Below, piece after piece: positions 1 to 64,000 of a stretch of DNA of 64,000 bases. The first letter of the stretch is position 1, and every line of letters starts with the position of its first letter. The stretch comes from Beroe forskalii (taxonomy: Eukaryota; Ctenophora; Nuda; Beroida; Beroidae), in the NCBI GenBank assembly GCA_011033025.1, contig WFMF01000307.1, positions 150,170 to 214,169 of the forward strand, written 5' to 3'. The translations under genes and the position numbers were made by a program. Under the pieces are notes generated by a model, which did not search any database, was not told the origin of the DNA, and saw nothing but the letters and a program-made list of their open reading frames with translations.

Positions 1-1785
1 CTCAGAGGAGGGCGTCCCCTGCACGTCCTTGGGTCCCTGCACTAACACGCACATCTCTCTACTCACTGCAGGAGGGGGTCCGTCAGGAGGACATAGCGTC
101 CCCCTGCACGTCCTGCACTAACACGCACATCTCTCTATACTCACTGCAGAGGAGGGGGTCCCTCAGGGAGGACATAGCGTCCCCCCTGCACGTCCTTGTG
201 TCCCTGCACTAACACGCACATCTCTCTATACTCACTGCAGAGGAGGGGTCCCTCAGGGATGACATAGCGTCCCCTGCACGTCCTTGTGTCCCTGCACTGG
301 GTCCCTCAGGGAGGACATAGCGTCCCACGCGTCCTTGTGTCCCTCTATACTCTATACTCACTGCAGAGGAGGGGGTCCCTCAGGGAGGACATAGCGTCCC
401 CCTGCACGTCCTTGTGTCCCTGCACTAACACGCACATCTCTCTATACTCACTGCAGAGGAGGGGTCCCTCAGGGAGGACATAGCGTCCCCCTGCACGTCC
501 TTGTGTCCCCTGCACTAACACGCACATCTCTATACTCACTGCAGAGGAGGGGGGTCCCTCAGGGAGGACATAGCGTCCCCCTGCACGTCCTTGTGTCCCT
601 GCACTAACACGCACATCTCTATACTCACTGCAGAGGAGGGGTCCCTCAGGGAGGACATAGCGTCCCCCTGCACGTCCTTGGGTCCCTGCACTAACACGCA
701 CATCTCTCTATACTCACTGCAGAGGAGGGGGTCCCTCAGGGAGGACATAGCGTCCCCCTGCACGTCCTTGGGTCCCTGCACTAACACGCACATCTCTCTA
801 TACTCACTGCAGAGGAGGGGGTCCCTCAGGGAGGACATAGCGTCCCCCTGCACGTCCTTGGGTCCCTGCACTAACACGCACATCTCTCTATACTCACTGC
901 AGAGGAGGGGGTCCTCAGGGAGGACATAGCGTCCCCCTGCACGTCCTTGGGTCCCTGCACTAACACGCACATCTCTCTATACTCACTGCAGAGGAGGGGT
1001 CCCTCAGGGAGGACATAGCGTCCCCCTGCACGTCCTTGGGTCCCTGCACTAACACGCACATCTCTCTATACTCACTGCAGAGGAGGGGGTCCTCAGGGAG
1101 GACATAGCGTCCCCTGCACGTCCTTGTGTCCCTGCACTAACACGCACATCTCTCTATACTCACTGCAGAGGAGGGGGTCCTCAGGGAGGACATAGCGTCC
1201 CCCTGCACGTCCTTGTGTCCCTGCACTAACACGCACATCTCTCTATACTCACTGCAGAGGAGGGGGTCCTCAGGGAGGACATAGCGTCCCCTGCACGTCC
1301 TTGGTGTCCCTGCACTAACACGCACATCTCTCTATACTCACTGCAGAGGAGGGGGTCCCTCAGGGAGGACATAGCGTCCCCCTGCACGTCCTTGTGTCCC
1401 TGCACTAACACGCACATCTCTCTATACTCACTGCAGAGGAGGGGGTCCTCAGGGAGGTCCCCCTGCACGTCCGTCCCACTAACTGCACGTCCTCACTTGG
1501 GTCCCTGCACTAACACGCACATCTCTCTATACTCACTGCAGAGGAGGGGGTCCTCAGGGAGGACATAGCGTCCCCCTGCACGTCCTTGTGTCCCTGCACT
1601 AACACGCACATCTCTCTATACTCACTGCAGAGGAGGGGGTCCCTGCAGAAGGGAGGACATAGCGTCCCCCTGCACGTCCTTGTGTCCCTGCACTAACACG
1701 CACATCTCTCTATACTCACTGCAGAGGAGGGGGTCCCTCAGGGAGGACATAGCGTCCCCCTGCACGTCCTTGGGTCCAGAGCAGG
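1..1785. repeat. 90-bp minisatellite derived from the LRRCT exon and its splice donor
   Basis: The motif ctcactgcag recurs 19 times (starts at 62, 140, 231, 357, 447, 535, 625, 713, 803, 893, 982, 1071, 1159, 1249, 1337, 1427, 1532, 1621 and 1715), mostly 88-90 bp apart. On the minus strand a 90-bp unit is 30 codons (GPKDVQGDAMSS... to ...MCVLVQ), so full units stay open. Units of 88 or 89 bp shift the frame, which explains the overlapping repetitive ORFs on both strands. The unit is about 58 bp of LRRCT exon end (GPKDVQ through the last Cys) plus 32 bp of intron starting GTGAGTATAG. The array continues past the left edge. The small ORFs inside it are repeat artefacts, not separate genes. Confidence 0.95.
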
Positions 1786-1874
1786 TGAGGGTATGTTTTA
1801 TCTGCCGAGAGAGGAGGTACTGCCGCAACCACTCCATGTAGCAGTCGCACTGCCACTTGTTGCCGTTCACATCC
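1720..1874 (-). CDS. LRR gene exon 10: LRRCT cap
   Basis: A 155-nt exon that opens with DVNGNKWQCDCYMEWLRQYL, the NxWxCDCxxxWLxxYL signature of an LRRCT cap. A third Cys (TLTCSGP) and a fourth (DPLLC) give the two expected disulfides. I place the donor at 1719, where the minus strand reads TGCA|GTGAGTATAG, so the exon ends in phase 1, unlike the upstream exons. The exon end from GPKDVQ to LLC and the donor itself are repeated about 19 times further left, so several competing donors exist and the true exon end could differ. Exons 3' of this are outside the window. Confidence 0.85.
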
Positions 1875-2149
1875 CTGAGGGAGAAATAAATACTTGAGAT
1901 AGGTCTCATCGAAACAGGAATTCAAAGACAACTCCAAAATTTTAGGCTCCAAGTTTCTTCATTTCTTAATTAATGGTGAATTATGAAATTTATCAGTGAA
2001 GTTCCAAAATCCTAGGCTCATTACTTCATTTTCTCAAAATCCTAGTAACTAAGTTTCTTGAGCGTAATTGGTTATGAAATTTCGGCTTTATATCCAGCAA
2101 ATATACGGTTTTCTGCACGTATTTGTGTAGATGCGATCACGTTACTTAC

Positions 2150-2218
2150 AACTGCTGAAGAGACATCCCAGCAAAGGTGCCCTCGTGCAGATACGACAGC
2201 TTGTTGTACGATACGTCC
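2150..2218 (-). CDS. LRR gene exon 9: leucine-rich repeat 8
   Basis: 69 nt, acceptor CTCTCAG, donor GTAAGT, phase 2. It reads DVSYNKLSYLHEGTFAGM then SLQQL. It is the last full repeat before the C-terminal cap. The 208-bp intron to exon 8 carries a 21-bp repeat (2314-2334) that recurs at 56661-56681. Confidence 0.92.
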
Positions 2219-2313
2219 CTGAGAGGTGAGATGACTTACTAATCGTCATTACATCGACGGACGTTGCCGAAGGCGCAAAGTGACGTCCAAATGTGGAACG
2301 TTGCGCCGCGCGA

Positions 2314-2334
2314 GAGGGTAGGGTAACATCCTAC
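2314..2334. repeat. Dispersed repeat core (second copy at 56661-56681)
   Basis: gagggtagggtaacatccta plus c is identical at 2314-2334 and 56661-56681. Both copies follow a GC-rich block containing gcgccg. This indicates remnants of one dispersed repeat family, here in the intron between LRR exons 8 and 9. Confidence 0.6.
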
Positions 2335-2426
2335 GAGTCATTACAATGATATTATGTCTTTTTATGTACTTTCTTACCACTTCTATTCTAATGGAAACTC
2401 AGCCCCCTGAGTATTAAATAACTCAC

Positions 2427-2498
2427 AGGGATCGGAGGAGCTTGTTGCTGGCAAGGGACTGCGGGGGTATGTTCCTGATGTAGTTGTGCGCTAATGAC
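2427..2498 (-). CDS. LRR gene exon 8: leucine-rich repeat 7
   Basis: 72 nt, acceptor ATTGCAG, donor GTGAGT, phase 2. It reads SLAHNYIRNIPPQSLASN then KLLRSL. Consensus LxxNxI at the start and LxxL at the end are both present. The intron to exon 7 is only 253 bp. Confidence 0.92.
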
Positions 2499-2751
2499 CT
2501 GCAATGAGATATGATAAATCTAGCCGGAGTTTTCTTTATTTATTGGTAGATTTGCATGCTTGCACAAGTAGCTGGCACATATTATCTTATTATGAGTGGC
2601 TCTAGCACTCAAAAACTCAACAGCAGTTACTAAAAGGGTGGCGTGTACGATACTACTTTATGATTTTTGCAAATTCAACAATTCACATTTACTTTGAAAG
2701 ACGTTCTTAAGTCATTGCTACTTAAGTAAGCTTAATTATCTAGGAACTCAC

Positions 2752-2820
2752 AGGTAACGAATGCCTTTCATTTTCCCAATGTCTGATGGTAGTTCTCTGA
2801 ATGAATTGTTTCCTAATAAC
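2752..2820 (-). CDS. LRR gene exon 7: leucine-rich repeat 6
   Basis: 69 nt (23 residues), acceptor TTTCAG, donor GTGAGT, phase 2. It reads LLGNNSFRELPSDIGKM then KGIRYL. The xLPxxIG core is the short 23-residue LRR class (as in Ras-suppressor or plant-type repeats) rather than the 24-residue AF class of the other exons. An antisense transposon-derived fragment starts within about 5 bp of this acceptor. Confidence 0.9.
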
Positions 2821-2824
2821 CTGA

Positions 2825-3223
2825 AAGAAATCACGGTTTTTAGTTCATTTCTCACACACTATCTCAGTGAATACTGACAGAGTTATTAGTTTGAAAATTA
2901 CTGAGCAGGATCGAAAACTAAAGGCTCGTCTGAAGCGCATTGCTGAGAAGACAAAAGAGGAATACCGAGACGTTATCAGTATGATGCGAGTAAAACTGTC
3001 CTTCGCACTACTGAAAAGTGTGCTCATGTCAGTGAGAGGATCCCGGGGGAAACCATCTCACAAGCGCGAAATTCCGATTTCAGAAGTTTCATTCAATCTC
3101 ATCCCAGATGGATTGACAGGGGATTTAACTTTTTTTCTTAATTTCCTTTCCCATTCACCTGCCGGGTTGATTTTTTCAGTTTTAGAATTCAAAGGGACAG
3201 AAAGTTTCGTATACCAATTTTGA
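2825..3223 (+). pseudogene. Transposon-derived coding fragment, antisense in an LRR-gene intron
   Basis: An open frame runs from 2825 (after a stop at 2822) to 3223. The part up to about 3110 looks like genuine old coding sequence: LKITEQDRKLKARLKRIAEK, then YRDVISMMRVKLSFALLKSV, then RGSRGK and ISEVSFNLIPD. The charged helix followed by RxxLSFALLKSxxxxxRGxRG resembles segments at the C-terminal ends of transposable-element proteins in invertebrates, but I cannot name the family. It has no Met at the start, no catalytic motif and no partner ORF, so it is a truncated remnant. The reading after about 3110 is probably non-coding. Confidence 0.45.
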
Positions 3224-4804
3224 AATGCATTTTATATTTTTATGAAAAATGTGGATAAATTTTTTGGCAACTGTATGACCAAAAGGGTCTTCTGAATATT
3301 CAATATATAATATTGAGCTTCAGACGAGACCTCTCACCTCAATTCCCGATCCTTTTCAATTATTTTCCCACGCCGCGCACAAATTCAAATCATACTGAGC
3401 GATAAAACTTATGTAAACTCCACATAAAAAGAAATCGCGCCTTCCATACGGTCCGCGCGCGCATTCCTGTTTTTCGCAGATTATTGTCCATCTTTTCCGC
3501 AAGTGTATCAATGAAGCAGGAGAATAATGTTTCGGCAAGTCCTCAAATTACCAGAGCATCTATTACATTAACTGACGTTGAGAACTTCTAGAATTACACC
3601 AGCTTATACCATTTGAAGTTAGGATGTATCCTTGGTACTTGATTTTCAAATGTGGCCTGTACGGTAAATTCCGGGTCCTGGAAACATGATTTTCATAAAA
3701 CACACATCTATTTCTATTTTCTCGGCGCAGTCTGAAGATACTGTAGCATTTATCTTTTGTAGCCTGTCGCAAGTAAAGAAAAGGCCTGCTCATCTTGCTC
3801 TTGATACTTTGACATAGTGGAAGTAAAATAGAGTACTCAACTACTCAGGGAGTCAGTGGTTTAGTCTCCAAAAATGTATTTGATTTGGTGTACCACATTT
3901 GGCGTTTTTCAGAAAATTCACCGAAAATCATAATTAAGTTCATAAATAAACATGTAACCTAAGACAGTTCAAATTTTCTATGCGATTACTGTACATGCTA
4001 AAATCTGGCGCATAATCATAAATACGAAGCCTGCACAATCATTCGCTCAAAAGATACCGGATAGATGATTAATTGGAGGCAGTCGCCATACACAAGAAGC
4101 AACACAGAGAAACATGTCCTACATCCCTGCAAACTTTCAGCTCATATCAGAGCGGCATATCATTATCTTCAGGTGGCAACCAATAGGCGGTTTATAGTGA
4201 CATCACCACCATGCATTAGAATAGGCAATTGACGATGTCATTGGAGAATGCTGCGCACAATAGCTCAGTACTGCTGATGTGCAGGATGAATATCTGTGAT
4301 TGAAATTAAAAGATAGAATGTACAGTGCATGTCACGAGCTCACACTCTCGAATAGTACTATCATTCTCAAGTAGGGTGGAATATAGGGAGGCTTTCAACT
4401 TTCAAGAGACTTTGGTGGCTTTCTAAAGCTCATTATAATATGTTATATATGAGCTTCGTTTATAGTTATATCCCGTTTAAACTCATGGACTATCGACAAG
4501 CAACGACAATGAGAAGAAAACGAGAACAAAAGAATCAGAAGGCTAGAATAAAGGATCTTTAAAACGTGTACTTATGGAGTTATGATAAGTAAGTGTTTTA
4601 TAGCATTGATATTACTATCAGATACAGAAGTAAGCTAATTCTCTAATCTCCCATCATGGCTCGTGTTGCCATGGAATTCTAATAATTCATATCTTCTACA
4701 ATATCGTCTAGTTATTCCTACAGCTAGAATAGTACAATCTCCATCTACACGTTGATCCATCTACAAAAATCTGAAAGTGATTAAAATCTGCAATCTTCAC
4801 TTAC
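3224..4804. other. Intron 6 remainder, no gene seen
   Basis: AT-rich intronic DNA. The only noteworthy piece is caccaataggcggt-like sequence near 4180-4200, similar to sequence near 36475-36495 and part of a scattered repeat family. The small ORFs at 3356-3538 and 3563-3793 (minus) have no recognisable features. Confidence 0.6.
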
Positions 4805-4879
4805 AGCCAGAGATTGTGTGAAGTGAGGGGAAGCAGGGCACCGTTTGTAACTTCACTCAGGTCGTTGTCCATCAAGTTC
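4805..4879 (-). CDS. LRR gene exon 6: leucine-rich repeat 5
   Basis: 75 nt (25 residues), acceptor TTTCAG, donor GTAAGT, phase 2. It reads NLMDNDLSEVTNGALLPL then TSHNLWL. One residue longer than its neighbours, which LRR arrays tolerate in the convex loop. Confidence 0.9.
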
Positions 4880-7800
4880 CTGAAAGGGGTGAAGTAAGCA
4901 TACCTGGAGGAGTCATAGATGCAGTGGAAATCCAGAGGGCATGCACAGGCGAAGACGTGTAGCCGTGTGTCTGCTCAGAAAAGTGATAATGTGCTCATAA
5001 CTTCATTGTATTATTATCAGACAGACTTTCTGCTTTATATCAGAGTTCAGAGGAAAAACAAATTGATCATTTCATTAACTCTGTGTTCACAATAAATACT
5101 ATATAAGTTGTAAATCTACCCATCCGAACAATTGATTAGATTCCTAATATTAAGTCCATGCGATTGACATTGAAATGAAATCATTTAATTAATCCTTAAA
5201 TCATTTAAATTGGATGTGGGTACTAAGTGAAACTGGAAACTACAATACACTTCGTTTCTCTTCACCACTTTGCACAAGTAATAGGTAGTTGTGGAGAAGA
5301 GTAGTTACGTAGTTAAAGTTGCGAGTTTAATTTGGTGGAACCACGCATGATTTTCCACGCGATGGGCGACCACGATATCGGCAACTCCGTTATTAATAGC
5401 CGGTGTTAATAAATCTGACAGAGTAGCGGTAAGAATAAAATAAAGTGTAATAATTCCTGGACAATTACATCACACACAACCCAAAGTTGTCGTAGGCTCA
5501 GTAGTAAAATATATTAACGTAATCGCATTAATGAGTGGTGTAAACGAGCCCCAGGGTACAATCCTGCAAATAGTTGACACACCAAACACCCTCCTGGGTA
5601 TTTGTCAAGTTCATGCCACAAACTACAGACATAGAATCACGGACAAACACACTCAAAAAAACAGGATAAACGGAAAAACAGACTCCAGACAGACAGACTC
5701 ACGGACAAACTCGCAAAGAAGGGAACAAAATTATGAAAGAGTATTACAATTTAAACAATTTAAGTACACAAGTACATTTATTCAGTCCTCAAGAACCAAG
5801 ATATTTGAAACAATAAGGATACACTCTGCCAATGTAATATTTCCTAGGTGCTTTGACATCCATAATTCACTGTTCAGAGACGTAATGACAACTTCACTCG
5901 GATACACGAACTACTTGAAATACTTACAAATAGTTGATGTTGCTTGACGGGTAGAATGCCTCCCTTGATATGGAATTTATCTGGTTACCACGCAGGTCCC
6001 TGAAATAGAACTCCATATAAAACATGAAATGAACCAAAAATCTATGAAAAACAAGTCAGTAGGTACATGACATGTAACTACTAACTCGTTTTTCATAGAT
6101 TCTAGTTTGATCAATTTCGTTTCGACTAATGATAACCATTTATTCATGAAGGACGGGAAAAGGCATTAAATTAGAAATTTTTATGGCATAAATAACTTTA
6201 TACCTACCCGTATTAAAGTATTTAGTAGGAGACTTAAACACTTAAAAGTTAATTAGACTGTTTTAAGTGGAAATCACCCGGAATTTCCTAAATTTAAATT
6301 TATTTATTTAGAATTGAACGTTTGTTTTGTAAAATTTGGCAGTGATAATTACAGACTGGTTTTAGGAAAAGAAATAAATTCGTTTCCGTTTGGCGTTCAA
6401 CACAATTTAAATAAATTACATGAAAGCTTAAGGTATAATAAATTATGGAAAATGCGTTAAAAATAAGATATAATAATAATGATATGTTGAAAATTAAAAG
6501 CAGAATTACTGTATTTTTATCTAACCTACTACAGTATCTTTTATTTACTATCTAACATACTACAGTACAGAGGTGCTTTAATATGGATCAAACATGTTTC
6601 TACAATAACTAGAAAGGAAAGTGAACAAAAACTGTAAACTCATGGATAACGTAGTATTGAAAAATAATGGCGCAAGTCTTCATAAATCTATGACAAAAGG
6701 GATACATAGTATCAATAATCATTTAAGGCCTGAAAAGTAAAAACGGTGCTTAAGGGCTATAAAGAACAAACGTTCATCATTTGGGCAGGGTGATTGTGTA
6801 GCACAAAGTGCACCTACGAAACACCCTTATCAAGTATTTTTTATCCCAGAACCACAGAACAGAAGGGCTGTACTCTGATCAGTGATCAGCCTTGTTTATG
6901 CAGAAGGCTGATTTCCATCTACCACACATTGAACCACGCATGAGTAGTCTGTGAATTTATACATACAATAAAGTATTTAAAAAGCTGAGAATCTAATTAG
7001 ACTTTGATAAAATTCATATAATTTTTGAAAAGCTCGATGTACAATTCCCCAGGAGCGCGCGTACTATATGCGAATGACAGAAAATGTACTTTTTCATAAG
7101 TTAATGTGTTAATATGTCAGAACATTTGACATTTAATATGTGTACGATGTATTTCACTCGAGGGCTCGTGCTACAGATACTTGGAATCATTTTTACATAG
7201 CTATACCACCTAATCTAACACATGAACCTAAAATATGGACCCGTCCTTATCAATTCATTAATCATTATTCATTTGTGCCGTTTGATTCCAGATTCGCCAA
7301 CTTTCAAGATTCATGTCCATAAACAACGAAGTTGTTATCTTATATACACATTTCATTAAGTCCTAAAGTGATCATCTGATCAAAATTTGCGCCGTTTTAC
7401 CAAGATTTATTACGAGGAATCACGCTAAAATGTGTTGCAGAAACAGTTAGATATACGTCATTACATTGATTATCCATCTTGAATAAGGAAACTTATCTTG
7501 TATTTTCATACATGAGGTACGCTGCATGGAGGGAACTGTTCTTTCATCAAGTATGAAATATGCGTACAAGGAAAGAGACATATAACGTGAAGACAGGCTA
7601 ACGGCTAGGAAAAGCTGGGAAGATTCGAAACAAAGCTGTGCTGCTTTGATAATGTGCCTGATAATGCGGGGTATGTGACATTCAAGATGTATCAGAAACA
7701 TTGAAATAACGTCAATCTACATATTAAAGTATTAAGGGGAAGAAGTAGTAGAAGACATTATTCTTTTGGTGGCTGCACTTCAACTGTTACAGAACTAGTG

Positions 7801-8085
7801 AACTGTTACACTTCACGGGTACAGCAGTAGATTCTAGCTTCTTATTTCTAGCTCTCACAGGACAGAAAATTAGACTCATTACCGTCAGTAACATCCGGAT
7901 ACTCTTGAAGTCACATTTACCGAAACTCATGACTTACTTTAAAACAAACTATAGAAACTATAGTATGATGTACCATTGTACCGTTATATTATATACACTC
8001 GCATAAAAAGTAGTTGTTTTAATGGAAGTAACGGGTCACATTAGAATATAATATTTTCACACTAATTCAGTGCAGTAAAACTTAC
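4880..8085. other. Introns 5 and 4 around LRR exon 5, no further gene seen
   Basis: Leaving out exon 5 (5928-5999), this is AT-rich non-coding DNA. The plus-strand ORF at 5531-5947 is rich in Asp, Ser, Arg and Thr from short acagac-type repetition, and it overlaps exon 5 on the opposite strand, so I treat it as chance. Confidence 0.55.
5928..5999 (-). CDS. LRR gene exon 5: leucine-rich repeat 4
   Basis: 72 nt, acceptor TTTCAG, donor GTAAGT, phase 2. It reads DLRGNQINSISREAFYPS then SNINYL, with the standard xLxxNxIxxIxxxAF core. Its start completes the Val codon opened by exon 4. The last residues carry Asn and Ser where Leu is usual, so the concave beta strand that follows may be less regular. 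Confidence 0.92.
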
Positions 8086-8157
8086 ACCCATTCCAAGTAA
8101 AGCAGTCCTCGGAAAACCCGGTCAGGTATTTCCTTGAGTTCGTTCTCACTCACCACC
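8086..8157 (-). CDS. LRR gene exon 4: leucine-rich repeat 3
   Basis: 72 nt, acceptor TTTTGCAG, donor GTAAGT, phase 2. It reads VVSENELKEIPDRVFRGL then LYLEWV. N and L fall at the LRR positions and the F of the VFRGL segment sits where the consensus has Phe. The codon split with exon 5 is GT|G (Val), the only junction that is not Leu. Confidence 0.92.
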
Positions 8158-10662
8158 CTGCAAAAGGGAGAAGTTTATAAAGGAGCACTCAGTTCGTTTT
8201 CATTTACCACCCTGTGTGACTGATACGGAATATAACATGTGTCATCAAGGAAAGTCTTCTGATTATTTTGATGAAACTTTCAGGATATTTGGACAACATT
8301 ATTGTGATTATTTCAAAAGAATTATATCAGAAAAAGGTTCATCAGAAGCTTTTAGAAATCATGATATAAACATGATGGGGTATCAGAACGGTCCATCAAC
8401 TCTGAACAGGCATATAGATTAGAATGACATTATGATTTGGGTGGGAGTAGATTAGAATGATATTGTCCATTGGAAATACCCCATCTCCCAATGTTACACC
8501 TTCATTTCATGGCAATTGCAGAGTAGACGTGGAGATTAGATCCCCTAATTAGAGCTCTGGATACAGGATATACACAGGCTATAATCGTTATCGTATATGG
8601 ATGAGGCCTCTATCAACTAGAACTCAAGAAATAGATACAGGGCATTATGACCAGTAGTCTGGGAATGAAGGATGACTTTATGATAAATAGACATCCTGCG
8701 CAGAAGGAATCCTCCTACAAGCTGCTGATTTGACCTGCTACAGTATTATCATGTAATGAGTGAAACACTACACAGATAACAGCTGTTTTGTGAACTTAGG
8801 GACCACCATTATCTCCCTCCGTTGCGATACTACTCCACTTAGAGTCTCAGGTTATACTGGTACTAGATCCTAATAGTTCCTTGTAACCGAGGGCAGGAGT
8901 GAGGCTTGCAACAGGAGAGCAGTGCTGGTCATGATCACAACAAAAATTCGCTAACAACTAACAACAACTAACTAACAACCAACTGTCAGGTCACGGATGG
9001 TTTCATCGCTATAAGCCAATCTCCGTTATTGAAAGACACGTTGGAGTGTTGGACGACCCTCGACCCTCGATCGGGTTCCGAATATTGGCGCTATAAGCGC
9101 CAGGCGCTATAAGCGCCAGGCGCTAACCAATGTCTTGCTGTGTCACTTCATGATCTTCCAATGAACCAGGGAGATTATAGAGCGATAAACCTCTAATCAC
9201 ACTTCACCAGAATTCCCTAGAAGACTCTGCTAGGAGGAGGCTGGAGCTTCTACATCCCTCCGGTAAATTGTGGGATATTACTGCAGTGGTTATACTGAGT
9301 GGGGTATATCATGGCAAAGGTCAGGACGGATGGATACGAGAGGGATAATTGGGGAAGCTCACTGGTGGTCTCTACAGCTATGCATGCAATAATTAGGGAA
9401 TTAGCACAATTACCATATAGTATCCGTATTAATTAGTGTGTGTAACCAAATATAATGAGGCACACTGAGCAAGATGGTGATTCCTTAGAATCGCGGCCTC
9501 TGGTGGAACTTGCGCAGATAGGAACTTGCTTACAAGCTTACAGTATCCAAACTCTGATTGATTCCTAAACTTGTGCTTCCTGAGTTCATCTGAAAAATTC
9601 ACTACGATAAACAAGAAGAACACCAACATAGGCAACTGTAATGTCCTCTGCCATATTTGAGCGCTGAGACCTCCATTTGAATTCTTGTATTAGCTCCTTT
9701 GTATTTAACGATCAACTTACATCTGCAATTGCTATGTAAGCCTACAAGTGACTCACTTTTCAGCCCAAAAGGTCAAAAGCCTTAGCCTGGCACCTATCAC
9801 CTAGTGGTACATGAGGTACTGAACGAGAATGCAGAGTAGATATGTAAGGTGCACGACTTTTCATCTTACGTCAAACACTTACCCAGGTCCCAGACCTTAA
9901 CCTTTGCTCGGAGTTTAAATGTTATGAGTAGATCAAAAGGTGTCGTGAGATGAAATGTCCGTTCCCCGATATGCATTATTACAGTTCAAGGTAGGTATTG
10001 AAGCTGGGATATGAGAGCTGTCATTATAGGGCGTGTGATGTTTTCTACCCTAACCAACATAATGGAACGATAAACTTTAAACGTCCGAGCCTATAATTGT
10101 GAGAAAGAACAATGGAGGAATATGTTGAATGCCGTTAGTAAAAGATGTTTTAATACCTTTACATTTCGCTGAAAAATTAAGCTAGGACCTTGCAAAAGCT
10201 CCCATTATGCAAGGTCCAATGAACAATAGCATTCTGAGATAGATAATACCTTCTCCAGATGTCAAGAGCATTGTTAAACTTATCAGAGCTCGAACAAGCA
10301 AACAACTGTAATTAGTTCTACAGGAACAGTAGAACACCCATTTCTAAAGGCTAAACATAGCTGGCAGCGGTCTACACTCCGACAATTTACTCAGTAGGTG
10401 TAATTTTATATTCTGAATGGGGTGAATATTCGGACTATTTTCAAGTTGAAAACAACAGGCGCTGCTGACTGAGGGGTTAAGAAAGAAGGAATATATGGTT
10501 ATGGAGTAATAGCCTCCCCATGATAACAAATTGATGAAAATTTAAAAGTAGAATTAAATGCAAATAAAGTTCAAGCTACCCCAAATACTGAAATATCATG
10601 ATCCTTGAAATTTGTTACTTCAGACGCAACATTTTGAAATGCCTGGACCCTGGAATACTCAC
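8158..10662. other. Intron 3, small palindromic tandem repeat only
   Basis: No coding sequence recognised. At 9087-9125 the self-complementary unit ggcgctataagcgcca occurs twice plus a partial copy. At about 8935-8985 there is a short aacaacta-type simple repeat. Confidence 0.55.
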
Positions 10663-10734
10663 AGTATTTTGAGGTAAGGTAGCCGTTGCAGGACTGCAGG
10701 GTCTAATGCTCTGATGTTGTTGTGTTGTAACTCT
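10663..10734 (-). CDS. LRR gene exon 3: leucine-rich repeat 2
   Basis: Exactly 72 nt between acceptor TTTCAG and donor GTGAGT, phase 2 at both ends. It reads ELQHNNIRALDPAVLQRLP followed by YLKIL, a textbook 24-residue extracellular LRR (LxxNxIxxLxxxxLxxLxxLxxL). It is the first of the closely spaced 3' exon cluster. A short ORF on the same strand (10615-10896) is only this exon read into its intron. Confidence 0.92.
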
Positions 10735-13700
10735 CTGAAAAGTAGAAATGTTTAAACATCTAGAATTAACATTAGTGATAATATAATTGAGATGGAACTG
10801 TAAAAACCACGATGGTGAATCAACCATAAAGGTCAGATGGGCCATGTTAAAGTTGTGTCTATCCCAGAATAGCAATGGGTGGGGTTGACATAACACATAG
10901 CTGACGTCATAGGAAGATTGGATAGAACACGTAATAAGTTCCGTAGCTCCGGATGACTCATGAAATACATCACAGCTATTATAACACAGTTTTCAGTAAC
11001 TACCTCATGATGAAGATTAATACGAATCCGATTACATTTAGAATCCTCTGACATTTAGCATCATCATATTATGTGGATAATCCGGGATAATAGTAGCAAA
11101 TATTATATATGCAGTATGCGACGGCAAAGATCGTGTTTGCGTCATTAATTCACGATTCCCTTTCCTAATTATGACGGCAGTCTACTAAATACTGAAGTGT
11201 CTGATTACTCGCGTGATGTGTTTATCATAAAACAAGGATAATAGGGAATAATTACAGGTCATAATAATTATAGCTAATGAATTTCAAATTGAATCATAAT
11301 TATCACAATATAGCTTAAATTGAGCAGTGGCCAATGCTGACAAATTTAATTAGATTCGGTGTACTCGAGTGAATGGAACATTGGATTATTAATAAATGGA
11401 ATGCGGATGAAAATTAAAATTTGAATAATCAAAAATGAATTACTGGGGAAAAAGGGTAATAAATTTGCCCAAATTTGTCGGTATTTTGAAGAGGGCGAAA
11501 GTTGGTCAGTCGGTAAGTTCATGATTTGAAGGAGTCTAGCTGACTCAGGCTGTTGAGTGTGTTATGTAAAATATGCAGCTAATCAGAGACCCTCAATCAA
11601 TTGAAATAATCCGTCAATCCGAGCTTATGTGAAAGTTCGCCGCTCTAAAGGCACAATGTACTTGGGGCCAAGATGAGGATCTATTCGACAGAAAGACGGC
11701 TCTGTAAATACTCAAATAGCTGCTGATCCCGTATTGCATGTCTGATAGGCAGAGCTCTGGGAAGTGACGCACTTCCTAACAGCCTGATAACAATGTCCAT
11801 CTATTGTGGCGCTCGCCGACTGATACTTCACAGATCACTGGTATCACTCAGTCCCTGCAAACACAGGTATCTCCTGCCATGTCTAGCCCTTCCATATTAA
11901 CGTCACCGAACTGCAGTTACTGCACTGCCATTCATGATTTTTGCAGCACTTTCATGAAAAGAGCAGTATTTATTTGACCCGCAAGTACTTGAAAGGTTTT
12001 TACACTAGCTTCAACATTTTGCAATATTGTGACAGGTGACACATTATTCGATGACCTGTGAGAAGGTTAAACATGCACTCAGTAGCACCTTGTTTTAACA
12101 TTTTGACGTTGTTTCCTTTCTTTTCGTACCAGCTGAAGACAGGAGATTTAGTATATAGCACATAATTATAGGCCTTGTAGACACAGAATTCCAGTATAGG
12201 TCATACGCAAGTCATGTTTACAGCTCTGGAAGTCATGTTTAAAGCTCTGGAAGTCTTACTGGGTTTACAGGGCCACCCATTCCCCATACTGGCATTTCCA
12301 TAGAACATTCGAGGAATCGGAGGTATTCTAACATTCTAATACCGCGTTATTCTGACTTCCAAAGAGCTCAAATCCTGACTACAATTCATTGAACGGAGTA
12401 TTTTGAATAAAATTTAATGCCAGTATTATGATCTATTATGATGCTGTTGCTGTCTAACAAAGCAGGGCCGCAGGTCAACAAGTAATCGTTTTACTGATAA
12501 GCTTACACGTACCATTCCCCTGAGAATTGAAAGGTGATGCACTTTGCCTTGTCATTACAAGAGAGCATCGGTTCTTTGTGTGACAAGGCACAGTAGTAAA
12601 TTGAAACGTGCATCTGTCTGACTTGATCCTCCATGAAAGTGTAACAACTTCGACTTTCTTTACCATTGACACGGAATTGTTTGCACAGTAGCAACATTCA
12701 GATACCATGAGCTAATCGTCTTTAGTCGCCTCTCAAACTGCAACCCTTGTTCCACTAGGAGCAGAGTACCGCTTGAAAAGAGTTCCATTCTGTGTACTTG
12801 GTGCCCAAGTCACTACTTACTACTCATTATAAATCAGTATTTCTATTAGTCTATTCCGCTCGATCTAGGCTGCTCTAACCCGTAGTAATACCTAGTTGAT
12901 ATCTGGATGTAAACCTGATATGAATCAGATCATTAGCCGCCTTCCTCCAGCCAGGAGATACCAGCAGCTGCCCATCAACTCACTACTCAGCAGCCTGATA
13001 ATGACTTCACTCTCCACTACCTGTTCCAGGTGCACGTCCCATGGAGGTATACACCTGTGACAGGACCCTCCAATATCTCAGATCTTTCTCCATCTGAGCT
13101 CTCTCTCATTACGTATATATTGTAATGCTAATATCCTCCTTATCTGGCGAATCCCATGTACTCCGGCACAGGAGTTAGGAGGGTTCCCCCTCATCAGCTG
13201 AATAGGTTAACTCATGATAATGACGTCACTCCCCCTACCTATACCTCTCTACAGAATCTATACTCCTCTGCAGAATCTACACGTCCTGAGATCCCAGGAG
13301 TCCTGGCGACGTTGTTACAGGCTAGGTACACGTCTTGTGTAGAAGTGCGTGGGGAGACTCGGGCTATATCGGGATGTGGTTTATCCTGGGGTTACACTTC
13401 TGTGGTTACAGTTCCTGAATGAAGTTGTGGCCAGCAGATCAGGACCAATTAAAGCTGAAAACGCTCATTCCCGGGGACTAATGACAGCGAGCCTGGTGGT
13501 TGGCCGTGCGTTACCAAAATGTCATTTATCCGTTGTGGGGAAGAATGATAAATATTCATGGGGAGTGCTGTGGTTATAGTTCCCAGGAGGAATGTCGGGG
13601 TGGCGCCGACCAAACACTCACATCCCCTGAAACATCTCAATACATGGACAGTGGAGGGCACAGAGGTACATTCGGGGCAGTTATTCAAGTGTATGCTGTG

Positions 13701-14956
13701 TTTTTTAATCTACAAACCACAGTAGTTGCACTCGTGATATTTCTATTGTTAGCAGTAAAAAGTGAAAACAGCATAAAAGGAGGAACATGTGGAGCTTGGA
13801 TTTCACTGGGGAGTCAGCAGCTGTCACATTTCCAGGCTTGATCTGGTTCGAGCTAGTGGTGTGACTGACACGGGGAAGTTTTAAAGCCAGGGGAGTCAGG
13901 GCCGTGGGAAAAATTCTGAATAGGGGCTTGAATTTTGTGATCAAATTCTAAAAAATATCTCAGCTGATCATCTTACAGGGGAATTCTTGAAATATATCCT
14001 TCACTTATGTGAGATCTTTAAAGAATTTCATTGAGACATTGAATTGTTTATTGTCTTATCAGTTAGAAAGTTCTTGGAAATTAATTAAACTTAAAGCATT
14101 ATATTTTGTCTACGTGTCATAGAATGTTTCAAGATTGGCTTGCATCTTTAAATTCACCTTTGTATCACCACTTACAAGAACAGAGATCTCATGCAATTAT
14201 CGGTATCACCAGATAAACACTTGGGATTCAAAAATAGACTGATGAACGTCACCAATGAGCCATTCTCACCACCATATTAACGTCAGATCTCAGTCAGCAA
14301 CTGATCGGATGCGAATCATTCTTGAATGGTCAAAGGCCGTCTTTAACGAGGAGAAGGTATCTTACTATCTTAAACACGTCGGAAACTATTGATCACATGA
14401 TCCGTTGATTATTATAATGATACGCTCGAATAAGTAGATTCCAAGTTGCAACACATTGTTATTCTTTATAATCATTAATTATCATTTTAATATTGAACTG
14501 AATATCTAATTTCGAGATTAAGCGGAGAAATGATCAATTCATCAGATGACGACTCAGACAATCAAATCATATACATCACCGATCTATGAAAGATGCTCTA
14601 TCATGTAAGAATCTATTTTCAATAAAACAATAAGTCAATAATTCATTTCTGATATCGGGATCTAAAATTTTCATAAAGCTTTCATTCTCTCTTCCACTTC
14701 CGTGACAAGAATTCTAAAACTCCAATTTTAGCTTTATTATCACCAGACATTTCTATATTTCATAATACTACAGATTTTCATATTTATGGAAAATACAAAA
14801 GTAATTTTCTATTTTTTACATAAGAAGATTTTATTTTCATAATTCATTTTGATGGACACCTTGTTTTGACTTTTGATTCTTTTGGACTGATTTTATGCTA
14901 CACGACTGTAAATCTATAATTCTAATTCCAATTCTATAATAGAAGTGTAAAAGTAC
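10735..14956. other. Intron 2, 3' part: scattered repeat DNA
   Basis: Non-coding. It contains copies of a tgataatgacgtcactc-type repeat at about 13003 and 13215, and a 21-bp tandem duplication at about 12213-12255. Several 60-110 codon ORFs at 12.5-13.9 kb overlap on both strands and have no domain features. Confidence 0.5.
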
Positions 14957-15040
14957 CTTAACACAACAAACTGCGTTGATAGTTCAGGGTGATTAGCAGC
15001 CCATTTAGCAGTTGTTTCTCCTCCTGAGGTATTGGTAGCT
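14957..15040 (-). CDS. Possible ankyrin-repeat exon B nested in LRR intron 2
   Basis: Between acceptor TACCAG and donor GTACTT (a weak donor) lies an open 84-nt block. It reads ATNTSGGETTAKWAANHPEL then STQFVVL, close to the ankyrin consensus GxTxLxxAAxxxxxEL. Its phase (one base, 27 codons, two bases) fits exon A at 34140-34225, giving DAHCK-T-ATNTSGGE, which is how one ankyrin repeat runs into the next. It cannot belong to the LRR ectodomain, because exons 2 and 3 join in frame without it. It may be a nested gene, a captured exon or chance. No further exon of such a gene was found. Confidence 0.3.
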
Positions 15041-18000
15041 CTGGTACAAGACGTCGTGTGTTAAGCGAGCACTGTTTACTCCCAGGTTCCTACCAACCTA
15101 TCAACCTGCAACCAGGAGACAGGGGTAGGATGTGGCCCGTGGGTAGAGTGCAGTAGAATGTCACCAAACACACCCTTTCCAGACTTGTGCTACACTTCCT
15201 TTACTGCTTACTTCACTACTCCCTTTTGCCACTGCTATACTGCCTTTACTTCACTACTCCCTCTTTACCACCAGCTCCACCTAACAAACACTTATAAAAT
15301 CCTTGTGAAGTGCCAGTGCTATGAGTGGCAGATGACATGTCTTAGACGGAGTAATCATAGGTAGATTATAAGAGGTTGTGAGCAATCTATCAATGCCGCT
15401 ATGGGGAGATAGTTAGCACTCATTATCCAATCGATTAGCGAACAATCGGCCTATCACGTGGCGGGAATGTCCACAATGAAATGATTTCCAGTAATGCCGC
15501 CTGACGACAAGCTGATAATGAGGAGCACTAATAGTAAAGCTGTTTGCGCTAATCACACCGCGTATGTTTTAAAATGTCAGCACTCCTGTTTGTTAGTTTT
15601 GGAGTGGAATGCGAGGCAGAAAGATGCATCAAATCCCAAATGAGTTAATGGAGAAAATAGAATCAGTCAAAATTCTAAGAACGGCCGCTTTTTGACGAAA
15701 TTATGAAGTCGAATGAACACAGAGCCAAGGGGAACATTCCAGGTATCTCTAGGGATATAAAGTCAGGAATTTGTTGACGGAATCTTTGGGAGTAAGTTTA
15801 ATTCTTTCTTAATTGCTGTGATCGCGACGGTGATAGAATTAAAATATAAAACGTCTGGATAATTTGCACTTTGAGCACGCATCAGATAACTAAGACAAAG
15901 TTCATGGACATGATCTAGACAGACTTCTGGGTCCATTATGTCAAATATTGACAAGCTACGAGCAATGGTCAATACTCGAGCTTCCTCAAGAATTCCAGCT
16001 ACTTTAATCAGATAACAATTATGAGAAGATTAAATGAGTTCTCAGTTCATTGTTCATAGAAGATGATCCATATAGCTGATGATGGTTATCCAGGCATTCA
16101 TGTATAGAATATGACAGGATCAGCGTATATATATTTTGTATACCAAAGGGTCCGCTGGTTCTTTGTAGAAAGCCATCCATTGTCAACTAACACAAATCAT
16201 GGAATGGACCTTTAAATGGTTTGCTCGTATTATCATGAAAGGTATGATTAAGTCTAAGGCTCCCTCCACATTTAGACTTTTGTGTGCGAACTATCCACCT
16301 TTGAGTCTACCTATCAGTAGAAAGAAAAGAATAGCATGAATAAGAAGGAGCAGCTCAATGATAGAATGCTAATTTTCGGAGATGAGGAGGCTTACAAATG
16401 CTTTGTGGGACAAGGAGCATGTTACAAATAGCTTATTGAATATCAATCCGTATGTTATTATTTCTACATAATCACTATCATTCGCTCTTGAAACGAACCT
16501 ACTCTGAGTCTTATTTGAGCTAAACGAGGAATAGTTTCCTGGTCCCAGACTAGCATAATCTCTTGTCAATGTTGATAACTTGACTATGCCCTCAATTCAC
16601 TATTGCAAATTCTTATGGTGGTCTCTATCATCCATACAGCCTTCCCCCTTGAAAAGGTCGCAACTTCCTTTCCAGAGGCGAATTGTATTGGTTCATTCTC
16701 AACTCAATCAAAGGCTCACAGACTTTACAGACTTCAGAATTTATTGAGAGATATCATCCTGTCTAGCTCCGAACTTGAATAGAACTGATAGCACAGTATC
16801 AGCTGAATAGCACTGATGAAAGCACAGTATCTTTAATGTAGCACTGATAGCAAACGCATTGTATTCACAGATGTACACGGTATCTCTGCAGTAGATGATG
16901 GGATTATTAGACCTACCTACCTTTAAGGTTATTATTAGGTTTATGATATTAGGTTTTTGTATTTAGTATGGACAGAGCATTGCTAGTTCCAATCTAATTT
17001 GACCACTGCTTGGTCTACAAGGGTATACGTGGCCAAACACCAGCTCACTCGGCTTGTACTGTCCAGAATTAATACACGATAGGGAAGGATGGAAATGAGT
17101 TTATCATTCCGCTTCAATACTTCAACACACAAAGACAAGGCACAAGGTGCTTCAAATGAAATGACTTAATGAATTTGGGGGTGGCCGAAATGTTTCACAC
17201 ATTTAGAAAACATGAAATGATGAGAATGAATTGTAGTTGTCGCCAGCCTTTCGGGTAATGCATGTATACATGTATTTATAGTCCATGATACCACCTAGAA
17301 ATCCATTCTCAAATGTACCTTTGTTGGTATTTTAATCTATAACACAATACAGTACAAAGTTGCAGTATGTTGGATAATAATATGCAAACACGAATCCGTT
17401 TCATAAATTAAATGAAAGTAGACCTAACGCAGGCTTAAATCTAATTAAGACACAATATGTCACGTCTTTACGTTTCCATGATGGTAAATCTGATGGTAGT
17501 ATCTGTACTGTGGACTGTGTAACAGACTGCAGGTAAAAATAAACGTTTCTGATGTCACCAGTGCACCACTCTGAAGCCAGATAATAACGTCACACACGAC
17601 TTCCTCTGAGAAGCAGAGCAGATGATACATATTTCCTCAGTTAGTATCTACAAAGAGAGCCCCCTACAAAGGAGATATACAAAGCACCCTCCTCGGCCCT
17701 CTGATAAATCTAGACTACTTGGGGGTCTGTAAAAGCTCTCGATACACTTCAGAGATCTGTTGCTCTGGAGTTGCAGCAGGAAGTGACATCACTATCATGA
17801 TGTAGAATAGTGAGTTAGTGACGATTTAGTGTCTATTTGGGTGGGGTGGAGGGGTGAACATTCCATTAATTGTACAATTTCAATTCAAGAAAAAAAATTA
17901 CACAGGGGGTCATTCAACAACAGTATTTCATTCAGGAGGTGTTTGTCATGATACATTTGTCGGCTTATTTAAGTCAATATTTTAAACAAGCAAGATAACT

Positions 18001-19167
18001 GCAGAGGATAGGAGTTTCATGGTTGAAAAGGGAACATAAAATTCCTTGTTTTACATATTAAATTAGTGCAAAGTACTCAAAGGGACCTCTCTCAGAACGA
18101 ACCCGGCAATCTCTTACAGTTATACTCTTGGGGACTCTTTCATGAAAGAAAATCCACGCTTATGAAACCTACATAAAGTGAAAAATTATTATGGGCAAAT
18201 TTCTTCAAGAACAAAGTAAAACTAGAAAATTTACTTGATAAGTTGATAGACCGTTCAGTTTCTAATTTCGATGCACACATTGCCACAACATTCCAATTCT
18301 GTAGTACTGCAGAATCAAATAGTAAATTAATGTAGTAGTAGTAGTACATCACAGAATTTGTCCCAATTTGTCCCAAATCCATTATAACACTTTAGTTCTT
18401 TAGTTGTGGAATATGGATCAATGTTACAATCCTACAATTCCAGTACTCAGAAAATGTCTGAGCCGAGGTCGAGTGTCATTAGTCAGCTATACTAATGAAA
18501 GGGTGTTATATGATAGTAGGATATTGTACCGAATACTGGCAACATTCTGCGTTCAATACGGAGAATATTCTACTCTGTAACTGGGAATTTATTCTAACGT
18601 TTGGTCTGGAAAAATTTGTAAAATAAAACGGGGCATGACTTCACGTTGTTATCTGTAATTACAAGTGAAATAACTAATATCTCTTTCGTCTCTTCCACAA
18701 TTGATGAAATATCTCTGGATAGTTGGATAGTTTGGTTCTACTCATGTTTTATCACTCAGCAGGTGATATTAAGATGGGGCTCGGGTATCACGGAAAAACA
18801 ATCATCACTGAGGAGAAAATCCTCCATTGTAAAGGCTTTTCTTTTATGTTTTCATTTATGAACGAGATTGGAGATTGTCAGTTACAAGCCTCATGGACTA
18901 AAGCAATTACCACACTCCACATAACATTGGAACGGTCCAATGAACTATTTGGGTGGGAGACAGTAGACACAGCTGGTGACGAAAATGGCAAGCAAAGCAC
19001 TTCTGTGAGACATCCTCCTCATTAGCAAACTATGTGGAATTGAGGTATTTGAGTGTTTTCTCAAGAAGTCAAGAGGCCAAGATGCTTGAATGTTTGAATG
19101 TTCGCCCTGCCTTGGTCGATGGCCTTACAAAGAAAGTTCAAAAGATAGGTGTTCTTAATGTAATAAA
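15041..19167. other. Intron 2, no gene recognised
   Basis: AT-rich non-coding DNA. At 15160-15290 a cttcactactccc-type pyrimidine repeat occurs. At 16780-16870 the phrase agcacagtatc/agcactgatagc recurs a few times. The ORFs at 16369-16569, 18140-18382 and 18723-19025 lack recognisable features. Confidence 0.5.
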
Positions 19168-19287
19168 GTTCATTAGTTGACAACTTGGCAATGTTCATTC
19201 AATGAACATTGCCAAGTTGTCAACTAATGAACGAGGGAACATTTGTGGCGACAATGAACTTCATTGTCGCCACAAATGTTCCCTCGT
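19168..19287. repeat. Two abutting perfect hairpins
   Basis: Hairpin 1: 19168-19199 and 19201-19232 are perfect 32-nt reverse complements around a single base. Hairpin 2: 19231-19257 and 19261-19287 are perfect 27-nt reverse complements around 3 nt. The two overlap by two bases. The small ORFs crossing them are consequences of the palindromes. Confidence 0.95.
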
Positions 19288-19849
19288 CGAGAATTTATGG
19301 CGCATCAAAGCACTATTGGTCAAATTTAACAAATCTCATATATTTTCAAGGTGCCTAGTTCCTAGTTTTATAAGTATCGAGTTCTATAAGATGTACTACC
19401 TGGTTCTATAAGATGTACATTGTACCTAGTTCTCATATCAAGCAGCACTGGGCGTTGGGGAGGCCAGAGAGTCGGTGCAACATTCATTATTCAGTACCTT
19501 TATTACCCTGTTACGATTTGCTGCAGCCCGGCGTCCAGCAACGAGACGTCAGTTTAATGTGTCAATTCAACACTTCAAGCCATGACAATGACACTATCCC
19601 AAAGGCCTGTTATTTGTCGGGAGGCAACGAGTGTCAGAATCGGGTCAAATGTTCCCTCCCAACATTTTAAAAGTCATTAGTAAAAAGAATCAAATCATAC
19701 AATCTAGTCTTTCTGGTGAGATCCAAAACGTGATCTACTGGGGAATAAATCAGAGACAAATTACCACGAAAATTTGCATATAATATCTTTGATGATTATT
19801 CTAAAACTTCTCCTTATTCGGAATAAAAGCAGCCAAACATAACTGTCAA

Positions 19850-20265
19850 TTTTTCCCTCCCCATTGGCCTTTTTGTGTATACAAAAAGGCAAATAGGAGG
19901 GTTGGCAGACCCTGGTTACGCGCACGAAGTGCGCGGCGCGGCAAGCGTCGTTTCGCAACGCCCCTGGTTAGGGGAATCCACCAGCGGAGTCCACAGGTGG
20001 AGTCGACCTGCGGACTGTGGAGTCTTACCTGATCCACAATTATTTTAGTCCACGGTGGACTTTTTTGGTGTACTTTTTCGGTGGGCTGTCCACCAGTGCG
20101 CGGTGGAGCCCAAGCGGACCCGCAGCAGAGCCACCACTCCGTGGCGGAGTTTCGAAAAGTCCGCTGCGGGTCCACCAAAGTCCACCAAAAAAATTTTTAT
20201 GGTGGACTTTAGTGGAGTCCGCGGCGGACCCGCAGCGGGTCCGCGGCGGAGTTAAGTCCACCCAT
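19850..20265. repeat. GC-rich palindromic repeat block
   Basis: A sharp GC island in AT-rich DNA. It starts with a hairpin (gcctttttgt/acaaaaaggc, near 19868-19891), then a gcgcggcgcgg stretch and ttcccctaaccagggg (minus strand, about 19960-19977) that recurs on the plus strand at 56536-56551. From about 19978 to 20265 the phrase gtggac/gtccac and gtccgcggcgg-type words alternate on both strands. ORFs here are overlapping and low-complexity. Most likely a non-autonomous element or satellite-like insertion. Confidence 0.7.
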
Positions 20266-20496
20266 TTTTTAGCCGGCTATGGATTGATGGATAAGATGAT
20301 AAGGCTTCGGTTCTGAATTAGTTTTTAGTACCAAACTGTATCACTATTCGACTGTATACTGAATTCGACTAAGTTCAAAAAAATACGGTGGGTCGATGTG
20401 ATTACTGATTTGTGAAAGACGAATGATTCTTTTCGGAACGAGTGACAGCATTGAATTTGAAACAGAAAGCATGAAATTTCAAATTTTGAAGATCAG

Positions 20497-20900
20497 ATGA
20501 AAAGTGACATCAACAGTCAAGTGATATCAACAGTCAATAAAATACAGCGCGTGAACAAACGGTTACACAATCTGATGCGAAACGTAAAACAATTCAACGA
20601 AATGGCGCGAAATCTACAACGAACTGATTACAACAACAGCTATTGGGTCAATTGTTGGTATACCTACAAAGTGTGTTTCTCAACACAACCCCAGATTGGT
20701 ACGTAAGAACGCGCGCGCAAGAATTTCAGAAGAAATGGCACGTGCCAATGCATGTTCTCGGTGGTCGCACGCAGCATTGGCGCAATATTTATAATCCTGC
20801 CTGTTGTAGTATGATGCTTAGGTTACATCAAGCACCGCCGGGGAGGGAAATTAAGCGCCTGCATACGGGTACATCCCACAAACAAGATTTGAAGAATTAA
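20497..20900 (+). pseudogene. Unassigned coding-like remnant
   Basis: Two overlapping frames, 20497-20706 and 20643-20900, look more protein-like than their surroundings: VNKIQRVNKRLHNLMRNVKQ in the first, and TPDWYVRTRAQEFQKKWHVP then GGRTQHWRNIYNPA in the second. They could be one ORF broken by a frameshift near 20640. I recognise no family. It may be chance or a transposon remnant. Confidence 0.2.
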
Positions 20901-21583
20901 GCCCGCAGGCGCAATTCTTGTTCATCTTTGCATGTTTGCAAAAAAAGATTTTTACAGCAACTGCACGTTAATGGAACACTACAGTGAAGTCACCCATTTC
21001 AATCCCTACAAAGCTGCCAAAAATGTGGCATGTGTCTCAGGATAACTTTCATTAGGGATCGAGCTTTTAGACATTTTTTTCGCTGAGCACACTAGCACCG
21101 AAGAGTGTTCGCATCATGAGTAAAAAGTTCTATCAGATAATAATTTGAATCATGGAATTATATACAGTAGTGTGGATGTTACACTTCTGACAAATGACAC
21201 TTTTACACTAATCCGAGCTACGGATGGCAAATGCCACCTTTTTCAAATAAACGCACGAAAACAATACGCAACTACATGACACCATGACACTTCGGTCCCA
21301 TGTTCATGATAGATTGGAACATCAAAACACTGAAAACTGCAAAGCTCCCTCATCAAGATCACTGCTTGTTAATATGATTATAACAACAATCCGGACTCGC
21401 CACACGTATCATAACGAGATAGTGAGGTAGAAAACAAATTGGAAACAAACATGAAGTTCATCTATTATTGACTTTTATTTCAACTTTCATTTAAAACTTT
21501 TAAATCATTTAAATGAATTAAAACTTTTTGGAAGCCCAGATTGGTCCCTTACCGTCATGCCATTACACACTTTTTCGAGCTAG

Positions 21584-21916
21584 TGGGGGCCAGGCCCCCC
21601 CCCCCCCCTAGATTTATTCTAGGGGGGGGGGGCTTTTAAACTACGGAGGCCAAAATTTACATAAGCAAATTTTCATTTTCGATAGCCCTACTTTTCACTA
21701 TTTTGCATCAAAATACAACTAAAATCATCTTTTATTCATTAATTCAACTCTGAAAAAGGTGATTTTCAGGAAAATTTCTTTCTAAATGAACTAAATTTTC
21801 ATTTCCTTTTTATGTTCAAATTTTTGATAAAATCTTAGGTAGGGCCAAGGCCCCCCCTAAGATTTTTCTAGAGGGGGCCTTTTGAAAACAAGGGGGGGGG
21901 GGGCCTGGCCCCCCAA
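21584..21916. mobile_element. Fold-back element with G/C homopolymer ends
   Basis: It begins gggggccaggcccccc and ends with the reverse complement ggggggcctggccccc. Inside are a long C run followed by tagatttattcta and a long G run (about 21596-21631), and a second C/G pair at about 21850-21900. The middle is about 200 bp of AT-rich DNA. No coding capacity and no clear target-site duplication. Probably a MITE-like element. The homopolymer lengths may be affected by assembly. Confidence 0.55.
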
Positions 21917-22840
21917 GGGGGGGGGGGCGTGTAGTCCCATGCTTACCGTGCGTCTGGCATCCTTTTGGACATTTCTTGAAGGCTGCATGGATCTCGATCT
22001 TCATTGTGTATTGCTATACTTGATATCACTATTGCTACAGCTACAAATCCTAATTACTTAATTATGAGCCGTTGTACATAGATAATGACATTATAACCTA
22101 GTTTCATACCATATTAAGGATCAAGGAGCTGGCATAGAAGTGCAGTACTTGCATCACTGACAAGGTCATTGAGGGGCGGGGAAGGGCTCTATCCTACAGC
22201 CTGACGTGGGTACAACAAACTGAAGACTGAAGAGTCGTCAGCAACAAACCCTGCTAAACTGCATGGTCATGACATCAGTCTCAACAGAAGCTAGTTTGTA
22301 TGACCAGTAGTAAGATTTTAGTCAGATATACACCACACTCTCATATCTGTTCTTCTTTGACTAGACACAGTCATGGTCATTCGTGGGTACGCGCCCTCCA
22401 TTAATAATTGAATCCGACTTCCAAATGCAACTCTGCTAAGTAAAGAATCACGACTAAAGCTAATTATATTCTTTGATCTGAGAGATCAGATTAATAAGCA
22501 CTTAACATTACAGCAGCTGTAGAGGTGAAACATGAGGGTTATTTCATGGAACAGAGTTGAACCATAGCTCTATAATAAGTTTTCATAAAATTAGTTGACG
22601 CAAAAGGCTCAGAATTAAAGTGCATAGGGAGAATCGGCAACATGAAATAGAGCTGCGATCTCGGATGTTATGCGGAAGAAACGGGTATTTGATGCCAAAT
22701 TCTCTGGAGAAGGCGCTTGAGGCCACTGAGGGCCTCCAGGCACTGACATCTCCTGCTCTGAAGCGATGTTGCCGATGTGATTTATTTTGTTAGCCCTGGC
22801 CTATCACCGTTCTGAGTATTGAGATGCATTATTAACGATG

Positions 22841-22927
22841 CATTAATATCTAGGTGTTCTGCGTTTGAACATTAATATCTAGGTGTTCTGCGTTTGAACA
22901 TTAATATCTAGGTGTTCTGCGTTTGAA
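22841..22927. repeat. Three exact 29-bp tandem repeats
   Basis: The unit starting cattaatatctaggtgttct and ending gcgtttgaa occurs at 22841, 22870 and 22899 without mismatch, so the duplication is recent. Confidence 0.95.
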
Positions 22928-25900
22928 ATGATGCTTCTCCTTCTAGCGGTCTCAAAGACCGCGCTGATAGTATAATTATTGTATTTATTAGCTGAATATA
23001 TTAGTGTCCGGTTTAAAAACCACCGACAAAGATGTCTGGTAGTGTATCCTGAGCACAATCCAGACAGACATTCAGCAGCAGACGTTTCTGAGTCGCAAGC
23101 AGCCGATACACGCAGTTCTCGATATATCTATATCAGCATATCATTGAGGAGTTGGCTAAAATCATTCTGTTTGTTTGTTTGTAAACCCACGGTGGGGCTG
23201 GCAATGTGCCGAAAAAAGTGAAATTAATCAATTAATTATCATAAGTAAGACCACACGCACATTGTAGCCTCTAAAGAGGGGTAGTTCTGTATTCTTCATC
23301 ATCACAGACATACAAACGTCCTGCAGCTGTCCGAGTAGTACCACATCGGTACTGTGTTTTTAGATGAACTCTTTAATTAATAATTATGTTTCTTAATTCA
23401 GAGAATCTCATAAATAGGACCCTCTGGTGTTTACATCGGTGTCTATAATACATAGGCCCTTTCCCTTCGGATTGTGGGTCCAAACCGGATATATCCCTCG
23501 TGCTGCTCCCTCAGGAAGTACCCCTAAATGAATCCAATAGGCGCGTGCTATGTATAATTTCGTAGATATCAGCACATTTGAATTATCATATGATCTGACA
23601 TTGCCCGTGGAGGTTATAAAGTGACAAGATAGTTATTATCCTCTGTCTTATGATTTTCAGTGGAATAATCAGTGTTTTTGGGGTAAATAATATAATTTTA
23701 GATAATATCTCCATAGCGACAATGATTATTTGACATGGTATTCCTATAATCAAGACAAAAATAACACACTAATTATCACAACAACTCACATGGCCTGTAT
23801 CTCCAGAGTAATTATATTCAATACTGATGATCGGAGACCAAACATTTTTCCAGCAACGCTCATTGTCCAGTGAATGTGATGTGCAACCCACCCTATTGTT
23901 TACTCACGGCTTGGTATTCGTGTGAGTGTATGGGGGCACGAGAAGGAAAGTAAACTGGTTATCAATTACACACTCTGAACTCTGATAATGACGTCACTCC
24001 GACAGATATAAGGGTGGTTTGTATGGAGTTTGTAGGAATTTGAAATGAACATAAAATAATGATTTTTCAGGCAATTTATGAGTGGCTGAATCTATGAGTG
24101 GCTGTTGTAATAGCTCACAATGAGTTTTATTGAGTGTAGTAGTGTGTGGTGAAGGAATCGGTGTGTTATTGTGTTCAACTTCGTCAATAGTCTAGCGGAA
24201 CAGGTATGATGCACGTAGCACTTGAAGTACAGCGGTAAGAGTTAGTGGTAAGATAATAATCCAAGCTAATAAAAACTTAGCAATTGGGCAGAGGTGGAAA
24301 TGATATTTTTTGCAGTTGCTGAGGAATTTCTTGTGTTTCTTTTTCTAACGTACGCTAGTTAGGTACGCTAGTTTTTATAATGTCCAACAGGGGTTTATCG
24401 AGGTTGTCTACCTTTTCGTCCTTTTCGAACTTGCTATATCTTCGATATAATAAACTCTGTCCTGTGATATACCCATTTTAAACAAGATATTGTACGAGAG
24501 ATTTTTCCCAGAGAAAATGCCTCGGTTTCAAGAGTTTCCTTTGAGCAAGCACGTATGCAGTTTTATGCGTGAATATTTTCATAAACTAGTTTGAGTATGT
24601 AATAAGCACTGTTATTTTTAGTTATTTTTACTGGGAGTTTCCATAACCTAAACTGCAAAGTAACTGAATTGTGAAATAATATTTACACTGTTTTAATAAA
24701 ACAGTGTAAATATTATTATGACATTATTATTCAGAACTTTTCCAGAGTAAAGGACATACTGGTGCCGTTGCCTGTGTTAAACATAAGAAGAGAAAGTTCG
24801 GAAGACAGCTTGTGAGTGAGCACTGTCAAATGTTTTAAACATGTTTCTACGTCGTGATGGAGAGCTAATTGGATAGTAGTATACCGCACTTTCTCACTTT
24901 GAAGGAGGTACTACTTACATTGTTTAGAAAACATGGCAGGATTTCTGCTTTTAAGAAACAAAATTCTGAAAAGATTCTCAAATAGCCTCCATCGTGCGTC
25001 ACTAAGCAGCGTAGTTTCTTCACGTGCTTTTCAACATAAACCACTCTCAGTGTGTTTATTCGAAATTAGATGATAATTACTAAGTCTTGCTTCCTCAGCA
25101 TGAAGATTAATTTCTTCATGTCATCAGCTCTTCGCTATTTCAATTTGAAAACATTACTAGAGAAAGAAACCACGAAAGGAACCACCCTTACGAAGAAACC
25201 TTATCTACTTTAAGTTTCTAAACATCAGAACATGTTGTAGTACCCTCCGAGTGTTGTAGCGTGGCTATATCACTGATAGTACCTTAGAACTATCGATCAA
25301 ATTTCTGGGCTCCCTTGGTCCGATATGAAATGAAACGACCACAATTCGTCGGAACAAATCAATACCTTGTCACTCTTCGAGCGGCAGGAGTTATAAACGC
25401 CTCGAATTCGTCCCTGCAGCATCTGCACAGCGTTAAAAGTCAGATTCATTCATTAAGTCTTCAGATTTTTCAGGATTTTTGACAAAATAGCGTGTACCAC
25501 ATTCTCCCATTGCATCTCCCATTGTTTCAGATCGTGCGCTCGCGGGTTTATGTGGAAGTGACTGAATACAGAAGACATTTCCTTCCCTAGAAGACATTGT
25601 CTAATGTGCCTTTACCACTCCCGCCTTCAACTCTGAAGCAAACAGTGAAGCTAACTCCTCGTGAAGCGTGTGTCTGCTCAAAGAAGCTACTAAGCTAGAA
25701 CCTCTCATTTAGAATAGACAAAAGTGACATCATTATCATGTCTTGCAGCGGTGAATTGATGAGGGAAACAGCTGAAAACTCCGCACGATCTAATATCTTC
25801 ATGTTCGAGGTGGAATGAGATATCTGCAAATTACCCTTGTTCCAGCCGAGAAAGTAAACAATTTCTTAAGTTTTTGCTCACTCGGTGAGGAGTTTCACAT

Positions 25901-26697
25901 TTAAGTGCGATGTTACAACTCATGTTGTTTCGGACCATATCGCACATTAATACATCACAGATGGTGTTATCATCAAACTTCTGAACTCAATTTTTGCACA
26001 AAATTGTACAAATAATACATTCATGCAAAGTCCTGCAAAAAATTTAATTATCAAAGCCCGCCAAAATGTGTACCTAAAGTCCTACACCTGTGTGTAAACT
26101 TGCTGTGATAAAGGGTTTTCGGATGTGAAATCTGTAGTACATTGTGTGTACACAAATCCTATGTTCTGCTGAGCTACTCCATTCCTAGGTCATTACGTCA
26201 CCGAGACACCCCTACCTCCGCATGTGAAATTCCAACACCTTATTGAGAATTTACACAGCCTCCCACAGCAGCTCCCAGACAGCACAGACGGCTCTGAGTG
26301 ACGTCATCAACATGATGTAAAGTGGAGCTCTGATGACGAAACAAAACATCGTCATGTTGTCGAATATATTACATGATGTGCTATATTTATAGTAGTTCGG
26401 ATTGTACTGCTTTGAAGCGTCCAGAGCGGCATGTGAGTGTCGGGGGTCGTAATACCACCACTTTAAAGTATGGTTATGACGTCACTACCTGCCTATATCA
26501 TTGGTAGATTCACAGGTCTATTGTGTGATAATGAGATTGGTAATCGTCCGATGACAGTCCAAGGTGGGAGATATGAACCATAGTAGTTATCCAATAGATC
26601 ATCCCGGTTGCTATATAGGCTGCCTTCACACCGCAATCAAGCCAGGAACAATCTCATCGGCTCCAACGGCTCCCTCTACCTGCTTAGACAGATAGAC
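22928..26697. other. Intron 2, no gene recognised
   Basis: Non-coding AT-rich DNA. It holds a perfect 20-bp inverted repeat with a 3-nt loop (24675-24694 and 24698-24717, taatattt/acagtg type) and several members of the tgacgtca repeat family (about 23984, 25724, 26297 and 26475). Confidence 0.55.
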
Positions 26698-26701
26698 TTA
26701 A

Positions 26702-29700
26702 AGGGGTAGTATACTTCAGAAAAAGTGCCATTTCTTATTGTCCAATTTAGGAGCTAATACTGTGCTGATAACTTGTGTGAAATCCCTATGTTTCTATGTA
26801 CCTCCAATCGCGAGATATCGCACCTTTATGTTATGGCGCGATGACGTCACTCTCGCATCAGGCCACAAACTTGCGCTATGAACGCTATGTTAACTGCATA
26901 TTCCATGATACATTCACCACTATTAGTTAAGCACACTGCATTATTTTTTGTTCCATTTTTCATGCTTGAGATTAAAATTTTGAATCATTATTGTACCACT
27001 TCATTGATGCTATTGATTGCCCATTAATTGGACAATTACTTTGTAATAAGGTGTAATTTGAATACGACACAATAAGTCCTTGGTTTATTATTGATGCCAT
27101 TCGAATATTCCAATGTTGTAGCGTAATATTTGCTGCTGGAAAGTGGGTCTAAGCATATTTCACAGGACAGATGTACTCCAAACATTTTTTTAATAAAAAT
27201 GGATAATTATGTATGTCTTCTAATGTTGATCAATGATCATATTAGATATGTAGATAAAAATACACAACTGATGATCAGTATTTATTAAGAATAAAATTCA
27301 TAGCGTGACCACCAATGTGTCACTACAACATCCTACCTAAATAGTTCTAGTACAGATTAAACTGTTTACTAAAGAAATAACAGTATCCGCCTTGAATATT
27401 CAGAATATTCAACAATCAACTACCGTTGGTATACTGCAGAAGGAAGCTTGATATTCACATTTGAAATTCCTCAACATAATAGCTCAATATGCTACATCTG
27501 AGATGATGCTACTCACTCTCACTATACTGGTCCCTATCACATACGACAATCGATATCTAACAAGGAGCAAGGACCAAAATCTATGTTACATTCGACCAGA
27601 AGTTTTGAGTTTCAACCTCGTTGCTTCATTACAATTTACATCACTCCATCTGCAATCGCCCATCTTCCCATAATAAGTCAATAAGTTATACTTTCCCATC
27701 ACCACACCATTATTGATTTTCCCACTCTTCATGCCCTACTCTATTCCATATGCTCTGCCTATTAGTAGTACAAGAGCTCATGCCACACTGAGGAACGGAC
27801 TTTTAACCTCACCTCGATATGCCCTACCCACCATTGTTGATTCCACAGACGTGGTGATCAGGAATAGAAATATGCATCATCTATCACTCCTCTTGCCACA
27901 GAAGAATAAAAACTATGCTCATGCTACACTCAATCTACACCGACCAATCAACTCAATGATGCAAGTGCACCACTGTCCAGTCAATATTCCACCCCATACT
28001 GAATACTCCCACAGTCGGAAGAAAGTCCCATTCTTGTCATTCTATGCCATTATATCTGTAACACATCCACTCTACATTTGACTTATCCTCAGGAGGAAAG
28101 AAGTTGTCCAATCTCCATATACTGACAGTACTTTTATAGCGAGAGCAACTCAATTTGACAGGATTATCTTATAATCAATCATGATATTATCACGTTAATA
28201 AGGATTCAAAGCTAAGATGTCAAGACGAAATTTATTACAAATTTTACGGATAAGCATCTTTCGATCAAAAGATGAAGAAATGATAAAAATTCAACAATTT
28301 CACCTGAATTTACACCTATTACACACGAGAATACCATTGTTCACACGTATTGTAACACCCTGGCTCCTGTTACGAGAAAAACTCGCGAGTCAAGCCGAAA
28401 AAACTCGCGAGAAATTTATTCGTCGTAGCTCCTGTGCAAGAAAACTTGCGAGAAAAATCGGCCTTTTGAGTTTTGACTCGCGAGAATGTTCGGGAGGCAA
28501 ATTTAAAAAAAGACGTGTTCAAATGCCTCGCGAGAAAAACTCGCAAGGTAAATACGAAAAAGGAATAATTGGTTTATTGATTGATCAATGGAAGTATGCA
28601 GCAGAGCCCAATTAGATCATGATTTTATACCACTCGGATGTAAAATCAAATTACCTCATTAAATGTATGTGCATAGGTATTACAACAAGAGCCGTATAGT
28701 GTATACATCGCAACTTTACTACTTTACTACCAGAGTATCAGAAGGAGCAGAGCGAACCTGAATTAGGTACATCAAGAATCAAGATACGAATTCATCTCAG
28801 ATAGTCAGATTAATGATAAATGACAGTTTGCTGCAATTTTGACAAGTCCTCTTTTCAAAATAAATGAATTAACTTTCGACCAATATGCTTATCATTATGA
28901 TGAGTTTGAACCGATTGGTATGAACTATACCTACACTTGTCCTGCAATCATTTTAATTTCCTAAATTTTGCCTTCAGCATAGTGAGATAACCGTCAGTTA
29001 AGCAGTTAAGTGTAATTAGTTGTAGTTAGGTACTAGAGGATTGCTATGAAGACATTGGTAGTGATTGACCTCAAATAACAAATATGAGAATGAAATTTGA
29101 GATCTAATTAGCTCCTTGTTCAGTACCTAATCTGAAAATACACACATTAGTCCACACATTAGAAAAAAAGAACACTGCTGGATAACCAATGACTCAATTA
29201 CAGTTTTTTGGTTGCATTGTCCATCAATGGTTGAAGTTAGAATGAAGTGGTTCTATCGGAATTCATTCACATCGGGCAGCCCTTCTTCGAAAGTTCGAAG
29301 AACACTTTCATACTCGTTGAGGGGATGAGAAAGTTCTGTTTCGTGTGTAAAATGTAGAATGTTAATTTTACACAGTTAGGTACACACGCAGTGACTATCG
29401 AAGTATCGATTGTCAATTACATCCACGCCAAACGGAATACTCGTATACAGGAGCTACGTTGATGAAAATACAAATTTGTCGCGAGTTTTTCTCGCGAGAA
29501 TGTTCGCGAGTATTTCTCGTAACAGGAGCCAGGGTGTAACAGAGCGCAGCAACACGTTGATGCGAGAGTGACGTCATTGTACTAAAATCTTTAAACCGCA
29601 ATAACTCGCGATCTAATTAAGATAGAGGCATGGGGATTTCACTATTTTATAACATGCAAGGTGAGAAGTGATAAAATCATAATTATTTGAATCTTATGGG

Positions 29701-29727
29701 AAGTCGATTCTATAGTATACTACCCCT
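26702..29727. mobile_element. TTAA-flanked (piggyBac-like) non-autonomous TIR element, 3.0 kb
   Basis: The ends are AGGGGTAGTATACT and its reverse complement AGTATACTACCCCT. Both are flanked by TTAA (26698-26701 and 29728-29731), the target duplicated by piggyBac transposases. Inverted similarity resumes further in: gatgacgtcactctcgcatca near 26842 faces tgatgcgagagtgacgtcat near 29557. No transposase is visible: ORFs at 27713-28081 and 28217-28615 have no DDD motif. A second element (28356-29536) sits inside, so the original insertion was about 1.84 kb. Confidence 0.8.
28356..29536. mobile_element. Nested TIR element with TAA duplication, rich in TCGCGA
   Basis: Terminal inverted repeats start CACCCTGGCTCCTGTTACGA and match for 32 of the first 33 positions. 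Both sides carry TAA (28353-28355 and 29537-29539), a 3-bp TWA target typical of PIF/Harbinger. Palindromic tcgcgag words recur in the subterminal 200 bp of both ends. No transposase is present, so it would need one in trans. It disrupts the 26702-29727 element and is therefore the younger insertion. The 132-codon ORF crossing the left end is made of these repeats. Confidence 0.85.
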
Positions 29728-29731
29728 TTAA

Positions 29732-31202
29732 CATATTGTCAACTTGTCAAAAGTCCCCGGAATGTTACGGAACCACGAGGGAAGGTAGTTGGAACAGCAG
29801 CAGGAGATATGAGAGGGTGGGAAGTGGAGGGTGAAGACTCTGCGGGAGTTGGGAAGTGATCGGCTATTCACTCCGTGATAGATTGCAATGTCAGTGTTAT
29901 GCAATCTTACATATTCTGCTGTACAGCCATACGCCGGAAACTCGCATTGTCTCTCATAAAGGAATTTCACTTTATCGGTGATATATGACCAAGTTGTGCA
30001 TTCAATTGCGAGCTCGGGCACAAATCCCTGACAGAACACCTCGGAACAAAACACCATCGAACAAAACCAGAACCTTAACCCCGACCGTAAACCTTTAAAC
30101 CATAACCTTACTGTAACTCTAACACTTACGAAGTGAGTAATTGAGCAGACGCAGCTCACTCGGCGAGTCAGCATGCCGCCGAGGGGCAGCATCCTGACTC
30201 ACCTCGTCTGCCCATTCTATCCCTGGCTCATCCGTAGAAGTGTGAAGTCGGCCTTGCAGTGTGTGTGTGTTTGGGGATGTTTTTCCGGGGGCGTTATGTC
30301 CGATTATCCGGGGGGTGCTTTGTCCGCTCACCCTTGGGAACATCATCCATTCTGATTCGTAGTGATAGGATTTCCATAAAGAGATATTCAAAAATCTCGA
30401 ATTTAGAAAAAAGTGAAATGCGGTTGACAAGGCCTTTTTTACCTTCGTAGGTACATCTTAAAAACAGACATATTGACCACTTTTCAATATTGACCAAAGT
30501 CCAAAAATTCAGAATCGCATTAAAAGTACACATTACTAATTACCAGGAGATGGAAATCTGAGCAACAATCATATTATCTCTTTGCTTATAACAATCAGCA
30601 ATAATCATGATTTTCTTAAAATCTGTAGTTTGAGTGAAAGTCCAAATCATCAGAAAAGTATCCCACGATTAAATGCGATTATCGTCATCTTCATTGGATT
30701 ATCGATATATTTATTTCTTTTTGAGAGGGGCGGTAACACACCTCGTGACCGATTCCCAGTTAGATCTCAAATCTCAATGATTGGGGATACACGGATAATA
30801 ACTGGGTGGGAGCAGCAGCATTCCCATGCTTTTGAATGGTGAGTTGGTGACATCTTACCCACTGTTTTATCCAGGGCATATCAGGAAATGGGTAGTGCCA
30901 GGTACACTAAAACACTTGGGAATTCAGTTCCAAGGTCAAGGTTAAAGGCAGTGTGTTTGCACGGAATAATCATCGAAATCATCTGATCTATTAAGACGGG
31001 TCAATTCGGGGATCTATTGAGATGGATTTACCCTATTTAGCCGGCATTTTCAACCGGGCCTTTGGAAAAAATGAATCATTTTAAGACATATAAACATAAA
31101 TTAATGACATTATCATTGAATTCTCATTCTATAATTTTTCAGTCTAAATACTGAATACATTTTTCGCCTTTTCGGAAAAGCCGGGCTATGGAATCTAAAA
31201 TA
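29732..31202. other. Intron 2, repeat-derived, no gene
   Basis: The stretch at 30035-30125 contains taaccttactgtaac/ccttaaccccgacc-type degenerate repetition. The stretch at 30265-30345 is G-rich (tttccgggggcg, ccggggggtg). At 31025-31060 and 31170-31190 there are ccgg pieces related to the 31203-31651 element. The 154-codon minus-strand ORF at 29728-30192 starts in the piggyBac-like terminus and has no domain. Confidence 0.5.
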
Positions 31203-31651
31203 CCTTATTGGCCCTTATTTAACCGGCCCTTAAGGACAAAAACGACTTTGAGATTTTTGTCCAAAGGGCCGGTTAAAAAAAAGGCCGGTTAAAGTGGGGC
31301 CGATTAAATTAAAGGCCAGTTGATTTTGTTCAGACGAAAATTTTATTACTCGGCTTATGTACTGTTGAATTTATTTGACCGTCATTATATAACGCAGATA
31401 ATGACCCAAATCATGATATCAGACCAGGATTTGGGGTTTTTGAAGCAATTTACGTCGTATAAGTTGGTTTTTTGTGGCTATTTCGAGCAAAAATTTCTTG
31501 GTTTGGCAACTGCTTGGAAAATTTTTGTCCAAGGGGCCGGTTAAAATGGTTCAAGGATGATTCGATTTTTGTCCATAGGGCCGGTTAAAAAAGGGCCGGT
31601 TAAAAAAAGGGCCGGTTAAAAAAAAGGCCGGCTAAATAAAGGCCAATAAGG
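31203..31651. mobile_element. 449-bp MITE with GGCCGGTTAAA internal repeats
   Basis: Left end CCTTATTGGCCCTTATTTAA and right end (reverse complement) CCTTATTGGCCTTTATTTAG form an imperfect TIR, with TA on both sides (31201-31202, 31652-31653). The interior carries about eight copies of gggccggttaaa in both orientations, clustered at both ends. Non-coding. The TA target and size suit a Tc1/mariner-dependent MITE. Confidence 0.8.
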
Positions 31652-31653
31652 TA

Positions 31654-34139
31654 AGCGCCTCACATTTCCAATATATTCTGATCCACAATCCGCGTACTAT
31701 TTAAGATGAAAATACCAACAGCTACTTAATAAATCCGAGTCCGTACACCAGGAAAATGGCCCGAAGTTTGAATATTTAATTTTACCCGGAGTAATGTAAA
31801 GACCATGTGACTTAGCAAACGCAGCCTAATTACTTAATTGTGAGCATTTTACCACAGATATATCCCATTGTTAATTGATTATTGCGAGGGTGTGCTATTT
31901 AACAACTGTGGTGAATCTAACTAGTGTTGGAATTCAAATTCAAGCTGAAATTTGGCAAATCGATCAAACAATGTTTATGAGTTTATGGTTATTGAGAGGA
32001 AATCCACTATTCAAATGGTAAATACAGCTGCCGGTTTGCAGCAGCAGTTACTACGCAAGGCTTCAGGTATTGAACAGCGTGCAGCTTACTTCCAAGGTGG
32101 TGAGAATGTGTTCATTTCAAGCATGTGAAGAAATTGTAATCGGTATGTGTCGGTCGAGTCTTGGTGCATTTAATAAAAGTGAGGCCCACAAGTGGTTCTT
32201 AAACTGATTGGTATGTGTAATTGCTTTCTAAGGTGCTGAAAAGGTATTCGAATTTCGAACTATATTTTGAAAGTTAACCATATAAAGTTCTCACACCCTC
32301 ATCCCGGACTTGACGTTTAAGTTTCTGCAGAATCCCTGAACAAATCCCACCCAGTGCTTCATTGGACCCAATCCAAGGGGTTTTGTTAAACTGCCAATTC
32401 TTCAAACGAAACAAAGACCATTTAATAAACTAATAATGTTCGTGTCAAATCCACTTATACCCGGGGTCAATTAATCAAACACGGCTAAGCGGCTTCGTAC
32501 AGGATCCAATTAATCAAACTGGGGAGCATAATAATGTGTTGTTTTGCGTTCATTAATTCATTGCTGGACTGTAGCTGTTCTAAACTCAAAGTATCCTAGG
32601 GTATCCTAGTGAGAATGGGTCGAAATTTTTACTGCTCATGATTATCATTATTATGGAAATTCACTTAAATTTATGACAGACTCAATCATTTACTGTGAGC
32701 TATTTCAGCCGTTGTCGGAGCAGCTGTATTTTCAGCAGGTGTTATCAGGAAAGTTAGGAATCCTGGATAATCAGTGGACGTGACAGTTAGTAATAATAAG
32801 GTAGACGGTGTATACGAATATTTGTCACTATGATTTTGTTGGCTTCCTGTGGAGGAATTTTCAGGCAACTCCACGCAAAATAGAGCAATTGAAGGGTATT
32901 GACACATGATCTATCCTGACGGAGAATAGTTGAAAAGTTGAAAGATCCCGATCGTTTCCTGGCTATTTCCTGGCAATTTACTGACTAGACTCCGGCTTTT
33001 TGATGTACGACTCAGGTTGGGTGTAATTGTTTGTCTAGAACAGAGCTACCAGTTGATACCAGCTGGGAATGTGAGTTATAGTAACACACGAGAAAAACAT
33101 CAGTCTACTGTCTTATCCATGCGCTAAAAATCTAGATGTTCTGTAAGATTCACTCCTTGAATAACTCTCAGTTTCCTTGTAGGTATTGGCTTCAATAATG
33201 CTAACATTGATATCATTAAATAAAGTTCTCAACATGATGCTTGATGTGATATGATTCTTTGGACAAAGACATTACGGCGGCCTCTCTTTCTCTCCCCTTA
33301 TTATCCACTCATCGCAAGGACTGGTTAATAACATGATAATCTATCTATTCTCTGAGATAATCATAAGATGATCATTTATCTAATGACACTATTGTCAGAA
33401 AATCAGTGATGCTGGGATAATAGCACTAAGTTTGGGTGAATGAAGAGTGTAATGATTTGTCTCTCCTAGCATATTACGGCAAGGAATTACTTCTTAATGC
33501 TAGTAAATCAAGACGGCAGGTAAGCTTGTGATGGCACAGTTAATTCTCTTCCTACGACGATCAGGGACTGCGTACACCGTGTAATTGTAAAGCGCCATTT
33601 GACCCGGAGATTTGCCGTCTGAGCATTGTATCAAGACAATGCCAACTAATGCCGTAAGGGGCTGATTGCTGACAACAGCATTGACACTGGTGCAGCAGGG
33701 TAATCATTAAATATCATTGACAGCAGCCCCCGACAACGAATGCTCCAGCTATCCAGGTCTGCGGTATGATCTGTATTGAGAAGTACGTGCCCGGCTTGAA
33801 GTACGTACCCGGCTTGAAGGTACGTGCAACCTTTCAAAAAGGTACGTACATCTCATCATAGAGTATGAATCCTGATGCTGGGTGGTAAATTACTTAACTG
33901 TGGCACCTGATTCTGTCATACCTGACAAGATTAACTGACGATTGTAAACATACGATTATAAACTGAGATTTTGGGTAAAACCTATTGGTCAAGACGTACG
34001 TTATTCAATAACATTCTAATTCATCTAGAGCGTTAACTATCGCATAACACTAAGCACCTTTTACACAATGATAATATGATAGCATAATATTCTTGATGAA
34101 TTGATGATAATTGACATTGGTTTGAAAGGTCCAACTTAC
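31654..34139. other. Intron 2, no gene recognised
   Basis: AT-rich sequence without a convincing exon or transposon terminus. A short duplicated phrase (gtacgt.cccggcttgaag) lies at about 33783-33825. Confidence 0.5.
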
Positions 34140-34225
34140 GTCTTACAATGAGCATCAGTATGGACTAAGACTTTCATCAGAGCGATATGGGGAGTACCTT
34201 GGAACTGTGCAATGTTGAGCACCAT
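34140..34225 (-). CDS. Possible ankyrin-repeat exon A nested in LRR intron 2
   Basis: From an ATG at 34225 to a consensus GTAAGT donor (34139-34134) the minus strand is open for 86 nt and reads MVLNIAQFQGTPHIALMKVL then VHTDAHCK. Positions of L, IA, G, I, MKVL and A match the ankyrin pattern LHxAxxxGxxxIVKxLLxxGA. The frame is closed just upstream of the ATG, so it would have to be a first coding exon or a truncated one. The phase agrees with exon B at 14957-15040. Evidence is pattern similarity only. Confidence 0.3.
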
Positions 34226-35337
34226 TTAGTCCCTTACAGTTTAATAGCACTGTTAAGGACATTAATGAATATGGAAAACGCCTCCTTCACCTCTCATAAG
34301 CATCCATGAGAGGATTCATTGAGCATGATATTATATTCGCTCAGTGACTGACTAACTCAGTGTGGAGCATAATAAAGCAGAGTGTGGGGGAGTTAGAGCT
34401 TTAGAGATATTATAATTACAGTCGTTTTGTCTCAGACACTCTCACGTTTCCTTTTGTCTCCATTCACCCCTGGGTGTGATTAGAGTTAAAGTAGTAATTA
34501 GCAGGTTGAATATAGGACAGGGTGTACAGCATGCCCAGCTCCAGCCTCCAACTAATTACACTCCTTCATCCCAGTGCACTCCTTCATTGTGATAATGTTG
34601 CAGATAACATTATAACACTAGTTAGGAGTGATGCTGTTCCAAGGCTCTCAGCGGAGAGTTGGTGATGTCAAACTGACACTGACATCCTACCAATGCAATA
34701 CCATGTGAACCAAGGTCACAGTGGTGTCATGAAACCACACTGCTGACACTGTCGTCTGCTCTTTTGGCAAAGCTTTTGAACTGCGAGTTCATCGGTCAAA
34801 ATAACTGAGCCCAGACATGCTGCTGGAGCATTGTTCAAGTGGGACCTATGTCAACTCGCGAGGGGAGGAATAGGCAAATGAACAATTAGTTCCAGAACCC
34901 TCCTCTTTGTCCGTTGGTTACAGTCAGTTTGGGGACAACCAACGGCTCCAACTCGGACTTGGGGAAAAAGCAGACGTTTTAAAACTCGGCCATAAACTCG
35001 GTCGTTAACTGAGTACAGTGGTGATGGGGCATGATGTGAGCAACACTTGAAAAAAGCACTAACAGTAGGTACATCTGCATTGAAGCGGATCCTGGACGTA
35101 TAACCATGGGTACAGTGCGTATACACTGTACCAAAATGAGGAGATAATGAGTGTACAATGAGTGTACAATGACATGTCGTGTACTGGTTACTGGTATCCC
35201 TAGTACTTGTGTGTGGTGTATACCTACTGGTGCAGTGGTAATTGGTACAGTTTTACAATAATAAGTACACGATACCACTCTCTGGTAAAATGGTAAATTG
35301 GTGTAAGAAGTACACGAGACTAACAAACACTACTTAC

Positions 35338-35403
35338 AATGCTCGGAGGTTATCGTAGTACTGGAGTCCCTCCAAGCTCTGGAGACTGTTGAAGTTCAGC
35401 AAT
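35338..35403 (-). CDS. LRR gene exon 2: first leucine-rich repeat
   Basis: A 66-nt exon between acceptor TTTCAG and donor GTAAGT. Its first base (A) completes the Leu codon begun by exon 1, then it reads LLNFNSLQSLEGLQYYDNL and RAL. This fits the LxxLxLxxNxLxxL pattern with N at the conserved asparagine position. It is 22 residues, slightly shorter than the usual 24, as is common for a first repeat after the cap. It is isolated by 18.4 kb of intron upstream and 24.6 kb downstream. No other LRR exon was found in either intron, and exon 2 joins exon 3 in frame. Confidence 0.85.
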
Positions 35404-35442
35404 CTGAAACATAAATAGGGTAAGCTAGTAAAGCAACATGGC

Positions 35443-35495
35443 ACGAAAACATGGATAAAAACATGGATAAAAACATGGTTAAAAACATGGATAAG
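35443..35495. repeat. Short aaaacatggata tandem repeat
   Basis: Four to five copies of a 12-13 bp acatggataaaa unit next to LRR exon 2. Confidence 0.8.
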
Positions 35496-35942
35496 ATTTT
35501 CTTGATTTTCTTGAGTAACATGAAGCAAAGCATCAGGATCACTGCAATTCCAGAATGTGCTAATATCTAGATCCAAGAAGTAAAAAGCAAGAAGTGATTC
35601 TTCGCCCCGCTGCAGGGGTTTGGGCTTGCTTGTGTACTTATTTAGTCATTTTGATTCAAATGGAACGCTTTTGGTACAATGGAGCATCATGAGAATGCTT
35701 TATTAACCATTAAGACTAAAAAGAACACAAAAGTTTCATAAAGAAACATTGCATTCGAATCCTTTTATTATGCAATACAAACAAAAAACTGCATTGCATT
35801 AATATTATTCATTTCATAACCCAAGGAACAATAGAGGCTTCTTGAGAACTTTGCGTTCAAATGTGTAACGCAAATAAAATATTCCATAACATATAGTCCT
35901 CCTCCTTCTTTTCAGTACACTCAGAGCTTTGGTTATATTAGC

Positions 35943-36065
35943 ACAAAAAAGGAGGAAGAGAAGGAATGTGAGATGAAGAATGAGAAGGAAGAATGAGAAG
36001 AAAGAATGAGAAGAAAGAATGAGAAAAAAGAATGAGAAGAACAAGGAGTCGGAGAGGGGAAGGAG
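35943..36065. repeat. Purine-only tract (gaatgagaaga repeat)
   Basis: About 120 bp that is almost purely A and G on the plus strand, with an agaatgagaaga unit. It explains the Phe/Ser/Leu-rich minus-strand ORFs there, which are not genes. Such tracts can form triplex DNA. Confidence 0.85.
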
Positions 36066-36644
36066 GGATCCCTAGGAGACACGGAGGTTCATTGTCTATT
36101 TCAATTGCTTGGTGATCTATACCACAAAGACACACATAATATACACACAGACCGTAGACAAAGATTTGTGATACTGGTTCACCAATACCTCCCTCTCATT
36201 CCATTATCCTATTGTTCTTATTAAACACGGGCATTACCCTATCGATAATACGTTCGGTGTGAATAATCTCAGATTTTAATACCTTCTGTCCGATCTTAGA
36301 ATCACTAATTACTTGTACTTTAGAACCACTGATAACCATATAATGGTATCTTTTAATCTCTGATTACCACTGCGTGGATTTAACGTGAACACAACGTGAG
36401 CACAACGCCATATCATCAGCTGTCGATATCAGCAATTTTAGAATTTTATCAGACCCCGGCAGTGGTCAAAGCGTGCACACCAATAGGCGGTGTGAAGTCA
36501 TCAACTCACCACTTTGAGCTATGGTTATGACGCCACACTCAACCTCCTATCATTTGAGTTCTGCGGCATTCAGTACAGGATGTTATTTTAGTCCACCATG
36601 ATGAAATGACGCGTCATGTGGATACTGGATACTAAATCTGCGTT

Positions 36645-36709
36645 TAAAATCCAAGATACTACTCTAAAATCTGAGATACTACTTTAAAATTTGAGATTCT
36701 ACTTTAAAC
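36645..36709. repeat. Three degenerate copies of a ~21-bp unit
   Basis: The unit taaaatctgagatactactt recurs with a few substitutions. Confidence 0.75.
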
Positions 36710-38055
36710 TTTTAAACAGCTGCAATATTCACAAAACGGTCTAACTTCAATAGACGATTCACAGCAAGCAGAGACAGCATTTCACATGTGTTGTGACTTC
36801 TCTACTTTCGTAAGAGGACACGTTGCAGGATGATGGATTTGACTAAATAGTTAATTAATTCGAGTATGATTTGTGACAGTATTATATATCAAGATAATAA
36901 GATAAATGGACAACTAGTGCTTTATAATCATAGATTATAGAATTTCACTGTTTGTTACAGGGCATTTACACAGTGATCTTAGTCCAAATCAAGCATCCGG
37001 AATAGCTACCGCGCGAGTAGACTAAAGATGGAGCATATATTATGGAGCAAGAACATTTTAAACCGGTCAATAAATCACGTTTTTGTTGTTGAGCACCGTA
37101 CTTAATTAAATTGAGTACGTCTTGTGGCGGGGAGCGCCTTGAGTACGCTGTTTAAACAAGACAAGTAGCAGTTTCTTGTAGCGAACTGCGGATAATCGTG
37201 ACAAAGTAGCAGTAGTTGTACACTATCTGTGGCAACAAACTGTATGTGGAATGTTGAAATTCCATGATATATTCATGGGTAGGAGCCGATAGGAGTAAAT
37301 AAATTGCCCTTTCAATTTCATTAATAACACATCGAATTGCGAGCTGAACCACTGATATATTTCTTACTTTTACGAACATTGGTTCCTTTCAATGCACTTT
37401 AAAAGAACGCAATCAATGATGCAACCACAGAGTCACAACTCACTAGGCTTATAAACTTTTAGCGATATGTACTATGTACACGACATGCACTGTATAAACC
37501 ACAGCTACTCACAGTGGAGCCAAGTGACTGTGAACCACAATGTACACAAACATCCCTGTGGTGGCACCTCACACCTCTTCTCAATAGGAGCAGAATATTA
37601 TGGTAGCAGTTGGAGTGAAATCTTCAAAATCAGTCATGACAGACAGACAGACCTCCGTTTCTCCCCATTTATTTTGGAATTTCACCATATCAGTGGGCAA
37701 GGAGTACGTGATCGAAGATGTCTTATAATAATTTTACTATAGCTTATCAATACTGTCAGTAATTGCCAAAGCTGCCAAGTAGGACACGTATAACCATCAT
37801 TGTATACTATATTGTGTATTGTGAATTGTGAATAGCGCGTCACAAATAATTCAATTATTGGGCCTTGAAAAACAGAACCCAAAAAAGTTGTGAAGTTTGG
37901 AGTTTGGACATGGGAAAGTGTGGACGCAGCACTGAAGTAGTGCTTCCCGAGAAATCACTGCGCACACAGTGCACAGGGTGATACGTAAACTAAACTTTGC
38001 ACAGTAATGGCCGGATATTTCACGTGATTCACTGATAGGGCAGTTATACTTACCT
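36710..38055. other. Intron 1, no gene recognised
   Basis: AT-rich non-coding DNA. ORFs at 37152-37379, 37467-37742 and 37682-37882 overlap or lack any feature. Confidence 0.5.
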
Positions 38056-38154
38056 GGGGCAGTAACTGAAGCACCTATTAACTTGTAACTTGTAACACTG
38101 AGTGTCTTCAGCGCTTCAAGTTATTAAAAGGTGCTTCTGGATTAAGTTACTGCC
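38056..38154. repeat. Fold-back (MITE-like) repeat, copy 1
   Basis: gggcagtaactgaagcacct at the left pairs imperfectly with aggtgcttct...agttactgccc at the right, with attaacttg/caagttatt continuing the stem. A diverged copy lies at about 42959-43080. Confidence 0.65.
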
Positions 38155-38571
38155 CAGTTTAGTGGAAACTGGACAGCCATTAGCCATGTTGTTAAAATTC
38201 CACGGAATTCTTACTGTATATTCAAAATTCTTATATTTATAGATTTTATACGGATTTGGCTCATGCCTTATGAATCATGATGAGCTATAAATTTTGTGTC
38301 GTATAAAATTATTCGTTTTCAATTTGAAAGTGAACTCTCTGAAATCAGCCATGCCAATTTCATTCACAAAACCACATTTTATACCTTCTGATAGCTGCAG
38401 ATGTCAAGCAGATTGGATCGATACGGTTGACCACGGGAGGTTTTTTATGTGCCATAAATGCGATGCTTGGAGCATTAATTCAATGTCCCTTTTATTCCTT
38501 TTCAATGTATTCCTTTTCAATGTATTCCTTTTCAAGGAACACTTACTCCATCCTTTTTCAAGCGACGCTAA

Positions 38572-38891
38572 GGGGCCATCCATAAAGGACGTCCGCAATG
38601 AGGGGGGAGGGGGAGTCTGGCCAATGCGGACGTTTGCGGACATAGGGGGAGGGGGTGTTTGGCCAAATGCGGACGTCCGCAATTTATGGAAATTTTGGTC
38701 GAATTGACGGTTATTTCACTAGAAAATCGTGACATTTCGGCCTAAAAGTGATGACCCAAAAGATTTTCAAGAAAAATGCGGACGTCCTGGGGGGAGGGAG
38801 GGGTTTCTGAAATGCGGACGTTTGCGGACAAGGGGGGAGGGAGGGGTCTAAAATGGCCGAAATTTTGCGGACGTCCTTTGTGGATGGCCCC
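38572..38891. mobile_element. 320-bp MITE with TAA duplication
   Basis: The ends ggggccatccataaaggacg and the reverse complement of cgtcctttgtggatggcccc form a 27-bp near-perfect TIR. TAA flanks both sides (38569-38571 and 38892-38894), as for PIF/Harbinger targets. The interior is G-rich with gcggacgt words repeated in subterminal positions. No coding capacity. The 137-codon ORF that enters it from the left is a shadow. Confidence 0.88.
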
Positions 38892-38894
38892 TAA

Positions 38895-40449
38895 CCCTTC
38901 TCAAGGAACACTTACCCCAGGGAAATTTACAATTGCAAATACTGTATGAAAATTTTATCAAATTTCATGTTTTTACGTTTTATGGTAAAGCACAAATCTT
39001 ATTTTGGGTGAAAGCGGGGTGATTTAATATCAGTATAAAATTTACGTCCGGACTATGGTCATGAAGTATAAATTTTTTGTGCTAAATGAAATTCAAACTC
39101 TTCTCGGGAAAATATTATAGACTGCATTTTCATCAATAGTTATTTTTCGGAGAAAACCAATGTTCATTATTCAATCATTGCATAATTATGATGTTAAGAT
39201 ATCCCAGAAAATTTTGAGCTATAGAAATTTCAGTAATAAGTAAACTTTGTACTTTTTAAATGTCAATTTGCAATTGCTTTCGGTTTAAAAATCACACCTG
39301 TCCTACTTGAGTAATTTCCTTTGTTATAATTCACACAGTACCATTATTACTTTATTACTATTAGGATTAAAATTGTGCGTGTCAGATTGATATTATACCT
39401 TTCAAAGTAGTGTCCTTCGATGATCAAAATATTAAACTTCATTTTATCAAACTGGATAGTATCCCTCAATACAGAACATTAATTACATGCTCATGAAACC
39501 ACCAATTTTATTTAACTGGTGTTTTAGCCCTTCTTTTTACCACCACAGACTGTCGCAAACATGCACAGCTTTTCAAACAAGGTCTTAAACAACGTGAATC
39601 ATTCACGGTGCAAGTGAAAGGTTTATTATTGTCTATCCTGGGGAATTTACAAACTCTAATCTGAATATACAGTCGTTTAAACGTGCTTTTGATGACGGAA
39701 CTCTTGCTGACTTTTAAGGTTTTCAACAGCGTTTTATATCTTGAGTTATCGGGTTTCTACAGGTACTATAATTAGGTCATTTTAACTTTCCACAGACCTG
39801 GATATATACGAGCATTTCAATATTTTTCAAGAAGCCGGGCGCAGGACCCGGTTAAAAGTATTACTAATGCGAGCAGTATGTTTGGTAGCTATCTTTACAT
39901 GGAGAAATAGTGCATCGCTAACCCAAATGCCGGTCCTAAAGTCCTGACTTTGGAGTTTAGGGTGTGCTATTAGATGCGAACATGAGTGATGTGCGGCCTG
40001 AAATCATTCAACTAAATATTACATCTTCCCTCCGTGATAGGTATTTTAATATTTCTAAATGTAATTTCCGCACACCCCACCCTGAATCCCCATCAAGTGG
40101 TTTCTAGAGAAGTGGCGCTCCTAATCTAGCGAGATGTGGGGTTTATAGAGGCCAGAGGGGTTTATAGAGGGGTTTATAGAATAAAGAGGGTTCTCAGCTC
40201 ACTGAGCGGACCTCGGTGGCGTGTTGCATAATCACTGGGTGAAGGACAATGCTATTTACTGTAATTAGCATTATCCCTACATTAGCTATAGCTAATCGCC
40301 CAATTGTCCGGTAGCTTCACTACGAAGCCAGCTTGTGTATGTATGTAAGTAAGCCTATGTGCAGCCTAATCAGTGTTTGATGAGTGTGTTCGATAACCTT
40401 TGATGCCCAGTCTCATACCCGGGGAGCTGAAGACCACGTGTCTCTGACA
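38895..40449. other. Intron 1, no gene recognised
   Basis: AT-rich non-coding sequence. At 39828-39858 a short agccgggcgcaggacccggtt piece resembles the ccggttaaa words of the 31203-31651 element. Confidence 0.5.
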
Positions 40450-41060
40450 CTGAATGCTCGCTGAATGTCCACTGAATGTCCAGTGCCATCTGAATGTCCA
40501 CTGAATGTCCACTGAATGTCCACTGAATGTCCACTGAATGTCCACTGAATGCACACTGAATTCCCACTGAATGCCCACTGAATGTCCACTGAATGTCCAC
40601 TGAATTTCCACTGAATGCACACTGAATTCCCACTGAATGCCCACTAAATGTCCACTGAATGTCCACTGAATGTCCACTGAATGTCTACTGAATGTCCACT
40701 GAATGTCCACTGAATGTCCACTGAATGCACACTGAATTCCCACTGAATGCCCACTGAATGTCCACTGAATGTCCACTGAATGTCCACTGAATGCACACTG
40801 AATTCCCACTGAATGCCCACTAAATGTCCACTGAATGTCCACTGAATGTCCACTGAATGTCTACTGAATTTCCACTGAATGTCTACTGAATGCCCAGTGA
40901 ATGCCCAGTGAATACCCACTGAATGCCCACTTAATGTCCACTGAATGTCCACTGAATGTCCACTGAATGTCCACTGAATTTCCACTGAATGTCTACTGCC
41001 CAGTGAATGCCCAGTGAATGCCCACTGAATGCCCACTGGATGCCCAGTTTGCCCACTGAT
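40450..41060. repeat. 11-bp minisatellite (about 55 copies)
   Basis: The unit is actgaatgtcc, with variants tgcac, ttccc and tgccc in a higher-order pattern (gcacactgaattcccactgaa recurs at about 40551, 40615, 40727 and 40793). Because 11 is not a multiple of 3 and the unit has no minus-strand stop, all three minus frames stay open and give the same 11-residue repeat (FSGHSVDIQWT). Those ORFs of up to 197 codons are artefacts of the repeat. Confidence 0.95.
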
Positions 41061-42505
41061 ACTAACGGGAATGTTACTTGTAACGGGAAATCTGAAGCTG
41101 ACGTTACCTCGTGCGTCATGTTCAGTGGAGCGCACGTCTGACGTCCAATCAGAATCGCGTACCACAGCGCACATAGTATGATGTACTATCATTCTACACA
41201 GTCGCCGCTGAAAACGTCCAGTATTACTGCAAATCATTTGTTAGAAAAGAGTTTCGGCCGGGAGGTCGGAAGAGAGCTCGCAGTGTGTCTAGATTCGCAT
41301 AATAGTCGGTATATTTTACGTGTATCCCTCGAGAGTAGAACATATAACTGCAGCGCACCAGTTCTCAATGCATTCAAATTGTGGGGAAGCTGATTCGAAT
41401 ATATGGTTCTTGGAATGAGCCAGGAGCCTTGCCTGCCTCCCAGTTCCTGGCATCCATCGTCTGAGGCACATCATTAGGTGGCTGTCTGTCCGCAGACGGG
41501 AGGTAAAAACACCGGATACTAATCACCGGAGCCCGTGTACGTACGGACTGTCAGTTGCTACTGTCATTGACCGGTAAACCTACCAATTATAGAGGATGTG
41601 TGTGTTTCCGTGAAGCAGATCTGAAAAACACGCGGCCATTTGATGACGTCATAAGTAGCCTGTGTCTCTCATTGGGCAGATGGAGAAGCCTGTGTCTCCT
41701 ATTGGGCAGATTGTGAAGTATAGGCGCTGTGAAGTGTGTGCCGTTTAATGTGTACTATATGTACATTGTATCTACACACAGCTTCATACGCGTGTTCTGG
41801 AGATCTCTCTGCGGAATAGGTACTACTACTGGGAAAAACAATACACAGACCAAATAATTCTCTGTCAGAACTGTACTGATGTGGGGTGCTGTTTGTCACA
41901 TGACCAGGATTTTTTGTTGAATATTTCAATTTTTATACATCATCATTTTGTAAAAACGGCTTCAGAATCCACGGTGTTTTTAAATAAATTCACCGGAGTC
42001 CTTCGACTCCAAATGCAAAGCAGCGCATACTACTAGCAAATTGAATATTTTCTGCAACATATACACATATTATTTACATCCCTCATCTCCCATTCACATT
42101 CATTAACCGTTTAGAAATGTTATTTTAGTAACGCTACTGAACCTAAGAAAGTGATGTAATAGATCGAAGAGCCTGCGTTTTTCCGTACACCCGGAAAGTT
42201 CATGGTCTACTGCACTCCATATTTTATTTCCGCCCGTTCTTGCCCTTTTCCCTGCTTTCTTAATTTTTTATTGTTGTCATAACAAATCACGACTGCAACT
42301 ACTCTGTGAGTGTATCCAACAATTCACAGCGGACTACCCCAATGCTCCCAAGGGCTACCTTCTTATCTGCCTTTACAAGAAACACAAGTTTCATGTAAAA
42401 AGCCGCCGGAGGCCTATACCCCAGGGTGTTTAAAGAGTTTAAAACGCTGCATACGAACATATACAAGCTGAAGTTAAACTCCCATCGTCCAATAGCAGGG
42501 CCGGT
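41061..42505. other. Intron 1, no gene recognised
   Basis: Non-coding. A gatgacgtcat palindrome lies at about 41643, and gcctgtgtctc.attgggcaga is duplicated at 41658-41710. Confidence 0.5.
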
Positions 42506-42509
42506 TCTG

Positions 42510-42547
42510 ATCACGTGACCCTAGGTCACGTGATAATTCATCACGTG
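42510..42547. promoter_or_regulatory. E-box cluster 1: three TCACGTGA sites in 38 bp
   Basis: CACGTG occurs at 42512, 42527 and 42542. The first two sit in a perfect 11-bp inverted repeat (atcacgtgacc cta ggtcacgtgat). CACGTG is the core bound by USF, Max/Myc and TFE family bHLH-zip factors. Function is inferred from motif density only. Confidence 0.35.
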
Positions 42548-42958
42548 ACTTTTCCCTCATTTCCAGATAATGAACTTGATACAAGAAGTGCTGGCTGAGT
42601 ATAGGGAATTCACCATCACGCACATTACGAGAGACACTGAACTGCCAGCACACGAACACTTTTACACACTTTGAGTATGTTTTTCTTAAATCTATTCAAA
42701 TTTTATACTCCAGTAATAAAGAAAGCATAACATATTCCGTAATGTATACACATCCGACCAACAGGCATCAGTTTGTGGTTTTGAAACATGTAGTCGTCGT
42801 GAGAATAAATTCGCAGCGATGAGCAAAGCCTTGTGTCTGTGTGTGTGCGTGAGGCAGCATGGATCGTTTTAAAGTTAACATTTCACAGCTTTTAAAGTGA
42901 TCAACGCATTTGGATAGTTCCGGCTTGGTCATGTGACCTAAATTTGAACCAACCTTAG

Positions 42959-43080
42959 GCAAGAACTGAAACACCTAAAAACTTGAGACTTCCAGTTCAT
43001 GCACTGTGGAGTGTTGACTGAGTGTTCCGTTCACTGAGTATTTCAAGTCAATAAGTTTTTTATTTACTGCTTCAGGTCTG
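42959..43080. repeat. Fold-back repeat, copy 2
   Basis: It shares aactgaa.cacctaaaaacttg with the copy at 38056-38154 and ends in a tttcaagt..ataag...ctgcttcagg segment resembling the other arm. More decayed than copy 1. Confidence 0.45.
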
Positions 43081-45480
43081 TTCAACTTTGCGTCACTTTA
43101 CCAAGCCGGCACTATTCGAATGCGCGGAGTGTAGCTTGTGAGTGGTTTGAAGTATGACTGCAGGTATTACAGCCACACCTCGTCACCTCTGCAAAGTTTG
43201 CCTCTGCCCTACGTAACTAAAACACCATGTTAAGGTGTGATAATGACGTCATTCGTCTCTCACTCAGCCAGTATCAAGGCTTCATGATTTGTAAACTGTT
43301 CACAGGTGATTTCTTGGCATTGTTACAGTTCTACGCATCTGTACTGATGTAGTTCGGTTGTAGGACATCCTACTGCTAATTTCAAGACATCTTCACAGCA
43401 AGTTCCTACTTTCTAGGCATGTTTACCGGACATTGCAAGACAGTAAGACATATATGCACTGTAATTATCCACTTGACTGGAATAGTAAGCATTGTATGTC
43501 GGCCAGTAATGGTAAACTATGCAACTCGTAACATGCGTTTGACGCCTCCTAATTCGCAGAAACGTCACATAGTGTCCTGGTTGTAAAGGACATCGCTACA
43601 CCGTGTTTTGCAATAATATTACTGCCTACAGAGTCTCTTAAGAGTGGAAGGTTTAAAATAGGAATACCGGAATAAGGAACAATTAGGTATACATGGAACC
43701 ATATATTATTATATTACGAAAAGAATTGAAGAGTAGGATTTAAATTTTTCATATGAACTGGCCGCGACGATGATCAAATTTTATTTGAATCACTGAAGCT
43801 CACCAGTCTACTTTGGTAAGCTTCTTTAAAATTTCAAATGGTCACACTCCCTATCCTGTCTGCTGTTGAATAGAAGGGACACAATATTTAATTATCTTAT
43901 AATATTTAATTATCTTTCATTAAATAATTCATGATGCCAATTATATAAGAAGTCACCCTGTATACATTGGGACCATTGGGTACCTACGGGCTCTTTATAC
44001 ACACAGACACAGTATACCCGGATATAGCTAGGAATGACGCTCAGCGGAAAGCAATACCAAGAACATGGCTGGAACTCTCTCCCTTACAAAGATCAGAGAC
44101 TTGCACATGCTCCTACATGTAGAAAATATCAGATAATCCGTGAATATTATTCCGTAATTTATTTTTAGAAATAATATCGGAAATTGTGCACCAAACACAG
44201 CGGTCATTGATTTCTCAACTTTATAAAATCAACATTCTCTGTGCTCTGAATATTCTACATTTCCGATCTAAATTACCCTAACAACTTTATGCTATGTGAT
44301 ACTGATTGCTAAAAATGAGTCACAAATGTGAGGCCGCCGCGCCGGCGAGCTCAAAAACACCAAGTCCAGAAACAAAGGCTTCCCGTACTAATGTTAGTGA
44401 AATAGCGGAGCAGGTATTATGTTATTTAGCCCTATTTAGCTGGGATATATTGAATTATTTAGGTGGAATATGTAAATTATTCAATTTATACAACAGTTTT
44501 CTCCTATCATGTGTCTGGTGAACCCACTCAATCATAGTATCATATTATTAGGAATCATCAGCGATTAAATTTAATGAGTATCATTAACATCAATTGAGTT
44601 TTTATAATCATGAGTTTCAATACTGATAGTGATGATTCCAAGAATTGACAAACTCTTCATTCATGCTTTTCCAAATGGTTGTTTTCTAAATTCCTCAAAC
44701 TTCAAACTAATAAAACTTTGCCCCTTAAATTCTCTGAAGTCTTAATCAGTCATGAAAGAATTCGATTTGCTCAATGTTTTCTAAACCAATTTCCTCTAGT
44801 CTTCCTTTTCCTCGCCCCGTAAATTCGCTAAAATCGTAATGCTTCAATGGTCGTACGAGCGAATATCGCTGACAGAAGTGCGGCACACAGCTGAGAAATA
44901 TTTTTTGTGACACTTCCGTTGACGGGGGCATAAATCAACCGCGGACGCTGGTGGACTGCCCTCTAACGCGTGCGGACTGCGCCAGCGTCCGTCAACTTCT
45001 TCTTCTCGTAACGAGCCGGAGTTACTCATTACAAGTACCTACTCAAAATAAGTCAATCAACTGTGCTTGGCAAACATGTTATGTGGCAAAATATGTGCGC
45101 CGTGACGTGGGAGACTTTTGACCATCTACGAGTCAATGAATGATAATGGACAGGCCACGTCCAGCTTGCCAATGTATGACTAAACGTTATATGAACAGTT
45201 CAGAGTACCAGGGAATTATGCGATTAGTTCAATTAATATTAATAATTCTGTGCATGATAGGAACTAATTTCCTCTGGTAGTAGCATGACAACCCGGCCTT
45301 CCAAGTGCTGGACTCTCACTTCTAGTATCAGTGACACACATCTCTTACAATGTGGAGATGTATTCCTCAGTAGCACACAGGGTTAAGATACGCGGAAGTT
45401 TTCATTGAGGGACATTCATCACAAGGTAGAGTCACAGTGAATTGGGTGGAATTAATCGTCCAAGAAAGGGACGCGATTGA
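43081..45480. other. Intron 1, no gene recognised
   Basis: AT-rich non-coding DNA. It includes a tgataatgacgtcatt repeat member at about 43237. The 71-codon ORF at 44306-44521 has no domain. Confidence 0.5.
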
Positions 45481-48007
45481 GCAAGTAATATATCTACCCT
45501 AAAGAAGCGCTACTCATCTCACAGATCTGGTTTACGCACTGGAAATGAGCCCAAGCACCTTCTCCATCACTTCACTCACGTACACAAGCCGTCTGATATG
45601 ATTATCAAGCCATTGGCATTCGTTGACGACGGTGCGAGTATTAAAGAGTTGGAGAACGATTACATATTAAAATTAAATACGTTATATCCGTACGGCTTGA
45701 ATGACCGTTTAGAAAAGCCACAATATTTAGATGCCCAGGCTACGTTTAATGATAATGGCTGTATTTATAAACTATTCCCTAAATTAACAAATACAAATAG
45801 TAGTAGAAAACGTGGCAGTAAAGTAGAAAGAAATGATAGAATTTTTGATGCGAAGTTAACTTACATGGATATTAAATGGCAATATGATTTCGGTAATTTA
45901 TCGTATATTCGGTCAAAAATAGCTTCGTTAAACATAGAGAAGTGCAATCTTTTAGGTAGTTATTGTATTGCTAAACGGGCTGAATTGGGTGCTAATCATA
46001 GACTTCTTGATATTGTTATTGATTTATGTAATCATTATCGATATAGATCTCTAGATTTCAAAGATTTTCTAGATAAGCATATCAGAAAAGATGACGATTT
46101 TGATAGTGAATTTATACCGATTTTATTAAAACATAAAAATATTGATAGTATTAGGCTAAATAAGATATTTAATTCTAATTTTTCGCATTTTCCAGCCGAT
46201 AAATTAAGTAGAAAATACCAAAAGGACGAATTTAGACATGTAGTATGCTATAGATATAAGAAGCCTATCAGAAATAGCGTTTTGAATTATTTTAGTGTAT
46301 TTACAGATACTACAGATTTGAATGATATTGATTGTTGCTGTAAAGATTATTCTAGTTTTATAGATCATAATGTAGGTCATGTTTTAACAGGTAATTTAAA
46401 AATCATTGAAAATAGAAAATTGCGCAATTTATTATGTAAAGGAACTAAATTCATAGAAACGTTATATTGTAGTAGTGATAACATAGTTAAAAGCATTAAG
46501 AGAGATATTGAGAGTTATATTAGTAAAATTTGTATTAAACATAGCGTAGCGAAATCTTATTTTGAAACTTGGAAAAATAATGTAATTGAAGATATTGATA
46601 AATTTATTTCTTCAGAAAGTATAAATTTTAAAGGACGTAGGGAATCATTAATTTTAAAAAATAAAATATTTTGGGAAGATTTTCAGAGTAAATTTGTTTT
46701 AGCTCCAGTAGATAAAGCAGGTAATAATGTAAGTATTATTTGTAAGAAATATTACGTTGAAAATATTTTAAATGAATTGCAGAGCACTGACACTTACGAA
46801 CAGTGTGATGATAGTGAGAGTGATTTAATCAATGAACATGTAGAATTTTGTAAGAAATATGGTATTGAAGTAGACGAAAGTAGTAAGAAACTCCCTAGTT
46901 TTTATATGATGCCAAAATTTCATAAATCTCCAGTTGGTAGTAGATATATTGCGGCATCATGCCGTTCCTCACTTAAATTATTAGCTAAAATATTATCACC
47001 AATATTAAAAGATATTCAGATTAATTGTAAACGTAAAGTCAACTATGAGTTCAAATTCAGAAACACTAGCGGTTATTGGATAGCTGATAACAACTTTAAA
47101 TTACGTAAAGATCTTGAAATGCTAAGTAATTGTAATTCAGGGAATCGTATTGATTGTTTTGATTTTAAGACTCTTTATACAAATATCCCGCATAATGATC
47201 TATTAGAAAAGATATTTAGTTTAATAGATACTACTTTTGAATTGAAAGAACGTGACTTTGTTAATGTTAGTGATAGTTTGAATAATGTCTCTTGGTCGAA
47301 AATCCAAGCATTCTAGAATGAAGTATAGTTATAGTAAAGACGAAGTTAAGACCTTATTGAAGTATTTAATCGACAATATATATATTAAATTTAAAGGTAA
47401 AGTATATAAACAGAATATAGGTGTACCGATGGGGTGCGATTGTGCTCCGTTCTTAGCTAATTTGTATTTGTTTTGGTATGAATATCAGTATATTAAAGAT
47501 TTAGATTCAGTAAACCATAATAGTAAAGTGTATTTTAAATATTGTAGTAGATACATAGATGACTTATGCGTTCCGAATGGTGTGAAAGACTTTGTAAATG
47601 TAGCAAAAGTATTTATCCTGATGCTTTGGTTTTAGAAAAAACTAACGAAAGTAGTTTAAATACGACATTTTAGATCTGAATGTAACTATTGAAAATAAAA
47701 AGTTTTGTACTAAGTTATATGATAAAAGGGCAGATTTTAGTTTTAATGTAATATCTATGCCTAATTTAAAATCGAATGTGCCAAAGAGGCAAATGTATGG
47801 TATTTTTTATTCTCAGTTATTCAGATTATGTCACGCAAATTCGTCTCTAGAAGGCTTTGTATCTGATGTTAAATTATTGGTTAACAAATTAAGTAAGCAG
47901 AATTTTGAAAATGTGTATTATTAAGTTTTATTAAGAAGTTTATTAATAGAAATCATCCGTGCGTATTTAAATTCTGGTCGACAATTAAGATACAAATGTT
48001 TATTTGA
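45481..48007 (+). pseudogene. Penelope-like element: GIY-YIG remnant plus reverse transcriptase, frameshifted
   Basis: The frame is open from 45481 (after a stop at 45478) to 47316. Its start, LKKRYSSHRSGLRTGNEPKH, looks like the tail of a GIY-YIG nuclease, followed by KLNTLYPYGLNDRL. Reverse transcriptase signs follow: APVDKAGNNVSI, FYMMPKFHKSPVGSRYIA, motif A FDFKTLYTNIPHNDLL, then in another frame GVPMGCDCAPFLANLY and motif C YIDDL (about 47556). The frame shifts near 47300, 47610 and 47660, and again after a stop at 47922. C-terminal pieces (PKRQMYGIFYSQLFRLCHA, then NRNHPCVFKFWSTIK) persist to about 48007. Order nuclease then RT matches the N-terminal GIY-YIG Penelope-like groups. It is inactive, AT-rich, and sits in sense-opposite orientation in LRR intron 1. 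Confidence 0.82.
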
Positions 48008-49740
48008 CAAATTTTGTTATCAGTAATAGGCTTATTTTATTTATAAAGGAGCAAAATTTAAATATTTTCTTTTAGTATTGGATTTTGTAAAATAATTTGT
48101 AAATATTTTGTACATAGCCGTGTAAATAGTTTGTAGATATTCTTTTAATATGAATTTTGTAATTTAATGCGATATAAGACGTTTTCTTTTATTAATTTAT
48201 TAATTTTCTTTTAATATCTAATATTTGTTGCGTTGTTGATATTTTCTGTAGAGTAGTATTATTATATATTTTCATGTCTTATAATTCAGGTACAAAATGT
48301 GAACCATGTATATCTAAACATCCCAAGAAGTGGTAAGGCTTCTAATGTACCTCATGCTGGAGTTTCATTTGGTTTAATATGGAAATTTGATGATGTCATG
48401 ATGGTAGTTACAATAGCACTGTATGATGAAATTGACAATAGAATTGGTGAATTTTTTACTTTTTTTGCAGGATTCCACCGACTTAAACTGCGAACAAATT
48501 ATTGCTACACATGGATATTGATTTTTAAAAATAAGTCTACGCAACATCATAATATGATGAGAAATGATGAAAGTCTTTGACTCGACATGATCAACTTTCA
48601 AAGAATTCATGAAGTTGTCGGAAAATGAATTTAGCTGAATATCATATGAAATTTAATTAAATACTTAAAACACTGCCGTATCGAGCTGAAGCATCTTTCG
48701 TGACTGTTTTTAAATTTTTAGACAAAACTTCGTTTAAATTCGTGTGCGTTCAAAAAAGAGTAAAGGACACCGATAAAAACTGAAATGGAGAATTTGGAGT
48801 TGAATCATGTCGCTTTTTAAATCAAAGTCTTACATCGACCGACCAGCTTCGTGCTTCTGTAATATACTGTGAATTATTATACAAAAAACGTGATTTTCCA
48901 GCTATATTTTCAATTTTGTAACGAAAAAATGAGAAATTATAAGCAAAACGGTGAATATGTAGCAAGACATGGAATTTTTATATAATTTAAAAACTTTATT
49001 AGTCTAACTGTCTTTGGTACGAGGACTCAGTAAAACAGTAATAAATTGTATGTACGGACAGGTGCTTAGCTTACTAGTAAAATGTTATTAAGTAACATTT
49101 TACATGGGCACCAGTTAGGATCCCTAGCCAAAGTCGAGTGTACTGCTGGGTGTGTGTCCTTATTTCAACTTAGATGTGATTCAAATTTCAATTCTTATTC
49201 GAATACTGCTGTATGAGGAGTTACACATGCGCACACTACATGTACAGTGTACACAATACAATATGTTGACACTACATATACACACTACACTTTCCATACG
49301 TAGGTACATGATCTTAATAAGAAGATCAGATTAGGAGCTTCGACAGAATTATTCCGATTTGTATACGCAAAGAACAACATCTTCCAATGATCCAATCATT
49401 TATTATAGGAAATTTAGGAGATCAGAGACCGAAGGTATGCATCTATCCCCATGATCTTGACGGAAAATGATTTCACGGTTCAAGAATTGATCACTATCTC
49501 AGTACTAGGGAATTTCTCAAAGCAAATTATTTCCAAACGCACGATATCTTGCTTTTATCTCTCAATACAATCTTCCAGAAACTTTTCAGACAACTTTTTG
49601 TTTCCAAAATAGACACTGTGATTATCATCAAAAATCATAGTTAGAAAATTTCCCTACAAAACCTAGAAAAATCCCTAATTGCTGGACATTAGCTCATGAA
49701 TCAAAGATCTGTGATCACTCTTTCATAAAATGCTGTACTC
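48008..49740. other. Downstream of the Penelope-like remnant, no gene recognised
   Basis: Very AT-rich, perhaps the 3' untranslated part of the element up to about 48290. A small palindrome, gtaaaatgtta...taacattttac, lies at about 49078-49104. ORFs at 48299-48580 and 48374-48610 overlap on opposite strands without domains. Confidence 0.5.
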
Positions 49741-49754
49741 AGGTCACTGCCTGT

Positions 49755-49806
49755 CACGTGACATCATTCATCAAGTCACGTGGCTAGTCACGTGGTAGAT
49801 CACGTG
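49755..49806. promoter_or_regulatory. E-box cluster 2: four CACGTG in 52 bp
   Basis: CACGTG at 49755, 49777, 49789 and 49801. The last three are exactly 12 bp apart and the first is 22 bp away. Each is within (g)tcacgtg(g/a) or cacgtgc. The spacing suggests either a bHLH-zip binding platform or an old tandem repeat. Confidence 0.4.
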
Positions 49807-50628
49807 CGTTGCCATGACCCCTGAGATTGTCACTGGGACATTGCCAGACTGTCGGAACATGCTCAGCGAGCTCTTTGTCAATTAACAGGGAGCTGCAGAG
49901 ACGTCTGATTATACAGACATACACGCTATACTCGAGCATGCCCTAGTGTACATCACACCAATGACACTTCCGTAGTGCGGTGGTTTTCATTAGCATAGCT
50001 CATCAGAGAGGCATGCCTCCTGGTGATATGGTTGTACTTTGGGAGTCAGAGCAGGCAGCGATCCCTGATCTCCAAGCACTGATAATTTGTATTTGCTTTG
50101 ATAAGTAGAGACGTGCCCCTTTCATTAGGCGCACCTGCAGGTCCCACTTGAGGTGCTGGAAGCTATCAAATCAACTGATATAGTACTCCATTGACACCAG
50201 CAGCAGCTCTGCTAGAACAGTGGATAATCTCGCTTATTACGTGTGCTTGTGGCAAGGTGTGTGATTTCATTAGTAACCCAGGATTGCAGGACGTGTTCTT
50301 CTGAACTTCAGAACACTCCCATACATTGTGAGATATAGCAGTGAATGCAGTGACGAATCCTGTATTGTGGCGTGTAATCATTCATTGACCGGGGAGCTCT
50401 GTGGCTAGTTAATTACCGGGTTTATATCGGAGTGCAGGAGAGAAGAGACTCTGAGAGATCCACTGATATTAATAATGTCGACTGAAGATCGAAATTGTTT
50501 TGACAACAAGCAGTTCAAATGAATGAGAAAAGACGATCTGTTGAGTTCGTACACTTTAATTTCATGATTAGAATGGTGCTGGTAATAGTGTGGTGAAGCA
50601 CCATTCTATGAATTAGGGTTACAACTCT

Positions 50629-50690
50629 ACACTGCACGTGCACTACAGTAAACTGCACGTGCACTGCAGTAAACTACACGTGCTATGTGA
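50629..50690. promoter_or_regulatory. E-box cluster 3 in a 21-bp tandem repeat
   Basis: CACGTG at 50635, 50656 and 50677, exactly 21 bp apart, in a repeated ctgcacgtgcact.cagtaaa unit. Just upstream, agaatggtgct and agcaccattct (about 50569-50608) form an inverted repeat. Confidence 0.4.
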
Positions 50691-53600
50691 AACGTGTGTA
50701 GAGCTGGTATATAGATTGGATTGTGTGGCCACCGCAGCTTGTCTGATGAACAGAGCACTACCACAGGACACACACACCAGATAGTAGGCGGTTGTAAGAC
50801 AAGACATTGTCATGGTTTGTTTGACGAGTTGAAGGTATGTACCCGCCTACTCCACACCAGAACCTCGTATCTCAAGCTAGGAGAGACCAATCGAAGGACA
50901 CACTCTGTATAGAGTGTAGGATCGCACTCTGTGTCAGACAATCCAACTGAACAAGGACCGTTTAATCGGTGGGTGACTGGCTAACTAACTCATTCCAGAT
51001 TGTTTTATAGTCTACTTTAACTAGTCCACACAAATAGAAAGGCTCTCTGTGATACCCAATATTAATAGCAAGAATAGGGTGTTCAGTGATTGTCAATGAG
51101 CCTCGTGTGCCATGCCAAACTACCCACCATGATCGCCGGAATCAGTCTCATAATGGTCCTATATCACACTTTTATTTGTGCGGGCAGTTGTCCTAATCAA
51201 AAGGTGTCACTCGGAAGTGAGAAGCATTTGCAGCTGACGCTAGTATCGTGCTTTGGAACTACTGACTTGATCATTGATGACGTCATGAGAATGCTGATGT
51301 TTTACATACACTATCCCAACGACGCATAGTCATGGTCCTGATTATTTAAACGAGGAATGGCCGAGTGGAAATTACAGCACTAATCACACGAGGCCAAGCC
51401 GAGTTTGATTAGTGCACTAGTTTCGCGAGAGGAAGCCGAGTGCAATTAGTATAACTGCACGGAGTTAGGTGTTAGGTGTACCGGATTCATCGCACATATT
51501 TACCCGGAAGAAATCACAAGTTCACAGGTAAAGGAGTCGCTGTGTCTCACAGTAATATGAGCCACTACACACAATGTTACTTCACAGTAACATTTCCCCA
51601 CTGCCACCCACTTCCAGACAAGTCACATAGTATCAGTGCTATCAGACGTTTCAGAAACATGAGTAGTAGGATTATTTCTTACTTTAAAGAGAGATGTAAA
51701 CCCTGTTAACTAAACACCTGAAAGTGTATTTGGTGTGCAGTACATACTCCAGATGAAGTGCATTGGGAAACAGAGTTACCCAGTCAGCTCACAATATGTT
51801 GTGTGATTAATCTTCCCTCCCTACTTCCTTACCATTGTCAATAGATACAATGTTATTTCATCCCCAATTTATCCTTCCCAAGTTTGTGATAACCTGGGAA
51901 GCTGGGACACTTGGTACCCCCTATTACGGATTTGTATGTGCAGGGTATCTGAATCCAGACATGGATCTGAGCAGTAACCAGGGATTTTACCAGGAATATA
52001 GAGGCAGGGAGGGGGGAGGGGATGTTCGACAAAATGCGGTCAGGAGTGTGGGCTATGTTCAGACAGGCGGAGGCTCAACAACAACACACCTTTATGCGAG
52101 AATATTTGAGGTTGTAATATCTTGATACATTCCTGTACGGTTTACAGGGTTTGAATAGCATCCCTGTCGTCGACGATTTGTGGTGAGAAACGCGAGACTA
52201 AATTTATTTTTTGCCAGAAATAGGCATTGATACGGCAATAATTAAGTTTATATGCATTACAGCGACAATAAAGTAATTCCACGATTTCAGAGCACGCACC
52301 AGGAATGAGTTAGATCATTGCCGAGATTGAAATTTACAGGTTTACGGAGCAGTCAACGCCTGTCATAATTCTAACTTTCTAATAATCATAACGTTCCGTG
52401 CTTGACAATTTGATAAGTCAAGAAAACTAAATTTCGAAATACTTTGGCTCAAAAATGTTCTGAGGAAAGCCACGGCATGATAAAACACCTAGGACGCGAG
52501 AATCGATCAATCAGAAATCAAGTATTTTGATTTTAAGCAGTCAAACACTGAAACCTAAATATCACAATCTAAAATTACTGCTATTTTTCTCAGGAATTGC
52601 TGATAATTCGTACAAACATTGTTGGTGTAACAGTACGTGGATGTAAGTGTACATGAAATGCCTAACGAGAGAATACCGTTGATAAGTTACAAGTACCTGG
52701 CCCCAGGGTTACAAGGCCGCATAGCCAAGAAGTTACACGCCTGAGTGACTACGTATGAGAACTAGCTGTCAGGAAGCCCCACGATGTGAAAGTTAGAAAC
52801 AACAGAAAATAAACAAAGTGAAACCCCTCATGAACACTCATTAATACTAATAGCTACCAACGCCATGTAGCACTAGCAGATACACTTTGGATAATAATAG
52901 AAGCAGGAATTTAGCTTCTTGATACTATTCATGTGAATCCTAACTTATCAACCGCAGCATATGTTTTTATTTCATCGACAGAGACGTGGTACCAGATGTT
53001 AATACCATATGTTAATTTCTAATCATGATTAGTGGTGATTGAAGGCATCTTCTGAGAGGGCCCTATTCTCATCAGTGTAGATATTGCATTCCCATTTTAA
53101 TAACAGAATGAATGACCTGAGATGGGACGCACCATATAATACTGAAAGATGAAATGGAATAGATATTGCAGTTGCTGGACGTGTTATTTCAATTTCCAGT
53201 AACAGTGTAACACGAGACCTGGTTGGACTATTTTAGAGTCATTAATTTGTCTAACATGGACTGATGATCGGATATCTAGGACGTGAAGAAGACGGGCATG
53301 TGCTTGCAAGGTGAAAGCCTTATAATATCATTCTCTAAGTATTTCTCTTAAAAAGTCTCGAAAACAATCGTGCTACACTTTAAGCTGTACTGTATTGCCT
53401 ATGTTGCCAATTTCTGTCAGCATATGTATTACAAGGCTTCTCATTTGTTTAGGTACTATATTTACGTTCATCCTTCACTACCTACCAAGGCTTGTAACAC
53501 TGATTAAAATTACAAGCTTACAAGAACAGAAATAATTTCCAGTCCCAGGGGTTAAGGGGTAATTCTAAATTATCCTCCAGCTGTAAGTTCACATAGACAA

Positions 53601-53769
53601 GACTTATTCGGACACAAGTGCAAAAGCTTTGAAATTTTGAAAGCATTGGTGATATGTAACTAGGATTGCATAAAATTAATTTGTAACTTTACTATACTCA
53701 AGATCATAAATGAGTAAGTAGCAGGCAATAAAGCAAACAGATAGGTGCATGCAGCATGATAGTACTTAC
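50691..53769. other. Intron 1, 5' part, no gene recognised
   Basis: Non-coding. The piece at 51350-51450 repeats agccgagt..gattagtgca in direct and inverted form. The plus ORF at 51090-51329 has a hydrophobic stretch but no other support. Confidence 0.5.
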
Positions 53770-53942
53770 AGTGTTGAAACATGGGATGGTATATCCACAG
53801 GCAGGTCATATAGGGCCAGGTTCTCACAGTCCACCATGATACCATCATCATACTCATAATCTTGTGAGCAAGAGCACTCATCTGGACAGCCAGTGACTTT
53901 GCTTATGTTGAGTAATAAAAACCATAACAGATGCTTATACAT
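53770..53942 (-). CDS. LRR gene exon 1: signal peptide and LRRNT
   Basis: ATG at 53942 is the first Met after an in-frame stop at 53984-53982. Residues 1-18 read MYKHLLWFLLLNISKVTG: a basic start, a hydrophobic core and a small residue before the likely cleavage site. The mature part begins CPDECSC, followed by VDCENLALYDLP and VDIP, which matches the LRRNT cap pattern CPxxCxC...C...LP.dIP. The exon ends after VSTL at a consensus donor (GTAAGT on the minus strand, 53769-53764) in phase 2. The 5' untranslated region and promoter were not located. The LRRNT cap seals the N-terminal edge of the LRR solenoid, so the product enters the secretory pathway. Confidence 0.88.
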
Positions 53943-54830
53943 ATTCTCAATGAGATGAGTTATTAAATCTTTAAATCTACATCAAGTATTAATTAACCAA
54001 GCAATTAGATGTGCAAAATATATAAAACTTTGAAATCCTTGTGCAAAGGGTCAGTTAAAATGAGATCAATATAAAATGAATTCACACGTGAATAATGTTT
54101 GTCTGTGCGGGTGCACACCATTAAATTTGAGCTTGCCAAGTAAATATCAAGAGAAACAAAGGCAAATGGGAGAAAAGAGGTGCCATTGCTATGGAAACCA
54201 ATTCTGTGCACGTGCAGATTAAAATCAGTTCTATACGAATGCTTTCTATTACGCTACTACTGTTGAATGTTGTGCAGTAGTTTTTTGAAAATTTGACGTT
54301 TTTTAAACTTCAAATTAAAGATCTCAAGATGGAGAATGGACATAACTTGAATAAAGGAAGATATTTCAGGTGGATTGCTTTCATAAAACTTGGCAGAGGT
54401 CGGTCGATAATCAATGCTGAGTCGGTGATAACAGTAGTAACTACAGTTTTGAAATTTACTGTTAAGAGAAAATAAAGGTTTACAAAAGTGTACAATTTAA
54501 TTGAGTCAAATATAGTCATAGAAGTATTAGATTACGAACACAGTTCCTGGACCGGATTATTGTGAAGAAAACAAAATTGTCCAATGTCAGAATTAACATC
54601 ATCTTGCAACCAAAATGGAACGCTGGAACAAAACTCGCATGGTTTAGCATAACTAAGACTAACCGACACTGTTCTATTTTCCACTCTGCTCCTTCATAAA
54701 ATTGAATATTTAATTTAAAATTTAATTTAATACATTGAATATTTAATTTTGATCTAATTGCAGGACTTTTTTGATGCTGTAAAAATTATCCAATAAATTT
54801 GAATGGTAGTGCTTAAAACTTTAAAATTTG
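53943..54830. other. Upstream region of the LRR gene
   Basis: This should contain the promoter and 5' untranslated region of the minus-strand LRR gene, unless a further 5' exon exists. I see no clear TATA box or CpG-rich stretch. AT-rich, with an aatatttaatttaaaatttaattta simple repeat at about 54703-54747. Confidence 0.4.
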
Positions 54831-54836
54831 CTAATG

Positions 54837-54896
54837 AGGTGCTGCGTAGCAGCACCGAGTGAGCTGTGTATTAGCAGGCCCAATGGGCCTGCTAGT
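54837..54896. repeat. Twin GC hairpins ending in CTAG
   Basis: gtgctgc gta gcagcac (54839-54855), and agcaggccc aat gggcctgct (54873-54893) followed by ag|t. A GC hairpin next to CTAG at an insertion point resembles a Helitron 3' terminus, but the hairpin overlaps CTAG instead of lying 10 or so bases before it, and no 5' TC end was identified. Confidence 0.35.
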
Positions 54897-54914
54897 TAAA
54901 TATAATATCATTTG

Positions 54915-56120
54915 AAGTAAGAATGTCTTTAAAAGTGTGCCCTATTTTATCACTTCTTCCGAAGAGTTCTGAACCAGATAAACCAAATATAGAGGGGTGG
55001 GCCAGGTATAAAAACAAATTCAAAAAAATGAACCATACAATATGCAGACAATCACAGGGCAGGTTTCAAGATGGGCACTTGGTTCTTCCCAGCCCAACCG
55101 AGACTAAAGCCTGGTTTAAGCCCAATTCTGAACCATTATTACATATTGGGCTGGGTCAGTTGGTTATTGAACAGATTGGCCTGAAGAATGGCACTGTCCT
55201 GTCATTCTCAAGCTAACCACCAAGGTGGGGGGTCGGGTGCCACCTGTTACACCTGGTCCTTGGACATGTTGCCCTCAGGCCCACAGAGGTAGGGTTTCTG
55301 TTGGTGGCCTGCCACCTAGGTGACAGGTGTGGTTTCTCCCTCTTCCTCACTCTTGCTGGGCACTGGACATTTGGACCTTCCAGTGGCTCATGCCAACCAC
55401 ATTACTTGTGCCGGTCAAGTATTCATAAGGTTTTACTGGTTCTCCACTCACCTAGTTCCTATCTCGACACAGGACTTAAAGAACCTTCAACTTAACAGGG
55501 CACAGAACCTGTAGCCATCATGGGCTATATAATGCAAGACCTCTAACTCTTGAACAGGGTACAGAACCTGTATATTGATGCACACGCCTCACAAATTAAG
55601 GTCCACACTCCAACTCTTCAGACCTTGCACAAACTCTATCTTTTAACATTCTCACAGAGCACAAGGTTTAGAGGGTCTCATCACTCTTTTTTTCTAATTA
55701 CCACAGGGAACCAGGTGGTCAATCTTTAGAGTGGCGCCCTCAGACCAATTGTTACTTGTATGAGTATCACCACCTGGCACCTAGGTAAGGGGTTGCTAGC
55801 ACTTCTAGTAGTGCAATCAGGTGGGTCCCAGTAGAACTCTCTGTGATTGAGAGTTGCCATCCATCCCCGGAAGGGGATGTGGTGGTCTGTTGGATATTGC
55901 ACCAAAGGAAAAAATGCAGACAATCAATTTTGATCATAAGGTCAAAACCAAGGATGTATGATGATACATGGCTGATATTTCTTTTGAGCTCTCACATTAA
56001 GAATGTCTCTAAGATTTTGCCCAATTTAATCAATTTTCCGGAGACTTCCACAGTTCCACACCAGATGAACCAAATGGAGGACAAGGGTGGGCCAGCTGGT
56101 ATAAAAATGAATTCAAATGA
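54915..56120. repeat. Composite repeat region with a diverged direct repeat
   Basis: 54915-55037 and 55995-56120 are diverged copies 1080 bp apart: both have gaatgtct.ta, aacca.at, gggtgggcca and ggtataaaaa.aaattcaaa in the same order. Between them, the phrases cagggcacagaacctgta and cagggtacagaacctgta (about 55496 and 55555) recur. Coding potential is poor. It could be a decayed retroelement with terminal direct repeats, but no polyprotein motif is left. Confidence 0.45.
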
Positions 56121-56444
56121 ACATTCAAATAAACAGGGCGAAACACCGTGCAAAAGCTGGGTCCTGGGTAGTTATTGAGGGTTATTGGGTTATTGGACTG
56201 TCTGGGACTGATGGTACCTGCACACCACTCATCTTTAAGTGACCCACTTAGATCCTATTGCATTCTGTCGGCATCATGGATGTCTTGGAGAGAAAATGGA
56301 ATGAATCCAAAAGTTTCATACAACCAAAACAATCTGATGCAGATGATTTTTTCTCGAAATTTAAAATCCTGTTTTCTGATAAGACATGGAAAAGATCTTA
56401 GATTTCGAATTTGTCATCAGATTTGAGATCACACTGTTGCTAAA

Positions 56445-56690
56445 CCTGTTTGCGTTGCGCGGCGCGCTTCCTCAGAACAGGTTTGTGTCCCGATCCCTTA
56501 GGGAAGCGCGCGGCGCGTAGACGCACTTATGCGGGTTCCCCTAACCAGGGGTGTCGCGCCGCACGCTTGCCGGTCCTGGTTAGGGTCATGATGGATTCGC
56601 AACACTCGGAGGTTTGGAGGGTCGTGTTGCGGAAAACGTCGTGTGCGCAGCGCCGCAGCGGAGGGTAGGGTAACATCCTACAAGGTTGCG
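56445..56690. repeat. GC-rich repeat block related to 19.9 kb and 2.3 kb
   Basis: gcgcggcgcgc words, ttcccctaaccagggg (56536-56551, inverted copy at about 19962-19977) and gagggtagggtaacatcc (56661 onward, copy at 2314). The Arg-rich ORFs on both strands are GC artefacts. Confidence 0.65.
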
Positions 56691-57317
56691 GACGGGTGTG
56701 GTTAGGCAGCAACGCAGTTTGTGCGCGAAATCAGGGCGCTGGTTGGGCAAGATGACCGCCAGGGACTATCATCGATAGTCATTAGTCAATGCACTTTCTG
56801 CAGCATGCTGGTCAATGCAAATAGCCATTTGTTTGTCTATCGATGGTAGACCCTTCTGAGCGACGCACCACTGCCATGCTGCGTCAGTGCTTTTTAATTT
56901 GCATATCGGGTATCTACTAGGTATAAAGTTTTTTCTTTCAACTCTGTTTTTTACCAGCATAGTGTTGACTGTTGATGGTTAGATACAATAAATGGTTAAA
57001 TCCCATAAATTATTCAATATTCTGTTTCTGTTTACATTTCTTAACTATCAGGTTTCTGATCCATATTATTGTGTAAGTGACTTGCTTGAATTTTCTCGCT
57101 GCTTCAGCTTGCAATCAGGCAATGGAATAATATCTTTTGCAGCTTAAGTTGATTTGTTTAGGGACTCAAAAAAGTCAATTGGGACTGGGCTAATGAGAAA
57201 AAATGGACAATTGGAACCAATGGAAATGGATCAAGGCAAGAACATTTAAGACAAAATTGGTAGAGACAAATGGGACCCAAATGCTTGTTTTTATGAGCAG
57301 CAGTTTAGCAATCTTTA
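56691..57317. other. No gene recognised
   Basis: Non-coding. The phrase caattggaaccaatgg and gggactcaaaaaagtcaattggga near 57165-57225 resemble the inverted pair at 60546-60640. Confidence 0.5.
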
Positions 57318-58435
57318 GGGTAGTGCGGGGTAACTTTGAACACGGGGTTACTTTGAACAGCTTGGGGTAACTTTGAATTTTCCTGGGGTAACTTTGAACA
57401 GCAAATAAACGAATTCGATTTGCTTCCATATCACTTCCTTTATTTCCTACATTCAACAAAAAAGTTTCTACTAGAACAATTCTGCCACAAATAGAATTCA
57501 TTTGGTTTCTTTATTGCATGTTCCAAGCGATTTCATGGAAAGTCCTTCACTTTGATATTTTCGGCTATAAGTTCAGATTTGGCAATATTATTAAGCCTAC
57601 TTTCATATTAAAATGTCTGTACACTTTTTTTCAGATTATAACTTGCATCAGGAATGTGTTTTTGGTTACAATTTGATATTTTTTGTGTTTTGTTTTATAT
57701 ATTTTCATGCAGGCAATTTCCTATTTATGCTTTTATGAATTTGATTTTAAAAAGGCCTTGATCCACTTCAAATTTGTCCAGGCATCAATGATTGGGCATT
57801 AATTTTGTAGTAATTCAGTAGATACATGTTGAAAGTTGGCCTTGTCTTGCCAAATCATAATCTAGAGGACCTTATGCAACATTGTATCTGGAATAAAATT
57901 ATCAGCAATTGGGGTAACTTTGAACACTTTTCAAAGTTGTCAAATTTATTGCCCAAAGGAATTTTTTTTGTAAGAATGGCAAATAAGAAGCATCATTTGC
58001 ATGTTTTAAACCCAATTTAGCGTAATTTGAAGCAAAAAAGTCCAAAAAAATTTTTGGGGTAACTTTGAACAACACTTTTGAGTGGGCGTGGCCATGGTTT
58101 CACCATCTTAATTGATGAAATGAAGTATGTGGTAACGAACTTTCCAGCGACCCAGAATTTGTCCAAAACATAAAAATCTATATCCAGGAGGCTTCTAATT
58201 GGTTTAATTGGATGTTCAAAGTTACCCCAGAGCCGGGTAACTTTGAACAAGTTAGTTGCAAATTTGATCACGTGATCACGGCTCTGTTAGTACAAACTGA
58301 CACGTTTCACATACCAGGTTTATTAGCCAATGTCCCTAATGGTTATAAGAACACACGAACTTTTTGGCATGTGTTCTATTTTTAGAGGGCAGTTAGAAAA
58401 ACTGAAAAATCGTTCAAAGTTACCCCGCTCTACCC
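57318..58435. mobile_element. 1.12-kb TIR element packed with TAACTTTGAAC motifs
   Basis: The left end starts GGGTAGTGCGGGGTAACTTT and the right end is its reverse complement over 24 bp with one mismatch. TA flanks both sides (57316-57317 and 58436-58437). The word ggggtaactttgaac or a close variant occurs nine times, in both orientations: 57328-57400 (four), about 57911, 58057, 58210 (inverted), 58233 and the right TIR. No transposase ORF. A TA-target, Tc1/mariner-type non-autonomous element fits. Confidence 0.82.
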
Positions 58436-58528
58436 TACCTAATATAACAACATGGCTTTTCAATGCAGCAACTGCAGCAACGTGAAAATATAACTTCATA
58501 TCGGTTTCAAAGCAAAAGTTGCTGTGTT

Positions 58529-59950
58529 GTGACATAACATCAAGTGTTGAATGTGTTGTACATTACGTTGCGTTTTATCAGCTCTTGCTAATTGCGATAA
58601 GAAAACTGCAGCAGCTACGGTATATTGCTACTTGTGCTTGTATACCCAACAATAATACAAGTACAAAATGACGTATGTGGACGTTATGAATCAGTATATC
58701 GGCTTCATGGGCGATTGTGGTCGACGTGGTAGAAAAGATGGAGTGCAGTTGATTGGCAATGCGACACAAGCTTTCCTCCAAGAAGTCAGTAAGAGAGTGA
58801 AGACTCCTGGAAATGACTTCAGTGCTGAACTGACGATAGATGTGCTCAAGAAAGCCCCGAAAGATGAAATATGTTCCTGGGTGAGGGTATTGGTTGCAGC
58901 TCTCAGTTGTCACGCAGTGCCTCTCCTACAGGATTTCATTGAAGACCCAGATGCAGCGCGAATTCAGAAACTGAGAGAAGAGAAAATCGGTGATCAAGCC
59001 AAAATAATCGAGCTTCAAAAACAGATCATTGATGAGAGAGAAGTTCAGGTTAAAAAGATCCAAGAAACTGTGCACGAAGAAGTTAAGTCAGTTCAAAAAG
59101 AAATGAAGTCATATTCTTCAGTCTTACAGAAGGAGATCAAGACGCAGTCAACTCAGTTTCAGGAAAATGTAGCAAGTGTGGTGACCGCCAAGAAACTTGG
59201 CGAAGCAGTCAAGCAGGTCACAGAGAAAGAGGAAAGGGCTAAGAACGCGGTGCTGTTTGGGGTGACGGAGGAAAAGAATGAGGTGTTGGAGTCGAAAGTT
59301 AAGAAGATCTTGCAATCAGCCGGTCAGAAGCCGCGCATCGTTCATTGTAGTCGCCTGGGGGCAGTGAAAGCTGGAGCATCTCGTCCTGTCAAGGTGTCAT
59401 TTGCCAACCCAACTGTTGCGAGAGAAGTGTTGAGGAATGGCAAGAAGCTGAAGAACGTGGAGGACTGTCGACAGATTTTCATTTGTCCTGACAGAACTGT
59501 GGAAGAGAGGAAGACTCAGAAGGAACTAGTTGCTCAGATGAAGCAATTACGAACTGAAAATCCTGGTGCACGCTACAGCATCAGGAATGGTCAAGTCATG
59601 CGGAGTGAAACTTCAGATACTTAGTCTGTCTGGGGACAATTTATTGATCTTGTAATTGATTATGGTGGTGCATTACTGAGAGGATTCGTGTTGCTATCTT
59701 TTAAGTGACGTTCCTGATTATATATTCATTTCATACTCATCACCATCTGTATAATTATTTATTACACAATATTATTTGATTGATTTTTTGTCGACGGGAC
59801 TAGTGTTATTACGTCCAATGGATGTGTTCTAGGTCCTTATTTGATACCAGATATCTTATGTTATATGAGACTTTGTTAATAGAGTGTTTAAATGAAATGT
59901 CATTGTAATCTGTTATCAAATTAAACTTTTGAAATAAAAAAAATAGTGGC
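58529..59950 (+). mobile_element. LINE-type retroposon carrying only ORF1, with target-site duplication
   Basis: The 12-mer agttgctgtgtt occurs immediately outside both ends (58517-58528 and 59951-59962). Between them are a 5' leader, a single intact ORF (58668-59624), an AATAAA at 59933 and an A-rich tail at 59932-59943. These are the marks of target-primed reverse transcription. There is no second ORF with endonuclease or reverse transcriptase in the interval, so the copy is either non-autonomous (comparable in layout to the ORF1-only HAL1 family of mammals) or a retroposed transcript. Confidence 0.65.
58668..59624 (+). CDS. LINE ORF1-like protein (coiled coil plus RNA-binding domain), 318 aa, intact
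   Basis: Three parts are visible. Residues 1-100 form a helical region without a family match. Residues about 100-190 are a charged coiled coil (LREEKIGDQAKIIELQKQII and onward). Residues about 193-318 match the RRM-like and C-terminal domains of LINE ORF1 proteins: NAVLFGVTEEKNE, then HCSRLGAVKAGASRPVKVSF, LRNGKKLKN, IFICPDRTVEERKTQKEL and YSIRNGQVM. ORF1 proteins trimerise by the coiled coil and package element RNA as a nucleic-acid chaperone. No zinc knuckle or esterase motif is seen. The start is chosen at ATG 58668, which follows an A-rich context. The frame has no stop or shift, which points to recent insertion or selection. A host gene domesticated from ORF1 is the alternative. Confidence 0.72.
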   Translation: MTYVDVMNQYIGFMGDCGRRGRKDGVQLIGNATQAFLQEVSKRVKTPGNDFSAELTIDVLKKAPKDEICSWVRVLVAALSCHAVPLLQDFIEDPDAARIQKLREEKIGDQAKIIELQKQIIDEREVQVKKIQETVHEEVKSVQKEMKSYSSVLQKEIKTQSTQFQENVASVVTAKKLGEAVKQVTEKEERAKNAVLFGVTEEKNEVLESKVKKILQSAGQKPRIVHCSRLGAVKAGASRPVKVSFANPTVAREVLRNGKKLKNVEDCRQIFICPDRTVEERKTQKELVAQMKQLRTENPGARYSIRNGQVMRSETSDT

Positions 59951-60069
59951 AGTTGCTGTGTTATTTTTTGTTGTTATAGGTTTTGAGATTGCAAACTTAC
60001 CACTGCAAACAAACACAACCAAAAATCCTAACTTAGAGGACTAAGTAAAGTAGTATGGATATAAATTTC

Positions 60070-60441
60070 AGGTAAAAATAGTCAACATTTATTTCATCTT
60101 CTTTGTAGAACAAATACAGTCATCTTTGTAGTCAAGCCACAGAACTCTCCAACAACTCCAACTAAAGTCTTTGACAGAATCCATAAAAGAAATGCCTTCA
60201 TCAGAGAGCTAGGCAGATCTAAATAAAGCATGAGACACCAAAAATGATATGGTGTACTGAAAGCTAACACTGTGGCACACGGACTTGAGACCGTGTTGTG
60301 GGTTGAATGCATTTGACGAGCCCAACGCCTCCCCCAACCACAAGATGTAGTGTGTTAGTTTCAGAAGCTCCAAGTTCATCAAGGAAATTAACTTCATCAA
60401 TGTCTTTATCCAGTGTAGGGAAGATAAAGTTCCATCTGGTC
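60070..60441 (-). CDS. Possible 3' terminal exon of an unknown minus-strand gene
   Basis: The minus strand has an acceptor with a T-rich lead (TTTTGATCTTGTTAG) before 60441. One frame then reads TRWNFIFPTLDKDIDEVNFL, DELGASETNTLHLVVGGG and on to a stop at 60264. An AATAAA lies at 60093-60088. A second frame through the same block is also open to 60209 and continues after one TAG as LSDEGISFMDSVKDFSWSCW. I cannot tell which frame, if any, is used, and no protein family is recognised. Treat as tentative. Confidence 0.22.
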
Positions 60442-60545
60442 CTAACAAGATCAAAAGATCAAGTCAACTGTGTTTACTTGTAAACATTTATTTCAATGAT
60501 GAAAACTTATAAAAAGTTTTAAATCACTTATTTTCCACTTCTTTG

Positions 60546-60640
60546 TTTGTCCCAGTTGTTCCAATTGTCCCAAATGTTAAATGACAGCTCAAACTCAAAA
60601 AAGGAAGTTGGGACAGGGACAATTGGGACAGTGAAATACC
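60546..60640. repeat. Inverted repeat tgtccca/tgggaca
   Basis: ttgtcccagttgttccaatt with gtccca faces gttgggacagggacaattgg with gaca about 40 bp later, giving an imperfect stem of about 25 bp. Related words occur near 57165-57225. Confidence 0.55.
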
Positions 60641-60816
60641 CTCCCATTAGATTTGCATGAGTGCAATTTTAGTTACCTAGGTGAAGAATTCTAAGGGAAA
60701 CACCTGAGACATCAGGAAGGCTGAAGAATATCTGATTAGCTTTACACGTATGTGTGCTCATCAGTCAATAGGACCTCATCAATAGGGTAGTAAACAGGGC
60801 TGTGATGCAAACCTTA

Positions 60817-62478
60817 CAGCGATGTTCCTGTACCGCGTTTTCTCGGACAAAAACGCGGACGAAAACGTACACGGAAAACACTTTACGATGTTCCTGTTCA
60901 AAAATACGCGCACGTTTTTATCCGAGAAATCGTCCGAGAAAACGCGCGGGGGTTTTTGACATTTCTCGTTGACAAAAAAACGTCCGCTTTCTCGGACGAT
61001 TTTCTGATAGAGGATGATACTATATACTCGAAATATATAGTAAAACTAATTATGACTTCATGATATCATCTCACATTCGTGTATAGGGTAGTGTATAGTG
61101 TACTATTGAAATTAGTGTCGTTGCCAGATTGCATAGTGCAGTGTAGGCACTATATAATACACAAATTTAAGGTTTATGCATTGCGTACCCTGAGGAAAAT
61201 AGGGTGCAGCTCGTTGCCTCGTTAATGACGGTACATTAATCACTGAGGAAAATGGTGTTTGATTTTGGGTCAACATTTTGCCTATCCTGAAATTTCAGGT
61301 TTTCTGCCACTCACATTGATTGAATCCAGTGTAACCGCGGCCCACCGACTACCGCTGTTCTCCATACAGTGCTGATTACTCGAAAAATTACCCATATTTT
61401 CAATTATGTAACAAAGAAAGCCAATTTAATGGCCCGTAACCTTATCGAATTGATTCTGCTGTACTATCTATGTCTAGTATCAGCTACTCACCAATTGAGG
61501 AATAAGAAAACATGGTGAGGTGCCAATTCATTGAAACGTAATGTAGGTACCAATCATGGTTCAAAGAATCAAAGGGTGCCATTAATCATTATTAGCCGCA
61601 GTGGCCATCGCCCGACACCTAATGAATTAATTTGTGCTTTGATGTTATCGTAAGAACCATAATATATCCACCGGATGATCAATCTGTGACACTTCCCTGG
61701 CTCTGTTTGTTCTTCTAAGTTTTATTGTTGCAAAGTTTTCAGATTTTATTTAGGTACAGAGTTCAACCAGCCGTTGACGCTAAAAGTAACCTGTACGCAT
61801 TTAGTAATTTGCTCCTTCATGCAGCTGAAAAATACCTCAGGTATCGAACATAATTATCACAGCCATTATATAGTCACGCTGGGCACCTTATCGTGAATAT
61901 TATTGTCCATGATATGATACCTACTAAAGTCCGAGAATTTTGACTAATTTCCGAGATTTTTTGACTTGAGTACCTATGTCCTATAACGAAGAACTTTGTC
62001 TGAACATCCGGTAAACCTTGACCTATATGGCGAGTTCCTCGATATGCAAAAATATCCGCTATTTCCAGGTTCGTGAAATTACGTCCAGTATTTCCTGTTA
62101 AAAATTCTTGCGTAGGTACAGACGCAAGTTTTCTGACTTCATCTCTCTAAACGCACATTATAATAAAGTTCTTCAGGAAATTATAATACAACTTTTTCAT
62201 CCGATCAACCAATATGAATATTTCTGCAGACTGAGCTGAAAGGAACACAAAGTCATCCTGAACTATCCCGCCTCCCGGGCGTGTAAGAGTGTGTGTAATT
62301 AGTTTACATTTTTACATGCAAATCAAATTCAAGTGTCATTACCATTTCTCCCTCCGAGTAACGCGTACACAGGAACATCGTAAGAAAAAACCGCGCACGT
62401 TTTCAATTTCGTCCGAGTAATGTCCGCGTTTTTGTCCACGTTTTCTTGCCGAGAAAACGCGGTACAGGAACATCGCTG
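60817..62478. mobile_element. 1.66-kb non-autonomous PIF/Harbinger-like TIR element
   Basis: A perfect 30-bp terminal inverted repeat begins CAGCGATGTTCCTGTACCGC. TTA is duplicated on both sides (60814-60816 and 62479-62481), the TWA target of PIF/Harbinger. Subterminal zones at both ends (about 60847-61010 and 62355-62450) repeat acgcg, tccgaga and gatgttcctg words in both directions. The 1.3-kb middle has no ORF of note and no DDE motif. It would be moved by a transposase encoded elsewhere. Confidence 0.88.
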
Positions 62479-62481
62479 TTA

Positions 62482-63084
62482 GACAGTTTTTTACATCAGG
62501 AAATCTGTTTGTTATCTATTTCGAGTGTTGGGACCACAATAAATCCAAGGAAATCCCTTAAAAGCATTATTTTGTGGTTTTAAAAACCCTATCTACAACC
62601 TTATTTACTACCTCTGTTATTTACTGATGAGCACACATAGCAGTTAGCCCTCCAAGACATGAATCAGTCACCATGAAATGCTACACAGTACACATTTCCA
62701 GCATGCTATCTCACCAGTAACTAAGATCTCTATGCAGCACTGAGATTCTATGAAATAAATCCACTATCACCATTATTACTAACCTATTTATAATTCATCA
62801 CATTCATATGTTACCTAATTTTCATTGATGATGTTTGGTTGAAATGGTGTAAAATATAACATTCTATTGTTCTATTATTTTAACCCCGTAATCTAAACTC
62901 AATTATCTTGAGCATGGTTTGACAGCTGTAGGTATAATGAATGATGTTACTTCTCATTGTGTGCTTTATATTCTCTGCTTCTGGCTCTGACTGGCGGACT
63001 CTTACTGATTCAGGTAATTTTTCCCCAAATACGGTTCTGAAAGTGCCCAGAAAATTTGTACATAACTAGATTTACTATACTTAC
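62482..63084. other. No gene recognised
   Basis: AT-rich non-coding DNA between the TIR element and a possible exon. Confidence 0.45.
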
Positions 63085-63208
63085 CATCATAACAATCAAT
63101 CAGAGCACAGTATTCAATATTCATGTGTACATGTGTGTGTATGGTACTATGGTAGTTGATATCCATCCATGCCTGTTCCCAATATTTCTTCATTTCAGTT
63201 TCAACCAA
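63085..63208 (-). CDS. Possible internal exon upstream of the 60-kb terminal exon
   Basis: The minus strand is open from a CCTAG acceptor-like site at 63208 to a strong donor (GATG|GTAAGTATAG) at 63085. It reads LVETEMKKYWEQAWMDINYH and ends YCALIDCYD. The exon would be 124 nt and end in phase 1, which suits only the second of the two frames seen at 60441. The acceptor is mediocre and the product is unrecognised. Confidence 0.2.
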
Positions 63209-64000
63209 CTAGGCAGGTTGTAATTGGCCTTACATATGACCATGCATGGCCTGGCCATTTTGAATTTCATCTTCTTTCATTTTACTGGGCTGTTCATGGA
63301 AGCCCCCTGGCAGACAGCACGACTCTGATCAAAACTAAGAGAGTTTCAAAGAAAATTGAGTAGCTTGGCAAGAGCATTGAACCAATAATCACACATGTAA
63401 CCTCAAATTTTTTGCTCATTCACAATTCACATGTCCTGTTTTCTGTACTTAATGTGATTATTTGCCTCTAGCTTGGGGAGGGAAATATCACCCGAAAATA
63501 GAAGCAAATTTATTAAATCACAGTACAAAGAATATTATCTTATTGTCTAGAGTTAGGTAAACAATTATTTTCATTACTACCTATATCCTATATAGGTCGT
63601 CATTTAGTTATCTATGGCTTGATTCCCTTTATTAAGTTTTTTTCCTTTGTTCAAAGTTTTGGTTTTAAAATTTAAAAAGATTAAATTTTTGTCATTCCCA
63701 AAAAAAACCTTTTTTCAGTTATTGAAATTGATTGTTTAAGGGTCTATCACAGGGAAAAATGAAAAAAAATGTCAATGTGCATCAAAGCTAAGATCAAAGG
63801 TTTTGTTTAAAATGCATGACTAATATAAATTTTTTCTTTTTTTGAATTACAAAAATTCACTGAATTTTACATTCTTTTTAAAATTCATTTTCTAGGGTAT
63901 TTTAACTATACAAAGTGATATTCCATTGTATAACTGTTTTTGGGGAAATTTAAACCTATGTGACTTCGACATTAGAAAACCTTTTTTGCTATGTTTTTGG
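63209..64000. other. No gene recognised at the right edge
   Basis: AT-rich with A/T runs. No terminus, exon or domain could be supported. Confidence 0.45.

Follow-up and report, generated by a model that had tools for sequence, protein, structure and literature searches.

A minus-strand LRR gene of Beroe forskalii raises the question of what becomes of an exon end and its splice donor once they have been copied many times over into the intron that follows. The copies could be translated, they could influence splicing, or they could simply be removed with the intron. We analysed this locus in a window of 64,000 nucleotides (C367:150170-214169), and searches were run against the 216-Mb assembly of 1134 contigs in which it lies. 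Positions beyond the first base of the window are given in the adjoining stretch, L002.

The gene carries one repeat per exon. Seven LRR exons were recognised, followed by an LRRCT exon, and all eight have AG before them and GT after them (Table 1). When the exons were joined, Pfam returned LRR_8 (1.3e-47) and, for the second Ig domain, I-set (1.2e-8). These matches place LRRs upstream of Ig, as in LRIG-, LINGO- and FLRT-like proteins. The LRRCT exon is putatively identified from its Cys pattern, judged by eye, and from PDB matches that cover the LRRCT piece, and Pfam returned no family for that 51-aa piece alone. In the comparison of the LRR-LRRCT part with PDB (E<=0.001), LRRTM and FLRT2/3 covered the LRRCT among the best 60 of 338 matches. 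The LRRCT-Ig stretch matched titin Ig domains best (1.5e-12), then FLRT2/3 and LRIG1. Because these best matches are to titin Ig domains, no orthologue was assigned. With the one Cys pattern tried, an LRRNT was not recognised, and inspection by eye identified no C-terminal region, tyrosine-kinase or other. The LRR-Ig protein may be a receptor. Among the best candidates scored, no paralogue that would show the ancestral intron was found in the assembly; the LRRCT query (E up to 1) gave 20 matches, solely its own exon and the array, and the Ig2 query (E up to 0.01) gave two, its own two exons. LRR matches on other contigs reached 25-42% identity. Rfam returned 0 matches in window 1-12000.

Table 1. 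Positions of the exons and of the repeat array (window numbering unless L002 is given).
Feature	Position	Strand	Remarks
Window part of 90-bp tandem array	1..1719	-	continues beyond the window to L002 9141
True splice donor GTGAGTATAG and 32-bp intron part of first unit	1688..1719	-	
LRRCT exon, 155 bp	1720..1874	-	ends in phase 1 after fourth Cys (...DPLLC); putative, from Cys pattern by eye and PDB matches
Last 58 bp of LRRCT exon, source of the repeat	1777-1720	-	
LRR exon, 69 bp	2150..2218	-	splice borders, LRR match
LRR exon, 72 bp	2427..2498	-	splice borders, LRR match
LRR exon, 69 bp	2752..2820	-	splice borders, LRR match
LRR exon, 75 bp	4805..4879	-	splice borders, LRR match
LRR exon, 72 bp	5928..5999	-	splice borders, LRR match
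LRR exon, 72 bp	8086..8157	-	
LRR exon, 72 bp	10663..10734	-	most upstream exon recognised
Exon after the array	L002 8953-8768	-	seemingly C-terminal half of an Ig domain only
Second Ig domain, two exons	L002 3187-3043, 2760-2585	-	

The array is built on the minus strand from a 90-bp tandem unit that joins 58 bp of LRRCT-type exon end to 32 bp of intron. In the consensus drawn from the 29-unit alignment, 32 bp beginning GTGAGTATAG are followed by 58 bp with a single difference from the true exon end. The units range in length from 48 to 126 bp and add up to about 2.64 kb, and the array passes window position 1 by about 0.86 kb, ending at contig position 149310 (C367:149310, which is L002 9141). 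TRF reported a period of 89 for window 350-1457 (12.4 copies, 96% matches) and a 356-bp higher-order row (score 2486). The initial annotation had described the unit as 58 bp of exon end plus 32 bp of intron with the donor, and had counted about 19 donors in tandem. The alignment and the junctions bear out this composition and support an origin by tandem amplification of exon end and donor. Within window 1-1777 there are 19 CTCACTGCAG junctions, 18 of which read CTATACTCAC, and the full array is larger, with 30 TGCA/GTG junctions. Since the units were delimited at CTGCA/GTG, copies that lack this junction go uncounted and kept junctions are favoured; remnants of copies with a lost junction lie inside unit 3 (105 bp) and unit 16 (126 bp). 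A search of the 216-Mb assembly with the intron stretch of the unit, with up to two mismatches, gave at least 20 matches, and all 20 of 20 fall within the array. The locus holds a tandem unit that spans an exon-intron boundary and carries a splice signal, as does a mirage, a term for which the work of Canestro et al. in 2002 on Adh is cited.

It had also been suggested that in-frame units could add 30 residues each to the protein if upstream donors were skipped, which would make the array a coding VNTR that lengthens the receptor. In one frame the 90-bp unit contains no stop (GPKDVQGDAMSSLRDPLLCSEYREMCVLVQ), and the longest ORF listed for the array has 208 aa, mostly outside the window. However, when the exon's own frame was read past the first donor, a stop was reached after 83 codons, where the intron part of the second repeat begins. 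Only donors 1 and 2 lie upstream of this stop, and with donor 2 the frame of the following exon is lost. Joining all 30 junctions to each of three candidate acceptors for that exon gave 90 joins. A single join was open with matching phase; it connects donor 1 (window 1719) with the exon-proximal acceptor and yields ...SLRDPLLC-IVPNPLSQDGEALEAQGNRY.... Whichever of the three acceptors was used, 0 of the 29 alternative donors led into the Ig exon with an open frame. The reading frame is not kept by unit length either, with 12, 9 and 8 units leaving remainders of 0, 2 and 1 when divided by three (17/29 are not multiples of 3). Because of the stop after 83 codons and the single open join out of 90, the idea of an extended protein fails in this assembly, and we regard a gain of about 30 residues per unit through donor skipping as hardly credible. 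The outcome of this frame test would change if the array were mis-assembled.

Differences between the units bear on the age of the array. Five of the 29 match the consensus exactly. A base-by-base comparison was made of 24 units of 84-94 bp, those of 105, 126, 78, 81 and 48 bp being dropped, and it counted 9 substitutions, 32 deleted bases and 10 inserted bases. In the exon part of these 24 units the substitutions are confined to one C/A site (7), and homopolymer runs account for 15 of the 32 deleted bases; some of the indels may be sequencing errors. The few substitutions between units indicate an array that is either young or strongly homogenised, and their combination with many indels in the 24 units fits a young array in which the frame is not maintained. 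Unusual single-strand structure was not convincing as a cause of amplification (DNA z -0.79, RNA z -1.53).

Untranslated copies might nevertheless act on splicing. The extra donors could bind U1 and alter exon definition, speed or splice choice in an IFI6-like or enhancer-like manner, with copy number serving as a dial. GTGAGTA is kept in 28 of the 30 junctions, a proportion biased upward by cutting at the junction, and in human IFI6 two downstream repeat units are reported to act as donors and to give rise to three mRNA species (PMC4526556). When the rearranged units are counted too, so that all 29 enter, departure from the consensus is 3.6% in the donor-bearing intron part against 7.3% in the exon part, and this lower figure could be read as constraint. 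We attribute it to the rearranged units, but it is the only number to point in that direction. In the 24 units, the 8 nt of the donor show 4 changes against 3.7 expected at random unit positions (P=0.65), and thus no donor-specific conservation was found in these 24 of the 29. The retention of donors is explained by the youth of the array alone. Amphioxus mirages, moreover, are reported not to disturb regular splicing (PMC3087553, PMC3902484). A regulatory role of this kind therefore seems unlikely.

Taken together, the array is probably a young minisatellite within the intron, seeded by the 3′ end of the LRRCT exon and its donor and carrying unused decoy donors, that is, a lancelet-type mirage. 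On the sequence evidence, the copies would be decoys of the intron rather than new modules of the protein. We propose that the 3′ end of the LRRCT exon was duplicated together with its splice donor, and that slippage or unequal exchange may then have amplified the duplicated junction inside the following intron. The spliceosome would use the first donor, presumably chosen through exon definition, to define the 155-nt exon, and the entire array of about 2.6 kb would be removed as intron. The remaining 29 junctions would be cryptic donors that yield hardly any product or none, and use of any of them is predicted to give truncated or shifted transcripts. In support of this explanation, among the joins tested the frame stays open solely when the true donor, the first, is paired with the exon-proximal acceptor. 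The unit of 58 + 32 bp, the extent of the array, the scarce substitutions and the broken reading frames lend further support, as do the tandem duplication at the acceptor of the next exon and the amphioxus mirages as precedents. It counts against this explanation that the 16 bases TCTGCA/GTGAGTATAG are common to 27 of the 30 junctions, the true donor among them, so that nothing local marks the first donor. The use of downstream repeat donors in human IFI6 would, by analogy, be a counterpoint.

The other end of the same intron is also repeated. The acceptor of the next exon lies inside a perfect 43-bp x2.1 tandem duplication (L002 8937-9028), whose unit combines 26 intron bases, ending in CCTGTAG, with 17 exon bases. 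With the donor array, this means that both ends of one intron have been tandemly duplicated. The exon that follows was matched to positions 36-76 of 90 of I-set with an E of 0.026, below cut-off, and inspection by eye of the 145-190 bp that separate the array from the acceptor revealed no exon for the first half of Ig1. That exon may have been lost in the lineage, or it may be hidden by mis-assembly. An assembly artefact or a wrong copy number, possibly concealing the first half of the Ig domain, would be compatible with an intronic minisatellite of decoy donors. The unseen half-Ig exon and the indels in homopolymers point in this direction, as does a lancelet mirage that was reportedly assembled wrongly in a draft genome. 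On the other hand, the exon-side flank matches the assembly once only, the stretch contains no N, and the interspersed C/A variants and differently rearranged units are unlike simple stutter. We consider such an error improbable.

The copies could also serve as a nursery of new exons, in which cassettes run from the end of TTAGTGCAG to a later donor, such as an in-frame cassette of 57 nt (RTQGRAGGRYVLPEDPLLC). Among the 133 cassette choices of less than 500 nt that enter at this point, 15 lead into the Ig exon with the frame open, 7 of these having a length of 57 nt, and an intron-gain model of the cassette type has been proposed for lancelet mirages. However, 118 of the 133 choices are closed, and the cassette acceptor is without a pyrimidine tract by eye. 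Exonisation by this route is thus very doubtful.

The class to which the Beroe forskalii array belongs is already in print, with the lancelet mirages and the human IFI6 minisatellite as members. Turri et al. in 1995 reportedly described the IFI6 (G1P3, 6-16) minisatellite as supplying multiple splice donors. Our array resembles it in that splice donors are carried in the repeat units. In contrast to IFI6, where two downstream donors are reported to be used, here no downstream donor keeps the frame (0 of 29 alternative donors give an open-frame product into the next exon with any of the three acceptors). Amphioxus mirages have been described in Adh3, the globins BflGb6 and BflGb9, TnC and PGBD5 (PMC3902484). 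In lancelet globin genes, both 5′ and 3′ boundaries have been seen to duplicate, and the two haplotypes of BflGb6 have 6 and 3 units, each of 150-160 bp, compared with 29 units of about 90 bp here. The present case further differs from amphioxus mirages in that both ends of one intron are duplicated, as seen in the one assembly analysed. Minisatellites at exon-intron boundaries have also been tied to cryptic splice sites and intron formation in human segmental duplications (PMC2812944). Their units are reported to average 30 bp, to be repeated 4 times and to occur in recently duplicated genes, whereas our LRRCT and Ig2 queries matched this locus only, among the best candidates scored. A scan of 35 TRF rows from 104 kb (period >=20), made with a single strict donor pattern and no shuffled control, met donor words only in the rows of this array; this small sample thus gives no sign of a general habit.

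The many equal donors downstream of the true one amount to a natural experiment on how the spliceosome chooses a donor, and such arrays also bear on the making of introns by tandem duplication. Since the array looks young, with few substitutions, and is long, both questions lend themselves to tests with RNA and population data. A bolder proposal is that this is a large donor-bearing mirage, perhaps outside lancelets, in an intron tandemly duplicated at its two ends, and that its copy number tunes splicing or feeds in-frame 57-nt Cys-bearing cassettes into the LRR-Ig protein. We hold this to be quite improbable, but if true it would represent intron and exon birth at an early stage.

Several other features were observed around the gene and elsewhere in the window. 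Downstream of the last recognised exon, an 18-bp unit is repeated 44 times at L002 1176-1967, and the minus strand of this array contains open stretches (LLGDTW repeats). The downstream neighbours on the minus strand, in L004-L005, are ORFs that, by eye, we take to resemble Pelota, a KH-domain (hnRNP K-like) gene and RBM42. A 611-aa open frame at window 45481-47316 on the plus strand looks by eye like a Penelope-like retroelement in which an N-terminal nuclease-like part precedes the reverse transcriptase, a permuted order; Pfam returned nothing above cut-off for it. Lastly, window 40448-41046 is occupied by an 11-bp tandem array (CACTGAATGTC x 55), which is overlapped by a minus-strand open frame of 198 codons.
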